Shown here piece after piece: positions 1 through 64,000 of a DNA stretch of 64,000 nucleotides; the stretch's first letter is position 1, and the number at the start of each line of letters is the position of its first letter. Where the stretch lies: NCBI GenBank assembly GCA_027484685.1, contig JAIXSO010000049.1:25310-89309 (forward strand), given 5' to 3'. This DNA is from Bacteroidota bacterium (GTDB lineage Bacteria > Bacteroidota > Bacteroidia > UKL13-3). The position numbers were made by a program, and so were the translations under genes. Below the pieces are notes generated by a model. That model was not told the DNA's origin, ran no database searches, and saw only the letters and a list, made by a program, of their open reading frames with translations.

Positions 1-570
1 GTTGGTTAATTTTCGTTGTTCTAGCTGCTTTAAATCGTTGCTCGAAATAGCTAGTACCGCATTGGTTTTATGCAGTATTTTCTCATATTTTTTCAGTAAA
101 AACGCTTCTGTGTGGTAATATATTTTATTAAATAGATTATCTTCATTTTTACCTAAAGCTGCATAATAATCATGCTCAATATTATGCATCCGCACCAACT
201 TAACTCGCTTTCGTAATTTGGGATGATTTAAAAAATATGTAGTGTGCAATCCTTCAAATAATATAGGCGCATCATCGTGTAAAAGTTGATGCAACAGCAT
301 GCGGTGGTTGCGCGTAAATACTATAAAAGGCATGTAAAACTTTAATGGATTTACCAAAACAAAATTACGAGTGTAAGTATATATTCTAAAACAATACTTG
401 TTCAGTTCTTCGCTAATTTCTCTATCGTTGTATTCATAACAATGTAAAGTTATTTGATAACCCAATTCATACAAGCTTTTTACTTTGTAAAAAACATCAA
501 TTACACCACCATAATTAGGTGGCGAAGGAATATCGAATGAAACTATATGTATTTTTGGCGATTTGATAAT
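1..570 (-). CDS. Glycosyltransferase, GT4-like N-terminal half (partial, runs off window)
   Basis: An open frame of 190 codons enters from the left window edge on the minus strand and is absent from the ORF track because it is cut. It reads KSPKIHIVSFDIPSPPNYGG then VIDVFYKVKSLYELGY, the glycine-rich first strand-loop of GT-B glycosyltransferases, followed by a 'RMHNIEHDYY' segment. It lies 117 bp downstream of another glycosyltransferase on the same strand. The frame opens after a double stop (TAA TAA) and contains no ATG, GTG or TTG before the conserved IHIVSF strand, so the start must be ATT (568-570), the next ATC, or a mutated codon. Family assignment is fairly secure; acceptor and donor sugars are unknown. 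Confidence 0.75.
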   Translation of the reverse strand, partial: MIKSPKIHIVSFDIPSPPNYGGVIDVFYKVKSLYELGYQITLHCYEYNDREISEELNKYCFRIYTYTRNFVLVNPLKFYMPFIVFTRNHRMLLHQLLHDDAPILFEGLHTTYFLNHPKLRKRVKLVRMHNIEHDYYAALGKNEDNLFNKIYYHTEAFLLKKYEKILHKTNAVLAISSNDLKQLEQRKLTN

Positions 571-686
571 ATTAAAGATTTATTAGCCAAAAATATATAT
601 TTTAACCTAAAGTTTGTGCAAATAATATAAGCGGCAAAAAAATATTTTCAACAACAATGCTAAGTAATTAGCCACTAGCCATTAAC

Positions 687-1838
687 TTAAAGTATTTGTT
701 TATAATAATTTAACAATTTAGCCTCTTCTTTATCCCAATTAAAGTTTTGAGAAGCTAAAATGCAGTTTTTACTCAACTTTTGATAGGTATTTCTATTATT
801 CAGCAATTCATTGATTGCTTTGGCAATCTCGTTAACCTCACAATCAATTAAAACACTACAATTATACTTTTTGTGAACAGCCTGGTATTCAGGAAAATTA
901 GCACAAATACAAGGTACACCGGCCTGCATATAATCAAAAAATTTATTGGCTAACGAGTAATAATAACTCAAACCATTAGGTTCTAATAAATTCAAACCCA
1001 CTTTTGCATTTACTGTTAATTGTTTTAAATCCGCAGGTTGAACAAAACCTAAAAACTGTACTTTATTTTCTAACTTTTCTTTTACAACTAAATCGCGTAA
1101 TTCTCTACTCAAATCGCCTTCTCCAGCTATGAGTAACTTTATATTTTCAACCTGATGCATGGCCAAAATACTTTGCTCCAAACCCCGACTTTTATTTAAA
1201 GCACCTTGGTATAATATGTATCCATTATTTTCCCCATCAACTTCATTAACCTTATCAACCCTATTAACTTCATCAACTCCATCAACTTTATCAACCGCAT
1301 CAACCATAACAGGAACATTCATAATTACCTCAAAATGATTAACATACATATTGCTCAATAAATCAGCCAATTGTGGGCCAACAGTATAACACAACTTTGC
1401 TTTTGGTATAAATATTTTCCCAATCACATGCCAAATGGTTTTGGTAATTTTTCTATTAGTAACCTCTGGAACTTCGGTAAAATGCTCGTGTGCATCAAAA
1501 ATTAAAGTATTGTTATTTAAAGTAGCGGTAATACCACAAGCTAAAATTGTATCTAAATCTATGGCACAAATGGCATTGGTTTTTTGCCTTAACAAATACC
1601 ACAATAACCTCAAATTAAACTCTAAATAAAACAGCTTGCCTTTATTTATTTTACAAGTTAAACGTGTTTGATTAAAGTTAAAGTCTGTTTTTAATGGTTT
1701 GGAATGAGGCAATTTACGACCAACCAATTCCACCTCATAACCTGCATTGGCAAGGCTTGAGCAAATGCGCTGCATGCGTTGGTCGTAACTTAAGTCGTTG
1801 GTTACGGTAAATATTATTTTTTTATTTTTTAGCTGCAA
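687..1838 (-). CDS. Glycosyltransferase family 4 (GT-B fold)
   Basis: 383 residues. The N-terminal domain begins IIFTVTNDLSYDQRMQRICS, typical of Bacteroidota sugar transferases that follow a 'tNDl..DqRm' pattern. The C-terminal nucleotide-sugar domain has YILYQGALNKSRGLE, a 'LLIAGEGD' strand and a final LLNN-type helix. Its ATG lies inside the 3' end of recQ (10 bp overlap), so the two are probably cotranscribed. Between the two Rossmann domains sits a (V-D/N-x)8 stretch encoded by eight 9-bp tandem units, which is not part of the fold and is described separately. The likely role is cell-envelope glycan assembly in the cytoplasm; the substrate cannot be told from sequence. Confidence 0.85.
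   Translation of the reverse strand: MQLKNKKIIFTVTNDLSYDQRMQRICSSLANAGYEVELVGRKLPHSKPLKTDFNFNQTRLTCKINKGKLFYLEFNLRLLWYLLRQKTNAICAIDLDTILACGITATLNNNTLIFDAHEHFTEVPEVTNRKITKTIWHVIGKIFIPKAKLCYTVGPQLADLLSNMYVNHFEVIMNVPVMVDAVDKVDGVDEVNRVDKVNEVDGENNGYILYQGALNKSRGLEQSILAMHQVENIKLLIAGEGDLSRELRDLVVKEKLENKVQFLGFVQPADLKQLTVNAKVGLNLLEPNGLSYYYSLANKFFDYMQAGVPCICANFPEYQAVHKKYNCSVLIDCEVNEIAKAINELLNNRNTYQKLSKNCILASQNFNWDKEEAKLLNYYKQIL
1235..1305 (-). repeat. Eight 9-bp tandem units inside a glycosyltransferase gene
   Basis: On the coding strand the unit is GTTGATnnn (GTTAATnnn in two), giving VDAVDKVDGVDEVNRVDK and onward. The third codon of each unit varies (GCG, AAA, GGA, GAA, AGG, AAG, GAA, GGG) while the first two are fixed. 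It falls at the linker between the two GT-B domains, where a length change should be tolerated. Confidence 0.9.
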
Positions 1839-3748
1839 TGTAATTGGTAAGCACTATCGTAGCGCAATTTATTATTATCTAACAAAAGCCTTAGTACAAT
1901 GGTAAAAACTTGCATATCTTGGGTAGATACTTTTTCGAATAAATCTACTGAATTAATAGGCCCTTGTTGTACTATGGTTAAAATTTCTTGTTCTATAATT
2001 TGTGTTAATTCCTTTTTCTCATTTAATTTTTTTCTATCAATACACACATCGCAATAGCCGCAATCATTGGCACTGTAATCGTTAAAGTATTCTAATAGCT
2101 GCCTACTTCTACATAAATCGCTTGGATTGGCATAAGCCATCATGGCTTGTATTTTTTCAATATAAGTTTGCTTACGTTCTGCTAAATATTTTTTGTTTAA
2201 AGTTAAGTATTTTATGTCTTGCCTTTCGGTTACAAAAGTAAGTTGCGATACTTCTTTGGTTTTGATATAATCTAAAATTTCTAACTGATGTAATCTTTCT
2301 AAATACTTATAAATACTGGCCACAGGCAGCTTTACCCTATTGGCAATTTCGAGTTCATTTATTCTTATATAATTATCAAATAAACCTCCATAACTACGCA
2401 ATAATAATTTGGTAAAAGCATCAAAAGTGGCATTCTCTACCTGAAACTTATACAAAGCTTCATGGCTACAAATTATTTTAATTTTTGATGGTTCGTAAAA
2501 TGCTTCTGATAATAAAATTAAGTTGGTTTGTTCTAATATTTTTAAACAACTATACGTTTTAAATGCTTCAAAATTATAGCGTTTTACAAACGATATAATA
2601 TCAAAATCAAAACTACGCTCAGGCTTCGCGTTTACTGGCACTTGCAGGTAATCGCAAATGGCTTGATAGGTTAAACTTATTTCGTTTACATCAGGATAAT
2701 TTACACCAATTTTTTTCTTAGCGTTTATATCATCGCTTGTATCGTGTAACAAAACACAAAATGCTGGTCGCTCGTCTCTCCCTGCCCTACCTGCTTCTTG
2801 GTAATAAGCCTCCAAACAATCAGGCATTTCAAAATGAACTACCAACCTACAATCTGGCTTATCTATTCCCATACCAAAAGCATTGGTACAAGCCATAATT
2901 CGTGTACGGTTATTAATCCACAAGTTTTGTTTATAGCTGCGCATTTCGCCACTTAAACCAGCATGGTAAAAATCGGCAGCAATGCCATTTTGATTTAAAA
3001 ATTTAGCAATATCTTCCGTTTGTTTTCTGTTTCTAACATATACCAATCCGCTTCCGTGGCTATTTTTTATAATAGCTAATAACTTTTCAGCTTTATTTTC
3101 GGTTTGCCTTACTATGTATTGTAAATTTTTTCGTTCAAAACTTTTAGCAAAAACTGCTGGAGTATTTAAAGCCAATTGAGTTTGAATATCTTCAACAACT
3201 TGTTTGGTAGCTGTAGCTGTAAGCGCAATGATATTGATGTTTGGTAAATGCTGGCGCAATTCAGCTATTTGTCGGTATTCAGGTCTAAAATCGTGCCCCC
3301 ACTGACTGATACAATGTGCCTCATCAATGGCAATTAAATTAATGGGTAAATAAGGTAATTTTTCAATGAATAAACTGGTATTTAAACGCTCTGGCGAAAC
3401 GTATAAAAACTTCAAATCTTCATCAACGCAAGCATTGTTAAGTATTAAATTTATTTCTCTGTAATTTAAACCGCTGTATATGGATTTGGCTTTGATGTTT
3501 CGTTTTTCCAAGTTTTCTACTTGGTCTTTCATTAAAGCTATTAAAGGCGAAATTACCAAACACAAACCTGGCTTAACCATAGCTGGAACCTGAAAACACA
3601 AGGATTTACCACCACCCGTTGGCAAAAGCGCAAGCGTATCTTTTCCATCTAAAACCGATTGAATGATATCGGCTTGCAATGGTCTAAATTGATTATAGCC
3701 CCAATAATTTTTAAGTATTTGCTGAGGTGTAACTTGGCTTTGCTCCAT
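1829..3748 (-). CDS. recQ: ATP-dependent DNA helicase RecQ
   Basis: 639 residues, the usual size for Bacteroidota RecQ. Motifs in order: Q-motif/FRPLQADII, Walker A LPTGGGKSLCF, DEAH box IDEAHCISQWGHDFRPEY, SAT-type ALTATAT, GMGIDKPDCR, and motif VI QEAGRAGRD. The C-terminal RecQ zinc-binding part has CRSRQLLEYF followed by CGYCDVC, then a short winged-helix region; there is no clear HRDC domain. It is a 3'-5' helicase for recombination and fork repair. It is the first gene of a minus-strand group, overlapping the glycosyltransferase start by 10 bp and lying 16 bp downstream of the LolD-like gene. Confidence 0.97.
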   Translation of the reverse strand: MEQSQVTPQQILKNYWGYNQFRPLQADIIQSVLDGKDTLALLPTGGGKSLCFQVPAMVKPGLCLVISPLIALMKDQVENLEKRNIKAKSIYSGLNYREINLILNNACVDEDLKFLYVSPERLNTSLFIEKLPYLPINLIAIDEAHCISQWGHDFRPEYRQIAELRQHLPNINIIALTATATKQVVEDIQTQLALNTPAVFAKSFERKNLQYIVRQTENKAEKLLAIIKNSHGSGLVYVRNRKQTEDIAKFLNQNGIAADFYHAGLSGEMRSYKQNLWINNRTRIMACTNAFGMGIDKPDCRLVVHFEMPDCLEAYYQEAGRAGRDERPAFCVLLHDTSDDINAKKKIGVNYPDVNEISLTYQAICDYLQVPVNAKPERSFDFDIISFVKRYNFEAFKTYSCLKILEQTNLILLSEAFYEPSKIKIICSHEALYKFQVENATFDAFTKLLLRSYGGLFDNYIRINELEIANRVKLPVASIYKYLERLHQLEILDYIKTKEVSQLTFVTERQDIKYLTLNKKYLAERKQTYIEKIQAMMAYANPSDLCRSRQLLEYFNDYSANDCGYCDVCIDRKKLNEKKELTQIIEQEILTIVQQGPINSVDLFEKVSTQDMQVFTIVLRLLLDNNKLRYDSAYQLHCS

Positions 3749-3764
3749 TTTACAATAACAAAAA

Positions 3765-4415
3765 TTACAGAATTAAACCATCTTTCATGGTTAATTTTCT
3801 ATCGCAACGATTGGCTAACTCTTCGTTATGCGTAACAATAACTATGGTTTGATTGAATTTATCTCTTAAATCAAAAAACAAATCATGAAGCGATTGGGCA
3901 CTTGCCGAATCTAAATTTCCACTTGGTTCATCGGCCAATAAAACCGCTGGATTATTAATAATGGCTCGCGCCACAGCCACACGTTGCTGCTCGCCTCCAC
4001 TTAACTCACTTGGTTTATGAGTTGTTCTGTCTTTTATTCCTAAATAGTCAAATAATTCCAAAGCACGTTGTTTGGCTTGAGTTTTATTGGTTTTAGCTAT
4101 CCAAGCTGGAATCATTACATTTTCAAAAGCGGTAAACTCAGGCAGCAACTGATGAAACTGAAAAATAAAACCAATGTTTTTATTTCTAAAATCCGACAGT
4201 TTACTATCATTCAAACTATTCACCAATTGCTCGTTTAGTAGCAAAGTTCCAGTATCGGCTTTATCTAAAGTACCTAAAATTTGTAATAAAGTAGTTTTAC
4301 CAGCTCCACTTGCGCCCACTATAGCTACAATTTCGCCCTTGCCAATGTTTAAGTTAATTCCTTTTAACACCTGCAATTGGTTATAACTCTTACAAATATT
4401 TTCTGCTTTTATCAT
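3765..4415 (-). CDS. lolD: ABC transporter ATP-binding protein, LolD/MacB type
   Basis: The track ORF starts at 4526, but residues before [11 protein letters not shown] come from intergenic repeat words; the ATG at 4413-4415 gives a 216-residue protein of normal LolD size. Walker [11 protein letters not shown]-loop [18 protein letters not shown], signature [14 protein letters not shown], Walker [11 protein letters not shown]-loop NLDS and H-loop VTHNEE are all intact. [10 protein letters not shown](T/S)A..N is typical of the LolCDE lipoprotein-release ATPase. No permease gene is adjacent, which is common in Bacteroidota. The precise partner (LolCE versus a MacB/FtsX-like permease) is inferred. 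Confidence 0.85.
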
Positions 4416-4435
4416 GAGAGGCAAATTTATATTAA

Positions 4436-4460
4436 ATTTTGGATTTTGAATGTTGAATTT
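4436..4460 (+). repeat. Short word repeat (ATTTTGGATTTTGAAT type)
   Basis: Two near-identical 'gaattttggat' words separated by 'tttgaatg' lie directly upstream of the LolD start. They account for the spurious [11 protein letters not shown] in the ORF-track extension of that gene. This is intergenic filler of the same sort as other word repeats in the window. Confidence 0.6.
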
Positions 4461-4481
4461 TGGATGAGTTGGGACAATTGC

Positions 4482-4538
4482 GTAGAGACGTTGCACTGCA
4501 ACATCTTTTATATAAAGACGTAACATGTTACGTTTCTA
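4482..4538. repeat. Composite palindromic intergenic element
   Basis: The ends pair (GTAGAGACGT with ACGTTTCTAC), and inside them lie two smaller perfect palindromes, GTTGCACTGCAAC-like and GTAACATGTTAC. The DNA could fold as one long hairpin or two arms. There is no U-tract, so it is not an ordinary terminator. Similar GTAGAGACG palindromic elements are familiar from Bacteroidota intergenic DNA. Confidence 0.75.
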
Positions 4539-4566
4539 CTTTTTCCCTCGCGGCTATATTGATATG

Positions 4567-4643
4567 ATTAGCGAAGCGTTATTGGGATTTGTTATGAAAT
4601 ATCGTGTCAGATAGTTACGAACAGCAACGCAATTGCTTAGCGA
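4567..4643 (+). repeat. Dispersed repeat family A, copy 1 (diverged)
   Basis: Contains ATTAGCGAAGCGTTATTGGG followed by 'atttgttatgaaat' and, further on, 'ttacgaacagcaacgcaattg'. These segments match, in the same order, the best preserved copy at 50071-50206. It is degenerate, and it lies between the LolD-like gene and the small lipoprotein. Confidence 0.6.
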
Positions 4644-4668
4644 AAAAACTATAAATTGTTTGAAATTT

Positions 4669-5241
4669 TTACAATTTTACATTAACTAAATTCAATGTAT
4701 CATTACTTGTTGGAATAACAATTTGTAGCAATCCTTCTTTTAGTGTAAATAAATATCCTAGTGTAGTAGTAGAATTTTCAGGATTAATTTTTTTAACATT
4801 ATTATAGTAGTTTCCTTCTATTAACAAAGAATCAGAAGATGGTTGTTTTAAATAACCCGCATTTAATGATCTACTCTTGTTCTTGTAACTTATAATCATT
4901 GTTCTACTACCTGGTTTTAAAAAAGTATGTTGTATCGTAATTTTATCACTATTTTTAGTACAAATAAAAACTATGTACCTTCGTTGAAGATTATATGTTT
5001 GGGGGCAATATTCTTGGCTTGTATATTTACCCCAATCATATACATAACCTTGTCCAACAAATAAATTGGTATCTAGAGTAGTTTTATTAATAAAGGTTAG
5101 CTCAGAAAAGTCATTATAGGGTACCACTTTTAACTCTTCTATTGGCTGGTATTCATCACTACTTTGATGACCACAATCACTATCTTTTTTGCAAGAATTA
5201 TTCAATAGCAAGCTAATAATAAATATGAGTTTTAATTTCAT
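4669..5241 (-). CDS. Small putative lipoprotein, unknown function
   Basis: 190 residues from the ATG at 5241; the track start nine codons upstream would bury the signal peptide. MKLKLIFIISLLLNNSCKKD is a lysine-rich start, hydrophobic core and cysteine, compatible with a Bacteroidota lipoprotein although Asn at -2/-3 is not a perfect lipobox. The rest is a predicted beta-rich domain with a C-terminal LQIVIPTSNDTLNLVNVKL strand. No known family is recognised. It is isolated between repeat DNA and the divergent smpB, so no operon clue exists. Confidence 0.6.
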   Translation of the reverse strand: MKLKLIFIISLLLNNSCKKDSDCGHQSSDEYQPIEELKVVPYNDFSELTFINKTTLDTNLFVGQGYVYDWGKYTSQEYCPQTYNLQRRYIVFICTKNSDKITIQHTFLKPGSRTMIISYKNKSRSLNAGYLKQPSSDSLLIEGNYYNNVKKINPENSTTTLGYLFTLKEGLLQIVIPTSNDTLNLVNVKL

Positions 5242-5418
5242 TATACTTGCTGATTTTAAAATTTCCATTCAATTTGTTTTAAATAAATTACTCAAACTTA
5301 AAGTGTTTTATCGGTAAAATAAAATTTTTGCCATTATAGCATTAAAACAAAACACCCACCAACTTATCAACCCATACTCAAAAAACAAAAAAATAGTTTT
5401 TCTTTGTACGTTCAAATC

Positions 5419-5880
5419 ATGAGTAAAGATAAAGCTTACAAGCGCATTAATATTGTAAATAAAAAAGCAAGTTTTGAGTTTCAACTATTAACCAAATACA
5501 CGGCCGGAATGGTATTAGGTGGTACTGAAGTAAAATCTATCAAAGCTGGAAATGCCTCTATTACAGAAGCTTTTTGTTATTTTAGAGATAATGAGCTTTA
5601 TGTTAGGAATATGAATATTGGTACTTTTAAACAAGGAACCATTTATAACCACGACCCACTTGCGGTACGTAAACTTCTTTTGAAAAAGGTAGAACTAAAA
5701 AAGCTGCAAAAACGTGGCGAAGAAAAAGGTTTTTCCATTGTTCCCCTTAAATTATTTGAAGCCGAAAATGGTTTTATAAAAATAGAAATTGCGCTTGCAC
5801 AAGGTAAAAAAGCCTTCGATAAACGCGAAACCATCAAAGAACGAGACATTGAACGAAATTTGAGACGAAAGGACGAGTAA
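5419..5880 (+). CDS. smpB: SsrA-binding protein SmpB
   Basis: 153 residues from the ATG at 5419 (the track TTG at 5404 adds MYVQI, not conserved). Family landmarks are NKKASFEFQLLTKYTAGMVL, GTEVKSIKAGNASITEAF, LYVRNMNI and the C-terminal basic tail ERDIERNLRRKDE that enters the decoding centre. SmpB binds tmRNA and delivers it to stalled ribosomes in trans-translation. It is a single-gene unit; the tmRNA gene was not seen in the window. A TTTCTTTGTACG stretch just upstream resembles a weak Bacteroidota -7 box, which would make the leader very short. Confidence 0.97.
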   Translation: MSKDKAYKRINIVNKKASFEFQLLTKYTAGMVLGGTEVKSIKAGNASITEAFCYFRDNELYVRNMNIGTFKQGTIYNHDPLAVRKLLLKKVELKKLQKRGEEKGFSIVPLKLFEAENGFIKIEIALAQGKKAFDKRETIKERDIERNLRRKDE

Positions 5881-5971
5881 TTGTGAGATGGGAAATGTGA
5901 GATGTGAAATGAGTTCGATAAACTTATCTGCTAGAGACTAGAATCAATAGCCGTTCGGCTTTAGCCAACGG
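5881..5971 (+). repeat. Word repeats and a small hairpin after smpB
   Basis: Directly after the smpB stop there are imperfect iterations of GAGATG(T/G)GAAATG. Further on, CCGTTCGGCTTTAGCCAACGG can fold into a short stem 15 bp before the next ATG. It has no U-tract, so termination is doubtful; it may be another palindromic word. Confidence 0.6.
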
Positions 5972-5985
5972 AAAAAAAGAAAAAA

Positions 5986-6774
5986 ATGAATATAGATTTA
6001 ACAAATAAAAATGCATTGGTTTGCGGTAGTACCAAAGGTATTGGTTATGCCATTGCTATGCAATTAGCAAAATGTGGAGCAAACGTTACTTTAATGGCCC
6101 GAAACGGTAATTTATTACAAAGTATTGTGCGCGATTTAGATACCAGTTTAGGACAAAAACATGATTTTTTAGTTGCCGATTTTAGTCAACCAAAACAAGT
6201 AAAAGAAGCCATAGAAGTACAAGCACAAAAACACCATATTTACCATATTTTGGTGAATAATAGCGGTGGCCCTGTGGCTGGTTTAGCCATTGATGCCAAA
6301 GAAGAAGATTTTTTAAATGCATTTAATGCACATGTTTTAAGTAGCCATCATTTGGTGCAAAGCGTTTTCCCAGGTATGAAACAAGCAGGCTACGGACGCA
6401 TTATAAATATTATTTCTACCAGTGTAAAAATTCCTTTAAAAGGTTTAGGAGTAAGCAATACAATTAGAGGTGCAATGGCTAATTACAGCAAAACATTGGC
6501 TAACGAATTAGCTCCTTTTAAAATTACAGTAAACAATATTTTACCTGGAGCAACAGCAACAGATAGGTTGAAACAAATTATAGACAACAAAGCTCAAAAA
6601 CAACAACACAGCACTGACGAAGTGAGTCAAGAAATGTTAAGCGAAATTCCTATGGGTCGTTTTGGCGAACCAAACGAAATAGCTTATGCAGCTACCTTTT
6701 TAGCTTCGGAATATGCATCGTACATTACTGGAATTAATGTTCCGGTAGATGGAGGAAGAACTGGAAATCTTTAG
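5986..6774 (+). CDS. SDR family protein, BKR-like subgroup without canonical Tyr/Lys
   Basis: 262 residues with Rossmann start NALVCGSTKGIGYAIA, NNSGGPVAG (NNAG position), IISTS and C-terminal PVDGGRTGNL. At the catalytic YxxxK position the sequence reads VSNTIRGAMANYSK, so Tyr becomes Ser and Lys becomes Arg. This matches the known BKR-like subgroup (cd05344 type), often annotated 3-oxoacyl-ACP reductase, that lacks the perfect tetrad; it is therefore not a mutation unique to this gene. Substrate and even oxidoreductase activity are uncertain. It is monocistronic, bounded by word repeats on both sides. Confidence 0.88.
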   Translation: MNIDLTNKNALVCGSTKGIGYAIAMQLAKCGANVTLMARNGNLLQSIVRDLDTSLGQKHDFLVADFSQPKQVKEAIEVQAQKHHIYHILVNNSGGPVAGLAIDAKEEDFLNAFNAHVLSSHHLVQSVFPGMKQAGYGRIINIISTSVKIPLKGLGVSNTIRGAMANYSKTLANELAPFKITVNNILPGATATDRLKQIIDNKAQKQQHSTDEVSQEMLSEIPMGRFGEPNEIAYAATFLASEYASYITGINVPVDGGRTGNL

Positions 6775-6803
6775 TTGATGGTTGATAGTTGTCAGTTGAT
6801 AGA
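6773..6803 (+). repeat. GTTGAT-type word repeat overlapping the SDR stop
   Basis: Begins inside the stop codon of the SDR gene and reads AGTTGATGGTTGATAGTTG and onward. The reverse complement of the insertion inside hisS at 22442-22474 carries nearly the same words (AGTTGATGGTTGTTAGTTGA). Confidence 0.75.
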
Positions 6804-6848
6804 GTAAGTTTCTTTCTGCTGGATTTTGGCATCAAGTTTCTAGTAAAA

Positions 6849-6906
6849 AACCACATAGAACATAAACACATAGCTAATAAACTATGCTTCTATATTCTAT
6901 GTGGTT
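6849..6906. terminator. Bidirectional hairpin between convergent genes
   Basis: AACCACATAGAA pairs perfectly with TTCTATGTGGTT over 12 bp, with A-rich DNA on the left and T-rich DNA on the right. It sits between the convergent SDR and MBL-hydrolase genes, so it can serve both. The long loop repeats CACATAG words, suggesting a word repeat used as a terminator. Confidence 0.6.
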
Positions 6907-6937
6907 AAATATTTATTTTAAAAAATCACTCAAAAAG

Positions 6938-8056
6938 TTATTCAAAATCCCACCAAATACTATCAGGATAGTTTTGGTTTATAATTACTGGTTGACCAAT
7001 TAACGGTGTGGTAGTTTTTACATTATTTTGTTTTGCAATGGTGGTTACTTGTTTAATCGGCTCGTTCCAAGGATGCAAAGCAAGGGTAAATTTACTCCAA
7101 TGAACCGGCATTAATACTTTGGTTTTTAAATCAATTGCAGCCTGAACTACTTGCTCTGGCATCATGTGTATATAACCCCACATTTTATTGTATTGCCCAC
7201 ATTCCAATAAAGCTAAATCGAATGGGCCATATTTATTACCAATTTCTTTAAAGTGCGTATCAAAACCGCTATCGCCACCTAAAAATATATTTTCGGTTGG
7301 TGTTTTTAAAATATACGATGCCCAAAGTGTTTGGTTACGCTTAAATTTCCTACCTGAAAAATGCCTTGCAGGAGCAGCTGTTAACTGAATATCATTGCTT
7401 ATTTTCAACGAATCCCACCAGTCAAATTCCGATATTTTATCATCGGTTATTCCCCAAGAATTTAAATGAGCACCAACTCCCAACGAGGTATAAAAATGTT
7501 TGGTTTTATGCTTTAATTTATCAATGGTTTTATAATCCAAATGATCATAATGATCGTGTGTGATTATTACCATATCTAATTCAGGAAAATCATCTACATT
7601 ATATTCATTAGCTCCATCATAGTTTTTAGCAAAAAAACTTACAGGAGAAGCATTTCCACTAAAAACTGGGTCAATCAATATATTCAAGCCATTGGTTTTA
7701 ATAAAATAAGAAGAATGACCAAACCAAATTATTTGAGTTTTAGAACTATCCAATGCTAATAAATTAGTTTTTACAGAAGGAATTTTTTGTTTTGGTTCAC
7801 TTAATTTAGTTTTATTTATATAGGCTTTTAAAATATCAAAATAGCTTGTTCCTTCGGCTAAATCAGGGGTAAAATGCTGGTTTTGGAAAGCTCCATCTCG
7901 GTAATTAGGCGATTTTTTTACTCGCTCTAGTCTATTTCCAGTTGGTACTTGACCAAATTGTTTTTGTTCTAAAAAAATATATCCACTGGTAGATAAACCC
8001 AATAAGATTGCAATAAATATAATCATTCGTTTTTTAAATTTTGATTGAAGTTTCAT
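6938..8056 (-). CDS. MBL-fold metal-dependent hydrolase, NAPE-PLD/RomA-like
   Basis: 372 residues from the ATG at 8056; the track TTG at 8071 adds five residues. An N-terminal hydrophobic segment RMIIFIAILLGLSTSGYIF anchors or exports it. IIWFGHSSYFIKTNG, THDHYDHLDY (HxHxDH), PARHFSGR, GDSGFDTHF and MPVHWSKF are the metal-ligand motifs in order and match the outer-membrane RomA / N-acyl-phosphatidylethanolamine phospholipase-like branch. A phosphodiesterase or related hydrolase acting in the periplasm is likely. Nothing nearby suggests a substrate. Confidence 0.88.
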   Translation of the reverse strand: MKLQSKFKKRMIIFIAILLGLSTSGYIFLEQKQFGQVPTGNRLERVKKSPNYRDGAFQNQHFTPDLAEGTSYFDILKAYINKTKLSEPKQKIPSVKTNLLALDSSKTQIIWFGHSSYFIKTNGLNILIDPVFSGNASPVSFFAKNYDGANEYNVDDFPELDMVIITHDHYDHLDYKTIDKLKHKTKHFYTSLGVGAHLNSWGITDDKISEFDWWDSLKISNDIQLTAAPARHFSGRKFKRNQTLWASYILKTPTENIFLGGDSGFDTHFKEIGNKYGPFDLALLECGQYNKMWGYIHMMPEQVVQAAIDLKTKVLMPVHWSKFTLALHPWNEPIKQVTTIAKQNNVKTTTPLIGQPVIINQNYPDSIWWDFE

Positions 8057-8130
8057 TTTTTGAAGGAGCAAATGAAACTAATAATTGCTTTCATTTCATA
8101 TAGATTTTTACTGGAAATGATAAAAGGTAA

Positions 8131-8171
8131 AAAAATAAAAAAGCCTCAACAAAATTAGTGTTGAGGCTTTA
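8131..8171 (-). terminator. Terminator of the exopolysaccharide operon
   Basis: On the minus strand AAAGCCTCAACA pairs with TGTTGAGGCTTT around a 7-nt loop, then TTTTATTTTTTTACC follows. It lies 12 bp after the stop of the last glycosyltransferase in the operon. Confidence 0.9.
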
Positions 8172-8183
8172 AGTATAATAAGC

Positions 8184-9347
8184 TTAAGCGCGTTTTGCTC
8201 TTTCCCACGATACCGATTGTTTGCCTTTTAAAAATCGGAACAAACCAAGGTAAACACATAAATTCATGATAAAGAAATAATAAGGCACAAATAATACTTT
8301 TACTTTTATTCGTTTGTTTTCGAAATACCAACCTAATAATGCCAAAGCATAAAAGGCAATTTGCATTACCAAAATAGTAGTGTAAAGTGTGTTGCCATCC
8401 AATGCCAAAAATACGTTAGCTATTAGTAAAATTAATAATGAAAATGGTGCTAAAGTCCAACGTAAAACACGGTGAGAAATAAAGGCAAAAAATAAATTGA
8501 AATTATGAAAAGGATTAAATGCTTTACCTAAACGCAACATGGATTGCCAAGCACCAGCACTAATTCTTATTTTACGTTTCAATTCTTCTTTTACATTGGC
8601 ACTTGCAGTTTCAGCAGCCCATGCATTTTTTTCGTAAATAACACGGTATCCATCAATAGCAATTTGCATAGATTGCATCAAATCATCTAATAATGAATCA
8701 GAAGGTAATTCCTTATACAAGCTCGTTCTGTAACTCATTAATTCGCCTGCTGCCCCTACTACACTGTAAAAATCAGAATCTAATTTTTTCAATAACGACT
8801 CATACTTCCAATAAATGCCTTCACCTGCTGTACTTGCGCCTTCTTTATTGGTTGAAATAATGCGTTTTTCTCCCGTCACTGCTCCTACTTTTTCGTCTTG
8901 ATAATGTTTTACCAATTCCTTAATTGCTTCTTTATTTAAGGTAGTATTGGCATCGCAAAAAACCACAATTGGAGTGGTAACAAATTTCATAGCACGGTTC
9001 ATAGCTGCTGCTTTTCCACTTCTTTTATCTTCGTGCAAAGCTATAACCGAATCGTATTTCTTTATTCGTTGAGGCGTATTATCAGAACTACCATCACTAA
9101 TAAAAATAAGCTTTAATTTATCTTTGGGATAATCTAACTCTAAACTATTCTGAATTTTTTCTTCAATGTATTCGGCTTCATTAAAACATGGAACTATTAA
9201 AGTTACCTCAGGTTCGAATGAAGCATCAAATTTCACTTTTGAAGTAATAGCATTTTTAATTTTTACAATTATATAAATTACAATACCATAGCCTATATAA
9301 CTATAGAATACAATAAAAATACAAATCCAAAATAATAGTTCTAACAT
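8184..9347 (-). CDS. Membrane glycosyltransferase family 2 (processive-type)
   Basis: 387 residues. TM segment at about 1-30, a GT-A domain starting EVTLIVPCFNEAEYIEEKIQ, then ISDGSSDNT, FCDANTT (DxD position), LDDLMQSMQIA and KIRISAGAWQSM, which stands where QxxRW sits in processive enzymes. It ends with three or four TM helices. The layout resembles poly-N-acetylglucosamine or hyaluronan synthase-like GT2 enzymes, although the variant DAN and RxxAGxWQ motifs suggest a single-sugar or different-polymer enzyme. It is the last gene of the exopolysaccharide operon, 27 bp after the preceding gene and immediately before the terminator. Confidence 0.88.
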   Translation of the reverse strand: MLELLFWICIFIVFYSYIGYGIVIYIIVKIKNAITSKVKFDASFEPEVTLIVPCFNEAEYIEEKIQNSLELDYPKDKLKLIFISDGSSDNTPQRIKKYDSVIALHEDKRSGKAAAMNRAMKFVTTPIVVFCDANTTLNKEAIKELVKHYQDEKVGAVTGEKRIISTNKEGASTAGEGIYWKYESLLKKLDSDFYSVVGAAGELMSYRTSLYKELPSDSLLDDLMQSMQIAIDGYRVIYEKNAWAAETASANVKEELKRKIRISAGAWQSMLRLGKAFNPFHNFNLFFAFISHRVLRWTLAPFSLLILLIANVFLALDGNTLYTTILVMQIAFYALALLGWYFENKRIKVKVLFVPYYFFIMNLCVYLGLFRFLKGKQSVSWERAKRA

Positions 9348-9374
9348 ATTTTATATAATTAATTAATTTTCAAA

Positions 9375-10508
9375 TTATTGCCCAGCAATATTTTTATACC
9401 ACTCTAAAGTTTGTTTGGCATTATTTTCCCAAGTAAAATTTTCTACTCTTTTAAAACCATTGGCTGCCAACTCTTTTTTCAAGTCATCGTTGCTTTGCAA
9501 TTTCATTATTGCATCGGCAATTTCGTTAGCGTTAAATGGATCAACAAATAAAGCTGCATCGTCAGCAATTTCGGGCATTGAAGATGTATTAGAAGTAATT
9601 AATGGAGCACCACAAGCCATGGCTTCTAACAATGGTATTCCAAAACTTTCGCGCAATGATGGATATAAAAATAAACTAGCTTGATTATAAATAGCAGGTA
9701 AATCTTTATTAGGTACATAACCACTAAAAACTATATCATCCATTAATGATTCATCATTAATTTGCTTCATTAGGTTTGATAAGTAATTTCTGTTAATATC
9801 TAACATCAATAACTTACTTTTTAATTGCCCTTTTCGCTTTAAAATGGATAATGCTTTAAGAACACCTATCACATTTTTTTTAGGATCGGTATTACCTAAA
9901 AAGAAAATATAATCGTCAGGTAAATGGTATAATTCTTTAATTCTAAGTAATTCTGCTTGATCAGTTATTGGCGCAAAATGTTTACCAACACCATTATAAG
10001 CAGTAGATACTTGGTTTTGATTGAACTTAAAATGCGATGTTATTCTATCACGCTCAAAATTAGAAACCGTTAAAATATGTTTAGCATTTTTAACTACAAT
10101 TGGCACATTCCACCTACGGTATAAATTACCAACTATTTGGTAGGAAGTTCCCTGTGTAAAATTCCATTTTTCTAGATAAATTATATCGTGAAGCGTTAAA
10201 ATTAGAGGAACATTTAAGCTAATAGGTGCTGTATTACTGGTGCAATGTAAAATATCAACTTGATGCTCTTTTACAGCTTTTGGTAAATGGTACTGCTCCC
10301 AAACTGGGTATGGTGATGGTTTAACTTGAACTATATTGAAATTACTTGTTTTGGGCAATACATCAATATCTTCAACATTATTTACAAAAATAAAATACTC
10401 GTTTACTTTATCTAAAATTTGTAATTGTTTAATAAGCTCCAAAGCAACCATGTCCATGCCATGTTTCTTTTTTCTAAATATCCTTTGGGCTTCAATACCA
10501 ATTCTCAT
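9375..10508 (-). CDS. Glycosyltransferase family 4 (mannosyl/galactosyl-type)
   Basis: 377 residues. It begins MRIGIEAQRIFRKKKHGM, and shows LTLHDIIYLE, TVSNFERDRI, a YIFFLGNTDPKKN strand and the E-x7-E signature as FGIPLLEAMACGAPLITSN. This is the GT4 group of retaining transferases that add mannose, glucose or galactose to an undecaprenyl-linked chain at the inner face of the membrane. It lies 5 bp downstream of the preceding GT2 gene and 27 bp upstream of the terminal one, so it is clearly operonic. Confidence 0.92.
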   Translation of the reverse strand: MRIGIEAQRIFRKKKHGMDMVALELIKQLQILDKVNEYFIFVNNVEDIDVLPKTSNFNIVQVKPSPYPVWEQYHLPKAVKEHQVDILHCTSNTAPISLNVPLILTLHDIIYLEKWNFTQGTSYQIVGNLYRRWNVPIVVKNAKHILTVSNFERDRITSHFKFNQNQVSTAYNGVGKHFAPITDQAELLRIKELYHLPDDYIFFLGNTDPKKNVIGVLKALSILKRKGQLKSKLLMLDINRNYLSNLMKQINDESLMDDIVFSGYVPNKDLPAIYNQASLFLYPSLRESFGIPLLEAMACGAPLITSNTSSMPEIADDAALFVDPFNANEIADAIMKLQSNDDLKKELAANGFKRVENFTWENNAKQTLEWYKNIAGQ

Positions 10509-10513
10509 AAAAG

Positions 10514-11719
10514 TTATTCTCCTTCTTCTAAATTTTGATCAACACCATCTACAAATTCGTGTTTGGTATGTAAAAACTTTTTGCTTGCTGCTCCTTTACT
10601 GCGTAATAATGCAACCACCATTAATAAAATAGCTTTAGGCACAGATAGTGAAGCTTTAACAGTTTTAGCATTATAGTATTTAGGTGGTACACCTAAAAAG
10701 TACGATAAACAGCAAAAGAAAAATAAAATGACAAATAAATACTTAAAAACAAAAAAATTGAAGAATATAGTTAAAGTGCTTAACCCTGAAATACCTAATA
10801 ATAAAACCCTTGGCAAGAGTATTTTTTGCATTGCTTTATCAAAAAAATCGAAGTTTTTATTGACCACTAATTCTATAATGCCATCAAATAAAATTTTATT
10901 GAAATCAAAAAACTGAGAAGCAATCCAACGTCTGCGTTGGTTTACAAAAACGTCTGAAGAAGCTACTTTCTCGTCATAAACTAAAGCATCACTTTCGTAT
11001 AAAATTTTATATTTATCACGCAACAATAAAATTTCGAGTTCTTTATCTTCAACAGGGCTTTCAATGCCAAGCATAATATCTTTACAATACTTATACTTAA
11101 TAAAAAAACCACTACCAATTAAAGCCGATGAAACACCCAAGCCAATATGACCTTTTCTAAAAATATTGTTATTTATCTCCTCGCTTATCCCATCTAAAAC
11201 GGCAAAAGAAGTATTGGCATTTTTAGCTGTTCTGTGGGCTTGTAATACCATTTCATCGTTTTGAAGTCTAAAGTTAATTTTCTCTAAAAAATTATACTCC
11301 ATGATATTATCTACATCTAAAATACAGCAGTAATCATAAGCCTCTGGTAGTAATGCTAATGCAGTATTTAGTGATTTAGCTTTAGTACTAATTTCAAATT
11401 GAACAGGTATTAAGTTAATATCTAAATTAGCTAATTTTTCAAGAGTGGCTTCATGTAAACTATCTGCTATTACTACAATATCAAAGTACTTTTTATCATA
11501 ACTTTGTTTTAGAGATTCAATAGCTGTATTTAAAATAATTTCATCACTTTTATAGGCAGGAATTAAAACAGCAAACTTGTTGTACTTTTTTACATTTTTG
11601 CTAAATTTAGTTCTTTTATATAAAAAAGCACCAAATGAATAAATCGTAACATAAAATATGTTAAACGATAAATACACCAGTGCAATTATTTCGAGTATAA
11701 ATAGTAAATATCTTATCAT
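10514..11719 (-). CDS. Membrane GT2 glycosyltransferase with QRRRW motif
   Basis: 401 residues. TM helix at the N terminus, GT-A core AVLIPAYKSDEIILNTA, CCILDVDNIMEY (DxD), SPVEDKELEILLL and the processive signature VNQRRRWIASQ, followed by several C-terminal TM helices and a soluble KHEFVDGVDQNLEEGE tail. All catalytic landmarks of cellulose-synthase-like GT2 proteins are present, so this may be the enzyme that extends or decorates the polymer. It lies 116 bp downstream of the next operon member. That gap is the widest in the cluster and could hold an internal promoter. Confidence 0.88.
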   Translation of the reverse strand: MIRYLLFILEIIALVYLSFNIFYVTIYSFGAFLYKRTKFSKNVKKYNKFAVLIPAYKSDEIILNTAIESLKQSYDKKYFDIVVIADSLHEATLEKLANLDINLIPVQFEISTKAKSLNTALALLPEAYDYCCILDVDNIMEYNFLEKINFRLQNDEMVLQAHRTAKNANTSFAVLDGISEEINNNIFRKGHIGLGVSSALIGSGFFIKYKYCKDIMLGIESPVEDKELEILLLRDKYKILYESDALVYDEKVASSDVFVNQRRRWIASQFFDFNKILFDGIIELVVNKNFDFFDKAMQKILLPRVLLLGISGLSTLTIFFNFFVFKYLFVILFFFCCLSYFLGVPPKYYNAKTVKASLSVPKAILLMVVALLRSKGAASKKFLHTKHEFVDGVDQNLEEGE

Positions 11720-11835
11720 TATTATCTGTTTACAATATTAAATATTATGAGGTTTTTTCATAATAATTTTTCATTATTTATTTATTGAAGTTTAAAAACT
11801 ACAAAAACCAACCCATGATGCTGATTATTAGTACT

Positions 11836-12756
11836 TTAAAAATCCTTATATATTGTTCCTTCGTTTTTATAAATATCAAATCCTTTAAAATTCCAAAATA
11901 CACCGCGAACAAAAGCGTTTAATAGTTTAAATTCTTTTTTCAGTATAAACTGTAAAATACCCTTAGGAAATGAAACTAACATAAAGAAAACAATACAAGC
12001 ATAGTGTTGAAATCCTGTTGTATTTCGCTTGGTATAAATCAATCTATTTCGAGTTAAATAATATGTTTTTAAAGGACTAGACTTACCTGTAGTAATTGAC
12101 TCTTTATGATACACAACTGATTGGCCACAATACCAAATTTGATAGCCTGCTTGCCTTATCCTTTCACAAAAATCAATCTCTTCGTAATACAAAAAGAATA
12201 ATTCTGCCATTAATCCAATTTTTTCAATGGCTTTTTTACTAATAAGCATTGCTGCTCCATGCCCCAATTGTGTTTGATACGATTTGTTGTATTGGCCATT
12301 ATCTTTTTCCATGTAACCAATTCCAAATCCTCTACCAGTATAAAAATTAATACCCGTATGTCCTGCATATTGAATGGTATCAGGCTCGCTAAAGTACAAA
12401 AGTTTTGAAGAGGCAATACCAATATTTTTATTACCCTCCATTAATTCAACTATTGGCTCTAAAAAATTAGGTGTAACCTCGGTATCATTATTTAATAAAA
12501 AACAATACTCACCTTTCGATGCTCTAATTGCTAAATTATTTCCTGCTGCAAACCCAACATTATCAGGGCTTTTAATCAAAATGATTTGAGGAAATTTTTC
12601 TTTTAAAATATCAGGTGAAGTTGTAGAAGCATTATCAACTACAAAAACTTCAATGTTTTTATAAGTGATTTCAAATATTGATTTTAAAAATAATTCCGTT
12701 ATTTCATTTCCATTATAATTAACAGTAATTATTGACACAAGAGGCATGTTTCCCAT
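11836..12756 (-). CDS. Rhamnosyltransferase-like GT2 (WbbL group)
   Basis: 306 residues from the ATG at 12756; the track start at 12762 is TTG. PLVSIITVNYNGNEITELFL, FVVDNASTTS, NVGFAAGNNLAIR, FLLNNDTEVTP (DxD) and LFFLYYEEIDFCERIRQAGY are diagnostic for the WbbL/RfbF-like GT2 subfamily that often adds rhamnose. It starts ten bases after the O-antigen polymerase stop, so translation is probably coupled. A C-terminal hydrophobic stretch around ACIVFFMLVSFPKGI may dock it to the membrane. The sugar is inferred only from the subfamily. Confidence 0.9.
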   Translation of the reverse strand: MGNMPLVSIITVNYNGNEITELFLKSIFEITYKNIEVFVVDNASTTSPDILKEKFPQIILIKSPDNVGFAAGNNLAIRASKGEYCFLLNNDTEVTPNFLEPIVELMEGNKNIGIASSKLLYFSEPDTIQYAGHTGINFYTGRGFGIGYMEKDNGQYNKSYQTQLGHGAAMLISKKAIEKIGLMAELFFLYYEEIDFCERIRQAGYQIWYCGQSVVYHKESITTGKSSPLKTYYLTRNRLIYTKRNTTGFQHYACIVFFMLVSFPKGILQFILKKEFKLLNAFVRGVFWNFKGFDIYKNEGTIYKDF

Positions 12757-12766
12757 AATCAAGTTC

Positions 12767-14224
12767 TTAAGTTAATTGTTTTAATGGTTCGGCTTCTTTT
12801 TCAAATTCAATATCTAATTTATCGGCAATAGCCAAATAAACCATCGATATATACATAATTGGCCCCATAGGTGATTGACCAAAAATTGGATTTGCCAAAC
12901 TTGCTATAATAATTCCCACAAAACCTCCATACAATGCAATCATTTTATAACGCAAATCTGCATTCTTGAGTCGGTAAATATTTTCGAAACCAACCACCAA
13001 CACATAAGCCAAACTAAATAAATGGAGAATTAAACCCACTATACCGCTTTGAGCCCAAATAGATACGAACCAACTATCAGTAGGTAAACTTGCCAAAATG
13101 GAACCTGGATAAAACCTTATACCAAAAACATCAGTACTACCAACCCCCGCTCCAAAGGGTTTATTTTGTAAATAATTACCAATTAATTCCTGATTTTTTA
13201 AACGAACCATCAACGATGCTTCTTTTGGATCCAGAGCCGTACGAATCCTAAACAACTGATAATTACTACTACCAATATTAGTAAACTTTAAAAATGAAAA
13301 AAGTATAATACCTATAATCAATCCATAAATTAACGTTGCAAATCGTTTAATCAAAATCAAATAGAATAAGAATCCGAAAATTAAGATAAATACAGGACCA
13401 CGTGAGCCAGAAATTGAAAAACCTAAGAAGGTAAAAAATGCGATGGCTAAAAAGGTAAATCTTCTTCTTTTACTGTATGGTCCAAATCCTAAAATGAATG
13501 TGATGAAAGAAACGAAAGCCATTGTTGCACCAAACTGTCCGGCATCAGAGTAAAATGAGAATGCACGTAACTGCCCATTTAAGATGTGAGTTACATTTCC
13601 ACCATCAGCTAGCCATTTTGTTTCAAAAGCATCAGTTCCCAAAATAATCTGTTTAAAGCCCCAAAGTGTACTTATAATAGACCATATTATGAGTATTTTC
13701 AAGAAGTTATTAAAATCTTTCTTACTGTCTAAATAAAGTAAAACCAACGGTATAACCTGAATAGAATACAACGAAATACCACGAATACCATAAATTAATG
13801 ATTGAATTTTACCTAACTCTGGATTTACTACTAAGAATACAGTATAAATAAACCATATTAATGTTACAAAAAACACCCCTTGTTTTAACTTGGCTAAGCT
13901 TTCCCACTTAATATTGATAAGCATAGAAAGTGTTGTTAAAAATAATATAAAGTCAATACCCAAACCTAACTGAATATTGGGAATATACCTAGCCAAACCA
14001 TTAGAAAAGAAACTATAATTTAAATATGCTAAAATACCATAGTATGGGTTAATGAAAACAATAATTATAAATCCAAAAATAAATGGAATTGCAATTGCAA
14101 TTGCACCAATAGTTGAATCGCCTGTTGATAACAACATGGCCAATAAAGCACCAACTACTAAAAGTATTATACCAATGCTGTAGTTGGCCACATTTGCATT
14201 TAAAGTATTAGTTTGAGGCCTCAT
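12767..14224 (-). CDS. O-antigen ligase/polymerase family protein (Wzy-like)
   Basis: 485 residues, about twelve predicted TM helices. A large loop contains SISGSRGPVFILIFGF and, later, NKPFGAGVGSTDVFG with a long periplasmic loop, the layout of the Wzy_C / O-antigen ligase superfamily. It would polymerise lipid-linked repeat units in the periplasm. It shares a 4-bp ATGA overlap with the upstream flippase gene. In a locus with Wzx- and Wzc-like partners, polymerase rather than ligase is the natural reading, but sequence alone does not separate the two. Confidence 0.88.
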   Translation of the reverse strand: MRPQTNTLNANVANYSIGIILLVVGALLAMLLSTGDSTIGAIAIAIPFIFGFIIIVFINPYYGILAYLNYSFFSNGLARYIPNIQLGLGIDFILFLTTLSMLINIKWESLAKLKQGVFFVTLIWFIYTVFLVVNPELGKIQSLIYGIRGISLYSIQVIPLVLLYLDSKKDFNNFLKILIIWSIISTLWGFKQIILGTDAFETKWLADGGNVTHILNGQLRAFSFYSDAGQFGATMAFVSFITFILGFGPYSKRRRFTFLAIAFFTFLGFSISGSRGPVFILIFGFLFYLILIKRFATLIYGLIIGIILFSFLKFTNIGSSNYQLFRIRTALDPKEASLMVRLKNQELIGNYLQNKPFGAGVGSTDVFGIRFYPGSILASLPTDSWFVSIWAQSGIVGLILHLFSLAYVLVVGFENIYRLKNADLRYKMIALYGGFVGIIIASLANPIFGQSPMGPIMYISMVYLAIADKLDIEFEKEAEPLKQLT

Positions 14225-15561
14225 TTTTGTAAATTTTTATGTGTTAACGTTTGGTATTTAAATACAAATTCTTGCATACCAAGTTTAAATATATTTAAAA
14301 AGCTTACGTCAATATGTTTATTAAGAAGGTAAATACCATAAATAACACCTGTAGCAAAAGTAAAAGTACTAACTATAGCTACCGATTGTAATGTTCCGAA
14401 AACGTATAAGCAAAATACATCTCCTATTACATTTACCGATAACATAAGAATTACTTTTATAAAGTTTAAATCTGGTTTATTTATAATATCTAGCATTACT
14501 CCACTTAATTTATCTATTGGAGTAAGGGCTGTATAAATTGAAAATAATTTTAGTAAAATAGCTGCATCTCTATATTGCTCTCCTGCCAAAATAATTACTA
14601 ACTCCTCGGCAAAAACAAAACTTATAATTGAAGCAGGAAATAATAATATGAATAAAAAACCTGTTTTACGTTCAAATTCTTTTTTCAAAAGTTTGTTATT
14701 TCCACTTGCATAAATAGCCGAAAGTGTAGGCATATTGGTTATTGCAAAACTTCTAATAACTAAGTCAAAAACATCAACCACGCGCGAAGGGACATTATAG
14801 GTTGCAACTCCGCCAGTTCCTAAAAATTTACCTATTAAAAATGAATCGGAACCTTTTAAAAGATTAGAACCTACTAAAGTTCCCATACTAAATTTGCCAA
14901 AATGAAATAACTTTTTTAAACCATCTTTGGTTTTAAGAGAATAGTATTCTAAACCTGTCCAACCTTTAAAATAACATATAACAGTAGTAACTAATTGAGC
15001 TAAAGTATAAGCCAATAAAATTAATGTAATTTTGCTTTGGGGTAAATAGTTTAAAAATAGAACAACTAATATTACAAAAATAAGCTGATTATATATTCTA
15101 CTCAAACTCATTTCTAAAATTTTCATTTGAGCATTTAAATACCAAGTGGCAAAATTAAATGGTAAAGAAAATAATGATATTAATACAAACCAAATAAAGT
15201 AAAACTGGTATTCAGGTAAGATATTAAATACATAGAATACGCCAAGTAAAAATAACATAGCAAGAATGTAAATAACATTTACATATATTGATAAATTCCA
15301 TGAAGAACCAATTACTTCTTGCCTTTCTAAATCGGTTTTTGATTGAGTATAATTACGAATAAGAGCGTTTAAAACCATTCCTGTTCTTAAGGTATCAAAA
15401 ATACCATAAGCAGTTAAGAACAATATCCAAATTCCAAACTCTTGTTTGTTGGTAAAACGGGCTAAAATAGCAAATGAAAGCAACCCAAGCAAAGCACTTA
15501 TACCATTGCCAAGCAACGATATAAAACTTTTACTTTTAAGTAAACTTACTAAACCTTTCAT
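14221..15561 (-). CDS. Oligosaccharide flippase, Wzx/MOP superfamily
   Basis: 446 residues with twelve or more TM segments. It begins LVSLLKSKSFISLLGNGISA then LLGLLSFAILARFTNKQEFG, the typical N terminus of polysaccharide-synthesis flippases, and GSDSFLIGKFLGTGGVATYN is the conserved central helix pair. It would move the lipid-linked repeat unit to the periplasmic side. It lies 21 bp after the Wzc-like gene and overlaps the polymerase gene by 4 bp. Confidence 0.92.
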   Translation of the reverse strand: MKGLVSLLKSKSFISLLGNGISALLGLLSFAILARFTNKQEFGIWILFLTAYGIFDTLRTGMVLNALIRNYTQSKTDLERQEVIGSSWNLSIYVNVIYILAMLFLLGVFYVFNILPEYQFYFIWFVLISLFSLPFNFATWYLNAQMKILEMSLSRIYNQLIFVILVVLFLNYLPQSKITLILLAYTLAQLVTTVICYFKGWTGLEYYSLKTKDGLKKLFHFGKFSMGTLVGSNLLKGSDSFLIGKFLGTGGVATYNVPSRVVDVFDLVIRSFAITNMPTLSAIYASGNNKLLKKEFERKTGFLFILLFPASIISFVFAEELVIILAGEQYRDAAILLKLFSIYTALTPIDKLSGVMLDIINKPDLNFIKVILMLSVNVIGDVFCLYVFGTLQSVAIVSTFTFATGVIYGIYLLNKHIDVSFLNIFKLGMQEFVFKYQTLTHKNLQK

Positions 15562-15582
15562 CTGCTATTTTATTAATATACA

Positions 15583-17766
15583 TTATGCCTTAACTAAAGC
15601 ACTTTTAACGTTACCAACATTTTTACGAGGGGCCTCACCAACAATACTTACTAAGTTTTCAGGTGCTACATAGTTTAACCAAAGCATAATTTTATTAGTA
15701 TTATTGGTTGCCTTTTGGAATAAATTTAACATGTAATTATCTGAACTTGCCCAAGCTCTTCTACTATCAAGCATTAATAATGATAGTTTAGAATTTTTGA
15801 TTAATTGGTTAGGAATAGCATTAACACTAATTGCTGGAACCTCTAAAATAATAAAGTTGTAAGCTTCTTTGTTTACTCTTGAAAACTCAGGTAATAAACT
15901 TTGCTCTGATTTAGCACTGAATAATTTACTAGTTACATCATATCTAATGGCTCTAAATCTTCTGTCCTCAGTTTCTACATCATCCACTCTTTCGTCATTA
16001 GTTATAAACAATACAGAGTAATCTAAACTATATAATTTTTCGGCTAATTTATTAGCAGCATAAGTTTTACCTTCTTGCTCTCTATTACTAATTATGGTAA
16101 TTAAATAGTTATTCAATGATTCTGGACTGTTTTCTAGCTCAATTTTTAAGTTAGAAACAGCGTAATCTAATAAGGTATTTTCTAATCTAGCGCTGCTCAA
16201 ATCTCCATCATTGGTTATAGGTAAAGCACTAAATAATTTTAAGCCAGTTAACTCCTCAGCTTTAGCTGTATCTTTTATTGATGAATCTAACAACTCACGA
16301 GCCACAAAGTAGGTTAGTAATAAGAAGAAACCTGCTAAGAAAGAAACTATAATTAACAATAATCTTCTGCTTGGTAACGGCTTAGTAGGGAATGAAGGTG
16401 AATCCATTACTTGTAAACTATTACTCATTTCAATATTTTGTTGACGTAATTTAGCTAAGTGCAAACCATGTAAAATTTCTAGATATTGTTTTTCAGCTAC
16501 ATCAATCTCGCGCTCTAAGCGGCTCATTTGCATACCTAAAGGAGAAAATTCAGTATATTGACGGTCAAATTCTTTTCTTCTATCAACGTGAACTTTTAAA
16601 CGAGCTTCTGATTCATCAGCAGCTAAAGTTTCATTTAACCATTTGTTCAACATATTATCCTGTGGAACTGACTCAATAGTGGTATTTAAACTGTAAGAAG
16701 CTAAAACATACAATTGGATTTCCTTTTTCAATGAGTTTACTTTATTAAGCAAAGCAGCAACAGCATTAGTAGGATTACCGTAAATTTTGGCACGCTCTAA
16801 TTGTTCATTAGCTTCTCCTAATTGCTTACGTAATTTATTTAACTGTGCATTGTTTTTCAATAAAATTTCTCTGCTTTCTAATTTATCTTCTAAACGAGCA
16901 ATGGCTTTTTTACTAGCTTCATAGTTTGATAACTCTTTATAGTAATCAGTTTCATTGGTTTCTTTTTCTTCCGCTAAAAATTTGGTTTGCTCATTGTAAT
17001 TAATAATCTTATTTCTTACACCAAAGTCTTTTAATTTGTTTTCAGAGTTATTCAAATCAGCAGCTGCTTCTTTTAAACGAGCTTCAAACCATTTAACAAC
17101 ATTGATAGTTTCAGAACCTTTTAAGTATTTAAACTTAGAAATAAAGGTTTCAGATAAAAATTTAACAGTCCATACTGCTACACCAGGATCGTTTGATTTG
17201 AATGATAAATCAACGAAATCGGAAGCTTGTTTTCTTTCTACAGTTAAGTTAGCGTTTATAACTTCAATGCTATAAAAACCTTTATTATTATTGATTAACT
17301 GGGCAATGATATTATCTCCACTTGAATGAAGTTCTTTCATTATTTTTTCAGCTGTTTCAGCTTCGTTTTTACCAATTAATGCATTTCTTTCGTCATGAGG
17401 AATTTGTTTAGCTAAAACATCAAAACCTTCAGCTCCCATTGTTGAAAGTTCAGGCTCTTGCAACATTAAATGCTTAGCCAATAATTTCACTGCCACTTCT
17501 TCTAAAGTTTGGCGTGAACGTATGGTAACCATTAAGTTATCAAACGCATTATTAATAGCAAAATAATCGAAAGTTGACCCTGCACCTTCGCCTGTATTTG
17601 CTAAGTTAAAACCTGATGCAATACCAGTATAAACACTAGCGCCCGAAACATATTCTTTAGGCAATTTAGCAGTAAAGAAGTAAACTAATACTGCTATTAG
17701 TGAAGGAAACAAAATTAACCATTTTAATTTTTTTCCTATTATTCGTGTAAACTGTGAAAAATTCAT
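15583..17766 (-). CDS. Wzz/Wzc-like chain-length protein with degenerate BY-kinase domain
   Basis: 727 residues: cytoplasmic start, TM1 at about 14-32 (KLKWLILFPSLIAVLVYFFT), a long periplasmic coiled-coil region, the PSFPTKPLPSRRLLLIIVSF proline-rich TM2 region, and a cytoplasmic P-loop-like domain from about residue 545. In that last domain Walker A reads ISNREQEGKTYAA, Walker A' reads LFITNDER where active kinases have DxDxR, Walker B is FIILEVP, and there is no C-terminal tyrosine cluster. It therefore looks like a polysaccharide co-polymerase whose tyrosine-kinase domain has lost activity. It controls polymer length and connects to the outer membrane exporter encoded just upstream. Confidence 0.87.
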   Translation of the reverse strand: MNFSQFTRIIGKKLKWLILFPSLIAVLVYFFTAKLPKEYVSGASVYTGIASGFNLANTGEGAGSTFDYFAINNAFDNLMVTIRSRQTLEEVAVKLLAKHLMLQEPELSTMGAEGFDVLAKQIPHDERNALIGKNEAETAEKIMKELHSSGDNIIAQLINNNKGFYSIEVINANLTVERKQASDFVDLSFKSNDPGVAVWTVKFLSETFISKFKYLKGSETINVVKWFEARLKEAAADLNNSENKLKDFGVRNKIINYNEQTKFLAEEKETNETDYYKELSNYEASKKAIARLEDKLESREILLKNNAQLNKLRKQLGEANEQLERAKIYGNPTNAVAALLNKVNSLKKEIQLYVLASYSLNTTIESVPQDNMLNKWLNETLAADESEARLKVHVDRRKEFDRQYTEFSPLGMQMSRLEREIDVAEKQYLEILHGLHLAKLRQQNIEMSNSLQVMDSPSFPTKPLPSRRLLLIIVSFLAGFFLLLTYFVARELLDSSIKDTAKAEELTGLKLFSALPITNDGDLSSARLENTLLDYAVSNLKIELENSPESLNNYLITIISNREQEGKTYAANKLAEKLYSLDYSVLFITNDERVDDVETEDRRFRAIRYDVTSKLFSAKSEQSLLPEFSRVNKEAYNFIILEVPAISVNAIPNQLIKNSKLSLLMLDSRRAWASSDNYMLNLFQKATNNTNKIMLWLNYVAPENLVSIVGEAPRKNVGNVKSALVKA

Positions 17767-17801
17767 ATTTTAAATTTTGTTATTAGCTCTTAATCTAGTA
17801 C

Positions 17802-18539
17802 TTATTTACGTTTTAAAGTATTTAACTTTACTCCTAAAATTACTTGAAGTCTTTCATAATAATTGGTGTATAATCTTCGCGCATCCTCTTGTGCAGCAAC
17901 AGCAATAGCCAAAACGTTCTTTTGACGCGCATACTCTGCAATTTTAATTACACCTTCTTTGTATTCTTTTTCAGCCACAGCACAAGCCACCTGCTGAACA
18001 AATAAATCCTCGTTACGAGCAGTAAAAATACGCTGAGCACCCACCAAGTTGGTATAATAATCGGCTACGTCTTTCTTGAAGTTAAATGCTTCTACATCTT
18101 TTTTATGCTTAGCTACTTCCCAAGCTTCGCGAGCCTGACCTACTCTACCTTTGTATCCTAAATAATCAAATAAATTCAACCTGATATCCACACCTACCCT
18201 GTAACCTTCTAACAAGGTAACATTTTGACCTTGGCTAGTTAATGGACCCGAGAAGAATGGTAAATTACCCCAAGAGTAGTTATAAAACACACCAATACCT
18301 TGAGTCCAAATTCTTTTTACATAATGCATATTCCAGTAATAAGAATTTGCCTGAGCTTGCTCTAATCTCTGTAAAGGATTGTTTTTTAATCCAATAATAA
18401 ACAATGAATCCAAAGGCGGTAAATACTCTTCAATATTCATTTTAGGATCAATAATGCTATCGTTTCCTTGCTGTGCAGCAACATCGTGTTGCAACGCAAA
18501 GAACAGAATTACACCCAAAAACTTAATTAACTTTCCCAT
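17802..18539 (-). CDS. Half-length TolC-family outer membrane protein
   Basis: 245 residues. A signal peptide (MGKLIKFLGVILFFALQHDVAAQ) precedes LDSLFIIGLKNNPLQRLEQA, a TolC-type first helix, a beta-hairpin part (VGVDIRLNLFDYLGYKGRVG) and a second long helix ending YYERLQVILGVKLNTLK. Normal TolC proteins carry two such repeats in about 450 residues; this one has only one. It heads the exopolysaccharide operon, 35 bp before the Wzc-like gene. No Wza-type exporter is present in the window, so it may form (as a hexamer rather than trimer, by analogy) the outer membrane exit. This is inference. Confidence 0.72.
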   Translation of the reverse strand: MGKLIKFLGVILFFALQHDVAAQQGNDSIIDPKMNIEEYLPPLDSLFIIGLKNNPLQRLEQAQANSYYWNMHYVKRIWTQGIGVFYNYSWGNLPFFSGPLTSQGQNVTLLEGYRVGVDIRLNLFDYLGYKGRVGQAREAWEVAKHKKDVEAFNFKKDVADYYTNLVGAQRIFTARNEDLFVQQVACAVAEKEYKEGVIKIAEYARQKNVLAIAVAAQEDARRLYTNYYERLQVILGVKLNTLKRK

Positions 18540-18719
18540 CAGTTTGCTGATTTAATATTTTATAAAAATTACTTGGTTCAAATTAAACTTATTAATACCT
18601 ATAAATATTTTACAGTTATTTACACAAAATGTCGCTATGTCTATTTTTTTAAAACGTTGATTAAATTATATTTTATTTTCCAATTTGATTTTTAAACTTG
18701 TACCAAATAAAATACCCTT
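18540..18719. promoter_or_regulatory. Divergent promoter region of the polysaccharide locus
   Basis: 180 bp of very AT-rich DNA between the start of the minus-strand operon and the plus-strand glycosyltransferase. It must carry promoters for both units. No convincing TAnnTTTG box could be placed on either strand, so only the position is offered. Confidence 0.4.
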
Positions 18720-19922
18720 ATGACAATAGTTAAAGATAGAGACATAATAGTTGTTGGTTTACAACCTTGGGATGGAGAAATTGGTAGTAATTGTAAAAAT
18801 ATTGCTATTGAATTTGCTAAACACAATAGGGTTTTATACGTTAATTATCCACTAGATAGGATTAGTATAAAACGAGAAGCCAACAACCCGTTAATTGCAA
18901 AAAGGATTGATATTTTAACCAATAAAAAAGATAATTTATTGCAAATAAATAATACAACTTGGCAGCTATATCCTAGCTGTGTTTTAGAAAGTATAAACTG
19001 GCTTCCAAGTACTTTTTTATTTAAAATCATCAATAAAATTAACAATTGGAAGTTTGCTTCTGAAATAAAAAAAGCGGCAGATGCACTTAATTTTAAAAAC
19101 TATATTTTATTTAATGATAGTGATATGTTCAGGAGCTATCACTTACAAGAAATGCTTAAACCAGCTTTAAGTATGTACTACACTCGCGATAATATGATGA
19201 GTGTTCCTTATTGGTATAAACATGGACATATTTTAGAACCTGAATTAGTAGCCAAAAGTGATGTTATTACAGCTAACTCAACCTATTTGGCCGACATTGC
19301 AAAGCAACACAATCCTAAAAGTTATTACGTAGGCCAAGGATGCGAAACTGAAGCATTTGATTTAGAAAAAATAACATACACACCTAAAGATATTGAACAC
19401 ATTAAGGGGCCAATTATTGGCTATATTGGAGCTTTATATAAACTGCGCTTAGACCTTGATTTAATTGAACATATAGCTAATACAAAACCAGAATGGAGTG
19501 TAGTTTTAATTGGCCCGGAAGATGATGCTTTTAAACAATCGAATTTGCATCAATTAGCAAATGTTCATTTTCTTGGGTTAAAAGATACAACCGAACTACC
19601 TGCTTATTTAGCTAAGTTTGATGTAGCTATCAATCCACAAATTTTAAATGAGGTTACTATTGGTAACTATCCAAGAAAAATTGACGAATACTTAGCTATG
19701 GGAAAACCCACGGTAGCTACAGAAACTAAAGCTATGAGTATATTTAAAGATTACACCTATTTAGGGAAAACCAAAGAAGATTACATTATATTAATTGAAA
19801 AAGCTTTAGCTGAAAATACACTAGAAAAACAACAAGAACGAATTAAATATGCGCGTTCGCATACCTGGGAAAATAGCGTTGCTGAAATTTACAAAGCCAT
19901 GTTATCTACCAACAAACTTTAA
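18720..19922 (+). CDS. Glycosyltransferase family 4, TuaH/GumK-like
   Basis: 400 residues. The start DRDIIVVGLQPWDGEIGSNC then NIAIEFAKHNRVLYVNYP is characteristic of a Bacteroidota GT-B group that also has MYYTRDNMMSVPYW. The C-terminal domain carries GPIIGYIGALYKLRLDLDLI, VVLIGPEDD and NYPRKIDEYLAMGKPTVATE, the E-x-nucleotide-sugar site. It is transcribed divergently from the exopolysaccharide operon and followed 32 bp later by an acyltransferase; both probably modify the same polymer. Confidence 0.9.
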   Translation: MTIVKDRDIIVVGLQPWDGEIGSNCKNIAIEFAKHNRVLYVNYPLDRISIKREANNPLIAKRIDILTNKKDNLLQINNTTWQLYPSCVLESINWLPSTFLFKIINKINNWKFASEIKKAADALNFKNYILFNDSDMFRSYHLQEMLKPALSMYYTRDNMMSVPYWYKHGHILEPELVAKSDVITANSTYLADIAKQHNPKSYYVGQGCETEAFDLEKITYTPKDIEHIKGPIIGYIGALYKLRLDLDLIEHIANTKPEWSVVLIGPEDDAFKQSNLHQLANVHFLGLKDTTELPAYLAKFDVAINPQILNEVTIGNYPRKIDEYLAMGKPTVATETKAMSIFKDYTYLGKTKEDYIILIEKALAENTLEKQQERIKYARSHTWENSVAEIYKAMLSTNKL

Positions 19923-19954
19923 TTATACATATTAACCTTTAATACCCTATAAAA

Positions 19955-20569
19955 ATGTCAATAGTTGATACCATAAAAAGTAATCCAAATTTAAAAAAAT
20001 TTGTACATTGGACTTTAATTCCTAAAGGTCAAGCAAGGCCGCGTACTTGGGTAAAATGGTTTGTAAATCCTTTTATTCATAAAAAAGGAAAGGGCGCTAC
20101 CATTAGGCGAAGAACTCGTGTTGATGTACTGCCGTTTAATCCATTTGAACTTGGCGATAATTCTACCATTGAAGATTTTAGTACCATTAATAATGGTGTG
20201 GGAGCTGTAAAAATTGGTAATGGAGTGCGCATTGGAATGAGCAACGTGGTAATAGGCCCTGTAACCATTGGCAATAATGTAATATTTGCACAAAACATAG
20301 TTACTAGTGGCTTAAACCATGGATATGAAGATATTAATATTCCTATTTGTAAACAACCAACTACCACTGCTTTAATAACCGTAGAAGACGATTGTTGGAT
20401 TGGTGCAAATGCAGTATTAACAGCAGGTGTAACCATAGGTAAACATACGGTAATAGCTGCTGGAGCAGTAGTAACTAAAAGCATTCCTCCTTTTTCTATT
20501 GCAGTTGGAAACCCTGCAAAGGTTATTAAACAATATAACTTTGAAACTAAGCAATGGGCTAAGGTTTAG
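19955..20569 (+). CDS. Hexapeptide-repeat acyltransferase (LbH, maltose/CoA O-acetyltransferase type)
   Basis: 204 residues. Isoleucine-patch repeats run through VKIGNGVRIGMSNVVIGPVT, IGNNVIFAQN, CWIGANAVLTAGVTIG and HTVIAAGAVVTKSIPPFSIA, ending VGNPAKVIK. The catalytic His lies in SGLNHGYED. It forms a left-handed beta-helix trimer that transfers acetyl (or similar) groups from CoA to sugars. Downstream of a glycosyltransferase in an exopolysaccharide locus, O-acetylation of the polymer is the likely role. Confidence 0.93.
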   Translation: MSIVDTIKSNPNLKKFVHWTLIPKGQARPRTWVKWFVNPFIHKKGKGATIRRRTRVDVLPFNPFELGDNSTIEDFSTINNGVGAVKIGNGVRIGMSNVVIGPVTIGNNVIFAQNIVTSGLNHGYEDINIPICKQPTTTALITVEDDCWIGANAVLTAGVTIGKHTVIAAGAVVTKSIPPFSIAVGNPAKVIKQYNFETKQWAKV

Positions 20570-20630
20570 GCTGTGAATTATATTGTACATTTACTTGCCA
20601 AATATCATATTTCAGTCATATTATATAAAA

Positions 20631-20638
20631 TATATTTG
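20631..20638 (+). promoter_or_regulatory. Putative -7 box TATATTTG
   Basis: Exact match to the Bacteroidota TAnnTTTG -7 element, 24 bp before the cytochrome c ATG. No clear TTG -33 element was found at 17-22 bp upstream. Confidence 0.45.
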
Positions 20639-20661
20639 TGGGGTAATTAAAATTAATACAA

Positions 20662-21090
20662 ATGAAAAAAATAACGATAATACTAGCATTTGCTGCCATT
20701 TTTGTTGGAGCATGTTCATCAGGAAGTAATGAAAACAGTTCTTCGTCAAGCAATACACAAAGTACTACTAAAGAGCATCCAAGCACTGCACCTACCACTA
20801 GCGAAGCCACCGTTAGCTCTGATATGATTCAAGTTCCGGCAGACATTAATGAATTACTTAATAAAAATACTTGTTTAAGTTGTCACGATGCTAATGATAA
20901 AGTGGTAGGGCCTCCATACAAAGAAATAGCAAAACGTAACTACACTGCCAAAGAAATTGTGGAACTAATTTACAAACCAAAACCTAGCAACTGGCCTGAT
21001 TACCCATCGCCAATGATTGGTTTACCTAATGTACCTAAAGACGAAGCTTTAAAAATAGCGGAGTGGATAGTTTCATTAAACAAAAAATAA
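20662..21090 (+). CDS. Small c-type cytochrome lipoprotein
   Basis: 142 residues. The signal ILAFAAIFVGACSSG has a good lipobox (VGAC), followed by a Ser/Thr/Asn-rich linker of about 35 residues and a class I cytochrome c domain with NTCLSCHDAN (CxxCH haem site), VVGPPYKEIA and the distal methionine in PSPMIGLPNV. It would be tethered to a membrane facing the periplasm or surface and carry single electrons, perhaps to a terminal oxidase. It is followed by its own terminator, so it is monocistronic. Confidence 0.92.
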   Translation: MKKITIILAFAAIFVGACSSGSNENSSSSSNTQSTTKEHPSTAPTTSEATVSSDMIQVPADINELLNKNTCLSCHDANDKVVGPPYKEIAKRNYTAKEIVELIYKPKPSNWPDYPSPMIGLPNVPKDEALKIAEWIVSLNKK

Positions 21091-21100
21091 TTATTATTTT

Positions 21101-21137
21101 GAAAAGCAGCTGATAAATTCAACTGCTTTTTTTATTT
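21101..21137 (+). terminator. Rho-independent terminator after cytochrome c
   Basis: AAAAGCAG pairs with CTGCTTTT around a 13-nt loop and is followed by a run of T, 10 bp after the cytochrome stop. Confidence 0.85.
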
Positions 21138-21192
21138 GGAAAAGCAATTACATTAAATTTTATTTTTCATAAAATAATTGCATCATTGTTTT

Positions 21193-22089
21193 ATGGAACA
21201 AAATAAAAGCATCTTATTTTTAATCAATCCTTTTTCGGGTAATGGAAACGGTTTAAAAACTGCCCAAATTGCTGTAAAAGAGGCTAAAAATAAAGGTTAT
21301 AAAACCATTGAGTTTGTTAGCAAATATGCTGGTCACTTAAGTGAATTTACCCAACTTTTTTCTGTAAACGAAATTGCTAAAATAGCAGTAATTGGTGGTG
21401 ATGGAAGCATGCACGAAGTAGTGAATGCCGCTGCCAATAATCCTATATGGTTGCAAGTGCCTTATGTATTATTTCCAAGCGGAACTGGCAATGCATTTAC
21501 TTACGATTTAAATTGTTTAACCACAACTCAAGCCATCAATTTACTGCTAAATGGAACCGAAACTTTAATTGATTTAGCCGAAGTAAAAAACCACCAAGGC
21601 AGCATTTGGTCGTTTAATATTATTGGCTGTGGTTTAGTGGCTGATATTAACCTTTCGGCCGAAAAAATGCGCTTATTCAAATCGGCTAGGTACAATATTG
21701 CTTCGCTACTTAATATTGTAAAAAACCCAACTATTAAAGCTAAAGTTACGGTTAATGATCAAGTTATTGATAGCGATTTTTGTTTTTTATTGGCTTGTAA
21801 CACACGTTATACAGGCAAGGCCATGAAAATGGCGCCATTAGCAAAACTAAACGATGGTTTAGTTGATTTTTTAATCGTAGAAAAAACATCTAGATTTAAG
21901 TTACTTAATTTGTTTCCAAAAGTATTTAGTGGTAAACATTTGGAAGCACCCATTTTAAAATATATTCAAACCAACTATATTAAAATAGAAACGCAACATG
22001 CTGGTTTGGTTAATATTGATGGGGAAATAAAAGGCAATACCCCAATGGAAATAATTATCCATAAGCAAAAGTTAAAGATTTTAAGTTAA
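21193..22089 (+). CDS. Diacylglycerol kinase family lipid kinase (YegS/DagK)
   Basis: 298 residues from the ATG at 21193; the track TTG at 21178 adds MHHCF. ILFLINPFSGNGNGLKTAQ, AVIGGDGSMHEVVNA (the GGDGT-like ATP site) and VLFPSGTGNAFTYDL are the defining motifs of the bacterial diacylglycerol/sphingosine kinase fold. C-terminal VDFLIVEKTSR and NIDGEIKG finish the catalytic beta-sandwich. It phosphorylates a lipid, probably diacylglycerol or a sphingoid base, at the inner membrane. It stands alone. Confidence 0.92.
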   Translation: MEQNKSILFLINPFSGNGNGLKTAQIAVKEAKNKGYKTIEFVSKYAGHLSEFTQLFSVNEIAKIAVIGGDGSMHEVVNAAANNPIWLQVPYVLFPSGTGNAFTYDLNCLTTTQAINLLLNGTETLIDLAEVKNHQGSIWSFNIIGCGLVADINLSAEKMRLFKSARYNIASLLNIVKNPTIKAKVTVNDQVIDSDFCFLLACNTRYTGKAMKMAPLAKLNDGLVDFLIVEKTSRFKLLNLFPKVFSGKHLEAPILKYIQTNYIKIETQHAGLVNIDGEIKGNTPMEIIIHKQKLKILS

Positions 22090-22195
22090 CTAAATCCTTA
22101 ATAACAGCTATTTTAAGTTAAAAACTATCATTTTATTCACTTAAAGCAAAGTTTGCAAACATGCACTTTGTGGTATTACTTTGCAGCCTTAAATT

Positions 22196-23581
22196 ATGGC
22201 AAAAGAAAAACCAAGCATTCCTAAAGGTACCCGCGATTTTGGGCCACAAGAAGTAGCTAAACGAAAATATATTTTAAATACCATTGAAAAAGTTTTTATA
22301 AAATATGGCTTTATGCCTATAGAAACGCCCACCATGGAAAACCTAAGCACACTTACCGGCAAGTATGGCGATGAAGGTGATAAGTTGTTGTTTAAAATAT
22401 TGAATAGCGGTGAATATTTGAAGGAATTAACGCCTGAAATCCTATCAACTAACAACCATCAACTTTCAACTAAACTCATTTCAGAAAAAGGCCTTCGCTA
22501 CGATTTAACAGTTCCTTTTGCGCGCTATGTGGTAATGAATAGAAATGAAATTACTTTTCCGTTTAAGCGTTATCAAATGCAGCCTGTATGGCGCGCTGAT
22601 AAACCTCAAAAAGGGCGTTACCGTGAGTTTTGGCAATGCGATGCGGATGTGGTTGGAAGTGATAGTTTATTGCATGAATTAGATTTGATAAACATTTATA
22701 GTGAAGTTTTTAAGGGTTTAGGTATTGATGTTGAAATTAAAATAAATAACCGTAAAGTTTTAGCTGGAATAGCCGAAGTTGTTAAAGGAATTGAGCACTT
22801 AAACACCATTGCGGTAGCAATTGATAAACTAGATAAAATTGGCAAAGATGGGGTAAGCAAAGAATTATCAGAACTTGGTTTTTCTGATTTAGAAATTGAA
22901 AAACTTTTTGATATTATAACCATAAAAGGCAATGAATCAGAAATGCTTGAAACTTTGAAAATAAAATTACAAAGTTCACAAGAAGGTTTGAAAGGTATTG
23001 AAGAATTAGAATTTATTTTTAACCTAATCAACCAATCAATCAATGAACCTACTAACTTAAAAACCGACTTCTCACTAGCACGTGGCCTCTCCTACTACAC
23101 AGGTTGTATATTTGAAGTAGCTGCGGTGAAAGGTTCATTAAGAAGCAGCATTGGCGGAGGAGGCAGATATGATAACCTTACTGGAATTTTTGGATTAGAT
23201 GGTGTTTCGGGTGTTGGAATATCTTTTGGTTTGGATAGGATTTATGATGTATTAGAAGAATTGAAATTGTTCCCAGAAACATTATCTCAAGGTAGTAGCA
23301 AAGTATTAATTTGTGCAAGTAATTCTATTGAAAATATTGAGCTTGCACCTGTTTTGCAAATATTAGGCACTTTAAGAAATAACGGCATTGCATCGGAATT
23401 ATACACCGAAAAAATTAATGTTAAAAAACCTTTGGAAAAGCCTATTAAATATGCTAGCAGCAAAAAAATTCCTTACGCACTTATTTATACTGAAAACGAA
23501 CCTTTAAAACTAAAAAATTTAGAAACTGGTTTCCAGGAGGAGTTGAGTATGGAGGAAATTGTAGAGAAGTTGAAAGGTTGA
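22196..23581 (+). CDS. hisS: Histidine--tRNA ligase
   Basis: 461 residues. Class II motifs are present: KGTRDFGP, RYDLTVPFARYV (motif around the His pocket), QPVWRADKPQKGRYREFWQC (motif 2), LARGLSYYTGCIFEV, and GISFGLDRIYDVL (motif 3). The C-terminal anticodon domain starts VLICASNSIENIELAP. The segment between KELTPEIL and LISEKGLRYD carries STNNHQLSTK, encoded by a word repeat also found in intergenic DNA. A TTACTTTGCAG box lies about 20 bp upstream of the ATG and may be the -7 element, giving a nearly leaderless mRNA. Confidence 0.97.
   Translation: MAKEKPSIPKGTRDFGPQEVAKRKYILNTIEKVFIKYGFMPIETPTMENLSTLTGKYGDEGDKLLFKILNSGEYLKELTPEILSTNNHQLSTKLISEKGLRYDLTVPFARYVVMNRNEITFPFKRYQMQPVWRADKPQKGRYREFWQCDADVVGSDSLLHELDLINIYSEVFKGLGIDVEIKINNRKVLAGIAEVVKGIEHLNTIAVAIDKLDKIGKDGVSKELSELGFSDLEIEKLFDIITIKGNESEMLETLKIKLQSSQEGLKGIEELEFIFNLINQSINEPTNLKTDFSLARGLSYYTGCIFEVAAVKGSLRSSIGGGGRYDNLTGIFGLDGVSGVGISFGLDRIYDVLEELKLFPETLSQGSSKVLICASNSIENIELAPVLQILGTLRNNGIASELYTEKINVKKPLEKPIKYASSKKIPYALIYTENEPLKLKNLETGFQEELSMEEIVEKLKG
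22442..22474 (+). repeat. Word repeat in frame inside hisS
   Basis: CTATCAACTAACAACCATCA and onward encodes LSTNNHQLSTKL. Its reverse complement shares most of its words with the intergenic repeat at 6773-6803. It sits in a loop just before a conserved aminoacylation motif. Confidence 0.7.
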
Positions 23582-23671
23582 TAAGTTGACTAGTTAGTAA
23601 ATTAATTATTATAAATTTTAAAACAAACTGCTAGTTGCTAGAAGCCAGCTGCTAGTGGCCAAAAGAAAAAA
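23582..23671 (+). repeat. Word-repeat spacer between hisS and hutH
   Basis: The word AGGTTGATAAGTTGACTAG starts within the last codons of hisS (the TGA stop is part of it). A second word family, CTGCTAGTTGCTAGAAGCC, lies nearer to hutH. No promoter box stands out. Confidence 0.55.
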
Positions 23672-25162
23672 ATGTACGAAATAAGCACCCAAATAAGCAT
23701 TGAAGAAATTCAAGATATCATTGCAAATAACAAGCAAATCAAATTAAGCGATGATGCTAAAGCTCGCATTGTAAAATGCAGAACTTATTTAGATGAAAAA
23801 TTAGCCAATAACGAAAAACCCATTTATGGGATAAACACTGGTTTTGGATCATTGCATAGCACCAAAATTAGCAACGAAAACTTAGTTCAATTACAAGAAA
23901 ATTTGTTGCTTAGTCATGCTTGCGGAACTGGCGATTTAGTGCCACACGAAATCATCAAAATTATGTTGTTGCTAAAAGTGCAATCATTGGCTTACGGCCA
24001 TTCAGCAGTACAATTAGAAACTGTTGAAAGATTGATTTATTTCTTTAACAATAATATTTTACCAGTAGTTTTTGAATTAGGTTCTTTAGGCGCCAGTGGC
24101 GATTTAGCTCCATTGGCACATTTAAGTTTACCATTGATTGGTGAAGGAAATGTTTACGTTTTAGAAAGTTCGAAGTTTGAAGTTCGAAGTTCGAAGTCAA
24201 TTTTGGAATCACATAAACTTAATCCAATAAAACTTAAATCGAAAGAAGGTTTAGCTTTAATCAATGGTACACAATTTATGAGTGCTTATGGTGTTTATTG
24301 CTTGATAAAAGCTAACCAACTTTTAACTAAAACCGATTTTATAGCAAGTATTTCTATTGATGCTTTTGATTGCAGATTGGAGCCTTTCCATCATTTATTG
24401 CATGATGTTCGTCCGCATAAAGGACAAATAAATACAGCCAAAAACATATTAGCCAATTTAGCAGATTCAGAAATTGCAAAACAACCAAAAGTACAAGTGC
24501 AAGATCAATATGCATTTAGATGTATTCCACAAGTACATGGTGCAAGCAAAGACGCCATTGAACACATCAATAAAATTTTTACAACCGAAATAAACTCAGT
24601 TACCGATAATCCAAATGTATTTGCCGATGAAGATTTAATCCTTTCTGGAGGTAACTTTCACGGACAAACTTTGGCCATTCATTTAGATTTTTTGGCCATT
24701 GCTTTGGCTGAATTAGGCAGTATTTCAGAAAGAAGAACTTATCAGTTAATATCTGGACAACGTAAATTGCCAGCGTTTTTGGTTAGCAATCCTGGTTTAA
24801 ACTCAGGCTTTATGATTCCGCAATACACAGCAGCAAGTATTGTTAGTCAAAACAAACAATTGTGTACACCAGCCTCTGTTGATTCTATTGTAAGTAGTAA
24901 TGGACAAGAAGACCATGTAAGTATGGGTGCAAATGCAGCTACCAAATGCTTGCGTGTAGTTAAAAATTTGGAAAGAATTGTGGCAATAGAATTGCTGAAT
25001 GCAAGCCAAGCTTTGGAATTCAGACGTCCGCTAAAAAGTGCTTCAAAAATTGAAAGGTATATAGCTGCATACCGCCAAAAAGTTCCATTTGTAACCAAGG
25101 ATAGATTTTTACATGATGATATTGAAAACAGTGTGTTGTTTTTGAATGAAACGGATGTATAA
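23672..25162 (+). CDS. hutH: Histidine ammonia-lyase
   Basis: 496 residues. YGINTGFGSL, the MIO-forming GSLGASGDLAPLAHLSLPLI (Ala-Ser-Gly), INGTQFMSAYG, YAFRCIPQVHGASKD, SVTDNPNVF and GGNFHGQTLA are all present, so the enzyme should deaminate histidine to urocanate. Between IGEGNVYVLE and LKSKEGLALI, where relatives have a short loop, lies SSKFEVRSSKSILESHKLNP, partly encoded by a 7-bp tandem repeat. No hutU, hutI or hutG gene is next to it, so either the rest of the pathway is elsewhere or urocanate is the product. It is 90 bp downstream of hisS. Confidence 0.95.
   Translation: MYEISTQISIEEIQDIIANNKQIKLSDDAKARIVKCRTYLDEKLANNEKPIYGINTGFGSLHSTKISNENLVQLQENLLLSHACGTGDLVPHEIIKIMLLLKVQSLAYGHSAVQLETVERLIYFFNNNILPVVFELGSLGASGDLAPLAHLSLPLIGEGNVYVLESSKFEVRSSKSILESHKLNPIKLKSKEGLALINGTQFMSAYGVYCLIKANQLLTKTDFIASISIDAFDCRLEPFHHLLHDVRPHKGQINTAKNILANLADSEIAKQPKVQVQDQYAFRCIPQVHGASKDAIEHINKIFTTEINSVTDNPNVFADEDLILSGGNFHGQTLAIHLDFLAIALAELGSISERRTYQLISGQRKLPAFLVSNPGLNSGFMIPQYTAASIVSQNKQLCTPASVDSIVSSNGQEDHVSMGANAATKCLRVVKNLERIVAIELLNASQALEFRRPLKSASKIERYIAAYRQKVPFVTKDRFLHDDIENSVLFLNETDV
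24166..24198 (+). repeat. 7-bp tandem repeat in frame inside hutH
   Basis: AAGTTCG AAGTTTG AAGTTCG and onward: 4.7 units of 7 bp. Because 7 is not a multiple of three, each change of one unit would shift the frame; the present copy number keeps hutH open. Confidence 0.85.
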
Positions 25163-25165
25163 ATA

Positions 25166-25189
25166 ATTGCAGGCAAGGATGCCTGCAAT
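25166..25189 (+). repeat. Perfect hairpin word after hutH
   Basis: ATTGCAGGCA pairs fully with TGCCTGCAAT around AGGA, four bases after the hutH stop. No T-run follows, so it is more like a palindromic repeat than a classic terminator, although it could protect the 3' end. Confidence 0.6.
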
Positions 25190-25240
25190 GGCTTATAATA
25201 AGAGCGATTATTACGAATAGAAAAGATCGTTTTTTTTATA

Positions 25241-25762
25241 TTAATTTAGTTTTACGTAACTTTTCAAATACTTTACATAATTTAAATTCTGTTCGGTAAA
25301 GTCTGTTAAAAAATATTTGTATTCATCACAATTTGTATTATTAAACTCTTTATCATTTGGAATTATTGACTGATAAGTTAAATATGGATCAGTATAACTT
25401 CTGAATTCAACATGTATAGAGCTTGCTTTAATATTTGGTATTAAAACCATACTACCGAAGACTTTATCTCCAAAATACTTACAAGCGTTTGGAATCAAAA
25501 TAGTATCAGAACAAAACTCAAAACTAATAGCAGTTAAAGTGTCAAGGTCAAAACTAAAATGATGTAATGTATCAGCTCTATTATTCTTCAAAATGCACTT
25601 TTTGTTTTTTAAAAGTTTGAACGAAAAAGGTTTATTGGAATCAATTGGATTTTCTGAATAATTTACTTTCAAACTTTTGACGAATATTAAAATAGTTTTC
25701 TGTCCAAATACATTATTAGAAAGAACAACTAGAATCATGATTAGACAAAATTTATTATTCAT
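25241..25762 (-). CDS. Secreted protein of unknown function
   Basis: 173 residues. MNNKFCLIMILVVLSNNVFGQ is a clear signal peptide ending at a VFGQ cleavage site. The mature part is rich in beta-strand-like segments and contains three cysteines (KKCILKN, FEFCSD, NACKYF and NCDEY region). No family is recognised. It is convergent with hutH and its upstream side is occupied by word repeats, with no evident partner. Confidence 0.55.
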   Translation of the reverse strand: MNNKFCLIMILVVLSNNVFGQKTILIFVKSLKVNYSENPIDSNKPFSFKLLKNKKCILKNNRADTLHHFSFDLDTLTAISFEFCSDTILIPNACKYFGDKVFGSMVLIPNIKASSIHVEFRSYTDPYLTYQSIIPNDKEFNNTNCDEYKYFLTDFTEQNLNYVKYLKSYVKLN

Positions 25763-25836
25763 AGTCTTTATGTATTTTTTTAAAATTACAAGTTAAACGA
25801 AAAGGTTTAATTAACAGTGTATTCTAATCAAAGAAG

Positions 25837-25927
25837 ATTCCTACGGAATGACGACAGTTGTTTCGGAAATTTCTGCGAAAATCAGCGAAATCTGCGGGAA
25901 ATATGGTTCGACAAGCTCACCATGACA
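25837..25927. repeat. Cluster of intergenic words upstream of PAP2 gene end
   Basis: Three different words lie side by side: TTCCTACGGAATGACGAC, the iterated TCTGCGAAAATCAGCGAAAT, and GGTTCGACAAGCTCACCATG. The last shares GAGCTTGTCGAA (reverse complement) with the 23-bp tandem repeat at 40177. No gene fits here. Confidence 0.7.
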
Positions 25928-25937
25928 TAAAAAAACC

Positions 25938-26645
25938 TTAAAATTGATAAATAAATCCAGCTTGGTTGCTGCCAATAATTGGTAAAAAACCGCCTTTATT
26001 CATTTTCCATTTGTATTGGTGTGTGGCATAAACTAATTTAGTTGCAGCCATTCCAATTCCTGCGCCAACCATTACATCGGTAAACCAATGGCGGTTATTT
26101 AATATACGCATGGCACCAGCAGCGGTAGCAATGGTATAACCCGAAATATAAACAAAAGGTTTGTCCTTAAATTCCTGATGCAAAACCTCTGCTAAGGTAA
26201 ATGCAAAAGCGGTATGTCCACTTGGAAACGAGTTTTCTGTGGTATTATCCGGACGCATTACTTGGGTGCTGTACTTTAAAATATTTACAACACCTAAACT
26301 GAGTATAACACTTTTAGCAGTAATGGCCGATTGATTGGCAAAATTACTACTGCTTTTTACTTTAAATGCATCTAAACCAAGCACAATTAAACCAGGAGCA
26401 AATACTAAATAATCGTCTACCGAAGTATTGAAACTGGCAAAATTTTCGTTTCTAAAATCACTAACTGCTTTACTACTTGGGAAACCATTATTATCAAAAC
26501 TTGATAAACCATAAGCAATAAATACAACTGGAATAATATAACTTTTTACACCATATTTCTTGTTATAAAAAGCACTAGTATCGGCTTGCTGTGCTTGGGT
26601 TTTAAATAATAACAAACTAAATAAAACTGCTATTAAATATTTCAT
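25938..26645 (-). CDS. PAP2-family phosphatase, membrane-associated
   Basis: 235 residues. Signal peptide ending TQAQQ, then the three PAP2 motifs: KYSTQVMRP (K-x6-RP), FPSGHTAF (PSGH) and NNRHWFTDVMVGAGIG (RxxxxxH-xxx-D type). It would dephosphorylate a lipid such as undecaprenyl pyrophosphate or phosphatidic acid at the periplasmic face. Its ATG overlaps the rsmE stop by 4 bp, so the two form one transcript. Confidence 0.92.
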   Translation of the reverse strand: MKYLIAVLFSLLLFKTQAQQADTSAFYNKKYGVKSYIIPVVFIAYGLSSFDNNGFPSSKAVSDFRNENFASFNTSVDDYLVFAPGLIVLGLDAFKVKSSSNFANQSAITAKSVILSLGVVNILKYSTQVMRPDNTTENSFPSGHTAFAFTLAEVLHQEFKDKPFVYISGYTIATAAGAMRILNNRHWFTDVMVGAGIGMAATKLVYATHQYKWKMNKGGFLPIIGSNQAGFIYQF

Positions 26646-27349
26646 TTTTGCAAGGTATTATTAACTACAGCTGTGGCGTAAATGGCAGCAGTTTCGGTAC
26701 GTAAAATATTATTTCCTAACGATATGGTTTTAAAGTTTTTTGCTAAAGCCAATTGAGCTTCATGCTCAGTAAAATCGCCTTCAGGACCAATCAAAACTAA
26801 AGTTGGTTTTTGTTTGTCAATGGCCTCATTTAGCAATATGGTGTGTTCATTACACCAAGCCATCAAACAGTTGTAATTTTTTAAATAATCGTTACTCAAA
26901 AACTGTTTAAATGTAACTATATTATTGAGTTTAGGAAGCCAATATTGTTTGCTTTGCTTAATGGCTTGAATTAAAATTTTTTCGCAACGTTCCATATTCA
27001 CTTTGTTTCGTTCTGAATTTTCGGTTTCAATAAAAGTAATTTCAGTAACTCCAATTTCAGTACATTTTTCAAGCATCCAATCTATTCTATCAAAATTTTT
27101 GGTAGGCGCTATGGCTATGTGCAAACCAACCGACTTGTTTTCAAAAACCTGTATATCAACAATTTGAAGCTTGCATTTTTTTGGATTATCATCAATAATT
27201 TTACTAGTGGCTTGATGGCCTTTGCCATCAATTAAATAAATTTCGTCACCTATTTTTTTGCGAAGCACTCTTATACAATGTTTTGATTCATCTTCGGGAA
27301 GGTCAATAATTGCATCGTTTAATAAATTAGGAAAGTAAAAAAGTTGCAT
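26642..27349 (-). CDS. rsmE: 16S rRNA (uracil-1498-N3)-methyltransferase RsmE
   Basis: 235 residues from the ATG at 27349 (MQLFYFPNLL); the track TTG at 27361 is not needed. N-terminal PUA-like part with ESKHCIRVLRKKIGDEIYLI, then a SPOUT knot: IAPTKNFDRIDWMLEKCTEI, LIGPEGDFTEHE and SLGNNILRTETAAIYA bind S-adenosylmethionine. It methylates U1498 of 16S rRNA in the assembled 30S subunit. It is the first gene of a two-gene unit with PAP2; a terminator separates it from the bactofilin gene upstream. Confidence 0.96.
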   Translation of the reverse strand: MQLFYFPNLLNDAIIDLPEDESKHCIRVLRKKIGDEIYLIDGKGHQATSKIIDDNPKKCKLQIVDIQVFENKSVGLHIAIAPTKNFDRIDWMLEKCTEIGVTEITFIETENSERNKVNMERCEKILIQAIKQSKQYWLPKLNNIVTFKQFLSNDYLKNYNCLMAWCNEHTILLNEAIDKQKPTLVLIGPEGDFTEHEAQLALAKNFKTISLGNNILRTETAAIYATAVVNNTLQK

Positions 27350-27358
27350 AAATAGTTT

Positions 27359-27390
27359 CAAAAAAAAAGACGTACCAAAATACGTCTTTT
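27359..27390 (-). terminator. Terminator after the bactofilin gene
   Basis: AAAAGACGTA pairs with TACGTCTTTT (10 bp, 6-nt loop), and on the minus strand a run of about eight U follows. Confidence 0.9.
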
Positions 27391-27411
27391 AGTTAAGTTT
27401 AAAATAAAAAA

Positions 27412-27825
27412 TTATTCACCTTTACTTGCACTTGGGGTTGATGGCTTTTGAGCACCATTTGATGATTTGCTGATGCCCATTTGGCTTTTGCCATTAAACT
27501 CAGCACCACTTTCAATAACCAATTTTTGTGAAGTAATATCGCCAACAACCTTGGCAGTAGCTTTAACCGATAGCAAATCGTCAATAAAAATATTGCCATT
27601 AACAGTTCCTTGCACATCGCAATTGGCTGCTTTTACATTTCCATCTACTTTGCTACTTGCACCTAAAACCAACTTAGTTTTTACCGTAATATTTCCTTTT
27701 ACAGAACCATCTATTCTTAAATCGCCTTCCGATGAAATATCACCAACAATGCTGGTTCCAGCATTGATAATATTAATTTCTTGGGGGTTAAATGTTTGTT
27801 TTTTATCGCTATTAAATATTGCCAT
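27412..27825 (-). CDS. Bactofilin-family cytoskeletal protein
   Basis: 137 residues. Short unstructured N terminus, then the bactofilin beta-helix: INAGTSIVGDISSEGDLRID, GSVKGNITVKTKLVLGASSK, VDGNVKAANCDVQGTVNGNI, and on to GDITSQKLVIESGAEFNGKS. A Ser/Pro-rich tail (NGAQKPSTPSASKGE) ends it. Bactofilins polymerise without nucleotide and scaffold cell-shape or wall proteins at the inner membrane. Many genomes pair it with an M23 peptidase, which is not seen here. Confidence 0.93.
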   Translation of the reverse strand: MAIFNSDKKQTFNPQEINIINAGTSIVGDISSEGDLRIDGSVKGNITVKTKLVLGASSKVDGNVKAANCDVQGTVNGNIFIDDLLSVKATAKVVGDITSQKLVIESGAEFNGKSQMGISKSSNGAQKPSTPSASKGE

Positions 27826-28005
27826 ATTTTTAAAGTTAAATAATGTTTATAACATCTGAATAAACAAAAGTAAGCGAATTATTTTGGTAAACAAAAGTTT
27901 ATGACATTATAATCCATTAATAAAAAAATAATATTTACCCTAATTAGCCCAAAAAGCTAAATAAATACTTAACAATAAACTTATCGAAAAAATATTTTTT
28001 AGTAC

Positions 28006-28031
28006 TTGAAAAAAATACAAATATTATTTTG
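28006..28031 (+). promoter_or_regulatory. Possible promoter of the RRM gene
   Basis: TTG at 28006-28008 and TTATTTTG at 28024-28031, a near match to TTG/TAnnTTTG with 15 bp between. The resulting leader would be about 55 nt. Confidence 0.3.
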
Positions 28032-28093
28032 TACCCTTGTAATAATTAAAAGCCAAAAGGCTTAAAAAACTAACAATAAAATTTTATAATTAA

Positions 28094-28399
28094 ATGAACA
28101 TTTACGTTGCAAATTTAAATTACAGTGTTTCAAGTGAACAACTGCAACAATTATTCGAAGGCTTTGGTGAAGTATCGTCAGCTAAAGTTATTTTAGACCG
28201 TGAAACAGGCCGCTCACGTGGTTTTGGTTTTGTTGAAATGCCTAATGATGCTGAAGCTAATCAAGCTATTGAAAAACTTCATCAATCAGAACATGTAAAC
28301 AAAGTATTAAATGTAACTGAAGCTCGTCCTAAAGCTGAAGGTGCTGGAAACCGTGGTTTCGGTGGAAGAAGTAACGACAGAGGACCTCGTAGATATTAA
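28094..28399 (+). CDS. Glycine-rich RRM RNA-binding protein
   Basis: 101 residues. One RRM domain with RNP2 NIYVANLNY and RNP1 SRGFGFVEM, followed by a short Gly/Arg tail (GAGNRGFGGRSNDRGPRRY). These small Rbp proteins, common in Bacteroidota and cyanobacteria, bind single-stranded RNA and act as post-transcriptional regulators or chaperones. It has its own promoter region and strong terminator. Confidence 0.95.
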   Translation: MNIYVANLNYSVSSEQLQQLFEGFGEVSSAKVILDRETGRSRGFGFVEMPNDAEANQAIEKLHQSEHVNKVLNVTEARPKAEGAGNRGFGGRSNDRGPRRY

Positions 28400-28420
28400 T
28401 ATTTACAGATATTTAAAGCT

Positions 28421-28452
28421 AAAAGCCAACCTTTAAAAGTTGGCTTTTTTTA
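28421..28452 (+). terminator. Terminator of the RRM gene
   Basis: AAAAGCCAAC pairs with GTTGGCTTTT around an 8-nt loop, followed by more T, 22 bp after the stop. Confidence 0.92.
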
Positions 28453-28541
28453 TGTGGTAAATTCACTGTTTTAAGTTTTAGTATATAACTTTAAACAACT
28501 CTATTTTTTACCTCAATAATTAATTGCACTTTTGCAGCCAA

Positions 28542-29144
28542 ATGGAAATAAAATCTGCTGAATTTAAAATGGCTGCCTCAAACCTTGCAGGCTGCCCAAA
28601 AGGCAACTTACCTGAGTTTGCCTTTATTGGCCGAAGTAATGTTGGAAAATCATCGTTAATAAATATGCTTGTGGAGCGCAAAGATTTAGCGCGTACATCG
28701 GCTACTCCTGGTAAAACTGTTAGTATTAATTTTTTTCTTATAAATGGCAAATGGCACTTGGTAGATTTACCTGGCTATGGTTATGCCAAACGTAGTAAAA
28801 CCTTACGCTCTCAATGGGAAACAGTATTGGTTGATTACTTAAAAAGTCGCGAAAATTTGCAATGCGTATTTGTATTGATTGATTGCCGCGTACCACCTCA
28901 AACCAGCGATATTTCATTTATAAATATGCTTGGTCAAATGGAGGTTCCTTTTGTAATTGTATTTACCAAATTAGATAAAATAAAAGCCATTGAATCGGCT
29001 GCTAATATTGAAAAATTTAAAGAAACACTTTTGCTTGATTGGTCGCATTTACCTGAATGTTTTGAAACTTCATCGGTTAAAGAAATTGGCCGTAAAGAAA
29101 TTTTAAAGTTTATTAGCAATGTAATTAATCCGCCTACAAACTAA
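28542..29144 (+). CDS. engB: Ribosome biogenesis GTP-binding protein YihA/YsxC/EngB
   Basis: 200 residues from the ATG at 28542; the track TTG adds MHFCSQ. G1 GRSNVGKSSL, G2 TPGKT, G3 DLPGYGYA, G4 FTKLDKI and a G5-like TSSVKEIG are in order. It is an essential GTPase for late 50S assembly. The aroE gene starts one base after its stop, so they are cotranscribed. A CACTTTTGCAG stretch at the 5' side could be the -7 box. Confidence 0.96.
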   Translation: MEIKSAEFKMAASNLAGCPKGNLPEFAFIGRSNVGKSSLINMLVERKDLARTSATPGKTVSINFFLINGKWHLVDLPGYGYAKRSKTLRSQWETVLVDYLKSRENLQCVFVLIDCRVPPQTSDISFINMLGQMEVPFVIVFTKLDKIKAIESAANIEKFKETLLLDWSHLPECFETSSVKEIGRKEILKFISNVINPPTN

Positions 29145-29145
29145 C

Positions 29146-29922
29146 ATGTTAGCTCCTGAAAAAATATTTGGATTAATTGGTGGAAGTCTAAAAAATACTT
29201 TTTCGAAGGATTATTTCACAAAAAAATTTGAGGAACAAAACTTACCTTGTGTTTACCAAAATTTTGAGCTAAAAAATATTGATGAATTACTTTCTTTAAT
29301 TAAAAATAATGAGCTTTTAAGCGGATTAAATGTAACCATTCCATTTAAAGAATCTGTAATTCCATTGCTAACCCAATTGCACGAAAGTGCCGCCAAAATT
29401 GGGGCTGTTAATTGTATAAAAATTAATAGAAGTGATGATAAAATAGAACTGATTGGCTACAATACTGATGCCTTTGGTTTTAAAACTTCGTTACAAAAAT
29501 TTATTCCAAAACATTTTAGCAGCAAAGCCCTCATTTTAGGCACAGGAGGAGCAAGTAAAGCCGTTCAATTTGTATGCAACCAATTGGCTATTGAATTTAC
29601 CTTAGTTACCTCACAAGAAAATAAAAACAATATTCAAGCAATCAATTATAAAAATATTGATAACAATTTAATGTTATCGCATCAATTAATCATAAATACC
29701 ACTCCGTTGGGCATGTTTCCTCATATTGATAGTATGCCTCCCATTAACTACCAAGCTATTTCGAGCAATCATTTCTGTTTTGATTTACTTTATTTACCAG
29801 CCGAAACTCAGTTTTTAAAACTAGCCCAAAATAATGGTGCTAAGGTAAAAAATGGCCTAGAAATGCTGCACGAACAGGCCAATAGCGCTTTTGATATTTT
29901 TACAAATTGGAATTTATCATAA
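29146..29922 (+). CDS. aroE: Shikimate dehydrogenase
   Basis: 258 residues. SLKNTFSKDYFTKKF (shikimate-binding Ser pair in place of SxS), LNVTIPFKESVIPLL with the catalytic Lys, GAVNCIK, YNTDAFGFKTSL with the catalytic Asp, the NADP loop LGTGGASKAVQF, NTTPLGM and the final LEMLHEQA. It reduces 3-dehydroshikimate in aromatic amino-acid synthesis. It is translationally close to engB (1-bp gap). The NADP-loop lacks the usual NRT motif (LVTSQE), as in shorter Bacteroidota forms. Confidence 0.95.
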   Translation: MLAPEKIFGLIGGSLKNTFSKDYFTKKFEEQNLPCVYQNFELKNIDELLSLIKNNELLSGLNVTIPFKESVIPLLTQLHESAAKIGAVNCIKINRSDDKIELIGYNTDAFGFKTSLQKFIPKHFSSKALILGTGGASKAVQFVCNQLAIEFTLVTSQENKNNIQAINYKNIDNNLMLSHQLIINTTPLGMFPHIDSMPPINYQAISSNHFCFDLLYLPAETQFLKLAQNNGAKVKNGLEMLHEQANSAFDIFTNWNLS

Positions 29923-30122
29923 ATTTTAATGCTTGCTATTACAATTATTTATAAATAGTTTATTACATTGCATCTTGATTATAAGTAAGTTTTGAATTTG
30001 ATGTATAAACTAAATTTTTGATTTTTAAATATATAGTAACTGCAAAACCTAATTAAAATAAAGGCTTAATAAACAAATAATTACATACAAATTAACTGTA
30101 GTTTGTATTTAACTTAAGTAAA

Positions 30123-32126
30123 ATGAAAACAAAAAATCTACTAATAGTAATGCTTGGATTGGCTACTTTCTCTTGCCAAAAAGTAACCAAAGATCCGGTA
30201 GAAACAGTAAATCCTACCGATATTAAAGACATAAACGAGTTGGTGGTTCCAAGTAATTTTGAATATAAAACATCAAATGAAATTGGTTTTAGCATTCAAT
30301 TACTAACCAATGATGATAAGCCTATAAAAAATGTTAGGGTTGATATTATGGATGCCGCATCTGACTTAAAAGGCAATGTTTTGTTTTCTGGTTCAACCGA
30401 TAATTTTGGTGTATTTTCGGTTAAAGCTGAAATACCAAGCCACATGAAACAAGTGGTGGTAAACACTGATTATATTGGCATTCCAAACGATGTAATTTTA
30501 GATTTAGTTATACCATCAACTAGTATAACTTTAGGAGGAAGTAATCCTTTAAAAATAACAACGGCACAAGGTAAATACATAACTGGAAATAACGTTGCAT
30601 TAGGTAAAGCAACAGATTTTTCATACAGGTTAGGTACTTGGGAATTAATTAATGGTAAACCAAATTATTTAGTAACTCCACGTGATGTAATTTCATCATC
30701 TTTTTTATCGGATGTAAATACTTCATTGCCAGAAAGAAGACCTGTTCCAATTTATAACCCAGCATATTTGTCAAATACAGCCGAACGAAATATAAAAATC
30801 AGTGCAATTTCTGATGTTTGGATAACATTTGTGCATGAAGGTGCAGGTTTTAGAAATACATTATTTTATTATGTGTACAATGTAAATAATCCACCTACTA
30901 CCAGAAACGATATTGATTCATTGATTGTAGTGTTTCCAAATGCTTCATATGCTGGTAGTGGAGGTAACTTAATAAGTGGCGATAAAGTATTAATTGGTCG
31001 TTTTGGAGCTGATACGGTTATTGGATTTGCAATTTCGGCAGATGGTTACAGAAGTTCAGGTATTCAAAATGGAACCCTTTATTTCTCCGACAAAACTTTA
31101 AATACCAACGAAAGCAATGCTGCTAAAAAAGAGCATTCAGTATTATTTTTCGATAATTCAACTGATAGATTTTTACTTGCTTTTGAAGATTTGAACCGCA
31201 CCAGTGGCAGTAGTGATGAAGACTTTAATGATGTGGTATTTTTTGCTAAAGCAAATCCTGTTACAGCCATTGACAAAACCAATGTGTTGCCAATAACTTC
31301 ATACAAAGACAGCGATAATGATGGAATAGCAGACAATTTAGAAGATTATCCTAACGATGCTACTAAGGCATTTAATAATTACTACCCATCGTTTAGTGCA
31401 ATGGCTACAGTGGCATTTGAAGACCAATGGCCAAGTAAAGGCGATTACGATTTGAATGATTTGGTAATAAATTACAGATACAATGTAATTACCAATGCAA
31501 GCAATAATGTAGTAAAAGTAGAGGGTAAGTTTAAACCACGAGCAGCTGGTGGGGTTTATAAAAACGCATTTGGGGTAGAGTTTCCAACTACTAGAGGCAA
31601 TGTTAAAAACATGACTGGAGCTAACTTAGAAACTGGACAAAGTAAAGCTGTGGCAATACTTTTTGAAAACTCAAGATTATTATTTAATAACCAATTTAAT
31701 ACCAATAGCACCGACCAATATCAAAATGTAGATACGATAAGTATTAGTTTTGAACTTAACACACCAATTTCTTTGAATACATTTTCAGTAGGTTCATACA
31801 ATCCATTTATTTATGTAAATGAAACAGGAAAAGGCAGAGGTTATGAAGTACATTTAGCAGGAAAAATGCCAACTAATTTAGCCAATACAAGCATTTTTGG
31901 AACATCGAGCGATGCAACAAACATTGGCAATGGAGAATATTACAAAACAAAAAACAATTTACCATTTGCCATAAATACGCCCCAATCGTTTAGTTACCCT
32001 AAAGAAAAAGTTCAAATTATTAATGCCTACAATTTCTTTTCAACATGGGCTGCATCAGGAGGAAGCACAAAAGCCGATTGGTATTTTAACAGTTCAGGAT
32101 ATAGAAACAACTCAAATATCTATTAA
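30123..32126 (+). CDS. LruC-domain lipoprotein with DUF4114-like module
   Basis: 667 residues. Lipoprotein signal LLIVMLGLATFSCQK. An Ig-like/peptidase-regulatory segment (KNVRVDIMDAASDLKG) follows, then a DUF4114-like part (LLAFEDLNRTSGSSDEDFND), a calcium-type DSDNDGIADNLEDYPNDATK stretch and the LruC module beginning AFEDQWPSKGDYDLNDLVIN. LruC proteins are surface or outer-membrane lipoproteins found in Bacteroidota and Leptospira; their ligands are unknown. The gene has its own terminator and no evident partner. Confidence 0.88.
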   Translation: MKTKNLLIVMLGLATFSCQKVTKDPVETVNPTDIKDINELVVPSNFEYKTSNEIGFSIQLLTNDDKPIKNVRVDIMDAASDLKGNVLFSGSTDNFGVFSVKAEIPSHMKQVVVNTDYIGIPNDVILDLVIPSTSITLGGSNPLKITTAQGKYITGNNVALGKATDFSYRLGTWELINGKPNYLVTPRDVISSSFLSDVNTSLPERRPVPIYNPAYLSNTAERNIKISAISDVWITFVHEGAGFRNTLFYYVYNVNNPPTTRNDIDSLIVVFPNASYAGSGGNLISGDKVLIGRFGADTVIGFAISADGYRSSGIQNGTLYFSDKTLNTNESNAAKKEHSVLFFDNSTDRFLLAFEDLNRTSGSSDEDFNDVVFFAKANPVTAIDKTNVLPITSYKDSDNDGIADNLEDYPNDATKAFNNYYPSFSAMATVAFEDQWPSKGDYDLNDLVINYRYNVITNASNNVVKVEGKFKPRAAGGVYKNAFGVEFPTTRGNVKNMTGANLETGQSKAVAILFENSRLLFNNQFNTNSTDQYQNVDTISISFELNTPISLNTFSVGSYNPFIYVNETGKGRGYEVHLAGKMPTNLANTSIFGTSSDATNIGNGEYYKTKNNLPFAINTPQSFSYPKEKVQIINAYNFFSTWAASGGSTKADWYFNSSGYRNNSNIY

Positions 32127-32150
32127 ACAATATATTATATATTTTAGAAA

Positions 32151-32180
32151 GAAAGTTGCACATTTTTGCAACTTTTTTTT
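32151..32180 (+). terminator. Terminator of the LruC gene
   Basis: AAGTTGCA pairs with TGCAACTT around a short loop, followed by eight T. Confidence 0.9.
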
Positions 32181-32299
32181 TAGAAAATAAGTAAAAAATG
32201 TTATATTAAAATTATCAAAAAAACTATTTAAAAGAATTAATTTTCAATACAAAGTAACGTATTATCTATTTTAGTGGCGGTTTTTTAAACTATTTTACA

Positions 32300-32307
32300 T
32301 AACTTTG
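32300..32307 (+). promoter_or_regulatory. Putative -7 box TAACTTTG
   Basis: Exact TAnnTTTG match, about 60 bp before the response regulator ATG. No sharp -33 element was found. Confidence 0.5.
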
Positions 32308-32367
32308 ACAACTAGTTAAAATAAAATACAAACATTATCCGCTTAAATCAACCCAAAAAAATAAGCC

Positions 32368-32778
32368 ATGACAAAACTAAATAGTATTTGTATAATTGAT
32401 GACGATGACATTTATACGTTTTTGCTAAAAAAAACGCTTAAGAAAATAGATATCTGTAATGATATAAAAACATATATTAATGGCTCAGATGGCATACAAA
32501 AAATTAAGGCCTTAATTGAAAATAATGAACCTCTCCCCGATTTGATTTTACTTGATATAAATATGCCTATTTTGGATGGATGGGAGTTTTTAGATGAATT
32601 TGAAAAAATAAAAGATAAATGTAAAAATAAAATATCTATTTATGTAGTAAGTTCATCCATTTCGATAGCCGATATAAACAAAGCCAAACAACACAAAGAA
32701 GTAACAGATTTTTTGACCAAACCAATTGAAGCGGACACATTAATAAAAATTTGTGAACATCATAATCAAATACAGTAA
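32368..32778 (+). CDS. Single-domain response regulator (REC)
   Basis: 136 residues. ICIIDDDDIY acidic pocket, phospho-acceptor Asp63 in LILLDINMPILDGWEF, Ser/Thr in VVSSSIS and Lys in DFLTKPIE. There is no output domain, so it acts by binding other proteins, as in many Bacteroidota REC-only regulators. It lies 17 bp before the hybrid kinase and both are probably transcribed from the -7 box at 32300; the kinase HPt may phosphorylate it. Confidence 0.94.
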   Translation: MTKLNSICIIDDDDIYTFLLKKTLKKIDICNDIKTYINGSDGIQKIKALIENNEPLPDLILLDINMPILDGWEFLDEFEKIKDKCKNKISIYVVSSSISIADINKAKQHKEVTDFLTKPIEADTLIKICEHHNQIQ

Positions 32779-32795
32779 ATAAATTCCCCATTTTA

Positions 32796-35700
32796 ATGAA
32801 TCATTTAGGTAATGAGTTTCAAAAACTAATATCGAATAATAGAGAACTAAGTAGTTTTATTGAAAACTCTTGTATTTGTGGATATTGGTTAATTGATGAA
32901 ACAACTCAAAACAATGTTTTTATAAGCAAAAGCTTTAGTGCTTTTTTAGGTTATGCACCAAACCAAGAAATAAATAATAGTGATAGAGATAAATTTTTGC
33001 AAATTCTTAAACAAAATAGTAATAATAATAGATATTCATTCCAACATAAATTAGGATATAATATAATTTTCGAAATTCAGAAATTTGCACATACCTCAAT
33101 TGTAAATCATACTTTGGTTGGATTTAATTTCATTGAATCTGAAACTCCATTATTTAACAATCCAAATATTGATTTAATGCAAAGTAAAGAAATGCTGGTT
33201 CAAGCAGCTGAGGTTTCAAAGGTTGGTGGCTGGGAAATTGATTTAAATACAAACCAATTGATTTGGACAGATATTACTAAAGTAATACATGAAGTATCGA
33301 TAGATTACCAACCCAATGTTGATAAAGCTATTGAATTTTATAAATCAGGATTTTATAGAGATAAAATTAAATTACTTGTAAATAATCTTATAGAAAATGG
33401 GATTCCATACGATGAGGAATTTATAATCTGTACCTCTTCAGGTGCAGAAAAATGGGTTAGAGCAATTGGCAAAGCAAAATTTATTGATAATAAATGTGAA
33501 AAAATATATGGTACTTTTCAAGACATAGACCATTTAAAAAAAATAGAAATTGAAAATAAACAAGTACTAAAACTTATTCAAAACTTAACAGAGGAATTGC
33601 CGGCAGGTTTGTATCAATTCCAAATGATGGATGATGGAACCATTTCATTTCCATATTTATCAAAGGGCTTTTTAAATTTATTTGAAGTAGCAGAGTTTGA
33701 GTTTAAGGAAAATCCTCATTTAGCATTTTCAATGATTTATGAAGAAGATTTAGAAATGGTTCATAAATCAATAGAACAATCTGCACAAAACTTAGAGAAA
33801 TGGTCGTTAAACTTTAGGGTAAGAACAAAAACAAAAGAATTGGTTTGGATAAAAGGCGAATCAAATCCTGAAAGAATTGAGCATGGGACCATTTGGCATG
33901 GTTATATGCTTGATACCACTATGCAAAAAAACACTGAAATTGCACTTCAAAATGCTATTGAAACTGCTAATTTAGCTAGTAAATCAAAGTCGGAATTTTT
34001 AGCCAATATGAGCCACGAAATTAGGACTCCTTTAAATGGGGTAATTGGCTTTATTGACTTATTAATGCAAACCAAGTTAGATACCATGCAACATCAATAC
34101 ATGGATACGGTTTTTAAATCGGCTAATACTTTACTTGAAATTATAAATGATATACTTGATTTTTCGAAAATAGAAGCCGGAAAATTAGAACTATCGGTTG
34201 AGGAAATTGATTTATTTGAACTAAGTAGCCAAGTTACAGATATTGTTAAATTTCAGGCACATGCAAAAAACTTAGAAATTCTTTTAAAAGTATCGCCTCG
34301 CGTTCCGCAATTTATTTTAGCTGATTCGATACGCCTAAGACAGATTTTAGTAAACCTAATGGGCAATGCCATTAAATTTACCGAAAAAGGCGAAATAGAA
34401 CTTAAAATAGAAGCATTAGGGACAACCGTTAATAGCGAAACACATTTTAGATTTTCTGTAAGAGATACTGGTGTAGGTATTGATAGTAAAAATTTATATA
34501 AAATTTTTGAAGCCTTTTCGCAAGAAGATGCTTCTACATCGCGCAAGTTTGGCGGCACTGGCTTGGGATTGACCATTTCGAACAAATTACTTTCGTTAAT
34601 GGGAAGTAAGCTAGAGCTTAAATCGGAAATTGGCATTGGTAGTGTTTTTTATTTTGATATTTTACTAAAATCAAAACAAGGCAATAATAACTTAGATTGG
34701 AAAAAACTAACCGACATAAACAAAGTATTGATTGTAGATGATAATGCCAATAACAGAATTATTTTGCAACAAATGTTTTCGTTAAGATATGTGCAAATTG
34801 ATACCGTAAAGAATGGTATTGAAGCCCTTGAAAAACTTAATGAAAATAACCGCTATGATGTAATTTTAATGGATTATAATATGCCTTATTTGGATGGTAT
34901 TGAAACCGTAAAAAATATTAGGTACAAGCTAAAATTATCTGACAATGAATTGCCCATTATTTTATTAAATAACTCAACCGAAGATGAGCAGTTAAACGCC
35001 ATTTGTGAAGAATTATCTATTCAACATAAACTAGTAAAGCCGGTAAAACTAAACCTACTTTACCACTGCTTATTACAAGTTCAAAACAAGGAACAAAAAG
35101 TTAAACTTCCTCCTGCTAAAGCTAAAAAACAAGAAATTAATAGGGATGAAATCAATATACTTATAGCCGATGACAATCAAATAAATATGATGCTTACTAA
35201 AAGCATATTTAAAAATATTTTACCTAATGCCATTATCCAAGAGGCACAAAACGGAATTGAGGCTGTATCAATATTTGTAAAACATAAACCTGATATCATT
35301 TTTATGGATATACAAATGCCTGAAATGAATGGCTACAAAGCGGCTATTGAAATAAGAAAATTTGAAACTGAAGGACATGTGCCAATAGTGGCTTTAACAG
35401 CAGGAACCGTAATTGGCGAAAAAGAAAGATGCCTAAGAGCAGGAATGGACGACTATATAAGCAAACCCGTAGTTACCGAAACAATAATAAATACAATAAA
35501 TAAGTGGCTCGATTATAGCAATGGAGTTTATAAAAAACGAGAAAATATGGAAACCAATGATTTAAATAAACATTTTGATTTTGAAAAACTGAAAGAACGT
35601 TTAGATCAAGATGAAGAATTAATAGACCAATTAATGGTAATGACCAAAGAATATTTAATTGATTTTATTCCAACTTTAGATAATTTAATTAACAAAAACG

Positions 35701-35897
35701 ATAAACCTGCAATAAAATCTCATGCACACAAAATGAAAGGAACTGCCCTTTCGGTATGCTTTAGCGAATTGGCATTACTAGCGCTTGAACTTGAAAAAAC
35801 GGATAGTTTTGACGATTATAACTTTGTAAGTTTTAAGGCAAATATTGTTAGAGAAATTAACTATTTAATTAACATGATAAACGAACGCACTAACTAG
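32796..35897 (+). CDS. Hybrid sensor histidine kinase with two REC domains and HPt
   Basis: 1033 residues, no TM helix seen. Two or three PAS-like domains occupy about 1-385 (the second starting [20 protein letters not shown]). HisKA has [20 protein letters not shown] (His near 407); the ATPase domain has [19 protein letters not shown] and [10 protein letters not shown]. REC1 (about 640-760) keeps LIVDDN and [9 protein letters not shown]; REC2 (about 785-910) keeps [20 protein letters not shown] and SKPV. A C-terminal HPt has [12 protein letters not shown]. This is a full ArcB/BarA-like phosphorelay on a cytoplasmic chassis. The signal is unknown. Confidence 0.95.
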   Translation: [1033 protein letters not shown]

Positions 35898-36037
35898 TAT
35901 TTTTAAGCTTACTAGCTTTTTAAAAACGTCCATATTTTTATTTTTTTGCTTTATCAAATTTTGGTAAAAGAACTTTTACTGATAATTCTTCGTATTTACT
36001 TTTAAAACCAATACAATAAAATTGTGTTTAAAATTTT

Positions 36038-36850
36038 ATGACAAATTCGTATTTAACCAACCTAAAGGCCGAAATAGAACCATTAAGACAGGAACTAATA
36101 AATCATAGTTTATATAAAAACATAAAAACTATGGAGCATTTAAAGGTGTTTATGGAACACCATATTTATGCAGTTTGGGATTTCATGTCGTTATTAAAAT
36201 CGTTACAAAAACATTTAACCTGCGTACAAACTCCTTGGTACCCTGTAGGCACTGCCGATACTAGGTATTTAATTAATGAAATAGTATTAGGCGAAGAAAG
36301 TGATGTAGATGAAAAAGGTAAAAGAATAAGTCATTTTGAACTTTATTTACAAGCCATGCAGCAAGCTGATTGTAAAACAAATACCATCACCCATTTTATT
36401 AATAATATTAGCAAAGGTACTCATGTAAACGATGCATTGGTACTAGCCAATGTAAGTAATGGTGCAAGCTATTTTGTACAAAATACTTTTAAAACAATTG
36501 CTACGCAAAATCCTGCTGTGCTATCGGCAGTGTTTACTTTTGGAAGAGAAGATTTAATACCAGATATGTTTTTAAGTTTGATAAATGAGCTGAAAAAACA
36601 GTTTCCAAACAAACTTGATATTTTACAATATTATATTGAACGCCACATTGAGGTAGATGGTGGACACCATTCGCATTTGGCTTATCAAATGACCGAAAAC
36701 TTATGTGGAACTGACGCCACCAAATGGGCTGAGGCTACCTTGTATGTTAAAGAATCGTTGCAAGCGCGCATTAACCTCTGGAATGCCATTGAAGAAAGCA
36801 TAAAAAGCACTTCGGCAACTACAGTTAACCAAAACCAAGCAAGTAATTAA
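36038..36850 (+). CDS. DUF3050 family protein (haem-oxygenase-like fold)
   Basis: 270 residues. [20 protein letters not shown] then [32 protein letters not shown] and [14 protein letters not shown] match the DUF3050 family. The conserved His and Glu residues (HH in the first helix, E-V-D-G-x-H) suggest a di-metal haem-oxygenase-like helical scaffold. Its biochemical role has not been settled to my knowledge. It is followed 11 bp later by the ligase-associated exonuclease gene, so the two may be one unit. Confidence 0.88.
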
Positions 36851-36861
36851 TTATAACAAAC

Positions 36862-37884
36862 ATGCTAATTGAATTTACCAATAAAGGCATGTTTGTTCCT
36901 ATTGCCAATGTATATATTGACCCATGGACCGCTGTGCCCAAAGCATTGATAACACATGCACACAGCGACCATGCAAGGTTTGGTAGCCAACAATATTTAT
37001 CACACCACCAAAGCATTCCTATTTTACAAAAACGTTTAGGACCTCAAAGTTTTACAGGCATAAATTATAATGAAACCATTAATATAAATGGTGTTAACTT
37101 TACATTTTATCCTGCTGGGCATGTATTGGGTTCTGCTCAAATTAAAGTAGAATACAAAGGTGAAATTTGGGTAGCCAGTGGAGATTATAAATTAGAAAAC
37201 GATGGTGTTTCAGCTCCTTTTGAATCGGTAAAATGTCATACATTTATAACAGAATCTACCTTTGGATTACCTGTTTATAAATGGCAATCGCAACAAGCAA
37301 TTTTTGATGAAATAAATAGTTGGTGGCAGCAAAATATAAACGAAGGAAAATGCTCTGTAATTTTAGCTTACTCACTTGGAAAAGCGCAACGCATTATGCA
37401 AAACATCAATACCAACTTAGGCCCTATTTTAGTGCATGGAGCAGTTGATGAAATGAATAAAGCACACGAGGAAGCAAATGTGCAATTAAACTACTCAAAA
37501 AAAATTACGCCAGAATTAAGCAAAGCTGATTATAAAAATGCTTTGGTAATTGCTCCACCAGCGGTGGAAGGAAGTGCTTGGTTAAAAAAAATGGAGCCTT
37601 ATAGTTTAGCAGTAGCCAGCGGTTGGATGGGTTTAAGAGGAGTTAGGCGCAGAATGAGCGCTGATAGAGGTTTTGTGTTAAGCGATCATGCAGATTGGCC
37701 TAGTTTGAACACAGCAGTTCAAAATACCGGTGCCGAGAATATTTTGGTTACACATGGTTTTACTTCCATTTTTGCCAAATGGCTTACTGATAAAGGCTAT
37801 AATGCAAGCGAAGTGAATACCAAATTTAATGGTGAAAGTTTAACCGAAACAGAAAATACAGATAGTAAATTAGAAACAGAATAA
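36862..37884 (+). CDS. Ligase-associated DNA exonuclease, MBL/beta-CASP-like
   Basis: 340 residues. NVYIDPWTAVPKALITHAHS then DHAR is the HxHxDH site, followed by YPAGHVLGSAQI, ASGDYKLE, ITESTFGLPVY, ILAYSLGKAQRI and a final VLSDHADWPSL plus VTHGF. This is the group usually encoded beside an ATP-dependent DNA ligase and a DEXH helicase (bacterial Lhr/LigB-type repair island). Those partners are not in this window. A DNA end-processing nuclease role is inferred from that family association. Confidence 0.9.
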   Translation: MLIEFTNKGMFVPIANVYIDPWTAVPKALITHAHSDHARFGSQQYLSHHQSIPILQKRLGPQSFTGINYNETININGVNFTFYPAGHVLGSAQIKVEYKGEIWVASGDYKLENDGVSAPFESVKCHTFITESTFGLPVYKWQSQQAIFDEINSWWQQNINEGKCSVILAYSLGKAQRIMQNINTNLGPILVHGAVDEMNKAHEEANVQLNYSKKITPELSKADYKNALVIAPPAVEGSAWLKKMEPYSLAVASGWMGLRGVRRRMSADRGFVLSDHADWPSLNTAVQNTGAENILVTHGFTSIFAKWLTDKGYNASEVNTKFNGESLTETENTDSKLETE

Positions 37885-37886
37885 AA

Positions 37887-38786
37887 TTAATTAGCCTTTA
37901 CAGCTTCAGCTTTTTTAAAACTAGCTAAATAAACTCCGGCAAATACGATTAACATAAAAATTAGTTTTTCAAAACTCAATTCATCGGTAGCAAATACAAT
38001 AGCAATAATGGTAGCGCAAACTGGTTGCAAATAAATATAAGTGCCTACCAAACTGCTGCTAGCATGGCGCAAAGCATACGCATTTAATACATAGGTTAAA
38101 AAAGTAGAACCAACGGTAATAAAGCCTACAAATAGCCAAATTTTACTAGAAAAGGTACTCCATTCTATTTGTGTAAACTCGTTAAAACCAAAAGGAAGAA
38201 CCAATAAAGTGCCAAACAAAAAGCTGTACAAAGTAACTGTAAGTGGATGGTATTTATGAATTAACTGTTTGGCATATACCAAATAAAATGCATAAATAAT
38301 GGCATTGGCAGCCACCATAATATCGCCTAAAACCCTATCAGAATCAAACTGAAACTTACGTCCGCCAACTAGCATAATGGCTCCTAAACTGGCCAATAAA
38401 ACGCCTATCAGTTTACGAATTGTAATTTTTTCTTTGTTCCACCAAACAGAAATTACAATAACAAAAATGGGCGTATTCATCATCAATACAGAACCATTTA
38501 TGGGAGTGGTAATTGATAAACCTTTAAAAAACAAAAGCATATTAGCAGCCACACCAAATATGGCACAAACCACTAATTTTAATAAATCGGTTTTATCCTT
38601 AATTTTTTCTTTTATAAACGATTTATGGAACAAAAAAATTAATACACTTGCCACCGAAACCCTTAATAAAATAAAGGCAAAAGGCTTTATGTATACAGGC
38701 ATTACTTGTTTAGCAATACTAAAAGTAGCACCATAAATAATGGTAACTATCCAAAGTGCTAAATGTACTTTTACTTTTGTACTCAT
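37887..38786 (-). CDS. EamA/DMT-family transporter
   Basis: 299 residues with ten TM helices in two EamA repeats: first IVTIIYGATFSIAKQ, second around LGDIMVAANAIIYAFYLVYA, closing FAGVYLASFKK. Small-metabolite exporters of this type move amino acids, nucleosides or sugars; the substrate is not predictable. It converges with the exonuclease gene with only 2 bp between stops and follows the MATE gene by 2 bp, so it is cotranscribed with it. Confidence 0.93.
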   Translation of the reverse strand: MSTKVKVHLALWIVTIIYGATFSIAKQVMPVYIKPFAFILLRVSVASVLIFLFHKSFIKEKIKDKTDLLKLVVCAIFGVAANMLLFFKGLSITTPINGSVLMMNTPIFVIVISVWWNKEKITIRKLIGVLLASLGAIMLVGGRKFQFDSDRVLGDIMVAANAIIYAFYLVYAKQLIHKYHPLTVTLYSFLFGTLLVLPFGFNEFTQIEWSTFSSKIWLFVGFITVGSTFLTYVLNAYALRHASSSLVGTYIYLQPVCATIIAIVFATDELSFEKLIFMLIVFAGVYLASFKKAEAVKAN

Positions 38787-38788
38787 GG

Positions 38789-40132
38789 TTAATTTAAATT
38801 CATGGTTTTAGCTTCTTTAACAAAACGAATGCATAACAAAACAGCCGAAAAAGTTAAACCAATACTAAGGCCATACCAAATGCCATACAAACCTAAATTT
38901 AACGAAAATGCCATGTAATAGCCCACAGGAATACCAATAACCCAATAAGCTATAATGGTAATAACTGTTGGTATTTTAGTATCAGATAAACCCCGCAAAG
39001 CACCTAAACTTACCGCTTGCACTCCATCACTTAATTGGAACATGGCAGCTATAAAAAGTAATCCAGCAGTAATTTGTTGTACTTCCACATCATTCACACT
39101 GGTTTCTACAATAAATTGGTTAAAAACAGTAAATAAAATAGCACAAAAACCCATAAATATACCTCCTAGCATAATTCCCGATTTTCCTGCAAATACCATA
39201 TCTATTCTATTTTTACGCCCAAAAGCATCGCCAACAGCTATGCCTGTTCCGGCCGAAATGCCCGTGGCTACCATATAAGTTAACGAAGCTAAGTTAATGG
39301 CCAAAGTATGCGCTGCTTGTTCGCTTTTACCAATCCAACCAATTATAATGGCCGCTGTAGCAAATGCACCTACTTCAAAAAAGTATTGAAAACCGCTTGG
39401 TAAACCTACCTTTAAAATAGCCACATATTGCGCTTTTATTTTAGCTTGGGTTTTAATTAAATAAGGTTTGTATTGCTTATGGGTAAGCACATAAATAAGC
39501 ATGGTAACAAACATAAATACACGTGCAATGATAGTGGCCCAACCAGCACCAACTAATCCTAAAGCAGGCATTCCCCAGTTTCCATAAATAAATGCGTAAT
39601 TAATTAAAATATTAATTGCCAAAGCTATAACGGTTATTACCGCTGCTGGTCTGGTTATGGAAAGTCCATCGCTGAACTGTTTAACGGCTAAGAACAATAA
39701 CAAAGGTAAAGTACTAAAATTGAGCAAAGTTAAAAACTCTTTGGCCAATGGTTTTACATTGTCATCTTGCTTAAACCAATCTAGGTTATTGCTCAAAACA
39801 TCGTTTACACCATAAATAAATACAAACAAAGTTAAAGCTACTAGAACTGCTGCTTTAAAATAGTTAATACATTCTTCTAAATTATTTTCAGCCTTAGCCT
39901 TTGCTATTAAAGGCGATACAGCCATTAAAGTACCTAAACCCAAAATGGTAATTAAGTAATAAATAGCATTAGCCAAACCAGCCGCAGCTAAATTAGTGGC
40001 ATCTATTTTACCAATCATTAAAGTATCGGCCACGCCCATTAAAACTATGCCTAATTGACCAATGATAATTGGCCAACTTAGCTCTAAAATACTCAGAAAA
40101 TATGGTTTATACTTATAATAAAATACCTGCAC
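38789..40132 (-). CDS. MATE-family multidrug/Na+ antiporter
   Basis: 447 residues, twelve TM helices. LSWPIIIGQLGIVLMGVADT then LMIGKIDATNLAAAGLANAI is the typical first two helices, and the second half repeats it (VGLPSGFQYFFEVGAFATAA). It couples Na+ or H+ entry to drug or metabolite export, NorM type. It is the first gene of a pair with EamA. Its upstream side begins the accessory region with a 23-bp tandem repeat. Confidence 0.94.
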   Translation of the reverse strand: MQVFYYKYKPYFLSILELSWPIIIGQLGIVLMGVADTLMIGKIDATNLAAAGLANAIYYLITILGLGTLMAVSPLIAKAKAENNLEECINYFKAAVLVALTLFVFIYGVNDVLSNNLDWFKQDDNVKPLAKEFLTLLNFSTLPLLLFLAVKQFSDGLSITRPAAVITVIALAINILINYAFIYGNWGMPALGLVGAGWATIIARVFMFVTMLIYVLTHKQYKPYLIKTQAKIKAQYVAILKVGLPSGFQYFFEVGAFATAAIIIGWIGKSEQAAHTLAINLASLTYMVATGISAGTGIAVGDAFGRKNRIDMVFAGKSGIMLGGIFMGFCAILFTVFNQFIVETSVNDVEVQQITAGLLFIAAMFQLSDGVQAVSLGALRGLSDTKIPTVITIIAYWVIGIPVGYYMAFSLNLGLYGIWYGLSIGLTFSAVLLCIRFVKEAKTMNLN

Positions 40133-40176
40133 TGCTTAAAAAATTAGGGTGCGAAAGTATGTAAAATTTATGAAGT

Positions 40177-40245
40177 ATGGTTACTGAGCTTAAAGAAGTA
40201 TGGTTATTGAGCTTGTCGAAGTACGGTTGTTGAGATTATTGAAGT
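40177..40245 (+). repeat. Three tandem 23-bp units
   Basis: ATGGTTACTGAGCTTAAAGA-, ATGGTTATTGAGCTTGTCGA- and ACGGTTGTTGAGATTATTGA-type units, each 23 bp and followed directly by the next. The TGAGCTTGTCGAA core recurs, reversed, at 25900-25925. Confidence 0.85.
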
Positions 40246-40304
40246 AGTAAAACTATAAAGGTAAGCTACGTGTATTTATGACTCTTAAATTTAAAAATTC
40301 TTAC

Positions 40305-40532
40305 AGAAAAATATTGCGAAACCAAAAAGTTGCATATTTTCACAACCGATTAGTTTAGTAATAAAATAAATTAACACATAAGAAGGGATATTTTCAGGCA
40401 ATTGCAGATCCAACACGCAGGGCAATTATTGCTTTAATTGCTTTGCAAGCCATGACACCAGACTCGATAGCCGACAACTTCAATACCACCAAGCAAGCAG
40501 TATCAAAACACTTGCGCATTTTAACTGAATGC
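40305..40532 (+). pseudogene. Broken copy of the ArsR-family regulator and its promoter
   Basis: About 228 bp closely match 44778-45008, from the promoter/operator region through codon ~53 of the intact ArsR gene. Three lesions are visible. The ATG has become ATA (CACATAAGAAGG versus CACATGAGAAGG), one T is lost from the ATTTTTC run and shifts the frame, and homology ends after 'actgaatgc' where unrelated DNA begins. The operator-like TTGCGAA...TTCACAA is partly retained. It is a dead duplicate, or the remnant left when a DNA segment was inserted. Confidence 0.85.
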
Positions 40533-41480
40533 CATTGGACTTTGTGTATTGCCTTTCTCAAATTTATCCATTTTGGAACCAAAGCGAAGCCAATACAAAA
40601 CCACCTAAAATTCTTTTTCAGCTTGCGGTTTTTGGTAACAAGTTCGACTCATATCCAACAACTGCCGCTCCTCCGAAACCAGTTTTAAAACCTTAAAATT
40701 TTTATTTGCACCAACTGCAAGACTTTTTGGTTACAAAAACTATAATGAAGAATATCGACCCAAATAAAAGTAATCCTACCCTTAACAAATATGGATTAAA
40801 CACCTTTAAAGAATTGAAGCAATTAATTTATTCTATTTTGCCAGCATCATAGGCAGCTTAATATCTATTTTAGCTATAGTTTAAAACAATTTCGAGGCTT
40901 GATTGTAACAATTTTATAAAAAATTAGAACCCCGTTTAATAATATAAGGTTGCTAATTGAATTAAGCTAGATAAAATATACTAAACAAGCAACTAAGGTA
41001 ATGAACATAAAGTAAAGGATAATTTAGTTTTAGTGCTTGTTGAAGAGAGTGCGCACACTATTATTAGCATGCAGCTCAATAGGCTTGGTGAGTCGCTTAA
41101 ATGAAAATTAATAAACTTAATGAATAAGTTGTAGACAACGATGCTATGGAAAAGTATTTTTTTACCCAAATTGGCATTTGACAACTAAACATTTAAGCCT
41201 ATTTTATTGGAAGTTCCATTGATTATCCTAGTGATAAAGGTTTTGTAATTACACCTTTAATAAAGGCCTGTTATATTAATTCAGTAGAAAAATACAAGGT
41301 ATTTAAATTTATATTACATTTCCATTACTTTATGTAATGGATAAGTAACTTACAAGAACGGAAAAGAAATAATACTATACAAAACCTGAGTTTTTAAAAA
41401 AGGTAAAGATGGTAAATTGAGAGTGATTGTTCACAAATAGTTACTTTCTTTATGTATAAATAAAATTATGGTACGGCTTT
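40533..41480 (+). other. Gene graveyard: degenerate coding remnants
   Basis: No intact gene. Short protein-like pieces appear in changing frames: MKNIDPNKSNPTLNKYGLNT then, after a frameshift, a membrane-helix-like FASIIGSLISILAIV; further on LVLVLVEESAHTIISMQLNR; SIDYPSDKGFVITPLIKACY; and KNGKEIILYKT followed by a stop and KKGKDGKLRVIVHK. They look like decayed ends of three or four genes. Families could not be named with confidence. Confidence 0.5.
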
Positions 41481-41485
41481 AAGTG

Positions 41486-41493
41486 TATTTTTG
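41486..41493 (+). promoter_or_regulatory. Putative -7 box TATTTTTG of the LRR gene
   Basis: Exact TAnnTTTG match 41 bp before the chosen ATG. This argues against the track GTG start at 41483, which would overlap the promoter. Confidence 0.5.
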
Positions 41494-41533
41494 CCTTTCC
41501 TTATTTAAATTTTTAAATATTATAAATAAAAAA

Positions 41534-42187
41534 ATGATGATAAATAAATCAAGTATTTTCTTTGTGTTCTTAATGCTTATATTTCATAATATAAAAGGTC
41601 AAATACAAACAGATTCGACAACTATAAATAAAGAGTTTCTTAGTTTAGATGAAGCCCTAAAAAATCCTGAAAGTGTTTTTAGATTAAATTTGAGCAATCA
41701 GAATATTCAATTTTCTGATTCAATTTGGTCAAAGTTTCCTAATTTACAATATTTAAGTTTAAAAAACGACCATTTAAAAAAAATACCTGAGGGTATTGGC
41801 AATTTAAAGAATCTTAAAGTTCTTGATTTAAGCGGTAATGATTTTAAGTTATTACCGAATACTTTTAGCAGACTATCTAATTTACAAGAATTATATTTAA
41901 ATGACGATAAATATTTTCAATTAGATAAAAACATTTCAATTTTATCAAAGTTACCTAATTTAAAATCACTTCATCTAGAAAATGATGGTTTAAAAAAGTT
42001 ACCCAAAAACATATTTGAACTCAATAGAATAGAGGCATTATACCTCAATAATAATCAATTCAAATATTTACCGTTAGAAATAAAAGGGTTAAAAAATTTA
42101 AAATATTTAGATATTCACGACAATAAATTTAGACTTCCAAATAATATTAATGAACAACAAGGTTTTGGAATAGAAATTAGATTTTAA
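41534..42187 (+). CDS. Secreted leucine-rich repeat protein
   Basis: 217 residues from the ATG at 41534 (MMINKSSIFFVFLMLIFHNI signal peptide, GQ cleavage). Six or so LRRs of the bacterial 23-residue kind follow, for example LQYLSLKNDHLKKIPEGIGN, LKVLDLSGNDFKLLPNTF and IEALYLNNNQFKYLPLEIKG. It has no membrane anchor or T9SS tail. Such proteins usually bind other proteins at the surface or in the periplasm; partner unknown. It sits alone in the accessory segment. Confidence 0.85.
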   Translation: MMINKSSIFFVFLMLIFHNIKGQIQTDSTTINKEFLSLDEALKNPESVFRLNLSNQNIQFSDSIWSKFPNLQYLSLKNDHLKKIPEGIGNLKNLKVLDLSGNDFKLLPNTFSRLSNLQELYLNDDKYFQLDKNISILSKLPNLKSLHLENDGLKKLPKNIFELNRIEALYLNNNQFKYLPLEIKGLKNLKYLDIHDNKFRLPNNINEQQGFGIEIRF

Positions 42188-42429
42188 AAAATAATGGATA
42201 AAAAAGTTAAAATTTATATGAAATAAACAAATGGCATGAAACTAGTATTTGATAAATAATTTAAATGTACTAATTTTTTTCAACTTATGATTTGTATTTA
42301 TAAAAGTGGGAACCAAAATACTATTCTAACACTTTAAAATTATTTTTTTCTTTGTTTTAAACATTAAACAATTGTCATTAAAAAGTCATAAATTTAAAAT
42401 CACAAACTTTTAAGTTTTTTAAAGGTTTA

Positions 42430-42717
42430 TTGGATAAGTTGAAAAATTTAATTATCATATGGTTATTGATTTATGGAACAAGCTTAGTTTGTATTAATAT
42501 TGTTTTGAACTTTAAGAAAGTTTATTTAACTACTATTTCAATAAAAACACCAACAGAAAATAATGAAAAAGACGATATAGATGAGGCTATTATTCATTAT
42601 TTTAAATTAATGCTTGACTCCTCACATAACAAAACCATTGATACATTTAAATTCAAATTGACTTACAACTTTATTTTACCAGAATTAAAACCTCCACGTA
42701 GAATTCTTTGCATTTAA
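42430..42717 (+). CDS. Small membrane-anchored hypothetical protein
   Basis: 95 residues from TTG; no ATG is available in frame. One N-terminal TM helix (LIIIWLLIYGTSLVCINIVL) and an acidic then basic soluble tail with DDIDEAIIHYFKLMLDSSHN. No family recognised. It is followed by a terminator-like hairpin, which supports it being a real unit, but coding status is moderate. Confidence 0.4.
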   Translation: MDKLKNLIIIWLLIYGTSLVCINIVLNFKKVYLTTISIKTPTENNEKDDIDEAIIHYFKLMLDSSHNKTIDTFKFKLTYNFILPELKPPRRILCI

Positions 42718-42724
42718 TAAACTT

Positions 42725-42752
42725 AAGGAGTAGTTTAATTTTAAACTACTCC
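42725..42752 (+). terminator. Hairpin after the small membrane protein
   Basis: AGGAGTAGTTT pairs with AAACTACTCCT (11 bp), then a T-rich stretch interrupted by A. Confidence 0.7.
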
Positions 42753-42784
42753 TAAACTATTTTATTTTATTCGAAATTTATTCT

Positions 42785-43339
42785 ATGAAAAAAATTACGC
42801 TCACAATTATATTTTTGGTAATCCTGTATAATTCACAAGCTCAAATTCAATCAAAAGTTTCTGCTTTTTTACAATACCATAATATTGATAGCCAAACTTT
42901 TAAACACCGATCACGAGAAGCTATTATTAAAATGAATATGACTACTGGTGAAGTTAAGTTTAGTGCACCACTTCACTCATTTGCCCAAAACGATACTTCT
43001 TTAAACAAAGCCCTTGAGGAAACTCAATCTAACATGGAGTTATACTTTAGTGTTGATGGGGATCCTTTTATTCTTCATAATAGTCGAAAACAAGATGCAC
43101 TATATGATGTTCCTGGAATGCTTCATATCAATAATCATTTTCATCATGTTAAAGTACGTTTTTCAGTTTTTAAAAAAACGGTACAACCAAGTGCAGAAGA
43201 TTTATCTTATCTTATTTCTATTTCATTTACTTTTTTACCCAAGCATTATGAACTCAATAAACTGAAGGAACTGACAATACAACCTATTAAAATTTCACTC
43301 TACAAACAACCCTATTCTTTTGAACACAATACATTTTAG
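42785..43339 (+). CDS. Secreted YceI-like domain protein (tentative)
   Basis: 184 residues. Signal peptide MKKITLTIIFLVILYNSQAQ. The mature protein has TTGEVKFSAPLHSFAQNDTS and, later, VPGMLHINNHFHHVKVRFSV, which resemble the lipocalin-like YceI fold (a strand pattern of transition-state then 'G.L.i.g....v.v'). The assignment is tentative because the YceI 'S.v.W.g.k' start is not obvious. If right, it would bind an isoprenoid or fatty lipid in the periplasm. It follows a terminator, so it has its own promoter. Confidence 0.5.
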   Translation: MKKITLTIIFLVILYNSQAQIQSKVSAFLQYHNIDSQTFKHRSREAIIKMNMTTGEVKFSAPLHSFAQNDTSLNKALEETQSNMELYFSVDGDPFILHNSRKQDALYDVPGMLHINNHFHHVKVRFSVFKKTVQPSAEDLSYLISISFTFLPKHYELNKLKELTIQPIKISLYKQPYSFEHNTF

Positions 43340-43745
43340 TATAATTTTTTTTTCAAGAAGGTATTCACTTAGGACAAAAGATTTATAAAGTGAATTTCAT
43401 TTTACTGATTTTTTGAATTTTAATTAACTTGTATGTTGGCTCTGTATTTTCAATACAAGTAACTTATTTGCATTGACAATTAAAATGAATGTGGCTGTAA
43501 CTTTAACACTTCAGAATTAGAAAACATATTATTAAAAATTAAAAAAAAAATCTAGCGTTTTCATTTTTTGTACGTTTAAAAATCGAAATCTGAACTGTTA
43601 ATTTATGATTATAAAGAGAGAAAAAAGTTTCTTTGAAAGTATATTTTATTCCACTAAAGAACCTGTTTTAATTTTTTCAAGATAGAGTATATAATTTTAA
43701 TGAAATCAATAAACAATGAATCAAGCAATTTTAAACAAAGAAACC
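43340..43745. other. Gene-free stretch, 406 bp
   Basis: Very AT-rich, no open frame with coding character, and no clear repeat-family member. The inverted pair TTCACTT/AAGTGAA near 43365-43395 is the only structure noticed, and it is weak. Confidence 0.4.
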
Positions 43746-44039
43746 ATGAAGCCTAATAACAAGATTATTATTTTCACAATGTTAGCAATGTTTTTATTTG
43801 CCTCTTGCGGCAACTTAAGCAGCGAAGTTGAAAACAAACTTAACGAATTAAAAAACAAGACAGAGTCTTTAGATTCTATTATTAACAAAGAAGTTGAAAA
43901 GGTTTTAACGCTTGATTCTCTTATTAACAAAGAAAGTGACAAGGTTAAAAAACTTGACACATTAATTAACAAATCGTCTTCTCAACTTGACTCTATCTCG
44001 AAAAGAGGAAGTAAGTTATTAGAAAAAATAACCAATTAA
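43746..44039 (+). CDS. Small coiled-coil lipoprotein
   Basis: 97 residues from the ATG at 43746 (track start adds ten residues before the signal). IIIFTMLAMFLFASCGN has a strong lipobox (FASC). The mature part is made of a repeating 'L-(D)SLINKE-(S/V)-(D/E)KV' unit: ESLDSIINKEVEKV, LTLDSLINKESDKV, KKLDTLINKSSSQL. This predicts a parallel coiled coil, like a small Lpp-type spacer protein. It precedes the zinc-ribbon gene by 11 bp. Confidence 0.7.
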   Translation: MKPNNKIIIFTMLAMFLFASCGNLSSEVENKLNELKNKTESLDSIINKEVEKVLTLDSLINKESDKVKKLDTLINKSSSQLDSISKRGSKLLEKITN

Positions 44040-44050
44040 ATTTAATTTTT

Positions 44051-44299
44051 ATGAAATGCCCAAATTGTAATGTAAGCCTCGTAATGACAGACCGAAGCGG
44101 AATAGAAATAGACTACTGTCCAAATTGTCGCGGAGTATGGCTTGACCGAGGAGAGCTAGACAAAATCATCGAACGTTCATCACAAAATTTCAATAATGTT
44201 CCACAAGAAAAGTATGCTGATAAACATAGATATTTAACAGACAAAGAACATCAATACAAGAAGAAGAAAGGATTATTGGGGGAATTGTTCGATTTCTAA
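44051..44299 (+). CDS. TFIIB-type zinc-ribbon protein
   Basis: 82 residues. MKCPNCNVSLVMTDRSGIEI then DYCPNCRGVWLDRGELDKII is the zf-TFIIB fold with CxxC-x18-CxxC, and a basic C-terminal tail ends KKKKGLLGELFDF. This conserved bacterial family has no agreed function; nucleic-acid or protein binding is likely. It sits 11 bp downstream of the coiled-coil lipoprotein and may share its transcript. Confidence 0.9.
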   Translation: MKCPNCNVSLVMTDRSGIEIDYCPNCRGVWLDRGELDKIIERSSQNFNNVPQEKYADKHRYLTDKEHQYKKKKGLLGELFDF

Positions 44300-44470
44300 A
44301 ATACTAAAAGCTAATATTAATGCAAGCTGTCCGTTGAGCTACGACAAAACCACCGACTATAACATATTAGTATTAAACGCGTGTAAAGCTGAGGAGCAGT
44401 GGTTTTAAATTTTAATTGTAAGTCGGTTTTTATAGTTTAATTCTATAACCCACAACTAGATTAACCACTA

Positions 44471-44695
44471 TCCATAGAGTTAGCAAAAGTTATATAGATT
44501 TAAATTAAAAGGTAGTGTAACTGGGAGTCAAATTCAGAAACTATTAGCTAATAAACCATAATGGTTAATGATTTTTTTGTATGTAAATGAGTTTACTTTC
44601 CAATAGGAATATGACTCTTTTTCATTGGCTAATTCGTAGTCAGATAGCTATCGGACATCCCTTCATATTCCATGCACACAAGACTACGAATAGTT
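44471..44695 (+). repeat. Dispersed repeat family A, copy 2 (expanded)
   Basis: Starts TCCATAGAGTTAGCAAAAG, contains GGTAGTGTAACTGGG and, after an extra ~80 bp, ATTGGCTAATTCGTAGTC and CACACAAGACTACGAATAGT. These blocks occur in the same order in copies 50071-50206 and 63173-63324 (inverted). It fills most of the 550-bp gap between the zinc-ribbon and ArsR genes; the first 170 bp of that gap holds nothing recognisable. Confidence 0.75.
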
Positions 44696-44785
44696 GCCTC
44701 TAAAGAAGTAAGCGATACAAAAGAACTAATTCAATAAATAGCGTTGGCATAAGTATTTTAATTTTTAAAATATTTAAAAAAAATA

Positions 44786-44818
44786 TTGCGAAACCAAAAA
44801 GTTGCATATATTCGCAAC
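44786..44818 (+). promoter_or_regulatory. Probable ArsR operator
   Basis: TTGCGAA at 44786 and TTCGCAA at 44811 form an inverted repeat, and TTGCATATATTCGCAA (44802-44817) is itself near-palindromic. It lies about 35-65 bp before the ArsR ATG, where autoregulators of this family bind, and it is largely preserved in the dead duplicate at 40314-40345. Confidence 0.5.
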
Positions 44819-44849
44819 CGATTAGTTTCATAATAAAATAAATTAACAC

Positions 44850-45176
44850 ATGAGAAGGGATATTTTTCAAGCAATTGCCGACCCAACACGCAGGGCTATT
44901 ATTGCTTTAATTGCTTTGCAAGCCATGACACCAAACACTATAGCCGATAATTTTAACACCACCAGGCAAGCAGTATCGAAACACTTGCGCATTTTAACCG
45001 AATGCGAATTGGTAAAGCAAGAGCAAAAAGGCAGAGAAATTTATTACTCCCTACAAATTGAAAAAATGAAAGAAATAGATAAATGGCTTGAACAGTTCCG
45101 AAAAATATGGGAAACGCGTTTTAACCAATTGGACGATTTATTAGCAACAATTAAAAAACAACAAAATGAACAGTAA
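44850..45176 (+). CDS. ArsR-family transcriptional regulator
   Basis: 108 residues. [20 protein letters not shown] then [20 protein letters not shown] plus [20 protein letters not shown] is the winged-helix of the SdpR-like ArsR group that is nearly always encoded before an AHSA1/SRPBCC protein. Metal-binding cysteines of classical ArsR are absent, which is normal for this group. It overlaps the next gene by 11 bp and probably represses its own operon through the upstream inverted repeat. Confidence 0.94.
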
Positions 45177-45669
45177 TTTATTATTTGATTTTACAATCAA
45201 CAAAGAAACACAAACCGTGCATGTAAAACGTGAGTTTAGTGCCGATTTACCTCTAGTTTGGGATGCTTGGACAAAAGCAGAATTATTAGACCAATGGTGG
45301 GCTCCAAAACCGTATCAAAACAAAACAAAATTGATGGAATTTAGAGAAGGTGGAACTTGGTTATACTGCATGGTTAGCCCACAAAATGAAATCCATTGGT
45401 GCAAAAACGATTATCTAAAAATTGAACCCCACGTAAGTTATACCGGTTTAGATGCCTTTTGCGATGAAAATGGCGTAAATAATTTGGAAATGCCAAGAAC
45501 AGAATGGACCAATACTTTTAGTGAGGAAAATGGAATAACTTTAGTTAGTATGGCAGCAAAGTATAATACCTTAGCCGATTTAGAAAAAGTAATTGAAATG
45601 GGCTTTAAAGAAGGATTTACGATGGGCTTAAATCAATTAGAAATATTATTATCAACCCTTAAAAAATAA
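45166..45669 (+). CDS. SRPBCC/AHSA1-domain protein
   Basis: 167 residues. [20 protein letters not shown] then [17 protein letters not shown] is the AHSA1 (Activator of Hsp90 homologue 1-like) start; [14 protein letters not shown] and the C-terminal [17 protein letters not shown] complete the helix-grip cavity. The fold binds hydrophobic ligands, and its function in bacteria is open. It is coupled to the ArsR regulator upstream and 3 bp before the VOC gene. Confidence 0.93.
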
Positions 45670-45672
45670 AAA

Positions 45673-46092
45673 ATGGCAAAACAAATATTTATAAATTTAG
45701 CAGTTAAAGATGTTCAAAAATCGATGGATTTTTATACTGCATTAGGATTTACAAACAATCCTCAGTTTTCTGACGAATCAGGCAAATGCATGGTTTGGAG
45801 CGAAAATATTTTTTTAATGATTATGACCCATGAAAAATTTGCAGGCTTCGCTACCAAACCTATTGCCGATACCAAAACAACTTTAGCTGGACTTTTCTCT
45901 TTATCGTTAGATAGTGTAGGTGAAGTTAACCAAATGATGGCTAATGGCTTAAATGCAGGAGGAATTGAACCAAGCGAAATGAAAGATTATGGCTTTATGC
46001 AACAACGCACCATAGAAGATTTTGATGGACACACTTGGGAAATTTTTTACATGGACATCACCAAATTTCCAACGGAACAACCAAACGCATAA
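45673..46092 (+). CDS. VOC-family (glyoxalase/bleomycin resistance-like) protein
   Basis: 139 residues. MAKQIFINLAVKDVQKSMDF then YTALGFTNNPQFSDESGKCM is the typical first beta-alpha-beta-beta-beta module, with MVWSENIFLMIM and a second half ending DFDGHTWEIFYMDITKFPTE. The E in HTWEIFY and an N-terminal-side residue would bind metal; the usual first-strand His is replaced (NLAV). It is the last gene of the ArsR-AHSA1-VOC operon and is followed by a terminator. Confidence 0.93.
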   Translation: MAKQIFINLAVKDVQKSMDFYTALGFTNNPQFSDESGKCMVWSENIFLMIMTHEKFAGFATKPIADTKTTLAGLFSLSLDSVGEVNQMMANGLNAGGIEPSEMKDYGFMQQRTIEDFDGHTWEIFYMDITKFPTEQPNA

Positions 46093-46118
46093 AACGTATT
46101 GATTTAAATATTTAAAGT

Positions 46119-46158
46119 AAAAGCGGCTTTTGTTAAATACAAGAGCTGCTTTTTTTAT
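46119..46158 (+). terminator. Terminator of the ArsR-AHSA1-VOC operon
   Basis: AAAAGCGGCTTTTGT pairs with ACAAGAGCTGCTTTT with two mismatches, then T-rich. The AAAGCGGC arm recurs in the terminators at 50221 and 60066. Confidence 0.85.
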
Positions 46159-46242
46159 GTAAATTTATTCGTACTAAAGAGTTTAGGCAGACCTTAAAAA
46201 TGAAAGAGCCATTCATTAAAAAATTAATTATTATTTCAAAAC

Positions 46243-46291
46243 CAAATGAATATAATTGTATGAAAAAAAGCTTTAACTAGTTGCACATATC
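46243..46291 (+). repeat. 49-bp direct repeat, left copy
   Basis: CAAATGAATATAATTGTATG then GAAAAAAAGCTTTAACTAGT and TGCACATATCT. The right copy at 47668-47716 matches at about 41 of 49 positions by eye. Together they bracket the broken gene 46361-47509. Confidence 0.75.
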
Positions 46292-46360
46292 TGCCCAAAA
46301 TGAGTATATTGAACAGATAAAATTAGTGGTAAATAAAAGTTGACCGTAAGTTAGAATAAC

Positions 46361-47509
46361 ATGACAAACAGTTTGAATTGGGAATATAAAAAACATGATT
46401 TTAGCGCTATCGAAGAGACGCTAATTAAATATTTCCCTGTTGCCAATCCCCACGACTTTAATGAAGAAAATATAAAGGATTTTAAAGGATTCTAAGATAT
46501 TGGAGAAATTTTGAATATAAATTTTGGTACGAACAAAAATTACAGAGCAAAATGGGGAAAATTTAAGAAGCATTTAAAAGAAGAGTTAAGAAGTCCAGTT
46601 CAGGAATCAATGGTTGCTTTTTATCCTTGTTATTCAGGCATTGTTACCCTCAAAAAAGAAAAGAATAATAACCTAACATATAGTAAGGAATTACATTTTT
46701 TCATAAGTTTATTAGGACCTTACTATAGTATTTTCGGAGTTGATAAATGTGAAATTATTCTAGAAGAATCAATGCCATGGATGAATATTAGTGAGGAAAT
46801 TCTAACTCGTACTTATAGTGCAAATCTTGCTATTACTGTTTCTCCATATCTTGAATTTCAAGAATCATTTCAGGATCTTCAGAATAAGATTTTAGATTAT
46901 TTTCCTTCTTTAAAATTTGTTCCATATAGCATCAATATGAGAAAAGAAGAAGGCATTTCTCTTCTCCGTCCTTGTAGAGATGAGAAAATCAATAATACCG
47001 TTTTTAGTGCTTTATTTAATCCAGATTTTTTTTTCAATTCAGAACCAAGGGGTGATACCTATTTTGGATTCAATGAATGGTTAAAAATAAAAAAGTTGAA
47101 CAAAAGTAGGATTGATAAAATTAAAGAGGATTTCTTATGCAGGTCATTAAAGATTGAACTATCTACAATTACAGTAAATAAAATATGGAAATTTAAAAAG
47201 GTGATTCGGCTAGAAAATTCTAAAGTGGGAAATTTCACATTTGGAATGGAGGCTATTCTAGCATTGGATTTATCGAATGAGAAATATGCAACAATTATGT
47301 CAGCTGAAGACGAAGAACCTATTATTTCAAAGTATTCAATAATAAAAAATAAAATAAAGATTGATCATTTCCAAAACAAGATGGAATTTCGGATAAAAGA
47401 ACTCCATGCTAATGAGCTAAAATTGATAATTGATATAGATTTTAAGCTTGATGACAAGATAGAAATTAAAGGAGATATTGTAGAAATGATTTTTGAAGTA
47501 TATAGATAA
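46361..47509 (+). pseudogene. Unknown gene interrupted by one in-frame TAA
   Basis: An ATG at 46361 opens MTNSLNWEYKKHDFSAIEET and runs 44 codons to a TAA at 46493-46495. In exactly the same frame reading continues DIGEILNINFGTNKNYRAKW and on to 47509; the track shows only the part after TTG 46511 (332 residues). Joined, the product would have 382 positions. The family is not recognised. The C-terminal half is beta-rich with KELHANELKLIIDIDFKLDD. It is either a nonsense-mutated pseudogene, a sequencing error, or two coupled ORFs. It lies between 49-bp direct repeats and before the nuclease-STAND gene. Confidence 0.65.
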
Positions 47510-47533
47510 CAGAAACTACTGCCAAACCCACCA

Positions 47534-47582
47534 TCCGTATAGTTAGCAAAGCGCTCTAAGGGTTTATAATTAATGCATTTTC
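47534..47582 (+). repeat. Dispersed repeat family A, copy 3 (partial)
   Basis: TCCGTATAGTTAGCAAAGCG then CTCTAAGGGTTTATAATTAA matches the first third of the copy at 50071. It begins 25 bp after the stop of the broken gene. Confidence 0.75.
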
Positions 47583-47667
47583 CCAAGGCATGAGCTAGTT
47601 AAGTAAAGTAACTTGTTGTTTGTTTAGCTGAGCATCATCAACAAGAACAGTTGTAGTTTTTTTTAAA

Positions 47668-47716
47668 CAAATGAATATAATTGTAAGAGGAAAAACGCTA
47701 ACTAGTTGCTCATTTC
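47668..47716 (+). repeat. 49-bp direct repeat, right copy
   Basis: CAAATGAATATAATTGTAAG then AGGAAAAACGCTAACTAGTT and GCTCATTTCT, 56 bp before the nuclease-STAND ATG. See the left copy at 46243. Confidence 0.75.
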
Positions 47717-47771
47717 TATAAGTTGTACGCAAGTGGTGGAAGAATGATTCAGACAATTTTAATTATTAAAC

Positions 47772-50051
47772 ATGGAATACTATCTCTCAAAATTAAATCC
47801 TAGGGAATTCGAATCTTTATCAAGCGATATTATATCGAAAACCTTAAATATATATGTTGAAAAATTTAAATCTGGAAAAGATGGTGGAGTTGATGGTCGG
47901 TTTTGGATAGGTAAAGGAGAAGGGATATTGCAATGTAAGCATTATTGGAAAACTGGATATAAAGGATTAATAAGTCAGTTAAAGAATGAAGAAGTTGGTA
48001 AAGTTAAAAAATTGAAGCCCAGTAGATACATTTTTATCACCTCTGTTTCCTTATCCAGAGAGAATAAAAAAGAGATTCTCAACATTTTTTCTCCATATAT
48101 AAAAACAGAAACAGACATTTGGGGCGAAGAAGATTTGAATTCTTTTTTATCAGATAAAGAAAACCAAGAAATAGTTGAAAAGAATTACAAGCTTTGGATT
48201 ACGAGCACCAAAGTGCTGGATATCCTATTTAATAATGCAATTAAAGGTAGAAGTGAAAGTACAATTAAGTTTATAGAAACTCAGGCAAAAAAATACATTA
48301 CAACTGAAAATCACGAAAAAGGGTTGGAAATATTAAAGGAAAACAATGTATTAATAATTTCTGGAGAACCTGGAATAGGAAAAACAACACTTGCTAATAA
48401 TATTGCATTGCTTTATACAGCAAATGGATTTGAGTTTTGCGATATTGAAGAGTCTATAAGTGAAGCAGAGAATATATTTAGAGAAAAAGAAAAGAAGAAA
48501 ATACTCTTCTACTGTGATGATTTTTTAGGTAGTAATATGTACGATGCTATTAGTAATAAGAGAGATTCTCACATCGTAAAATTCATTAATCGCGTAAAAT
48601 CAGATAAAACGAAGAAATTTATCTTAACATCTCGCACAAATATATTAACTAAGGCAATTAGACTCAGTCATCAATTTCAGAATAATGACATTAAAGAAAA
48701 TGAGTTATTATTAAAAATTGAGAATTTATCCGAATTAGATAAAGCAAAAATTCTTTATAACCATATTTATCATTCAAATATAGATGATACCTATATAGAC
48801 CAAATATACACTGACAAAAAATATAAAGAAATAATAAAGCACAAAAATTTTAATCCTCGGATTATTGAGTTTATAACTGATAACAAAAAAGTAGAAAATG
48901 TTAACCCTCAAGACTATTGGCAATTTATTAATAATAAACTTGAAAATCCTGAGGATATTTGGAGTGACTTTTTCCAAAATCAATTAGACGATTCTGTTAG
49001 AGTTCTTTCATTTCTTACCGTTTTTAACGGACAAGATATTAAAGAAAATGAATTAAATATTTCATATTCTAATTTTAAGAATAATTATGGAATATCGTAT
49101 ACAGATAACACAGATCATAGTTTTTCAGCGGTTATAAAGCTTGCAATTAGTTCATTACTCAACAGAAATCAACGTTCTGGTAATTCATTTGAATATTCAC
49201 TTTTTAATCCTTCTATTGGTGACTTTATATTAAATACATATCTTAAAGACATAGATTTAATCATATCAATTTTAAAATCGCTGGCAAATTGTTCATCATT
49301 GGAGTATTTGATTGGATTAAGTTTAAATAAAAAGATTCCTAAAAATGATATCAAACGAATACAATTTGAATTATTTACACAATTATATGACAGTAAAGTT
49401 ATTGAGCAAGAATGGGATTATTTGATTCTTTTATCCTATTTAGACCCTTTAAATTCAAAAGTAAGACATTTTATAAATAAATTCTTCTCTCATCTAATCG
49501 AACAAGATGATAGCTCTGGCAAAAAATTATATGAGCTCTTAGTCATATTAGATTGTTTTCAAACTGATATCGAACTAAAAAAATCTTCTTTCTTAAAAGG
49601 GTTTATAGAAGAAAAATACTTGGATAATGATGATATTGAAAAACTATTTAAATTCCTTAAAGTCTATAATATAAAAGATGAGTCAATAATCCTTCAAATT
49701 GAAGAAAAAGTTCATGAATATCTTGTTGACACCCTTAAAGACGAATCGGGTTCGGTTGAGATTAGCAAGCATTTTGTGAGAGGATACGAGGAGTTTGATT
49801 ATGACGTAGATCATTCTGGTATAGAGTCAGATTTAAGTTCATTATTGGATTCAATTATTTCAAATTTTAAGGCACCAAATTTCAATTTAATAAAAATTGA
49901 TGACTCAGAGATACTCTCAAATATTGATATTGATAGGATGGTTGAGAATTTTTACAATTCTTATGGAGGAGTCGAAGATAATTTTAGAGTTTCTAAGTAT
50001 TCTGATTCAAGTTTAGATAATGATATAGATGCTATTTTTGAGCGAAATTAG
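47772..50051 (+). CDS. Mrr-type nuclease fused to STAND (nSTAND3-like) NTPase, candidate anti-phage protein
   Basis: 759 residues. An N-terminal Mrr-like restriction fold begins LNPREFESLSSDIISKTLNI and has the catalytic set GKDGGVDG (Asp41) and ILQCKHY (Gln54-x-Lys56). A linker follows, then a P-loop NTPase: Walker A IISGEPGIGKTTLANNIA near residue 197, Walker B KILFYCDDFLG and FILTSRTNIL (sensor). The rest is helical (winged-helix then alpha-rich sensor-like region) with an acidic C terminus. This layout matches nSTAND3-type REase-STAND proteins, related in plan to Avs systems with Mrr effectors. A single-gene defence role is inferred; no partner gene is obvious except the broken gene upstream. 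Confidence 0.8.
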   Translation: MEYYLSKLNPREFESLSSDIISKTLNIYVEKFKSGKDGGVDGRFWIGKGEGILQCKHYWKTGYKGLISQLKNEEVGKVKKLKPSRYIFITSVSLSRENKKEILNIFSPYIKTETDIWGEEDLNSFLSDKENQEIVEKNYKLWITSTKVLDILFNNAIKGRSESTIKFIETQAKKYITTENHEKGLEILKENNVLIISGEPGIGKTTLANNIALLYTANGFEFCDIEESISEAENIFREKEKKKILFYCDDFLGSNMYDAISNKRDSHIVKFINRVKSDKTKKFILTSRTNILTKAIRLSHQFQNNDIKENELLLKIENLSELDKAKILYNHIYHSNIDDTYIDQIYTDKKYKEIIKHKNFNPRIIEFITDNKKVENVNPQDYWQFINNKLENPEDIWSDFFQNQLDDSVRVLSFLTVFNGQDIKENELNISYSNFKNNYGISYTDNTDHSFSAVIKLAISSLLNRNQRSGNSFEYSLFNPSIGDFILNTYLKDIDLIISILKSLANCSSLEYLIGLSLNKKIPKNDIKRIQFELFTQLYDSKVIEQEWDYLILLSYLDPLNSKVRHFINKFFSHLIEQDDSSGKKLYELLVILDCFQTDIELKKSSFLKGFIEEKYLDNDDIEKLFKFLKVYNIKDESIILQIEEKVHEYLVDTLKDESGSVEISKHFVRGYEEFDYDVDHSGIESDLSSLLDSIISNFKAPNFNLIKIDDSEILSNIDIDRMVENFYNSYGGVEDNFRVSKYSDSSLDNDIDAIFERN

Positions 50052-50070
50052 CGCATAAGAGCACCTACTA

Positions 50071-50206
50071 TCCGTAGAGTTAGCGAAGCGCTTTACGGAT
50101 TTATAATGAATGTAGTGTCTCTGACATGGGCTAATTATAACGAGTTACAGTCCGAATGCTTTCGTACACCAACGCAATTGTACAGCTCTCAAGACTACGA
50201 ACAGTA
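50071..50206 (+). repeat. Dispersed repeat family A, copy 4 (best reference)
   Basis: TCCGTAGAGTTAGCGAAGCG then CTTTACGGATTTATAATGAA, TGTAGTGTCTCTGACATGGG, CTAATTATAACGAGTTACAG and, at the end, AAGACTACGAACAGTAG. TCCGTA(GAGTTAGCGAAGCGCTT)TACGGA is itself an inverted repeat. It begins about 20 bp after the nuclease-STAND stop. Confidence 0.85.
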
Positions 50207-50220
50207 GTTTTATAATTTTT

Positions 50221-50259
50221 AAAAAGCGGCCTTTGTATTTTACAAAGGCTGCTTTTTTT
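50221..50259 (+). terminator. Strong terminator after the nuclease-STAND gene
   Basis: AAAAAGCGGCCTTTGTA pairs with TACAAAGGCTGCTTTTT (one mismatch, 3-nt loop) and is followed by T. Confidence 0.93.
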
Positions 50260-50660
50260 ATGCTATATCCAAATTTAGCGCCTGCCTAAAATTTCTGTTT
50301 TACTTATAGTTAACCAATGAGTATCCCCTACTCTATTACTATTATTGGTTCCTAACTTTTCAACTTGGTAAAAATTTATTTAATACCGCTTTGAAGTATG
50401 ATTTAGTCCAATTTATTTTTAGCTCCCGAAAGCTTTCGGGAATAATACCATCTAAGATTTACCCCAAACCCATTGGCCTAATTTGTAAATCAAAATGGTA
50501 TAACCTAAAAAATACCAACAAGGCTTCTAAATAGCTCTTCATTTCAATGGCTGCCTTACATGTGATAAATACAATTCTATTCTTGTTTGATGTAAAATTT
50601 TAAAACGCCATTTCAAACACCTTTGTAGTGAATAATATTCAACCATTTTATTACCTCATT
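50260..50660. other. Gene-free stretch with one perfect 18-bp palindrome
   Basis: About 400 bp without coding character. TCCCGAAAGCTTTCGGGA at 50424-50441 is a perfect palindrome, another word type seen in Bacteroidota intergenic DNA. A CACCTTTG near 50618 might be a variant -7 box for the surface protein. Confidence 0.5.
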
Positions 50661-53600
50661 ATGAAAAACAAACTACTTCTTTTTACGGCCATTGTCCTGT
50701 TTTTTTTACCAAAAACAAATTACGGACAAGCACCTTCATTAGGCTCATCGGCTAACTTTGTATTGTTTACTTCGGTTGGCGCAGTTACCAATACTGGCAT
50801 TTCGCAAATAACCGGAAATATTGGCTCTAATGTAGGAACCTGCACCAATTTTGGAAATATTAATGGAACAATGCAATCGCAGAATTTAATTACTGCCGCT
50901 TGCTCCACTGATGTGCTTTCGGCTTATAATCAATTAAACGGAATGACTCCAACTAATTTCCCTGCCTCAACACTTGGTGGAGATACATTATTAGCAGGTG
51001 TTTACTCTATTACTGGAGCTTCTTCATTAAGTAATACACTTACTTTAAATGCACAAGGAAACCCCAATGCTGTTTTTATATTTAAATTACAAGGCGCTTT
51101 TTCAGTTGCAGCAAATGCCAAAGTAGTTTTAATGAATGGTGCTTTAGCAAGCAATGTGTTTTGGAAAATTGAAGGTTTAACTAGCTTGTCAACTGGAGTT
51201 ACCATGCGCGGAACCATTATAACCAACAATGGTGCTATTTCTATAAGTGCTGGCGATACACTAGAAGGAAGAGCTTTAACTACTGCTGGTGCCATATCAG
51301 TAGATGGTATATTGGCGTATATACCTTTGGGAAATGGCATCCCTTTATTAACAGGTCCAATAGCACCAACTTTAGGTGCTACCGCCAATTATGTTTTATT
51401 TTCTGGCATTGGCGCAGTTTCCAATTCAGGAGTTACACAAGCTAATGGCGATATTGGAACCAATAGCGGTTTAACTACAGGTTTTAATCCATTGCTTATT
51501 AATGGAGAAGTACATGCTGTTCCTGATGGTTCAACCAACCAATGCGCAACTGATTTGGCCACTGTTTACGCTTATTTAAATAGCTTATCAGCCGATATAG
51601 AATTACTTTATCCTGCTCAATTTGGAAATAACTTAACGTTAACTCCCCATACCTATTTATTAAATGCAGCCACTTCATTTACCGATACACTTTATTTAAA
51701 CGCACAAGGAAATCCCAATGCAGTTTTTGTAATTAAAATTTATGGTGCACTAACCACCAGCACTTATTCAAAAGTTTTATTAATAAATGGAACCCAAGCT
51801 CGGAATGTATATTGGCTAGTAAGCGGTGCTGTTAGTATTAATAACAATTCGGTTTTTGAAGGAACAATTATTTGTAATAATGGAGCCATTAACTTTGCTG
51901 CCAATTCCACTTTACATGGAAGGGCTTTAACCACAGTTGGAGCTGTAAGTGTTTCTACATTTACTGCGTTTGCGCCAAATGCACCTTATATTTCTTCTGT
52001 TGAACCTATCAATGCTTTGGTTGGTTCCACAGTAACAATTACTGGATTTAATTTTAGCCCAACAACAACCAATAATATGGTATTTTTTGGTGCAACTATG
52101 GCTACAGTTGTTACAGCTACTGCTAACAGCTTAACAGTAATAGTGCCAATAGGTGCTAACAATGCTTATGTTACTGAATTAAATTTAACCACAAATCTTT
52201 CTGCTTCAAGCTTACAAAGATTCAATCCTATTTATTCGCCAGTCAAAGAAGGAATTACCATCAATGATTTTATGGCTAAACAAGATTTTGCAAATGGTTC
52301 AGGTTCAAATCCACTTTCTATTGCTATTGGCGATTTAAATGCAGATGGTAAACCCGATTTAGCTGTTGCTAATTATGGCACAAGCGATATTTCTGTTTTT
52401 ATTAATACAGCAACAAGTGGCCAAATTAATTCGGGTAGTTTTGCAGCAAAACAAAATTATTCAGTTGGAGGACCAGCACAAGGAATTGCCATTGGCGATT
52501 TAGATGCAGATGGTAAACCCGATTTAGCCATTGCTTGTAATGGTTATGTGGTTTCTGTTCTCCGAAACACTTCTAGCAGTGGAACACTAAGCTTTGCATC
52601 CAAAGTTGATTTTACAACCAATCAAAATGCCACATCGGTTGTTATTGGCGATTTAGATGAAGACGGTAGGCCAGAAATGGTTGTAACCAATGCTACATCT
52701 AATAATATTTCTATATACCAAAATTTATCAACTATTGGAAATATTGCTTTTGCAAATAAAATAGATTTTGCCGTTGGCAATAATCCAAAATCGGTATGTA
52801 TTGGCGATATTGATGGCGATGGAAAGGTTGATATTACCGTTGCAAATACGGGTAGCAATAATGTTTCTGTGTTTTTAAATACTTCTAATACTGGCGGTAT
52901 TTCTTTAGTTTCAAAAGTTGATTTTACAACTGGTACAGCACCTAACTTTGTAACGCTTGGCGATTTTAATGGTGATACTAAACTTGATTTAGCCATCACC
53001 AATCAAAATGATAACTCGGTATCAATACTGAAAAATACTTCATCAGTAAGTTCAATTAGTTTTGCAACTAAAGTTGATTTTACAACTGGTACTACTCCTA
53101 CTTCTATTGCCTTAGGCGATTTAGATGGTGATTCAAAAGTTGATTTAGTTGTTTCAAATCAAGCTACAAATACAGTATCGGTTTTAAGAAACAACTCCAA
53201 TATAGACACCATTTCATTTAATACAAAAGTTGATTTTACCACAGGAAATGGCACAGCATCGGTTGCTGTTGGCGATTTAGATGGTGATGAAAAACCTGAT
53301 ATAGCAATAGCTAATTCCATTGCTAATAGCATTTCTATTTTAAGAAATGATGATATCAAAATTTATTACTCACAAAATTCGGGCAACCCTGCTATATTGA
53401 GTAATTGGAATAGCGAACCTAATGGCAGTGGTTATGCTCCTTCAAGCTTAACTATTTGCACAAGATATATTATACAAAGTTCTCATACTTTAACCACCAC
53501 TGGAAACTTATTATTTGGAACTTTAGGTTCAAAACTTGAAATACAAAATGGTGGAATATTAACCGCTAGTTTAGGCAATGCCATCACGTTTGCCAACGGC

Positions 53601-55448
53601 AGCACTTTACAAATAGAAGTTGGAGGATTGTTTAATTCAAATACCAATCAAACTGTAGGTAATTTAAACTTAGTAGGTGGTAAATTTAATATTGGAACCG
53701 AAACTACCCTTATTTTAAATAATATTGTAACAACAGCAGGTGTTTTAAGTGGTTCAGCCACTTCAAACCTAACCATAGGAGCCAGCGCAGGTACTTTACT
53801 TTTTAACCAAACCACACCAGGTGTTACCAATGTTATTCATCATTTAATAATTGGAACTGGCACTACAAGTAATATTGTTATTGGCAACGCTTTAAATATT
53901 GACCCAATAGGTAGTATTTCGTTCAATTCTTCAGGAACTAAATCATTAACCACTACCGGGCAAACCTTAACTTTATTATCTTCTGCTGCTGGTTCAGCCA
54001 TGATTGATAATACCAACAATGCAACCATTGTTGGAAACATTACAGTTCAAAACTATTTACCAGCAAATGGACGTCAATACCGCTTTTTATCTTCGCAAGT
54101 AATAGGTGGAACCACCTTACAATGGAGAGATAATGCAGCTAATACAAGTGGAGTTGGCATTGCCATTACTGGCCATATTGGTACTGTAGATGCTTCTATC
54201 ACCAATCAACCTTCGGCATTTTATTATGATGAAAACAATACCAACGAAGGAACCAATATTAATGGTGCAGGCAAATGGCCAAATATAGATGGCAATACAA
54301 CCTTAACCAACGGAAAAGGTTATCGTGTATTTGTAAGAGGAGATAGAACCATAAGTTTAACAACTGCTAATTCCATTAACAATGCTACCACCATTTGGAT
54401 ACAAGGAACTTATCCTAGCAATCCTGTTTCGCCAAACATTACTTATACACCCGCAGCAGCCAATGGTTGGAACTTAATTGGTAATCCATACCCATGTACC
54501 ATTGATTGGGGTGCTATTGCTGCAAGCGATAGAACTAATTTAGACAATGCCATTTATGTTTGGAACCCATCAAACACCAACAATTCAACGGGAGGATATG
54601 CCAGTTTTGTTAACGGAGTAGGAACTGGTACACCCAATGCTGGTAGTCAATATATTAGCAGCGGACAGGCATTTTTTGTAAAAGCCAATGCAAGTTCACC
54701 TGTTTTAAATTTTCGCGAAGTGCATAAACAAAGCAATCAGGCTGGAGGAAGAATGTTTAAATCAACAAGTGTTAAACCAAATAGTATTCGTTTAAAATTA
54801 TTTAAAAACAATACACCAATAGATGATGCTGTGCTCTATTTTCAAGAAGAAGCCACTCGCCATTTTGATAGTGAATTTGATGCTTATGATTTAACAAATA
54901 ATATTGGTTTTTTAACTGCTAATGGAAAAGATACATTAGCCATAAGCGGCAATCCAATATTTAAGGATAACGAAACTTATAAGATAAATGCCAACCTTAG
55001 CACAAGCAATTACCAATTTCAATTTACCGACCTAACCTCATTTACTAACTTACCTGAGGCTTATTTAATTGATAATTATTTAAACAAAAAAATCCTTTTA
55101 GCAGATTCGTTAATTTATGCTTTTTCGGTTATTGATAACAATCCATATACGTTTGGGAATAATCGTTTTGAATTGCAATTTGGAAAATCAACCACCTCAA
55201 TAACAAGTGATTTTATACCACCCACTAAATTATTGGTTTATCCTAATCCAGCTACTCATTTTTTAAACCTATCTACTTCTAATAACAAAACAATTGAAAC
55301 CATTAATATTTATAATGTTTCAGGAAAATTGATTTTACACTTCAATACCAACCTCAATCAAATAGACATAAGTCAACTCAATAGTGGTGTTTATTTTATT
55401 GAGGTATTTACCATAAATGAAAAACTAAGCAGCAAATTCATTAAATAA
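50661..55448 (+). CDS. T9SS-exported tandem ice-binding-like (DUF3494) protein with VCBS repeats
   Basis: 1595 residues from the ATG at 50661 (the track GTG precedes the signal peptide MKNKLLLFTAIVLFFLPKTN). Two DUF3494 domains, about 25-225 and 236-440: each has 'LG..(A/S)N(F/Y)VLF(S/T)..GAV(T/S)N.G', 'LTLNAQGNPNAVFIFK' and 'G...GRALTT.GA(I/V)SV'. Next are an IPT/TIG-like domain (SSVEPINALVGSTVTITGFN) and seven ~48-residue VCBS/FG-GAP repeats with GDLDADGKPDLAIA calcium motifs. A beta-helix-like region and a type A sorting tail (KLLVYPNPATHFLNLS to SSKFIK) complete it. It is a surface adhesin or ice-binding protein. Confidence 0.9.
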   Translation: MKNKLLLFTAIVLFFLPKTNYGQAPSLGSSANFVLFTSVGAVTNTGISQITGNIGSNVGTCTNFGNINGTMQSQNLITAACSTDVLSAYNQLNGMTPTNFPASTLGGDTLLAGVYSITGASSLSNTLTLNAQGNPNAVFIFKLQGAFSVAANAKVVLMNGALASNVFWKIEGLTSLSTGVTMRGTIITNNGAISISAGDTLEGRALTTAGAISVDGILAYIPLGNGIPLLTGPIAPTLGATANYVLFSGIGAVSNSGVTQANGDIGTNSGLTTGFNPLLINGEVHAVPDGSTNQCATDLATVYAYLNSLSADIELLYPAQFGNNLTLTPHTYLLNAATSFTDTLYLNAQGNPNAVFVIKIYGALTTSTYSKVLLINGTQARNVYWLVSGAVSINNNSVFEGTIICNNGAINFAANSTLHGRALTTVGAVSVSTFTAFAPNAPYISSVEPINALVGSTVTITGFNFSPTTTNNMVFFGATMATVVTATANSLTVIVPIGANNAYVTELNLTTNLSASSLQRFNPIYSPVKEGITINDFMAKQDFANGSGSNPLSIAIGDLNADGKPDLAVANYGTSDISVFINTATSGQINSGSFAAKQNYSVGGPAQGIAIGDLDADGKPDLAIACNGYVVSVLRNTSSSGTLSFASKVDFTTNQNATSVVIGDLDEDGRPEMVVTNATSNNISIYQNLSTIGNIAFANKIDFAVGNNPKSVCIGDIDGDGKVDITVANTGSNNVSVFLNTSNTGGISLVSKVDFTTGTAPNFVTLGDFNGDTKLDLAITNQNDNSVSILKNTSSVSSISFATKVDFTTGTTPTSIALGDLDGDSKVDLVVSNQATNTVSVLRNNSNIDTISFNTKVDFTTGNGTASVAVGDLDGDEKPDIAIANSIANSISILRNDDIKIYYSQNSGNPAILSNWNSEPNGSGYAPSSLTICTRYIIQSSHTLTTTGNLLFGTLGSKLEIQNGGILTASLGNAITFANGSTLQIEVGGLFNSNTNQTVGNLNLVGGKFNIGTETTLILNNIVTTAGVLSGSATSNLTIGASAGTLLFNQTTPGVTNVIHHLIIGTGTTSNIVIGNALNIDPIGSISFNSSGTKSLTTTGQTLTLLSSAAGSAMIDNTNNATIVGNITVQNYLPANGRQYRFLSSQVIGGTTLQWRDNAANTSGVGIAITGHIGTVDASITNQPSAFYYDENNTNEGTNINGAGKWPNIDGNTTLTNGKGYRVFVRGDRTISLTTANSINNATTIWIQGTYPSNPVSPNITYTPAAANGWNLIGNPYPCTIDWGAIAASDRTNLDNAIYVWNPSNTNNSTGGYASFVNGVGTGTPNAGSQYISSGQAFFVKANASSPVLNFREVHKQSNQAGGRMFKSTSVKPNSIRLKLFKNNTPIDDAVLYFQEEATRHFDSEFDAYDLTNNIGFLTANGKDTLAISGNPIFKDNETYKINANLSTSNYQFQFTDLTSFTNLPEAYLIDNYLNKKILLADSLIYAFSVIDNNPYTFGNNRFELQFGKSTTSITSDFIPPTKLLVYPNPATHFLNLSTSNNKTIETINIYNVSGKLILHFNTNLNQIDISQLNSGVYFIEVFTINEKLSSKFIK

Positions 55449-55496
55449 ATTAACGTTTAAAATTTACTGTAATCAACTAACATAAAAAATAATATC

Positions 55497-55694
55497 ATGA
55501 ACAACATAAAAAAAATACTTTCAACCATTATACTTTCATTCACTTTGACTTTGGCAATACATGCCCAACCAGGAAGCGATGGATTTGAAGATGAACCCGA
55601 AGATGTACCTTTAGATGGTGGCATACTTTTACTTGCCGCGGCTGGTACAGCTTATGGCTATAAAAAAATAGTAAAAAACAGTCCAAGTAAATAA
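55497..55694 (+). CDS. PID-CTERM-like mini-protein
   Basis: 65 residues. Signal peptide (ILSTIILSFTLTLAIHAQ), an acidic linker (DGFEDEPEDV), then PLDGGILLLAAAGTAYGYKK followed by basic residues. This is the 'P(I/L/V)DGG-hydrophobic-K' tail called PID-CTERM in Bacteroidota, thought to be a sorting signal for an unidentified processing enzyme. The whole protein is little more than signal peptide plus sorting tail. It lies between two large surface-protein genes, 48 bp after the first, and may be cotranscribed with it. Confidence 0.75.
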   Translation: MNNIKKILSTIILSFTLTLAIHAQPGSDGFEDEPEDVPLDGGILLLAAAGTAYGYKKIVKNSPSK

Positions 55695-55838
55695 ATCAAA
55701 ATAATTGTTTCGTAACGCAGAATGGCTTTGTAGTTATAATTAGTTAATAACTGCATTATTACCAATTAGTTATATTAATTAATCAGGTGAAAATAAAATA
55801 CACTAAAGACTTAGTTACTAAATACAAATCTACTTAAA

Positions 55839-58800
55839 ATGAAAAAGCAAATTTTATTAATTACCATCCTATTATTAACCAGCAGTTATTTTGTATTTGC
55901 ACAAGCTCCACCTCAAGCTTTCAAATACCAATCTATAGTTAGAAATGCCACTGGAAACCCAATGGTCAATGCCAGTATTCGTATAAAAGCAATCATTCAT
56001 GCAAACGCAATTACTGGTGCAATTTTATACCAAGAATCACATAACATAATTACCAATCAATATGGATTAATAAACCTTGAAATTGGAAATGGAACTGTGG
56101 AATTGGGCGCATTTTCGGCCATTTCATGGATAACAGGAACAAATTGGATAGAAATACAAGCCGACTTTGGAAACGGTTATGTTGTTATGGGAACTTCGCA
56201 ACTGCTAAGCGTACCTTATGCACTTAATTGTGGAAACGGAACTATAGGTCCAAAAGGAGATATTGGTTTAACAGGTCCACAAGGTTTAACCGGAACTACT
56301 GGAGCTAAAGGCGATTCTGGTGCAGTTGGTTCACAAGGGATCATTGGTCTTACTGGTTTAACTGGAGCCAATGGTGCAAAAGGTGATTCAGGGGCGATTG
56401 GTTCACAAGGTATCATTGGTCTAACTGGTTCACAAGGTAGCATTGGTTTGACTGGATTAACTGGAGCAAAAGGCGATTCAGGTGCAATTGGTCCTCAAGG
56501 TAATATTGGCTTAACAGGAACTCAAGGAAACATTGGTTTAACCGGAGCAATTGGAGCTAAAGGCGACTCAGGAGCGATTGGTCCGCGAGGAAATATCGGT
56601 TTAACTGGAGCCAATGGTGCAAAAGGTGATTCTGGTGCAACTGGGCCACAAGGTAACATTGGTCTTACAGGTTTAACTGGAGCACTTGGAGCAAAAGGTG
56701 ATTCTGGTGCAATTGGTCCACAAGGAAACATTGGATTGACTGGTTTAACTGGAGCTACTGGAGCAAAAGGAGATTCTGGTGCGATTGGTCCACAAGGTAA
56801 TATTGGCTTAACAGGAGCTCAAGGAAACATTGGTTTTACTGGTTCACAAGGTAGCATTGGCTTGACTGGTTTAACAGGAGCAATTGGAGCAAAAGGTGAT
56901 TCAGGTGCAATTGGTCCTCAAGGAAATATTGGTTTAACTGGTTTAACCGGAGCAATTGGTGTAAAAGGCGATTCAGGAGCGATTGGTCCACAAGGTAATA
57001 TCGGATTAACTGGCTCCCAAGGAATCATTGGTCTTACAGGTTTAACTGGATTAACTGGATCTAATGGCGCGAAAGGCGATTCAGGTGCAATTGGTCCTCA
57101 AGGTACTATTGGCTTAACAGGAACTCAAGGAAACATTGGTTTAACCGGATTAACCGGAGCAATTGGAGCTAAAGGCGATTCAGGTGCAATTGGTCCACAA
57201 GGAAATATTGGATTAACGGGTTTAACTGGATTAACTGGAGCAAAAGGTGATTCAGGTGCAATTGGTCCGCAAGGTAATATCGGATTAACTGGTTCACAAG
57301 GAAGCATTGGTCTTACTGGTGTTCAAGGTAACATTGGTCTTACAGGTTTAACTGGAGCAATTGGAGCAAAAGGTGATTCTGGTTTAGTTGGTCCACAAGG
57401 TAATATTGGATTAACTGGTTCTCAAGGAATCATTGGTTTGACTGGTTTAACTGGAGCCATTGGCTCAAAAGGTGATTCAGGTTCAGTTGGACCACAAGGA
57501 ATAATTGGTCTTACAGGTTTAACAGGAACTACTGGCGCAAAAGGCGATTCAGGTGCAGTTGGTTCACAAGGAATAATCGGTTTAACTGGTTTAACAGGAG
57601 CTAATGGCGCAAAAGGTGATTCAGGTTTAACTGGTCTTCAAGGCAATATTGGTTTAACTGGTTCACAAGGTAGCATTGGCTTGACTGGTTTAACCGGAGC
57701 TAAAGGCGATTCTGGTGCAATTGGTCCACAAGGAATCATCGGCTTAACTGGTTCTCAAGGAAACATCGGATTAACTGGTTCACAAGGAATCATTGGTCTT
57801 ACTGGAGCTAAAGGAGATTCTGGTTCAATCGGTCCACAAGGTAATATTGGATTAACTGGACTACAAGGAATAATTGGCTTGACAGGATTAGCTGGAGCAA
57901 AAGGCGATTCTGGTTCAATTGGTCCACAAGGTAATATTGGTTTAACTGGTTCACAAGGTAGCATTGGCTTGACTGGTTTAACAGGAGCAATTGGAGCTAA
58001 AGGCGACTCAGGAGCGATTGGTCCGCGAGGAAATATCGGTTTAACAGGAGCCAATGGTGCAAAAGGTGATTCTGGTGCAACTGGTCCACAAGGAAACATT
58101 GGATTAACTGGTTTAACTGGAGCAAAAGGAGATTCTGGTGCAATTGGACCGCAAGGAAATATTGGTTTAATTGGTTCGCAAGGTATCATTGGTTTGACAG
58201 GATTAACTGGAGCTAAAGGTGATTCAGGTGCAATTGGTCTTCAAGGTAATATTGGTTTAACGGGTTTAACAGGTTCTCAAGGTAATATTGGTTTGACTGG
58301 ATTAACTGGAGCAAAAGGTGATTCGGGTGCAGTTGGTTCGCAAGGAAACATTGGTTTAACTGGTCTTCAAGGTAGCATTGGTTTGACTGGATTAACCGGA
58401 GCTAAAGGTGATTCAGGTGCAATTGGTCCTCAAGGTAATATTGGATTAACTGGTTCGCAAGGAAATATTGGTTTAACTGGATTAACTGGAGCTAATGGTG
58501 CAAAAGGTGATTCGGGTTTAATTGGTTCTCAAGGAATCATTGGTTTAACTGGAGCTAAAGGCGATTCAGGTGTAATTGGGCCACAAGGTAATATTGGTTT
58601 AACTGGTCTTCAAGGTAGCATCGGTTTAACTGGCTTAACTGGTTCTCAAGGAAGCATTGGTTTAACTGGATTAACAGGAGCTAAAGGCGATTCAGGTGCA
58701 ATTGGTCAGCAAGGAAATATTGGATTAACGGGTTTAACTGGTTCTCAAGGTAATATTGGTTTAACTGGTTTAACTGGAGCCATTGGAGCTAAAGGTGATT

Positions 58801-59372
58801 CTGGTTCAATTGGTTCACAAGGTAGTATTGGTTTAACTGGAGCCAATGGCGCGAAAGGCGATTCAGGTGCAATTGGTGCTCAAGGACCAACAGGTGCCAC
58901 TGGTACTATTTTACAATTCGCTATGTTTTATGGCTTAACTGCCGGAACAGGAAATACCATTGCAACCGATTATGCAGCAACAATTGCTGTAAAAACCATT
59001 AATGGCAGCGGACGAGTTCCTTTTCCGCGTAATGGTCCTTCAGCAGGTATTTCTAGAGTTGATAATACTAGTTTTACATTAGCAAGCATAGGCACTTATG
59101 AAATAACTTTTAACGTTCATACTACCGAACCTGGACAATTACAACTTGAATTAAATAATATAGATTTACCAGAAACAATAGCTACCAATATGAATCCCAC
59201 AGCTGGTGGACATCCAATAATAGGTAATTTCTTTATTACCACAATTTCGGTAAATTCCATATTAGCATTGGTAAATCCTACAGGCAATACTCCAGCACTT
59301 ACCATTACACCAGCAAATGGAGCTAGCACGCATGCTAACTCGCAAACCATATCAATTAAAAAAATTTATTAG
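55839..59372 (+). CDS. Collagen-like surface protein with C1q/BclA-like head
   Basis: 1177 residues. Signal peptide ending FVFAQ. An N-terminal beta domain (KYQSIVRNATGNPMVNASIR to LLSVPYAL) of the kind often found before Bacteroidota collagen-like repeats and tail-fibre-like modules. Then 886 residues of uninterrupted Gly-X-Y (about 137-1022), dominated by GLTG, GNIG, GPQG and AKGDSGAIG. The C-terminal 150 residues start QFAMFYGLTAGTGNTIATDY and end SQTISIKKIY, a TNF/C1q-like trimerisation head as in BclA. No T9SS tail is present, so the export route is open. It is probably a trimeric rod on the cell surface. Confidence 0.9.
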   Translation: MKKQILLITILLLTSSYFVFAQAPPQAFKYQSIVRNATGNPMVNASIRIKAIIHANAITGAILYQESHNIITNQYGLINLEIGNGTVELGAFSAISWITGTNWIEIQADFGNGYVVMGTSQLLSVPYALNCGNGTIGPKGDIGLTGPQGLTGTTGAKGDSGAVGSQGIIGLTGLTGANGAKGDSGAIGSQGIIGLTGSQGSIGLTGLTGAKGDSGAIGPQGNIGLTGTQGNIGLTGAIGAKGDSGAIGPRGNIGLTGANGAKGDSGATGPQGNIGLTGLTGALGAKGDSGAIGPQGNIGLTGLTGATGAKGDSGAIGPQGNIGLTGAQGNIGFTGSQGSIGLTGLTGAIGAKGDSGAIGPQGNIGLTGLTGAIGVKGDSGAIGPQGNIGLTGSQGIIGLTGLTGLTGSNGAKGDSGAIGPQGTIGLTGTQGNIGLTGLTGAIGAKGDSGAIGPQGNIGLTGLTGLTGAKGDSGAIGPQGNIGLTGSQGSIGLTGVQGNIGLTGLTGAIGAKGDSGLVGPQGNIGLTGSQGIIGLTGLTGAIGSKGDSGSVGPQGIIGLTGLTGTTGAKGDSGAVGSQGIIGLTGLTGANGAKGDSGLTGLQGNIGLTGSQGSIGLTGLTGAKGDSGAIGPQGIIGLTGSQGNIGLTGSQGIIGLTGAKGDSGSIGPQGNIGLTGLQGIIGLTGLAGAKGDSGSIGPQGNIGLTGSQGSIGLTGLTGAIGAKGDSGAIGPRGNIGLTGANGAKGDSGATGPQGNIGLTGLTGAKGDSGAIGPQGNIGLIGSQGIIGLTGLTGAKGDSGAIGLQGNIGLTGLTGSQGNIGLTGLTGAKGDSGAVGSQGNIGLTGLQGSIGLTGLTGAKGDSGAIGPQGNIGLTGSQGNIGLTGLTGANGAKGDSGLIGSQGIIGLTGAKGDSGVIGPQGNIGLTGLQGSIGLTGLTGSQGSIGLTGLTGAKGDSGAIGQQGNIGLTGLTGSQGNIGLTGLTGAIGAKGDSGSIGSQGSIGLTGANGAKGDSGAIGAQGPTGATGTILQFAMFYGLTAGTGNTIATDYAATIAVKTINGSGRVPFPRNGPSAGISRVDNTSFTLASIGTYEITFNVHTTEPGQLQLELNNIDLPETIATNMNPTAGGHPIIGNFFITTISVNSILALVNPTGNTPALTITPANGASTHANSQTISIKKIY
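56247..58904 (+). repeat. Collagen Gly-X-Y coding repeat array (2.66 kb)
   Basis: Exactly 886 Gly-X-Y-phase codons in 9- and 18-bp nested units. The block around GGTCCGCGAGGAAATATCGG (56549-56660) recurs at 57989-58100 with about three differences, exactly 1440 bp apart (160 x 9). Arg occurs in the array only in these two blocks. Confidence 0.92.
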
Positions 59373-59420
59373 TCATTTCCTTATTTCAAACCAATTGAAG
59401 TAATTAATTAAGTACAAAAT

Positions 59421-59942
59421 ATGAAAAAGTTTATTCTTTTATTCATGAGTATATTGTTTGCTTTTACCTTTCAAACTATAAAAGCCCAATCACTGGCTCG
59501 ACAAGTAATTGGTTCAGCAGGAACTTTTGCATCCTCTCCTTTTGGCTCTATGGAATGGACAATTGGAGAAGTAATTACCGAAACCTATGCAAATACTGGT
59601 TTTGTCTTTACCCAAGGATTTCATCAACCAAACCTATTAGAAGTTATTCCCAAACCTACTGATTTATTTATACCAGAAGGATTTTCACCCAATACGGATG
59701 GTATTAATGATGTATTTGTTATAAGAGGACTAGAAAATTTTCCTGCCAATAAAATAGAAATTTATAACAGATGGGGACAGAAAGTTTTTGAGGCCAGTCC
59801 CTACCTAAATAATTGGGATGGCCAATCGCAAACTGCAATAAGCATTGGAGGCAATCAATTACCAAATGGAACTTATTTTTATCTATTAAACTTAGGCAAT
59901 GGTTCACCCATCATTAAAGGAACCATTTACTTGCTAAAATAA
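59421..59942 (+). CDS. Short T9SS type B (gliding motility CHU_C) protein
   Basis: 173 residues. Signal peptide ending TIKAQ, a short module (RQVIGSAGTFASSPFGSMEW, TQGFHQPN) seen in many Bacteroidota proteins, then the type B sorting domain: IPEGFSPNTDGINDVFVIRG, KIEIYNRWGQKVFEA, WDGQS, LPNGTYFYLL and KGTIYLLK. It is a nearly minimal T9SS type B cargo. It starts 48 bp after the collagen gene and ends before the next terminator, so both are probably one transcript; it might anchor or accompany the collagen protein, which lacks such a tail. Confidence 0.92.
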   Translation: MKKFILLFMSILFAFTFQTIKAQSLARQVIGSAGTFASSPFGSMEWTIGEVITETYANTGFVFTQGFHQPNLLEVIPKPTDLFIPEGFSPNTDGINDVFVIRGLENFPANKIEIYNRWGQKVFEASPYLNNWDGQSQTAISIGGNQLPNGTYFYLLNLGNGSPIIKGTIYLLK

Positions 59943-60065
59943 AAATATACTGCTTTTGGTTTTATATAAGCTAACTACTTAATCCAATAAAAAACTTTTA
60001 TCTATAACATTAGCAAAAATTAACTAAACTAGAAGTAAAAAAACTTCCTATTATATAATTTAAAT

Positions 60066-60092
60066 AAAAGCGGCCTTTGAGCCGCTTTTATT
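60066..60092 (+). terminator. Terminator after the surface-protein cluster
   Basis: AAAAGCGGC pairs with GCCGCTTTT around CTTTGA, followed by ATTGTTT. The arm is shared with the terminators at 46119 and 50221. Confidence 0.85.
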
Positions 60093-60233
60093 GTTTATGG
60101 CAAGCTACAAAAACTAAAATACAAAGGCCTTTTGATGATTTGGATATACTAACTAAAATAATAAATTTGTTAAAATAAGTATTATATTATCATCCTTAAA
60201 TACAAGTTTTAGCCAATCTTAAAAGATACGATA

Positions 60234-60767
60234 ATGTGGACAAACCTGCGAAAGGAAATTGAAAAAATATGTAAGGAATTGAGTATATCAAATTCCCAGT
60301 TTCAACCTTTAAGAATGAAAGAATGGGAAGAAATAGAAAATAAAATTTATCAGACTTTTTGCAAACTCACATATTATAAATCTCAGCCTGTTTGGCTTTG
60401 GAATCATTTTAAACTCAACACATTTTCAATTTCAACAGAAAAAAAATCTTACCATTATTTAAATCAACTCATTGACAACAATGAGTTTGTTTGGTTTTTC
60501 GTTAACGAAACAATAAATGAAACGTGCAAGTTTTGGTTTTATCAAGGACAAGTTAACACTATTCAAACAATTATTGCCGAATCCATTTACATAGATGAAG
60601 TGTATCTTGTTTCTAAAAAGTATGACTGGTTAATTTGTATCAATCATCATGATATATTAATTGCAACCGGAGATACAATGGCAGAAAAACTAAAACAGCT
60701 TAAAACTCCAAATAATACAAGCCTCGGTAACGTTATGCTAAATTATAATACCCACAATGATAATTGA
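60234..60767 (+). CDS. Hypothetical protein, DUF6756-like (tentative)
   Basis: 177 residues, Trp/Phe-rich. RKEIEKICKELSIS, an acidic helix (MKEWEEIENKIYQTF), KSQPVWLWNHFK and NEFVWFFVNETI suggest the small soluble DUF6756 family, known mostly from scattered, immunity-like genes. The assignment is from memory of the pattern and tentative. It overlaps the next gene by 11 bp, so the two are coupled. Confidence 0.6.
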   Translation: MWTNLRKEIEKICKELSISNSQFQPLRMKEWEEIENKIYQTFCKLTYYKSQPVWLWNHFKLNTFSISTEKKSYHYLNQLIDNNEFVWFFVNETINETCKFWFYQGQVNTIQTIIAESIYIDEVYLVSKKYDWLICINHHDILIATGDTMAEKLKQLKTPNNTSLGNVMLNYNTHNDN

Positions 60768-61326
60768 AAATAAGGGACTAAATACAAACACTTTTTACAT
60801 ACCACCATTCGACTTGAATGTTGGAGAAATCGTTGTTTTAAATTTATTCAATGGAATACATTTCTACGAAACAGAAATGTTTCTTAAAGACATTTTTTGT
60901 GGTAAGACAAAAGACGAGAATGTTGTGGTGCATAAAAACTCTACATTTGTAGCGCATTTTATTGAACCGAATCTAAGACGGCTTTTTTATCCAATAACAG
61001 TTGGAGAATACTTAAAAAAGAATGCCAATTTAAACAGCCCATACGCGACAAAAATTCATGAAATTGATTGGATAAACAAAAAGACAAAAGTCAACACTCT
61101 AGCCGGAAATTCAAGACGTTTATTGTGTTTATATACCACACTTTCTAAGACAAACCATATTATTTTTGACTTAATAGGGCAGGACCCAAAAGGAGCAGAA
61201 GAAACTTATGAAATAGTTAAAAACATGGTAAAAAAAGGTGGGTCAGCAATTTTTCTTGACTATCTAGAAGAAATGAAATACGACCGCACAAAATATATAG
61301 AACTACAATGGAAAAACCAGCCTTAA
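60757..61326 (+). CDS. ABC-ATPase relative lacking Walker A
   Basis: 189 residues. The line-up with ABC ATPases is clear in the second half: VNTLAGNSRRLLCLYTTLSK stands where LSGGxxRRLxLAxxL does, HIIFDLIGQDPKGAEETYEI where Walker B/D-loop (LDEPTSGLDP) does, and KKGGSAIFLDYLEEM at the H-loop. In the first half LNVGEIVVLNLFNGIHFYET occupies the Walker A position (GEIxxLxGxNGxGKST) but has no GKS/T; the Walker B Glu and H-loop His are also missing. It is therefore a catalytically dead ABC fold, perhaps a regulator or immunity protein. It is coupled by an 11-bp overlap to the preceding gene. Confidence 0.6.
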   Translation: MIIENKGLNTNTFYIPPFDLNVGEIVVLNLFNGIHFYETEMFLKDIFCGKTKDENVVVHKNSTFVAHFIEPNLRRLFYPITVGEYLKKNANLNSPYATKIHEIDWINKKTKVNTLAGNSRRLLCLYTTLSKTNHIIFDLIGQDPKGAEETYEIVKNMVKKGGSAIFLDYLEEMKYDRTKYIELQWKNQP

Positions 61327-61356
61327 AGTTAGTGAAGCGCTCTAAACGTATAATTT
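61327..61356 (+). repeat. Dispersed repeat family A, copy 5 (short)
   Basis: AGTTAGTGAAGCGCTCTAAA then CGTATAATTT begins at the first base after the stop codon of the ABC-like gene. It matches the core of the 50071 copy. Confidence 0.6.
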
Positions 61357-61416
61357 AGAATATTTAAAAATCAGTTAGGATTTTAACCGCTCCAAACCAT
61401 TCACATTATCCAATTT

Positions 61417-61463
61417 TTTACTTTGTTCTTTTATCTTTTATGAGCATGTTTACCAAAAGTTTA
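61417..61463 (+). repeat. Leader direct repeat, first copy
   Basis: TTTACTTTGTTCTTTTATCT then TTTATGAGCATGTTTACCAA and AAGTTTA. The second copy is 900 bp downstream at 62317. TTACTTTG may be the -7 box for the gene at 61532. Confidence 0.75.
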
Positions 61464-61531
61464 TGATTAACCAATAAATCATTAGAATCCATATATCAAC
61501 TTTATACGCTAGTTTTATAAACCATATTGAA

Positions 61532-62272
61532 ATGAACTTTATAAACCCATATATTGAATTCTATTTTGCTGATGATGAAATAAAGTCAGATAACAATATA
61601 AAATTCCATAAAGAAGTCAGCTGGACTTTTCTCAAAAATATAAACAATAGGTTAAAATTAAATAGACATAGGTTAAATATTGAATTTGTTAACGAAGAAC
61701 CTTTACGTGAAACCACAAAATTTGGAAGCATCTTCATATATCAACTAAAATTAGACAAGCCATTTAATGAAATTATTGAATCAGAAAAAAGAAGAAAACT
61801 TTTAGATATAATTTACACTGCATTTTTAAAACTAGGTGTAGTAAATAATTGGGATTTAGATATTATTGAAGATGCTTATTTAAAGTCGTTAGGACAAATT
61901 GAACATTTTGAATATTCAACAGAGAGTAAAATACAAAAGAGCAAGCAATATAATGCACAACTAAAATTAACTTTAGTGCATAATAAATTGACCTTTAACG
62001 CAGAAATTATTGACTTAACTAACTATTCAAATAAAATTTACAAACTGATTGAGACAAATGAAGACAACTTATCTTGGAATAAAATGTTTAAAGATTTTGG
62101 TTGGTTAGACAATGACAGATTTGGTTTGAAATTTTTAAATGGTGATTTATGGATTGTGATTAATATAATAAATGGACAAGTAGAAGAGTTAAAAAGACCA
62201 AAGAAATTTGACTTAAAAAAAATTGAAGAATTGTTGTTAGCAATAAAAAAGCCACCTTATAAACTTAACTAA
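61532..62272 (+). CDS. Hypothetical protein, unknown function
   Basis: 246 residues, soluble, charged. It begins MNFINPYIEFYFADDEIKSD; ILDIIYTAFLKL-like helices and a central long Lys-rich part (YSTESKIQKSKQYNAQLKLT) follow, with a C-terminal RFGLKFLNGDLWIVINIING strand pair. No family is recognised. It shares its upstream 47-bp leader with the next gene. Size, composition and neighbourhood resemble immunity-type orphan genes, but this is only a resemblance. Confidence 0.55.
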   Translation: MNFINPYIEFYFADDEIKSDNNIKFHKEVSWTFLKNINNRLKLNRHRLNIEFVNEEPLRETTKFGSIFIYQLKLDKPFNEIIESEKRRKLLDIIYTAFLKLGVVNNWDLDIIEDAYLKSLGQIEHFEYSTESKIQKSKQYNAQLKLTLVHNKLTFNAEIIDLTNYSNKIYKLIETNEDNLSWNKMFKDFGWLDNDRFGLKFLNGDLWIVINIINGQVEELKRPKKFDLKKIEELLLAIKKPPYKLN

Positions 62273-62316
62273 ATCTTTTGTCCGCGGTTGAATTCTATAA
62301 CAAAATCACTTCAACA

Positions 62317-62364
62317 TTTACTTTGTTATTTTATCTATTTTTTTGCATGTTTACCAAAAGTTTA
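62317..62364 (+). repeat. Leader direct repeat, second copy
   Basis: TTTACTTTGTTATTTTATCT then ATTTTTTTGCATGTTTACCA and AAAGTTTA, 27 bp before the ATG at 62392. It matches the first copy except for a few changes and one indel. Confidence 0.75.
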
Positions 62365-62391
62365 AATTTCTATCAAAACAAAGCAACTATT

Positions 62392-63048
62392 ATGGACAAA
62401 GAGAAATTTTTAAATGCCTATATTGAAATAGAAACAAAAACCTTTGTTAAGGCAGATAAGCATAAAAAGCTGGAAGCATTTTTTAAAGAAAATGAAACAG
62501 ATTTAACCAAACTTACTTGCACTGATATAATAGCTATAATTGATGAACTACAAAACAAGAAAATAACCATTCGCCAACCACTTTATAAACATTTAATTTA
62601 CCCAATACTTTTGGCACAAGTAGCCCAAAATAATATAGATGCCATCAAAACACTTTTAAAACTTGACGATCACCTTTTAAGCTACCAAGCCTATAGCCAT
62701 AATACCAAATTTTCTTGGGCAATGCTTTTAGAACAAGGACTAAACATAGCCCCTAACGACATTGAATTACTTAAACTATCAGAACAAACCACCAGAAACT
62801 ATTTAAATTACACACTTCACGAAATACCAATAGGCGTTATATATGGCGAAGATGGAGCAACCATAGCCGAGTGTGATGAACTGTTGGAAAAAGTTATTGA
62901 ATACGAAAAGTTATGTAACCAATTGCAGCTTGATGAAAAGGAACTGATTGAAAACTGTAAATTCTATTATACTGCCTACAAAGCTTATTTAGCAGTTTAC
63001 CCAAACTACCAAAACTTTGAAGATTATTTAAACAAAACCTACCAATAA
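62392..63048 (+). CDS. Helical hypothetical protein
   Basis: 218 residues from the ATG at 62392. The track ORF from TTG 62278 would read through the shared leader repeat and is rejected. The protein is almost entirely helical: MDKEKFLNAYIEIETKTFVK, a paired-helix part (HLIYPILLAQVAQNNIDAIK TLLK-like, ankyrin/HEAT in feel) and a C-terminal NCKFYYTAYKAYLAVYPNYQ. No family is recognised. It has the same leader as the preceding gene, so the two may be coregulated. Confidence 0.65.
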   Translation: MDKEKFLNAYIEIETKTFVKADKHKKLEAFFKENETDLTKLTCTDIIAIIDELQNKKITIRQPLYKHLIYPILLAQVAQNNIDAIKTLLKLDDHLLSYQAYSHNTKFSWAMLLEQGLNIAPNDIELLKLSEQTTRNYLNYTLHEIPIGVIYGEDGATIAECDELLEKVIEYEKLCNQLQLDEKELIENCKFYYTAYKAYLAVYPNYQNFEDYLNKTYQ

Positions 63049-63109
63049 ATGGGGTAGTTGGGGTTGGTTTAGAAAAATTCAGCTAGTGGGTTTTCCTAAA
63101 TCAAACAAA

Positions 63110-63140
63110 AATCCCGTAGGGATTTACTTATGGTAGCAAA
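63110..63140 (+). repeat. AATCCCGTAGGGATT palindromic word
   Basis: AAATCCCGTAGGGATTTA with following ATGGTAGC is a short hairpin word, similar in style to TTCCTACGGAATGACG at 25837. Confidence 0.6.
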
Positions 63141-63172
63141 TAATGAATTATCTACACCATTGCCTTGGAAGG

Positions 63173-63324
63173 CCCACTGTTCGTAGTCTTGTGAGCAAGA
63201 CAGTGGGGTTGATGACTACGAATTAATAAATGAAAAATAGTTTGCAACTCGTTTTTAACTAACCCGTGTCGGAGACACTACATTTCATTACAAATCCTTA
63301 GAGCGCTTCGCTAACTCTAAGGAT
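63173..63324 (-). repeat. Dispersed repeat family A, copy 6 (inverted)
   Basis: Reverse complement starts ATCCTTAGAGTTAGCGAAGC then GCTCTAAGGATTTGTAATGA, AATGTAGTGTCTCCGACACG and ends CACAAGACTACGAACAGTGG, colinear with the copy at 50071. It fills most of the 319-bp gap between the helical protein and the terminal minus-strand gene. Confidence 0.85.
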
Positions 63325-63367
63325 ATTAATGTGTTTCGTTAACTTATAAAAAACAGTTGTGAGGTTT

Positions 63368-63895
63368 TTAAACGCCACTAATCCTAATATCAAATATTGA
63401 TTTATTGCTCACCTTTATTTTCAATTCCCAAAAAACACCGCACCCATCATTTCCACAAATAATGTCTTTACGCCAATTAAATGGTTTATATTCCAATTTT
63501 CCTTTTCGGATTAGTTTTTTTTCATATTTAGATGGCTCTAAATTACTCAATTTCATGATTATTGGAGCAAATGCATTAATCCAAATTACCTTTTCATCAT
63601 TGCTATCTTTTAATGAAATTTTTTGATAGTAATATTGATAATCGTGAATTTGCAATCCACATAAAAATAGTCCAGTTTTATGTGTATGCTCAATAACAAA
63701 AACATTCAAAATACTATCAATGATTAGTAAGTCGTTATTTATAAAAACACCTTGGGTATATCCATCTAGTTTCTTCGAACAGTAACTAGAGGTATCAACT
63801 TCTAATACTGCAAACAAAGTATCGCTTTTGAGAATTTTATAATTACCAGTTTGCCCTTTAGCTAATAAAGTGCAAAATAATAATATTAACCTTAG
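63368..63895 (-). pseudogene. Secreted hypothetical protein with missing start codon
   Basis: The track ORF (149 residues) starts at an internal TTG, yet the same frame extends upstream through LRLILLFCTLLAKGQTGNYK, a textbook signal peptide core with a KGQ/T cleavage site. The frame is open to a TAA at 63926-63928 but holds no ATG, GTG or TTG in the extension; CTA AGG stands where ATG AGG would be expected. The mature part includes SYCSKKLDGYTQGVFINNDL and a C-terminal ICGNDGCGVFWELKIKVSNK. Family unknown. It is either a start-codon mutant, a non-canonical start, or a sequence error. Confidence 0.5.
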
Positions 63896-64000
63896 TTCGG
63901 GATAAGAATATGTTGATATTTTTGTTTATAAAAATCTGTAAATCAATTAAATAGTAGCATTGAAATTGTTAAATTTGTAGTGCAAACAATAAACAAAACA

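Follow-up and report, generated by a model that had tools for sequence, protein, structure and literature searches.

Intergenic repeats that invade genes in frame are known best from Rickettsia, in the form of palindromes. These Rickettsia palindromic elements (RPEs) are inserted into genes that encode proteins (Ogata et al. 2000, as described in PMC10969869). Direct repeats of the heptamer TAACTGA, by comparison, are mainly intergenic and occur in Beggiatoaceae, Cyanobacteria and some Bacteroidetes, where the survey that described them found other heptamer arrays beside them and one set inside purC (PMC4679880). Heptameric simple sequence repeats (SSRs), with words such as GGGAATC and GGGGA(C/T)T, are known from Xanthomonas and Nostoc (PMC4692102).

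The window analyzed here, a stretch of 64,000 nucleotides from a Bacteroidota genome, carries an array of GTTRAT words inside a glycosyltransferase gene. With RPEs, as PMC10969869 presents them, it shares a single repeat family that lies in frame in several unrelated genes and is tolerated by the host protein. RPEs, however, are palindromic units of about 100-150 bp, whereas the GTTRAT arrays are direct repeats of 8-9 bp without an inverted repeat, and their coding copies change by whole 9-bp units. The TAACTGA repeats are likewise arrays of short direct-repeat words, mainly intergenic and present in Bacteroidetes too (PMC4679880), but they are exact, unspaced heptamers, whereas here a degenerate GTTRAT word is separated by spacers of 2-3 nt and has intruded in frame repeatedly, in several genes. 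Measured against an unspaced 7-bp tandem of TAACTGA, the GTTRAT spacing is 8-9 bp, and a period of 7 occurs only at window position 6772, with the word TAGTTGA. The heptameric SSRs resemble our case in being short tandem words that occur throughout the genome, are enriched between genes and vary in unit number, but they are G-rich and quadruplex-forming, which GTTRAT is not (PMC4692102). Coding minisatellites (VNTRs) share the whole-unit, in-frame differences in copy number and the location in a disordered protein segment. Differences of this kind separate species here (8, 6, 5, 4, 3 and 3 units in the glycosyltransferase, and a 54-bp intergenic difference between G000 and G003), but GTTRAT units are only about 73% alike and the word family is dispersed between genes. 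By the features tested, the GTTRAT case combines RPE-like in-frame tolerance with heptamer-like word arrays, but belongs neither to the RPEs nor to the TAACTGA or G-rich heptamer repeats. A description of word arrays invading genes in Bacteroidota was not found in the open-access literature.

We consider it very likely that the glycosyltransferase segment belongs to a genus-specific, mainly intergenic family of degenerate direct-repeat arrays that entered tolerant genes, and that it is kept as a tolerated spacer in a disordered joint, with gain and loss of whole units. Gene invasion would then extend to very short word arrays and to free-living Bacteroidota, where a single genus has them in several of its genes.

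The array and its host protein

The open reading frame at window positions 687-1838 (minus strand) encodes 383 amino acids from a TTG start, which overlaps the upstream recQ-like gene by 10 bp. Its C-terminal domain (residues 203-358) matches PF00534 (Glycos_transf_1) with 70.9 bits against a curated cut-off of 26.4, and structure comparison of the fold returns GT-B enzymes, including BshA and HepE, at a TM of about 0.75. Domain match and model identify the protein as a glycosyltransferase of GT-B fold, with a predicted transfer activity. The AlphaFold model, built with 29 homologues, has a mean pLDDT of 88 and two Rossmann-like domains. The linker between them, as delimited by the model and by homologue comparison, spans window positions 1220-1320 (minus strand; about residues 173-207). 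The only stretch with pLDDT below 50, residues 182-203, falls at the array between the two folded domains, and the array segment is predicted to be a disordered interdomain joint.

The array itself (1236-1304, minus strand; residues 179-201) consists of eight words at 9-bp steps, in frame with the gene. Read from 1304 to 1236, the words are GTTGAT except for the fifth and seventh, which are GTTAAT, and the spacer codons are GCG, AAA, GGA, GAA, AGG, AAG, GAA and GGG; the peptide is V-D-A-V-D-K-V-D-G-V-D-E-V-N-R-V-D-K-V-N-E-V-D, or (V-D/N-x)8. The earlier note on this DNA had described eight in-frame GTTGATnnn units with a varying third codon. Count, frame and 9-bp spacing agree with that description, but two of the eight words encode Val-Asn, and the third codon, while it differs between units, does not vary freely, being purine-only in seven of eight (the exception is GCG). 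Within the window, GTTGATNNNGTTGAT occurs at this array only and matches in 0 of 100 shuffles, and a genome search with the pattern GTTRATRRRx2 gave 26 exact matches, the reversed control none; the array is therefore not a product of chance.

A word family of one genus

The GTTRAT family, as genome searches define it, is specific to a single freshwater genus of Bacteroidota. GTTRATRRRx2 is found in all 10 genomes of the genus, the three-unit pattern in 7 of these 10 and in none of 48 other genomes of the family, and four GTTGAT words, searched for across the class, were found in 2 of 149 genomes, the second being G076. Among the places read, the family is mostly intergenic. The 23 intergenic arrays read have a spacing of 8 or 9 bp and spacers that often start with T (TGA, TAA, TGG), and only two of them leave the V-D-x frame open throughout.

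Two related arrays lie in the window itself, both on the plus strand: the intergenic TAGTTGA array of period 7 (6772-6802), located right where an SDR-like gene (5986-6774) has its stop codon, and an array of period 8 (23568-23600; GTTGAAAG GTTGATAA GTTGACTA GTTAGTAA) at a gene end or in intergenic sequence. GTTGAT words had been pointed out before at these two places, at 6773 and 23573; they are present, but not at the 9-bp spacing of the coding array. A further word array in the window, of the heptamer AATTTTG (4435-4466), lies in the reading frame of an ABC-transporter ATPase, towards its N-terminus, and is read as 13 amino acids if the long start is used; it is probably an intergenic array drawn into the frame by the choice of start.

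Coding arrays are read in frame only as 9-bp, stop-free versions. Four genes hold them: those of the glycosyltransferase, of an M1-family peptidase and of a TPR-containing protein, and that of an amino-acid permease (APC), in which the array is read from the opposite strand. In the peptidase, the array follows directly after the peptidase domain in the V-D-x frame; its units vary across the seven species that carry it and include degenerate words (GTTGGT, GTTAAA, GTTGAA), while the orthologues in G001 and G005 have none. In three species the TPR-containing protein includes three words, again in the V-D-x frame. In the permease the array occupies a loop whose sequence varies strongly between species, and it is read as S-T-x. 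The permease orthologue of G005, from a metagenome assembly (L189), contains one in-frame TGA.

The spacers of coding and other copies differ accordingly in kind. Among arrays located by exact word and purine-spacer pattern, which overstates the conservation of words and spacers, all 36 sense coding spacers are 3 nt long and none contains a stop. Spacers starting with T number 0 of 36 in sense coding arrays versus 28 of 76 (Fisher, about 3e-6), and 2-nt spacers 0 of 36 versus 27 of 76 (about 7e-6); as arrays of orthologues are not independent, we also counted one array per gene, which gives P = 0.008 and 0.015, respectively. The 8/9-spaced "genic" matches L213 and L216 resemble chance words in a single conserved protein of 426 amino acids and were excluded from the coding counts; the "antisense genic" calls at L208 and L221 depend on reading frames that are doubtful. 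Two proposals of the earlier note are borne out by these data: that an intergenic repeat intruded into a gene, the family being present in all genomes of the genus, mostly intergenic and also found in unrelated genes; and that the word has stayed in frame, sense coding copies alone being purged of stops and of 8-bp steps.

Intergenic sites differ between species as well. One such site lies upstream of a surE-like gene: here G000 has both a Flavo-1 RNA and an array, and neither is found in G003, G006, G005, G008 or G001. At a second site, downstream of a different gene, the length in G000 and in G003 differs by 54 bp, or six units, while the site is more degenerate in G006 and empty in G005. 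Copies of Flavo-1 RNA (RF01705) lie near arrays in G000 at L150:4860-4957 and L153:4612-4712, and L153 has another, partial Flavo-1-like stretch (at about 4920-4984) that runs straight into the array. We considered and rejected a larger mobile element made up of array and Flavo-1, as none of the other arrays read has Flavo-1 beside it; with neighbours at L150 and L153 only, the two are probably mere intergenic neighbours. A REP or MITE nature was considered and rejected for lack of inverted repeats, none being found in the glycosyltransferase array or in one intergenic array tested. At L145:10565-10640, a second intergenic word family (AATTGTTGTATTGCTG...) adjoins a GTTRAT array; it has matches in all genomes of the genus and is very variable in length.

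That the words stay alike while the spacers vary in length and sequence might suggest that the arrays are functional sites in DNA or RNA, whether protein-binding iterons or RNA words, and that the copy in the glycosyltransferase is a working site. The GUUGAU word can pair with itself through G-U wobbles, the RNA of the glycosyltransferase array folds slightly better than its shuffles (z = -2.2), and a role as sites of translational control has been proposed for the TAACTGA repeats of Beggiatoaceae (PMC4679880). Yet the centroid fold of the array RNA is almost unpaired, the arrays are inconsistent in position and orientation relative to genes, and their presence and length differ between close species; moreover, the exact-word search inflates the apparent conservation of the word. 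We regard such a function as unlikely.

Unit number and codon use across orthologues

The number of units in the glycosyltransferase falls from eight in G000 through six in G006, five in G001 and four in G002 to three in G004 and G008. The orthologues in G009 and G005 have no array and their linkers are unrelated, and no VDx linker was found among homologues beyond the genus. These comparisons are between species, with one genome per species; the genus is uncultivated and the relatives are mostly metagenome assemblies of freshwater Bacteroidetes. A change from empty to filled inside a single species was not observed. The closest pair of glycosyltransferases is 89% identical, yet has eight and six units. 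Linkers in homologues are mostly 11-16 amino acids long and the three-unit linkers of G004 and G008 have 14, so three units add no length, while eight add about 16 residues. The view that the array invented a linker between the GT-B domains therefore fits the lengthening by further units but not the three-unit versions, which are of ordinary length. In a gene tree built with the linker removed, the array bearers cluster, and one or two gains of the array are both compatible with it.

The codons of the array are strikingly uniform. GTT encodes all 28 of its valines in the six species, whereas outside the array the gene uses GTT for 69 of 122, and aligned valine pairs have the identical codon in 45 of 45 cases in the array against 173 of 234 elsewhere, figures that are descriptive because the six sequences are related. 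This uniformity indicates that DNA words, not a Val-Asp peptide, are conserved, and is the opposite of what selection on the peptide alone would leave. It weighs against the explanation that (VDx)n is a selected peptide, for instance a motif which the enzyme requires for binding or spacing, and that the regularity of the DNA is a by-product of repeated codons. Such selection could account for a frame and a V-D/N identity kept over six species, and for the V-D-x frame shared by the M1 peptidase and the TPR-containing protein. It sits poorly, however, with a copy number that ranges from 3 to 8 and is zero in close relatives, with identical DNA words in stop-containing intergenic arrays, with the S-T-x reading of the opposite strand in the permease and with the disorder of the segment in the AlphaFold model, and we regard it as largely refuted, with even less credence than a functional nucleic acid site. 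The earlier note had named an alignment with close homologues as a check and a VDx linker in distant genera, written in unrelated codons, as the finding that would count against intrusion; the alignment finds the segment only in this genus, and within the genus the DNA words are the same. An assembly or annotation artefact, which error-prone tandem repeats and relatives known mostly from metagenomes might suggest, is refuted by orthologues in six separately assembled species that carry distinct units at the same place in an intact frame, and its probability is negligible.

In the explanation that we favor, the array is an intergenic repeat that entered tolerant genes: GTTRAT words with mostly purine spacers of 2-3 nt lie mainly between genes and would enter genes where the protein tolerates them. 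The joint between the two Rossmann domains gains and loses whole 9-bp units, replication slippage may change their number, and purifying selection may remove copies that are out of frame, contain a stop or fall in a structured region. The array would then have no positive function in the glycosyltransferase beyond that of a tolerated spacer. Neighboring spacers in the gene differ, so plain recent slippage is insufficient, and the array is either old and mutated or was built from variable units. A second misfit with plain slippage is that the words stay alike while spacer length varies, a likeness that the exact-word search inflates. The words may have reached new sites by spreading. The earlier phrase of a spreading, selected word captures the change in whole-unit copy number, but goes beyond the data as to active spread from place to place.

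The interdomain joint across Bacteroidota

Unexpectedly, the joint proves to be a recurrent landing site. Periodic DNA of 7-9 bp rises above threshold in the linker of 15 of 90 Bacteroidota homologues of the glycosyltransferase, five of them from the genus (three settings of the scan give 12-15 positives), and elsewhere in the gene in none of the 90. The linker words are unrelated between lineages: GGTGGAC in L079, AATCAYC in L072, GTCGCACA in L096 and CTCAACTC in L119 and L121, the last being repeated yet below the periodicity threshold. In the genome of L079, tandem GGTGGAC has 84 matches with at most one mismatch, the linker itself among them, against 0 for the control. AGTCGCA/AGTCGTA words lie directly upstream of the glycosyltransferase gene in L096, and L119 and L121 have CTCAACTC arrays in the space that separates two genes of the enzyme's own locus. 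At the level of sequence, the linker words clearly match the home genome's own intergenic repeats in these three lineages checked (L079, L096 and L119/L121). The match to a home source is weak for L072, in whose genome tandem AATCAYC is found at only a few places.

A broader possibility, which we advance tentatively and think rather doubtful, is that the intergenic words of each lineage independently enter this joint, making it a natural trap, and that active copying of words, not only slippage in place, supplies them. If so, the joint would record which words are spreading in each genome. The joint offers a comparative system in any case, with one site, many intrusions and the home intergenic arrays as a source for comparison, and it may be used to study the origin and spread of short words and the way in which non-coding DNA supplies proteins with new linker sequence.

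Other kinds of repeat were seen in passing. Between two genes, at L119:1000-1110 and L121:990-1110, GTTGAGGA-type words lie on one side and inverse CTCAACTC words on the other, flanking a stem (CTACCGCGAG...CTCGCGGTAG), so that the arrays are placed as the arms of a hairpin. The linker of the homologue in L016 (2011-2079) contains an in-frame, GC-rich, palindrome-like piece that resembles a REP (LAVIPPPRSGEGWGGVLG). In the window itself, positions 56283-58903 hold a long collagen-like repeat region with units of the type G-L-T-G-x-x-G-A-K-G-D-S-G and periods of 27-126.
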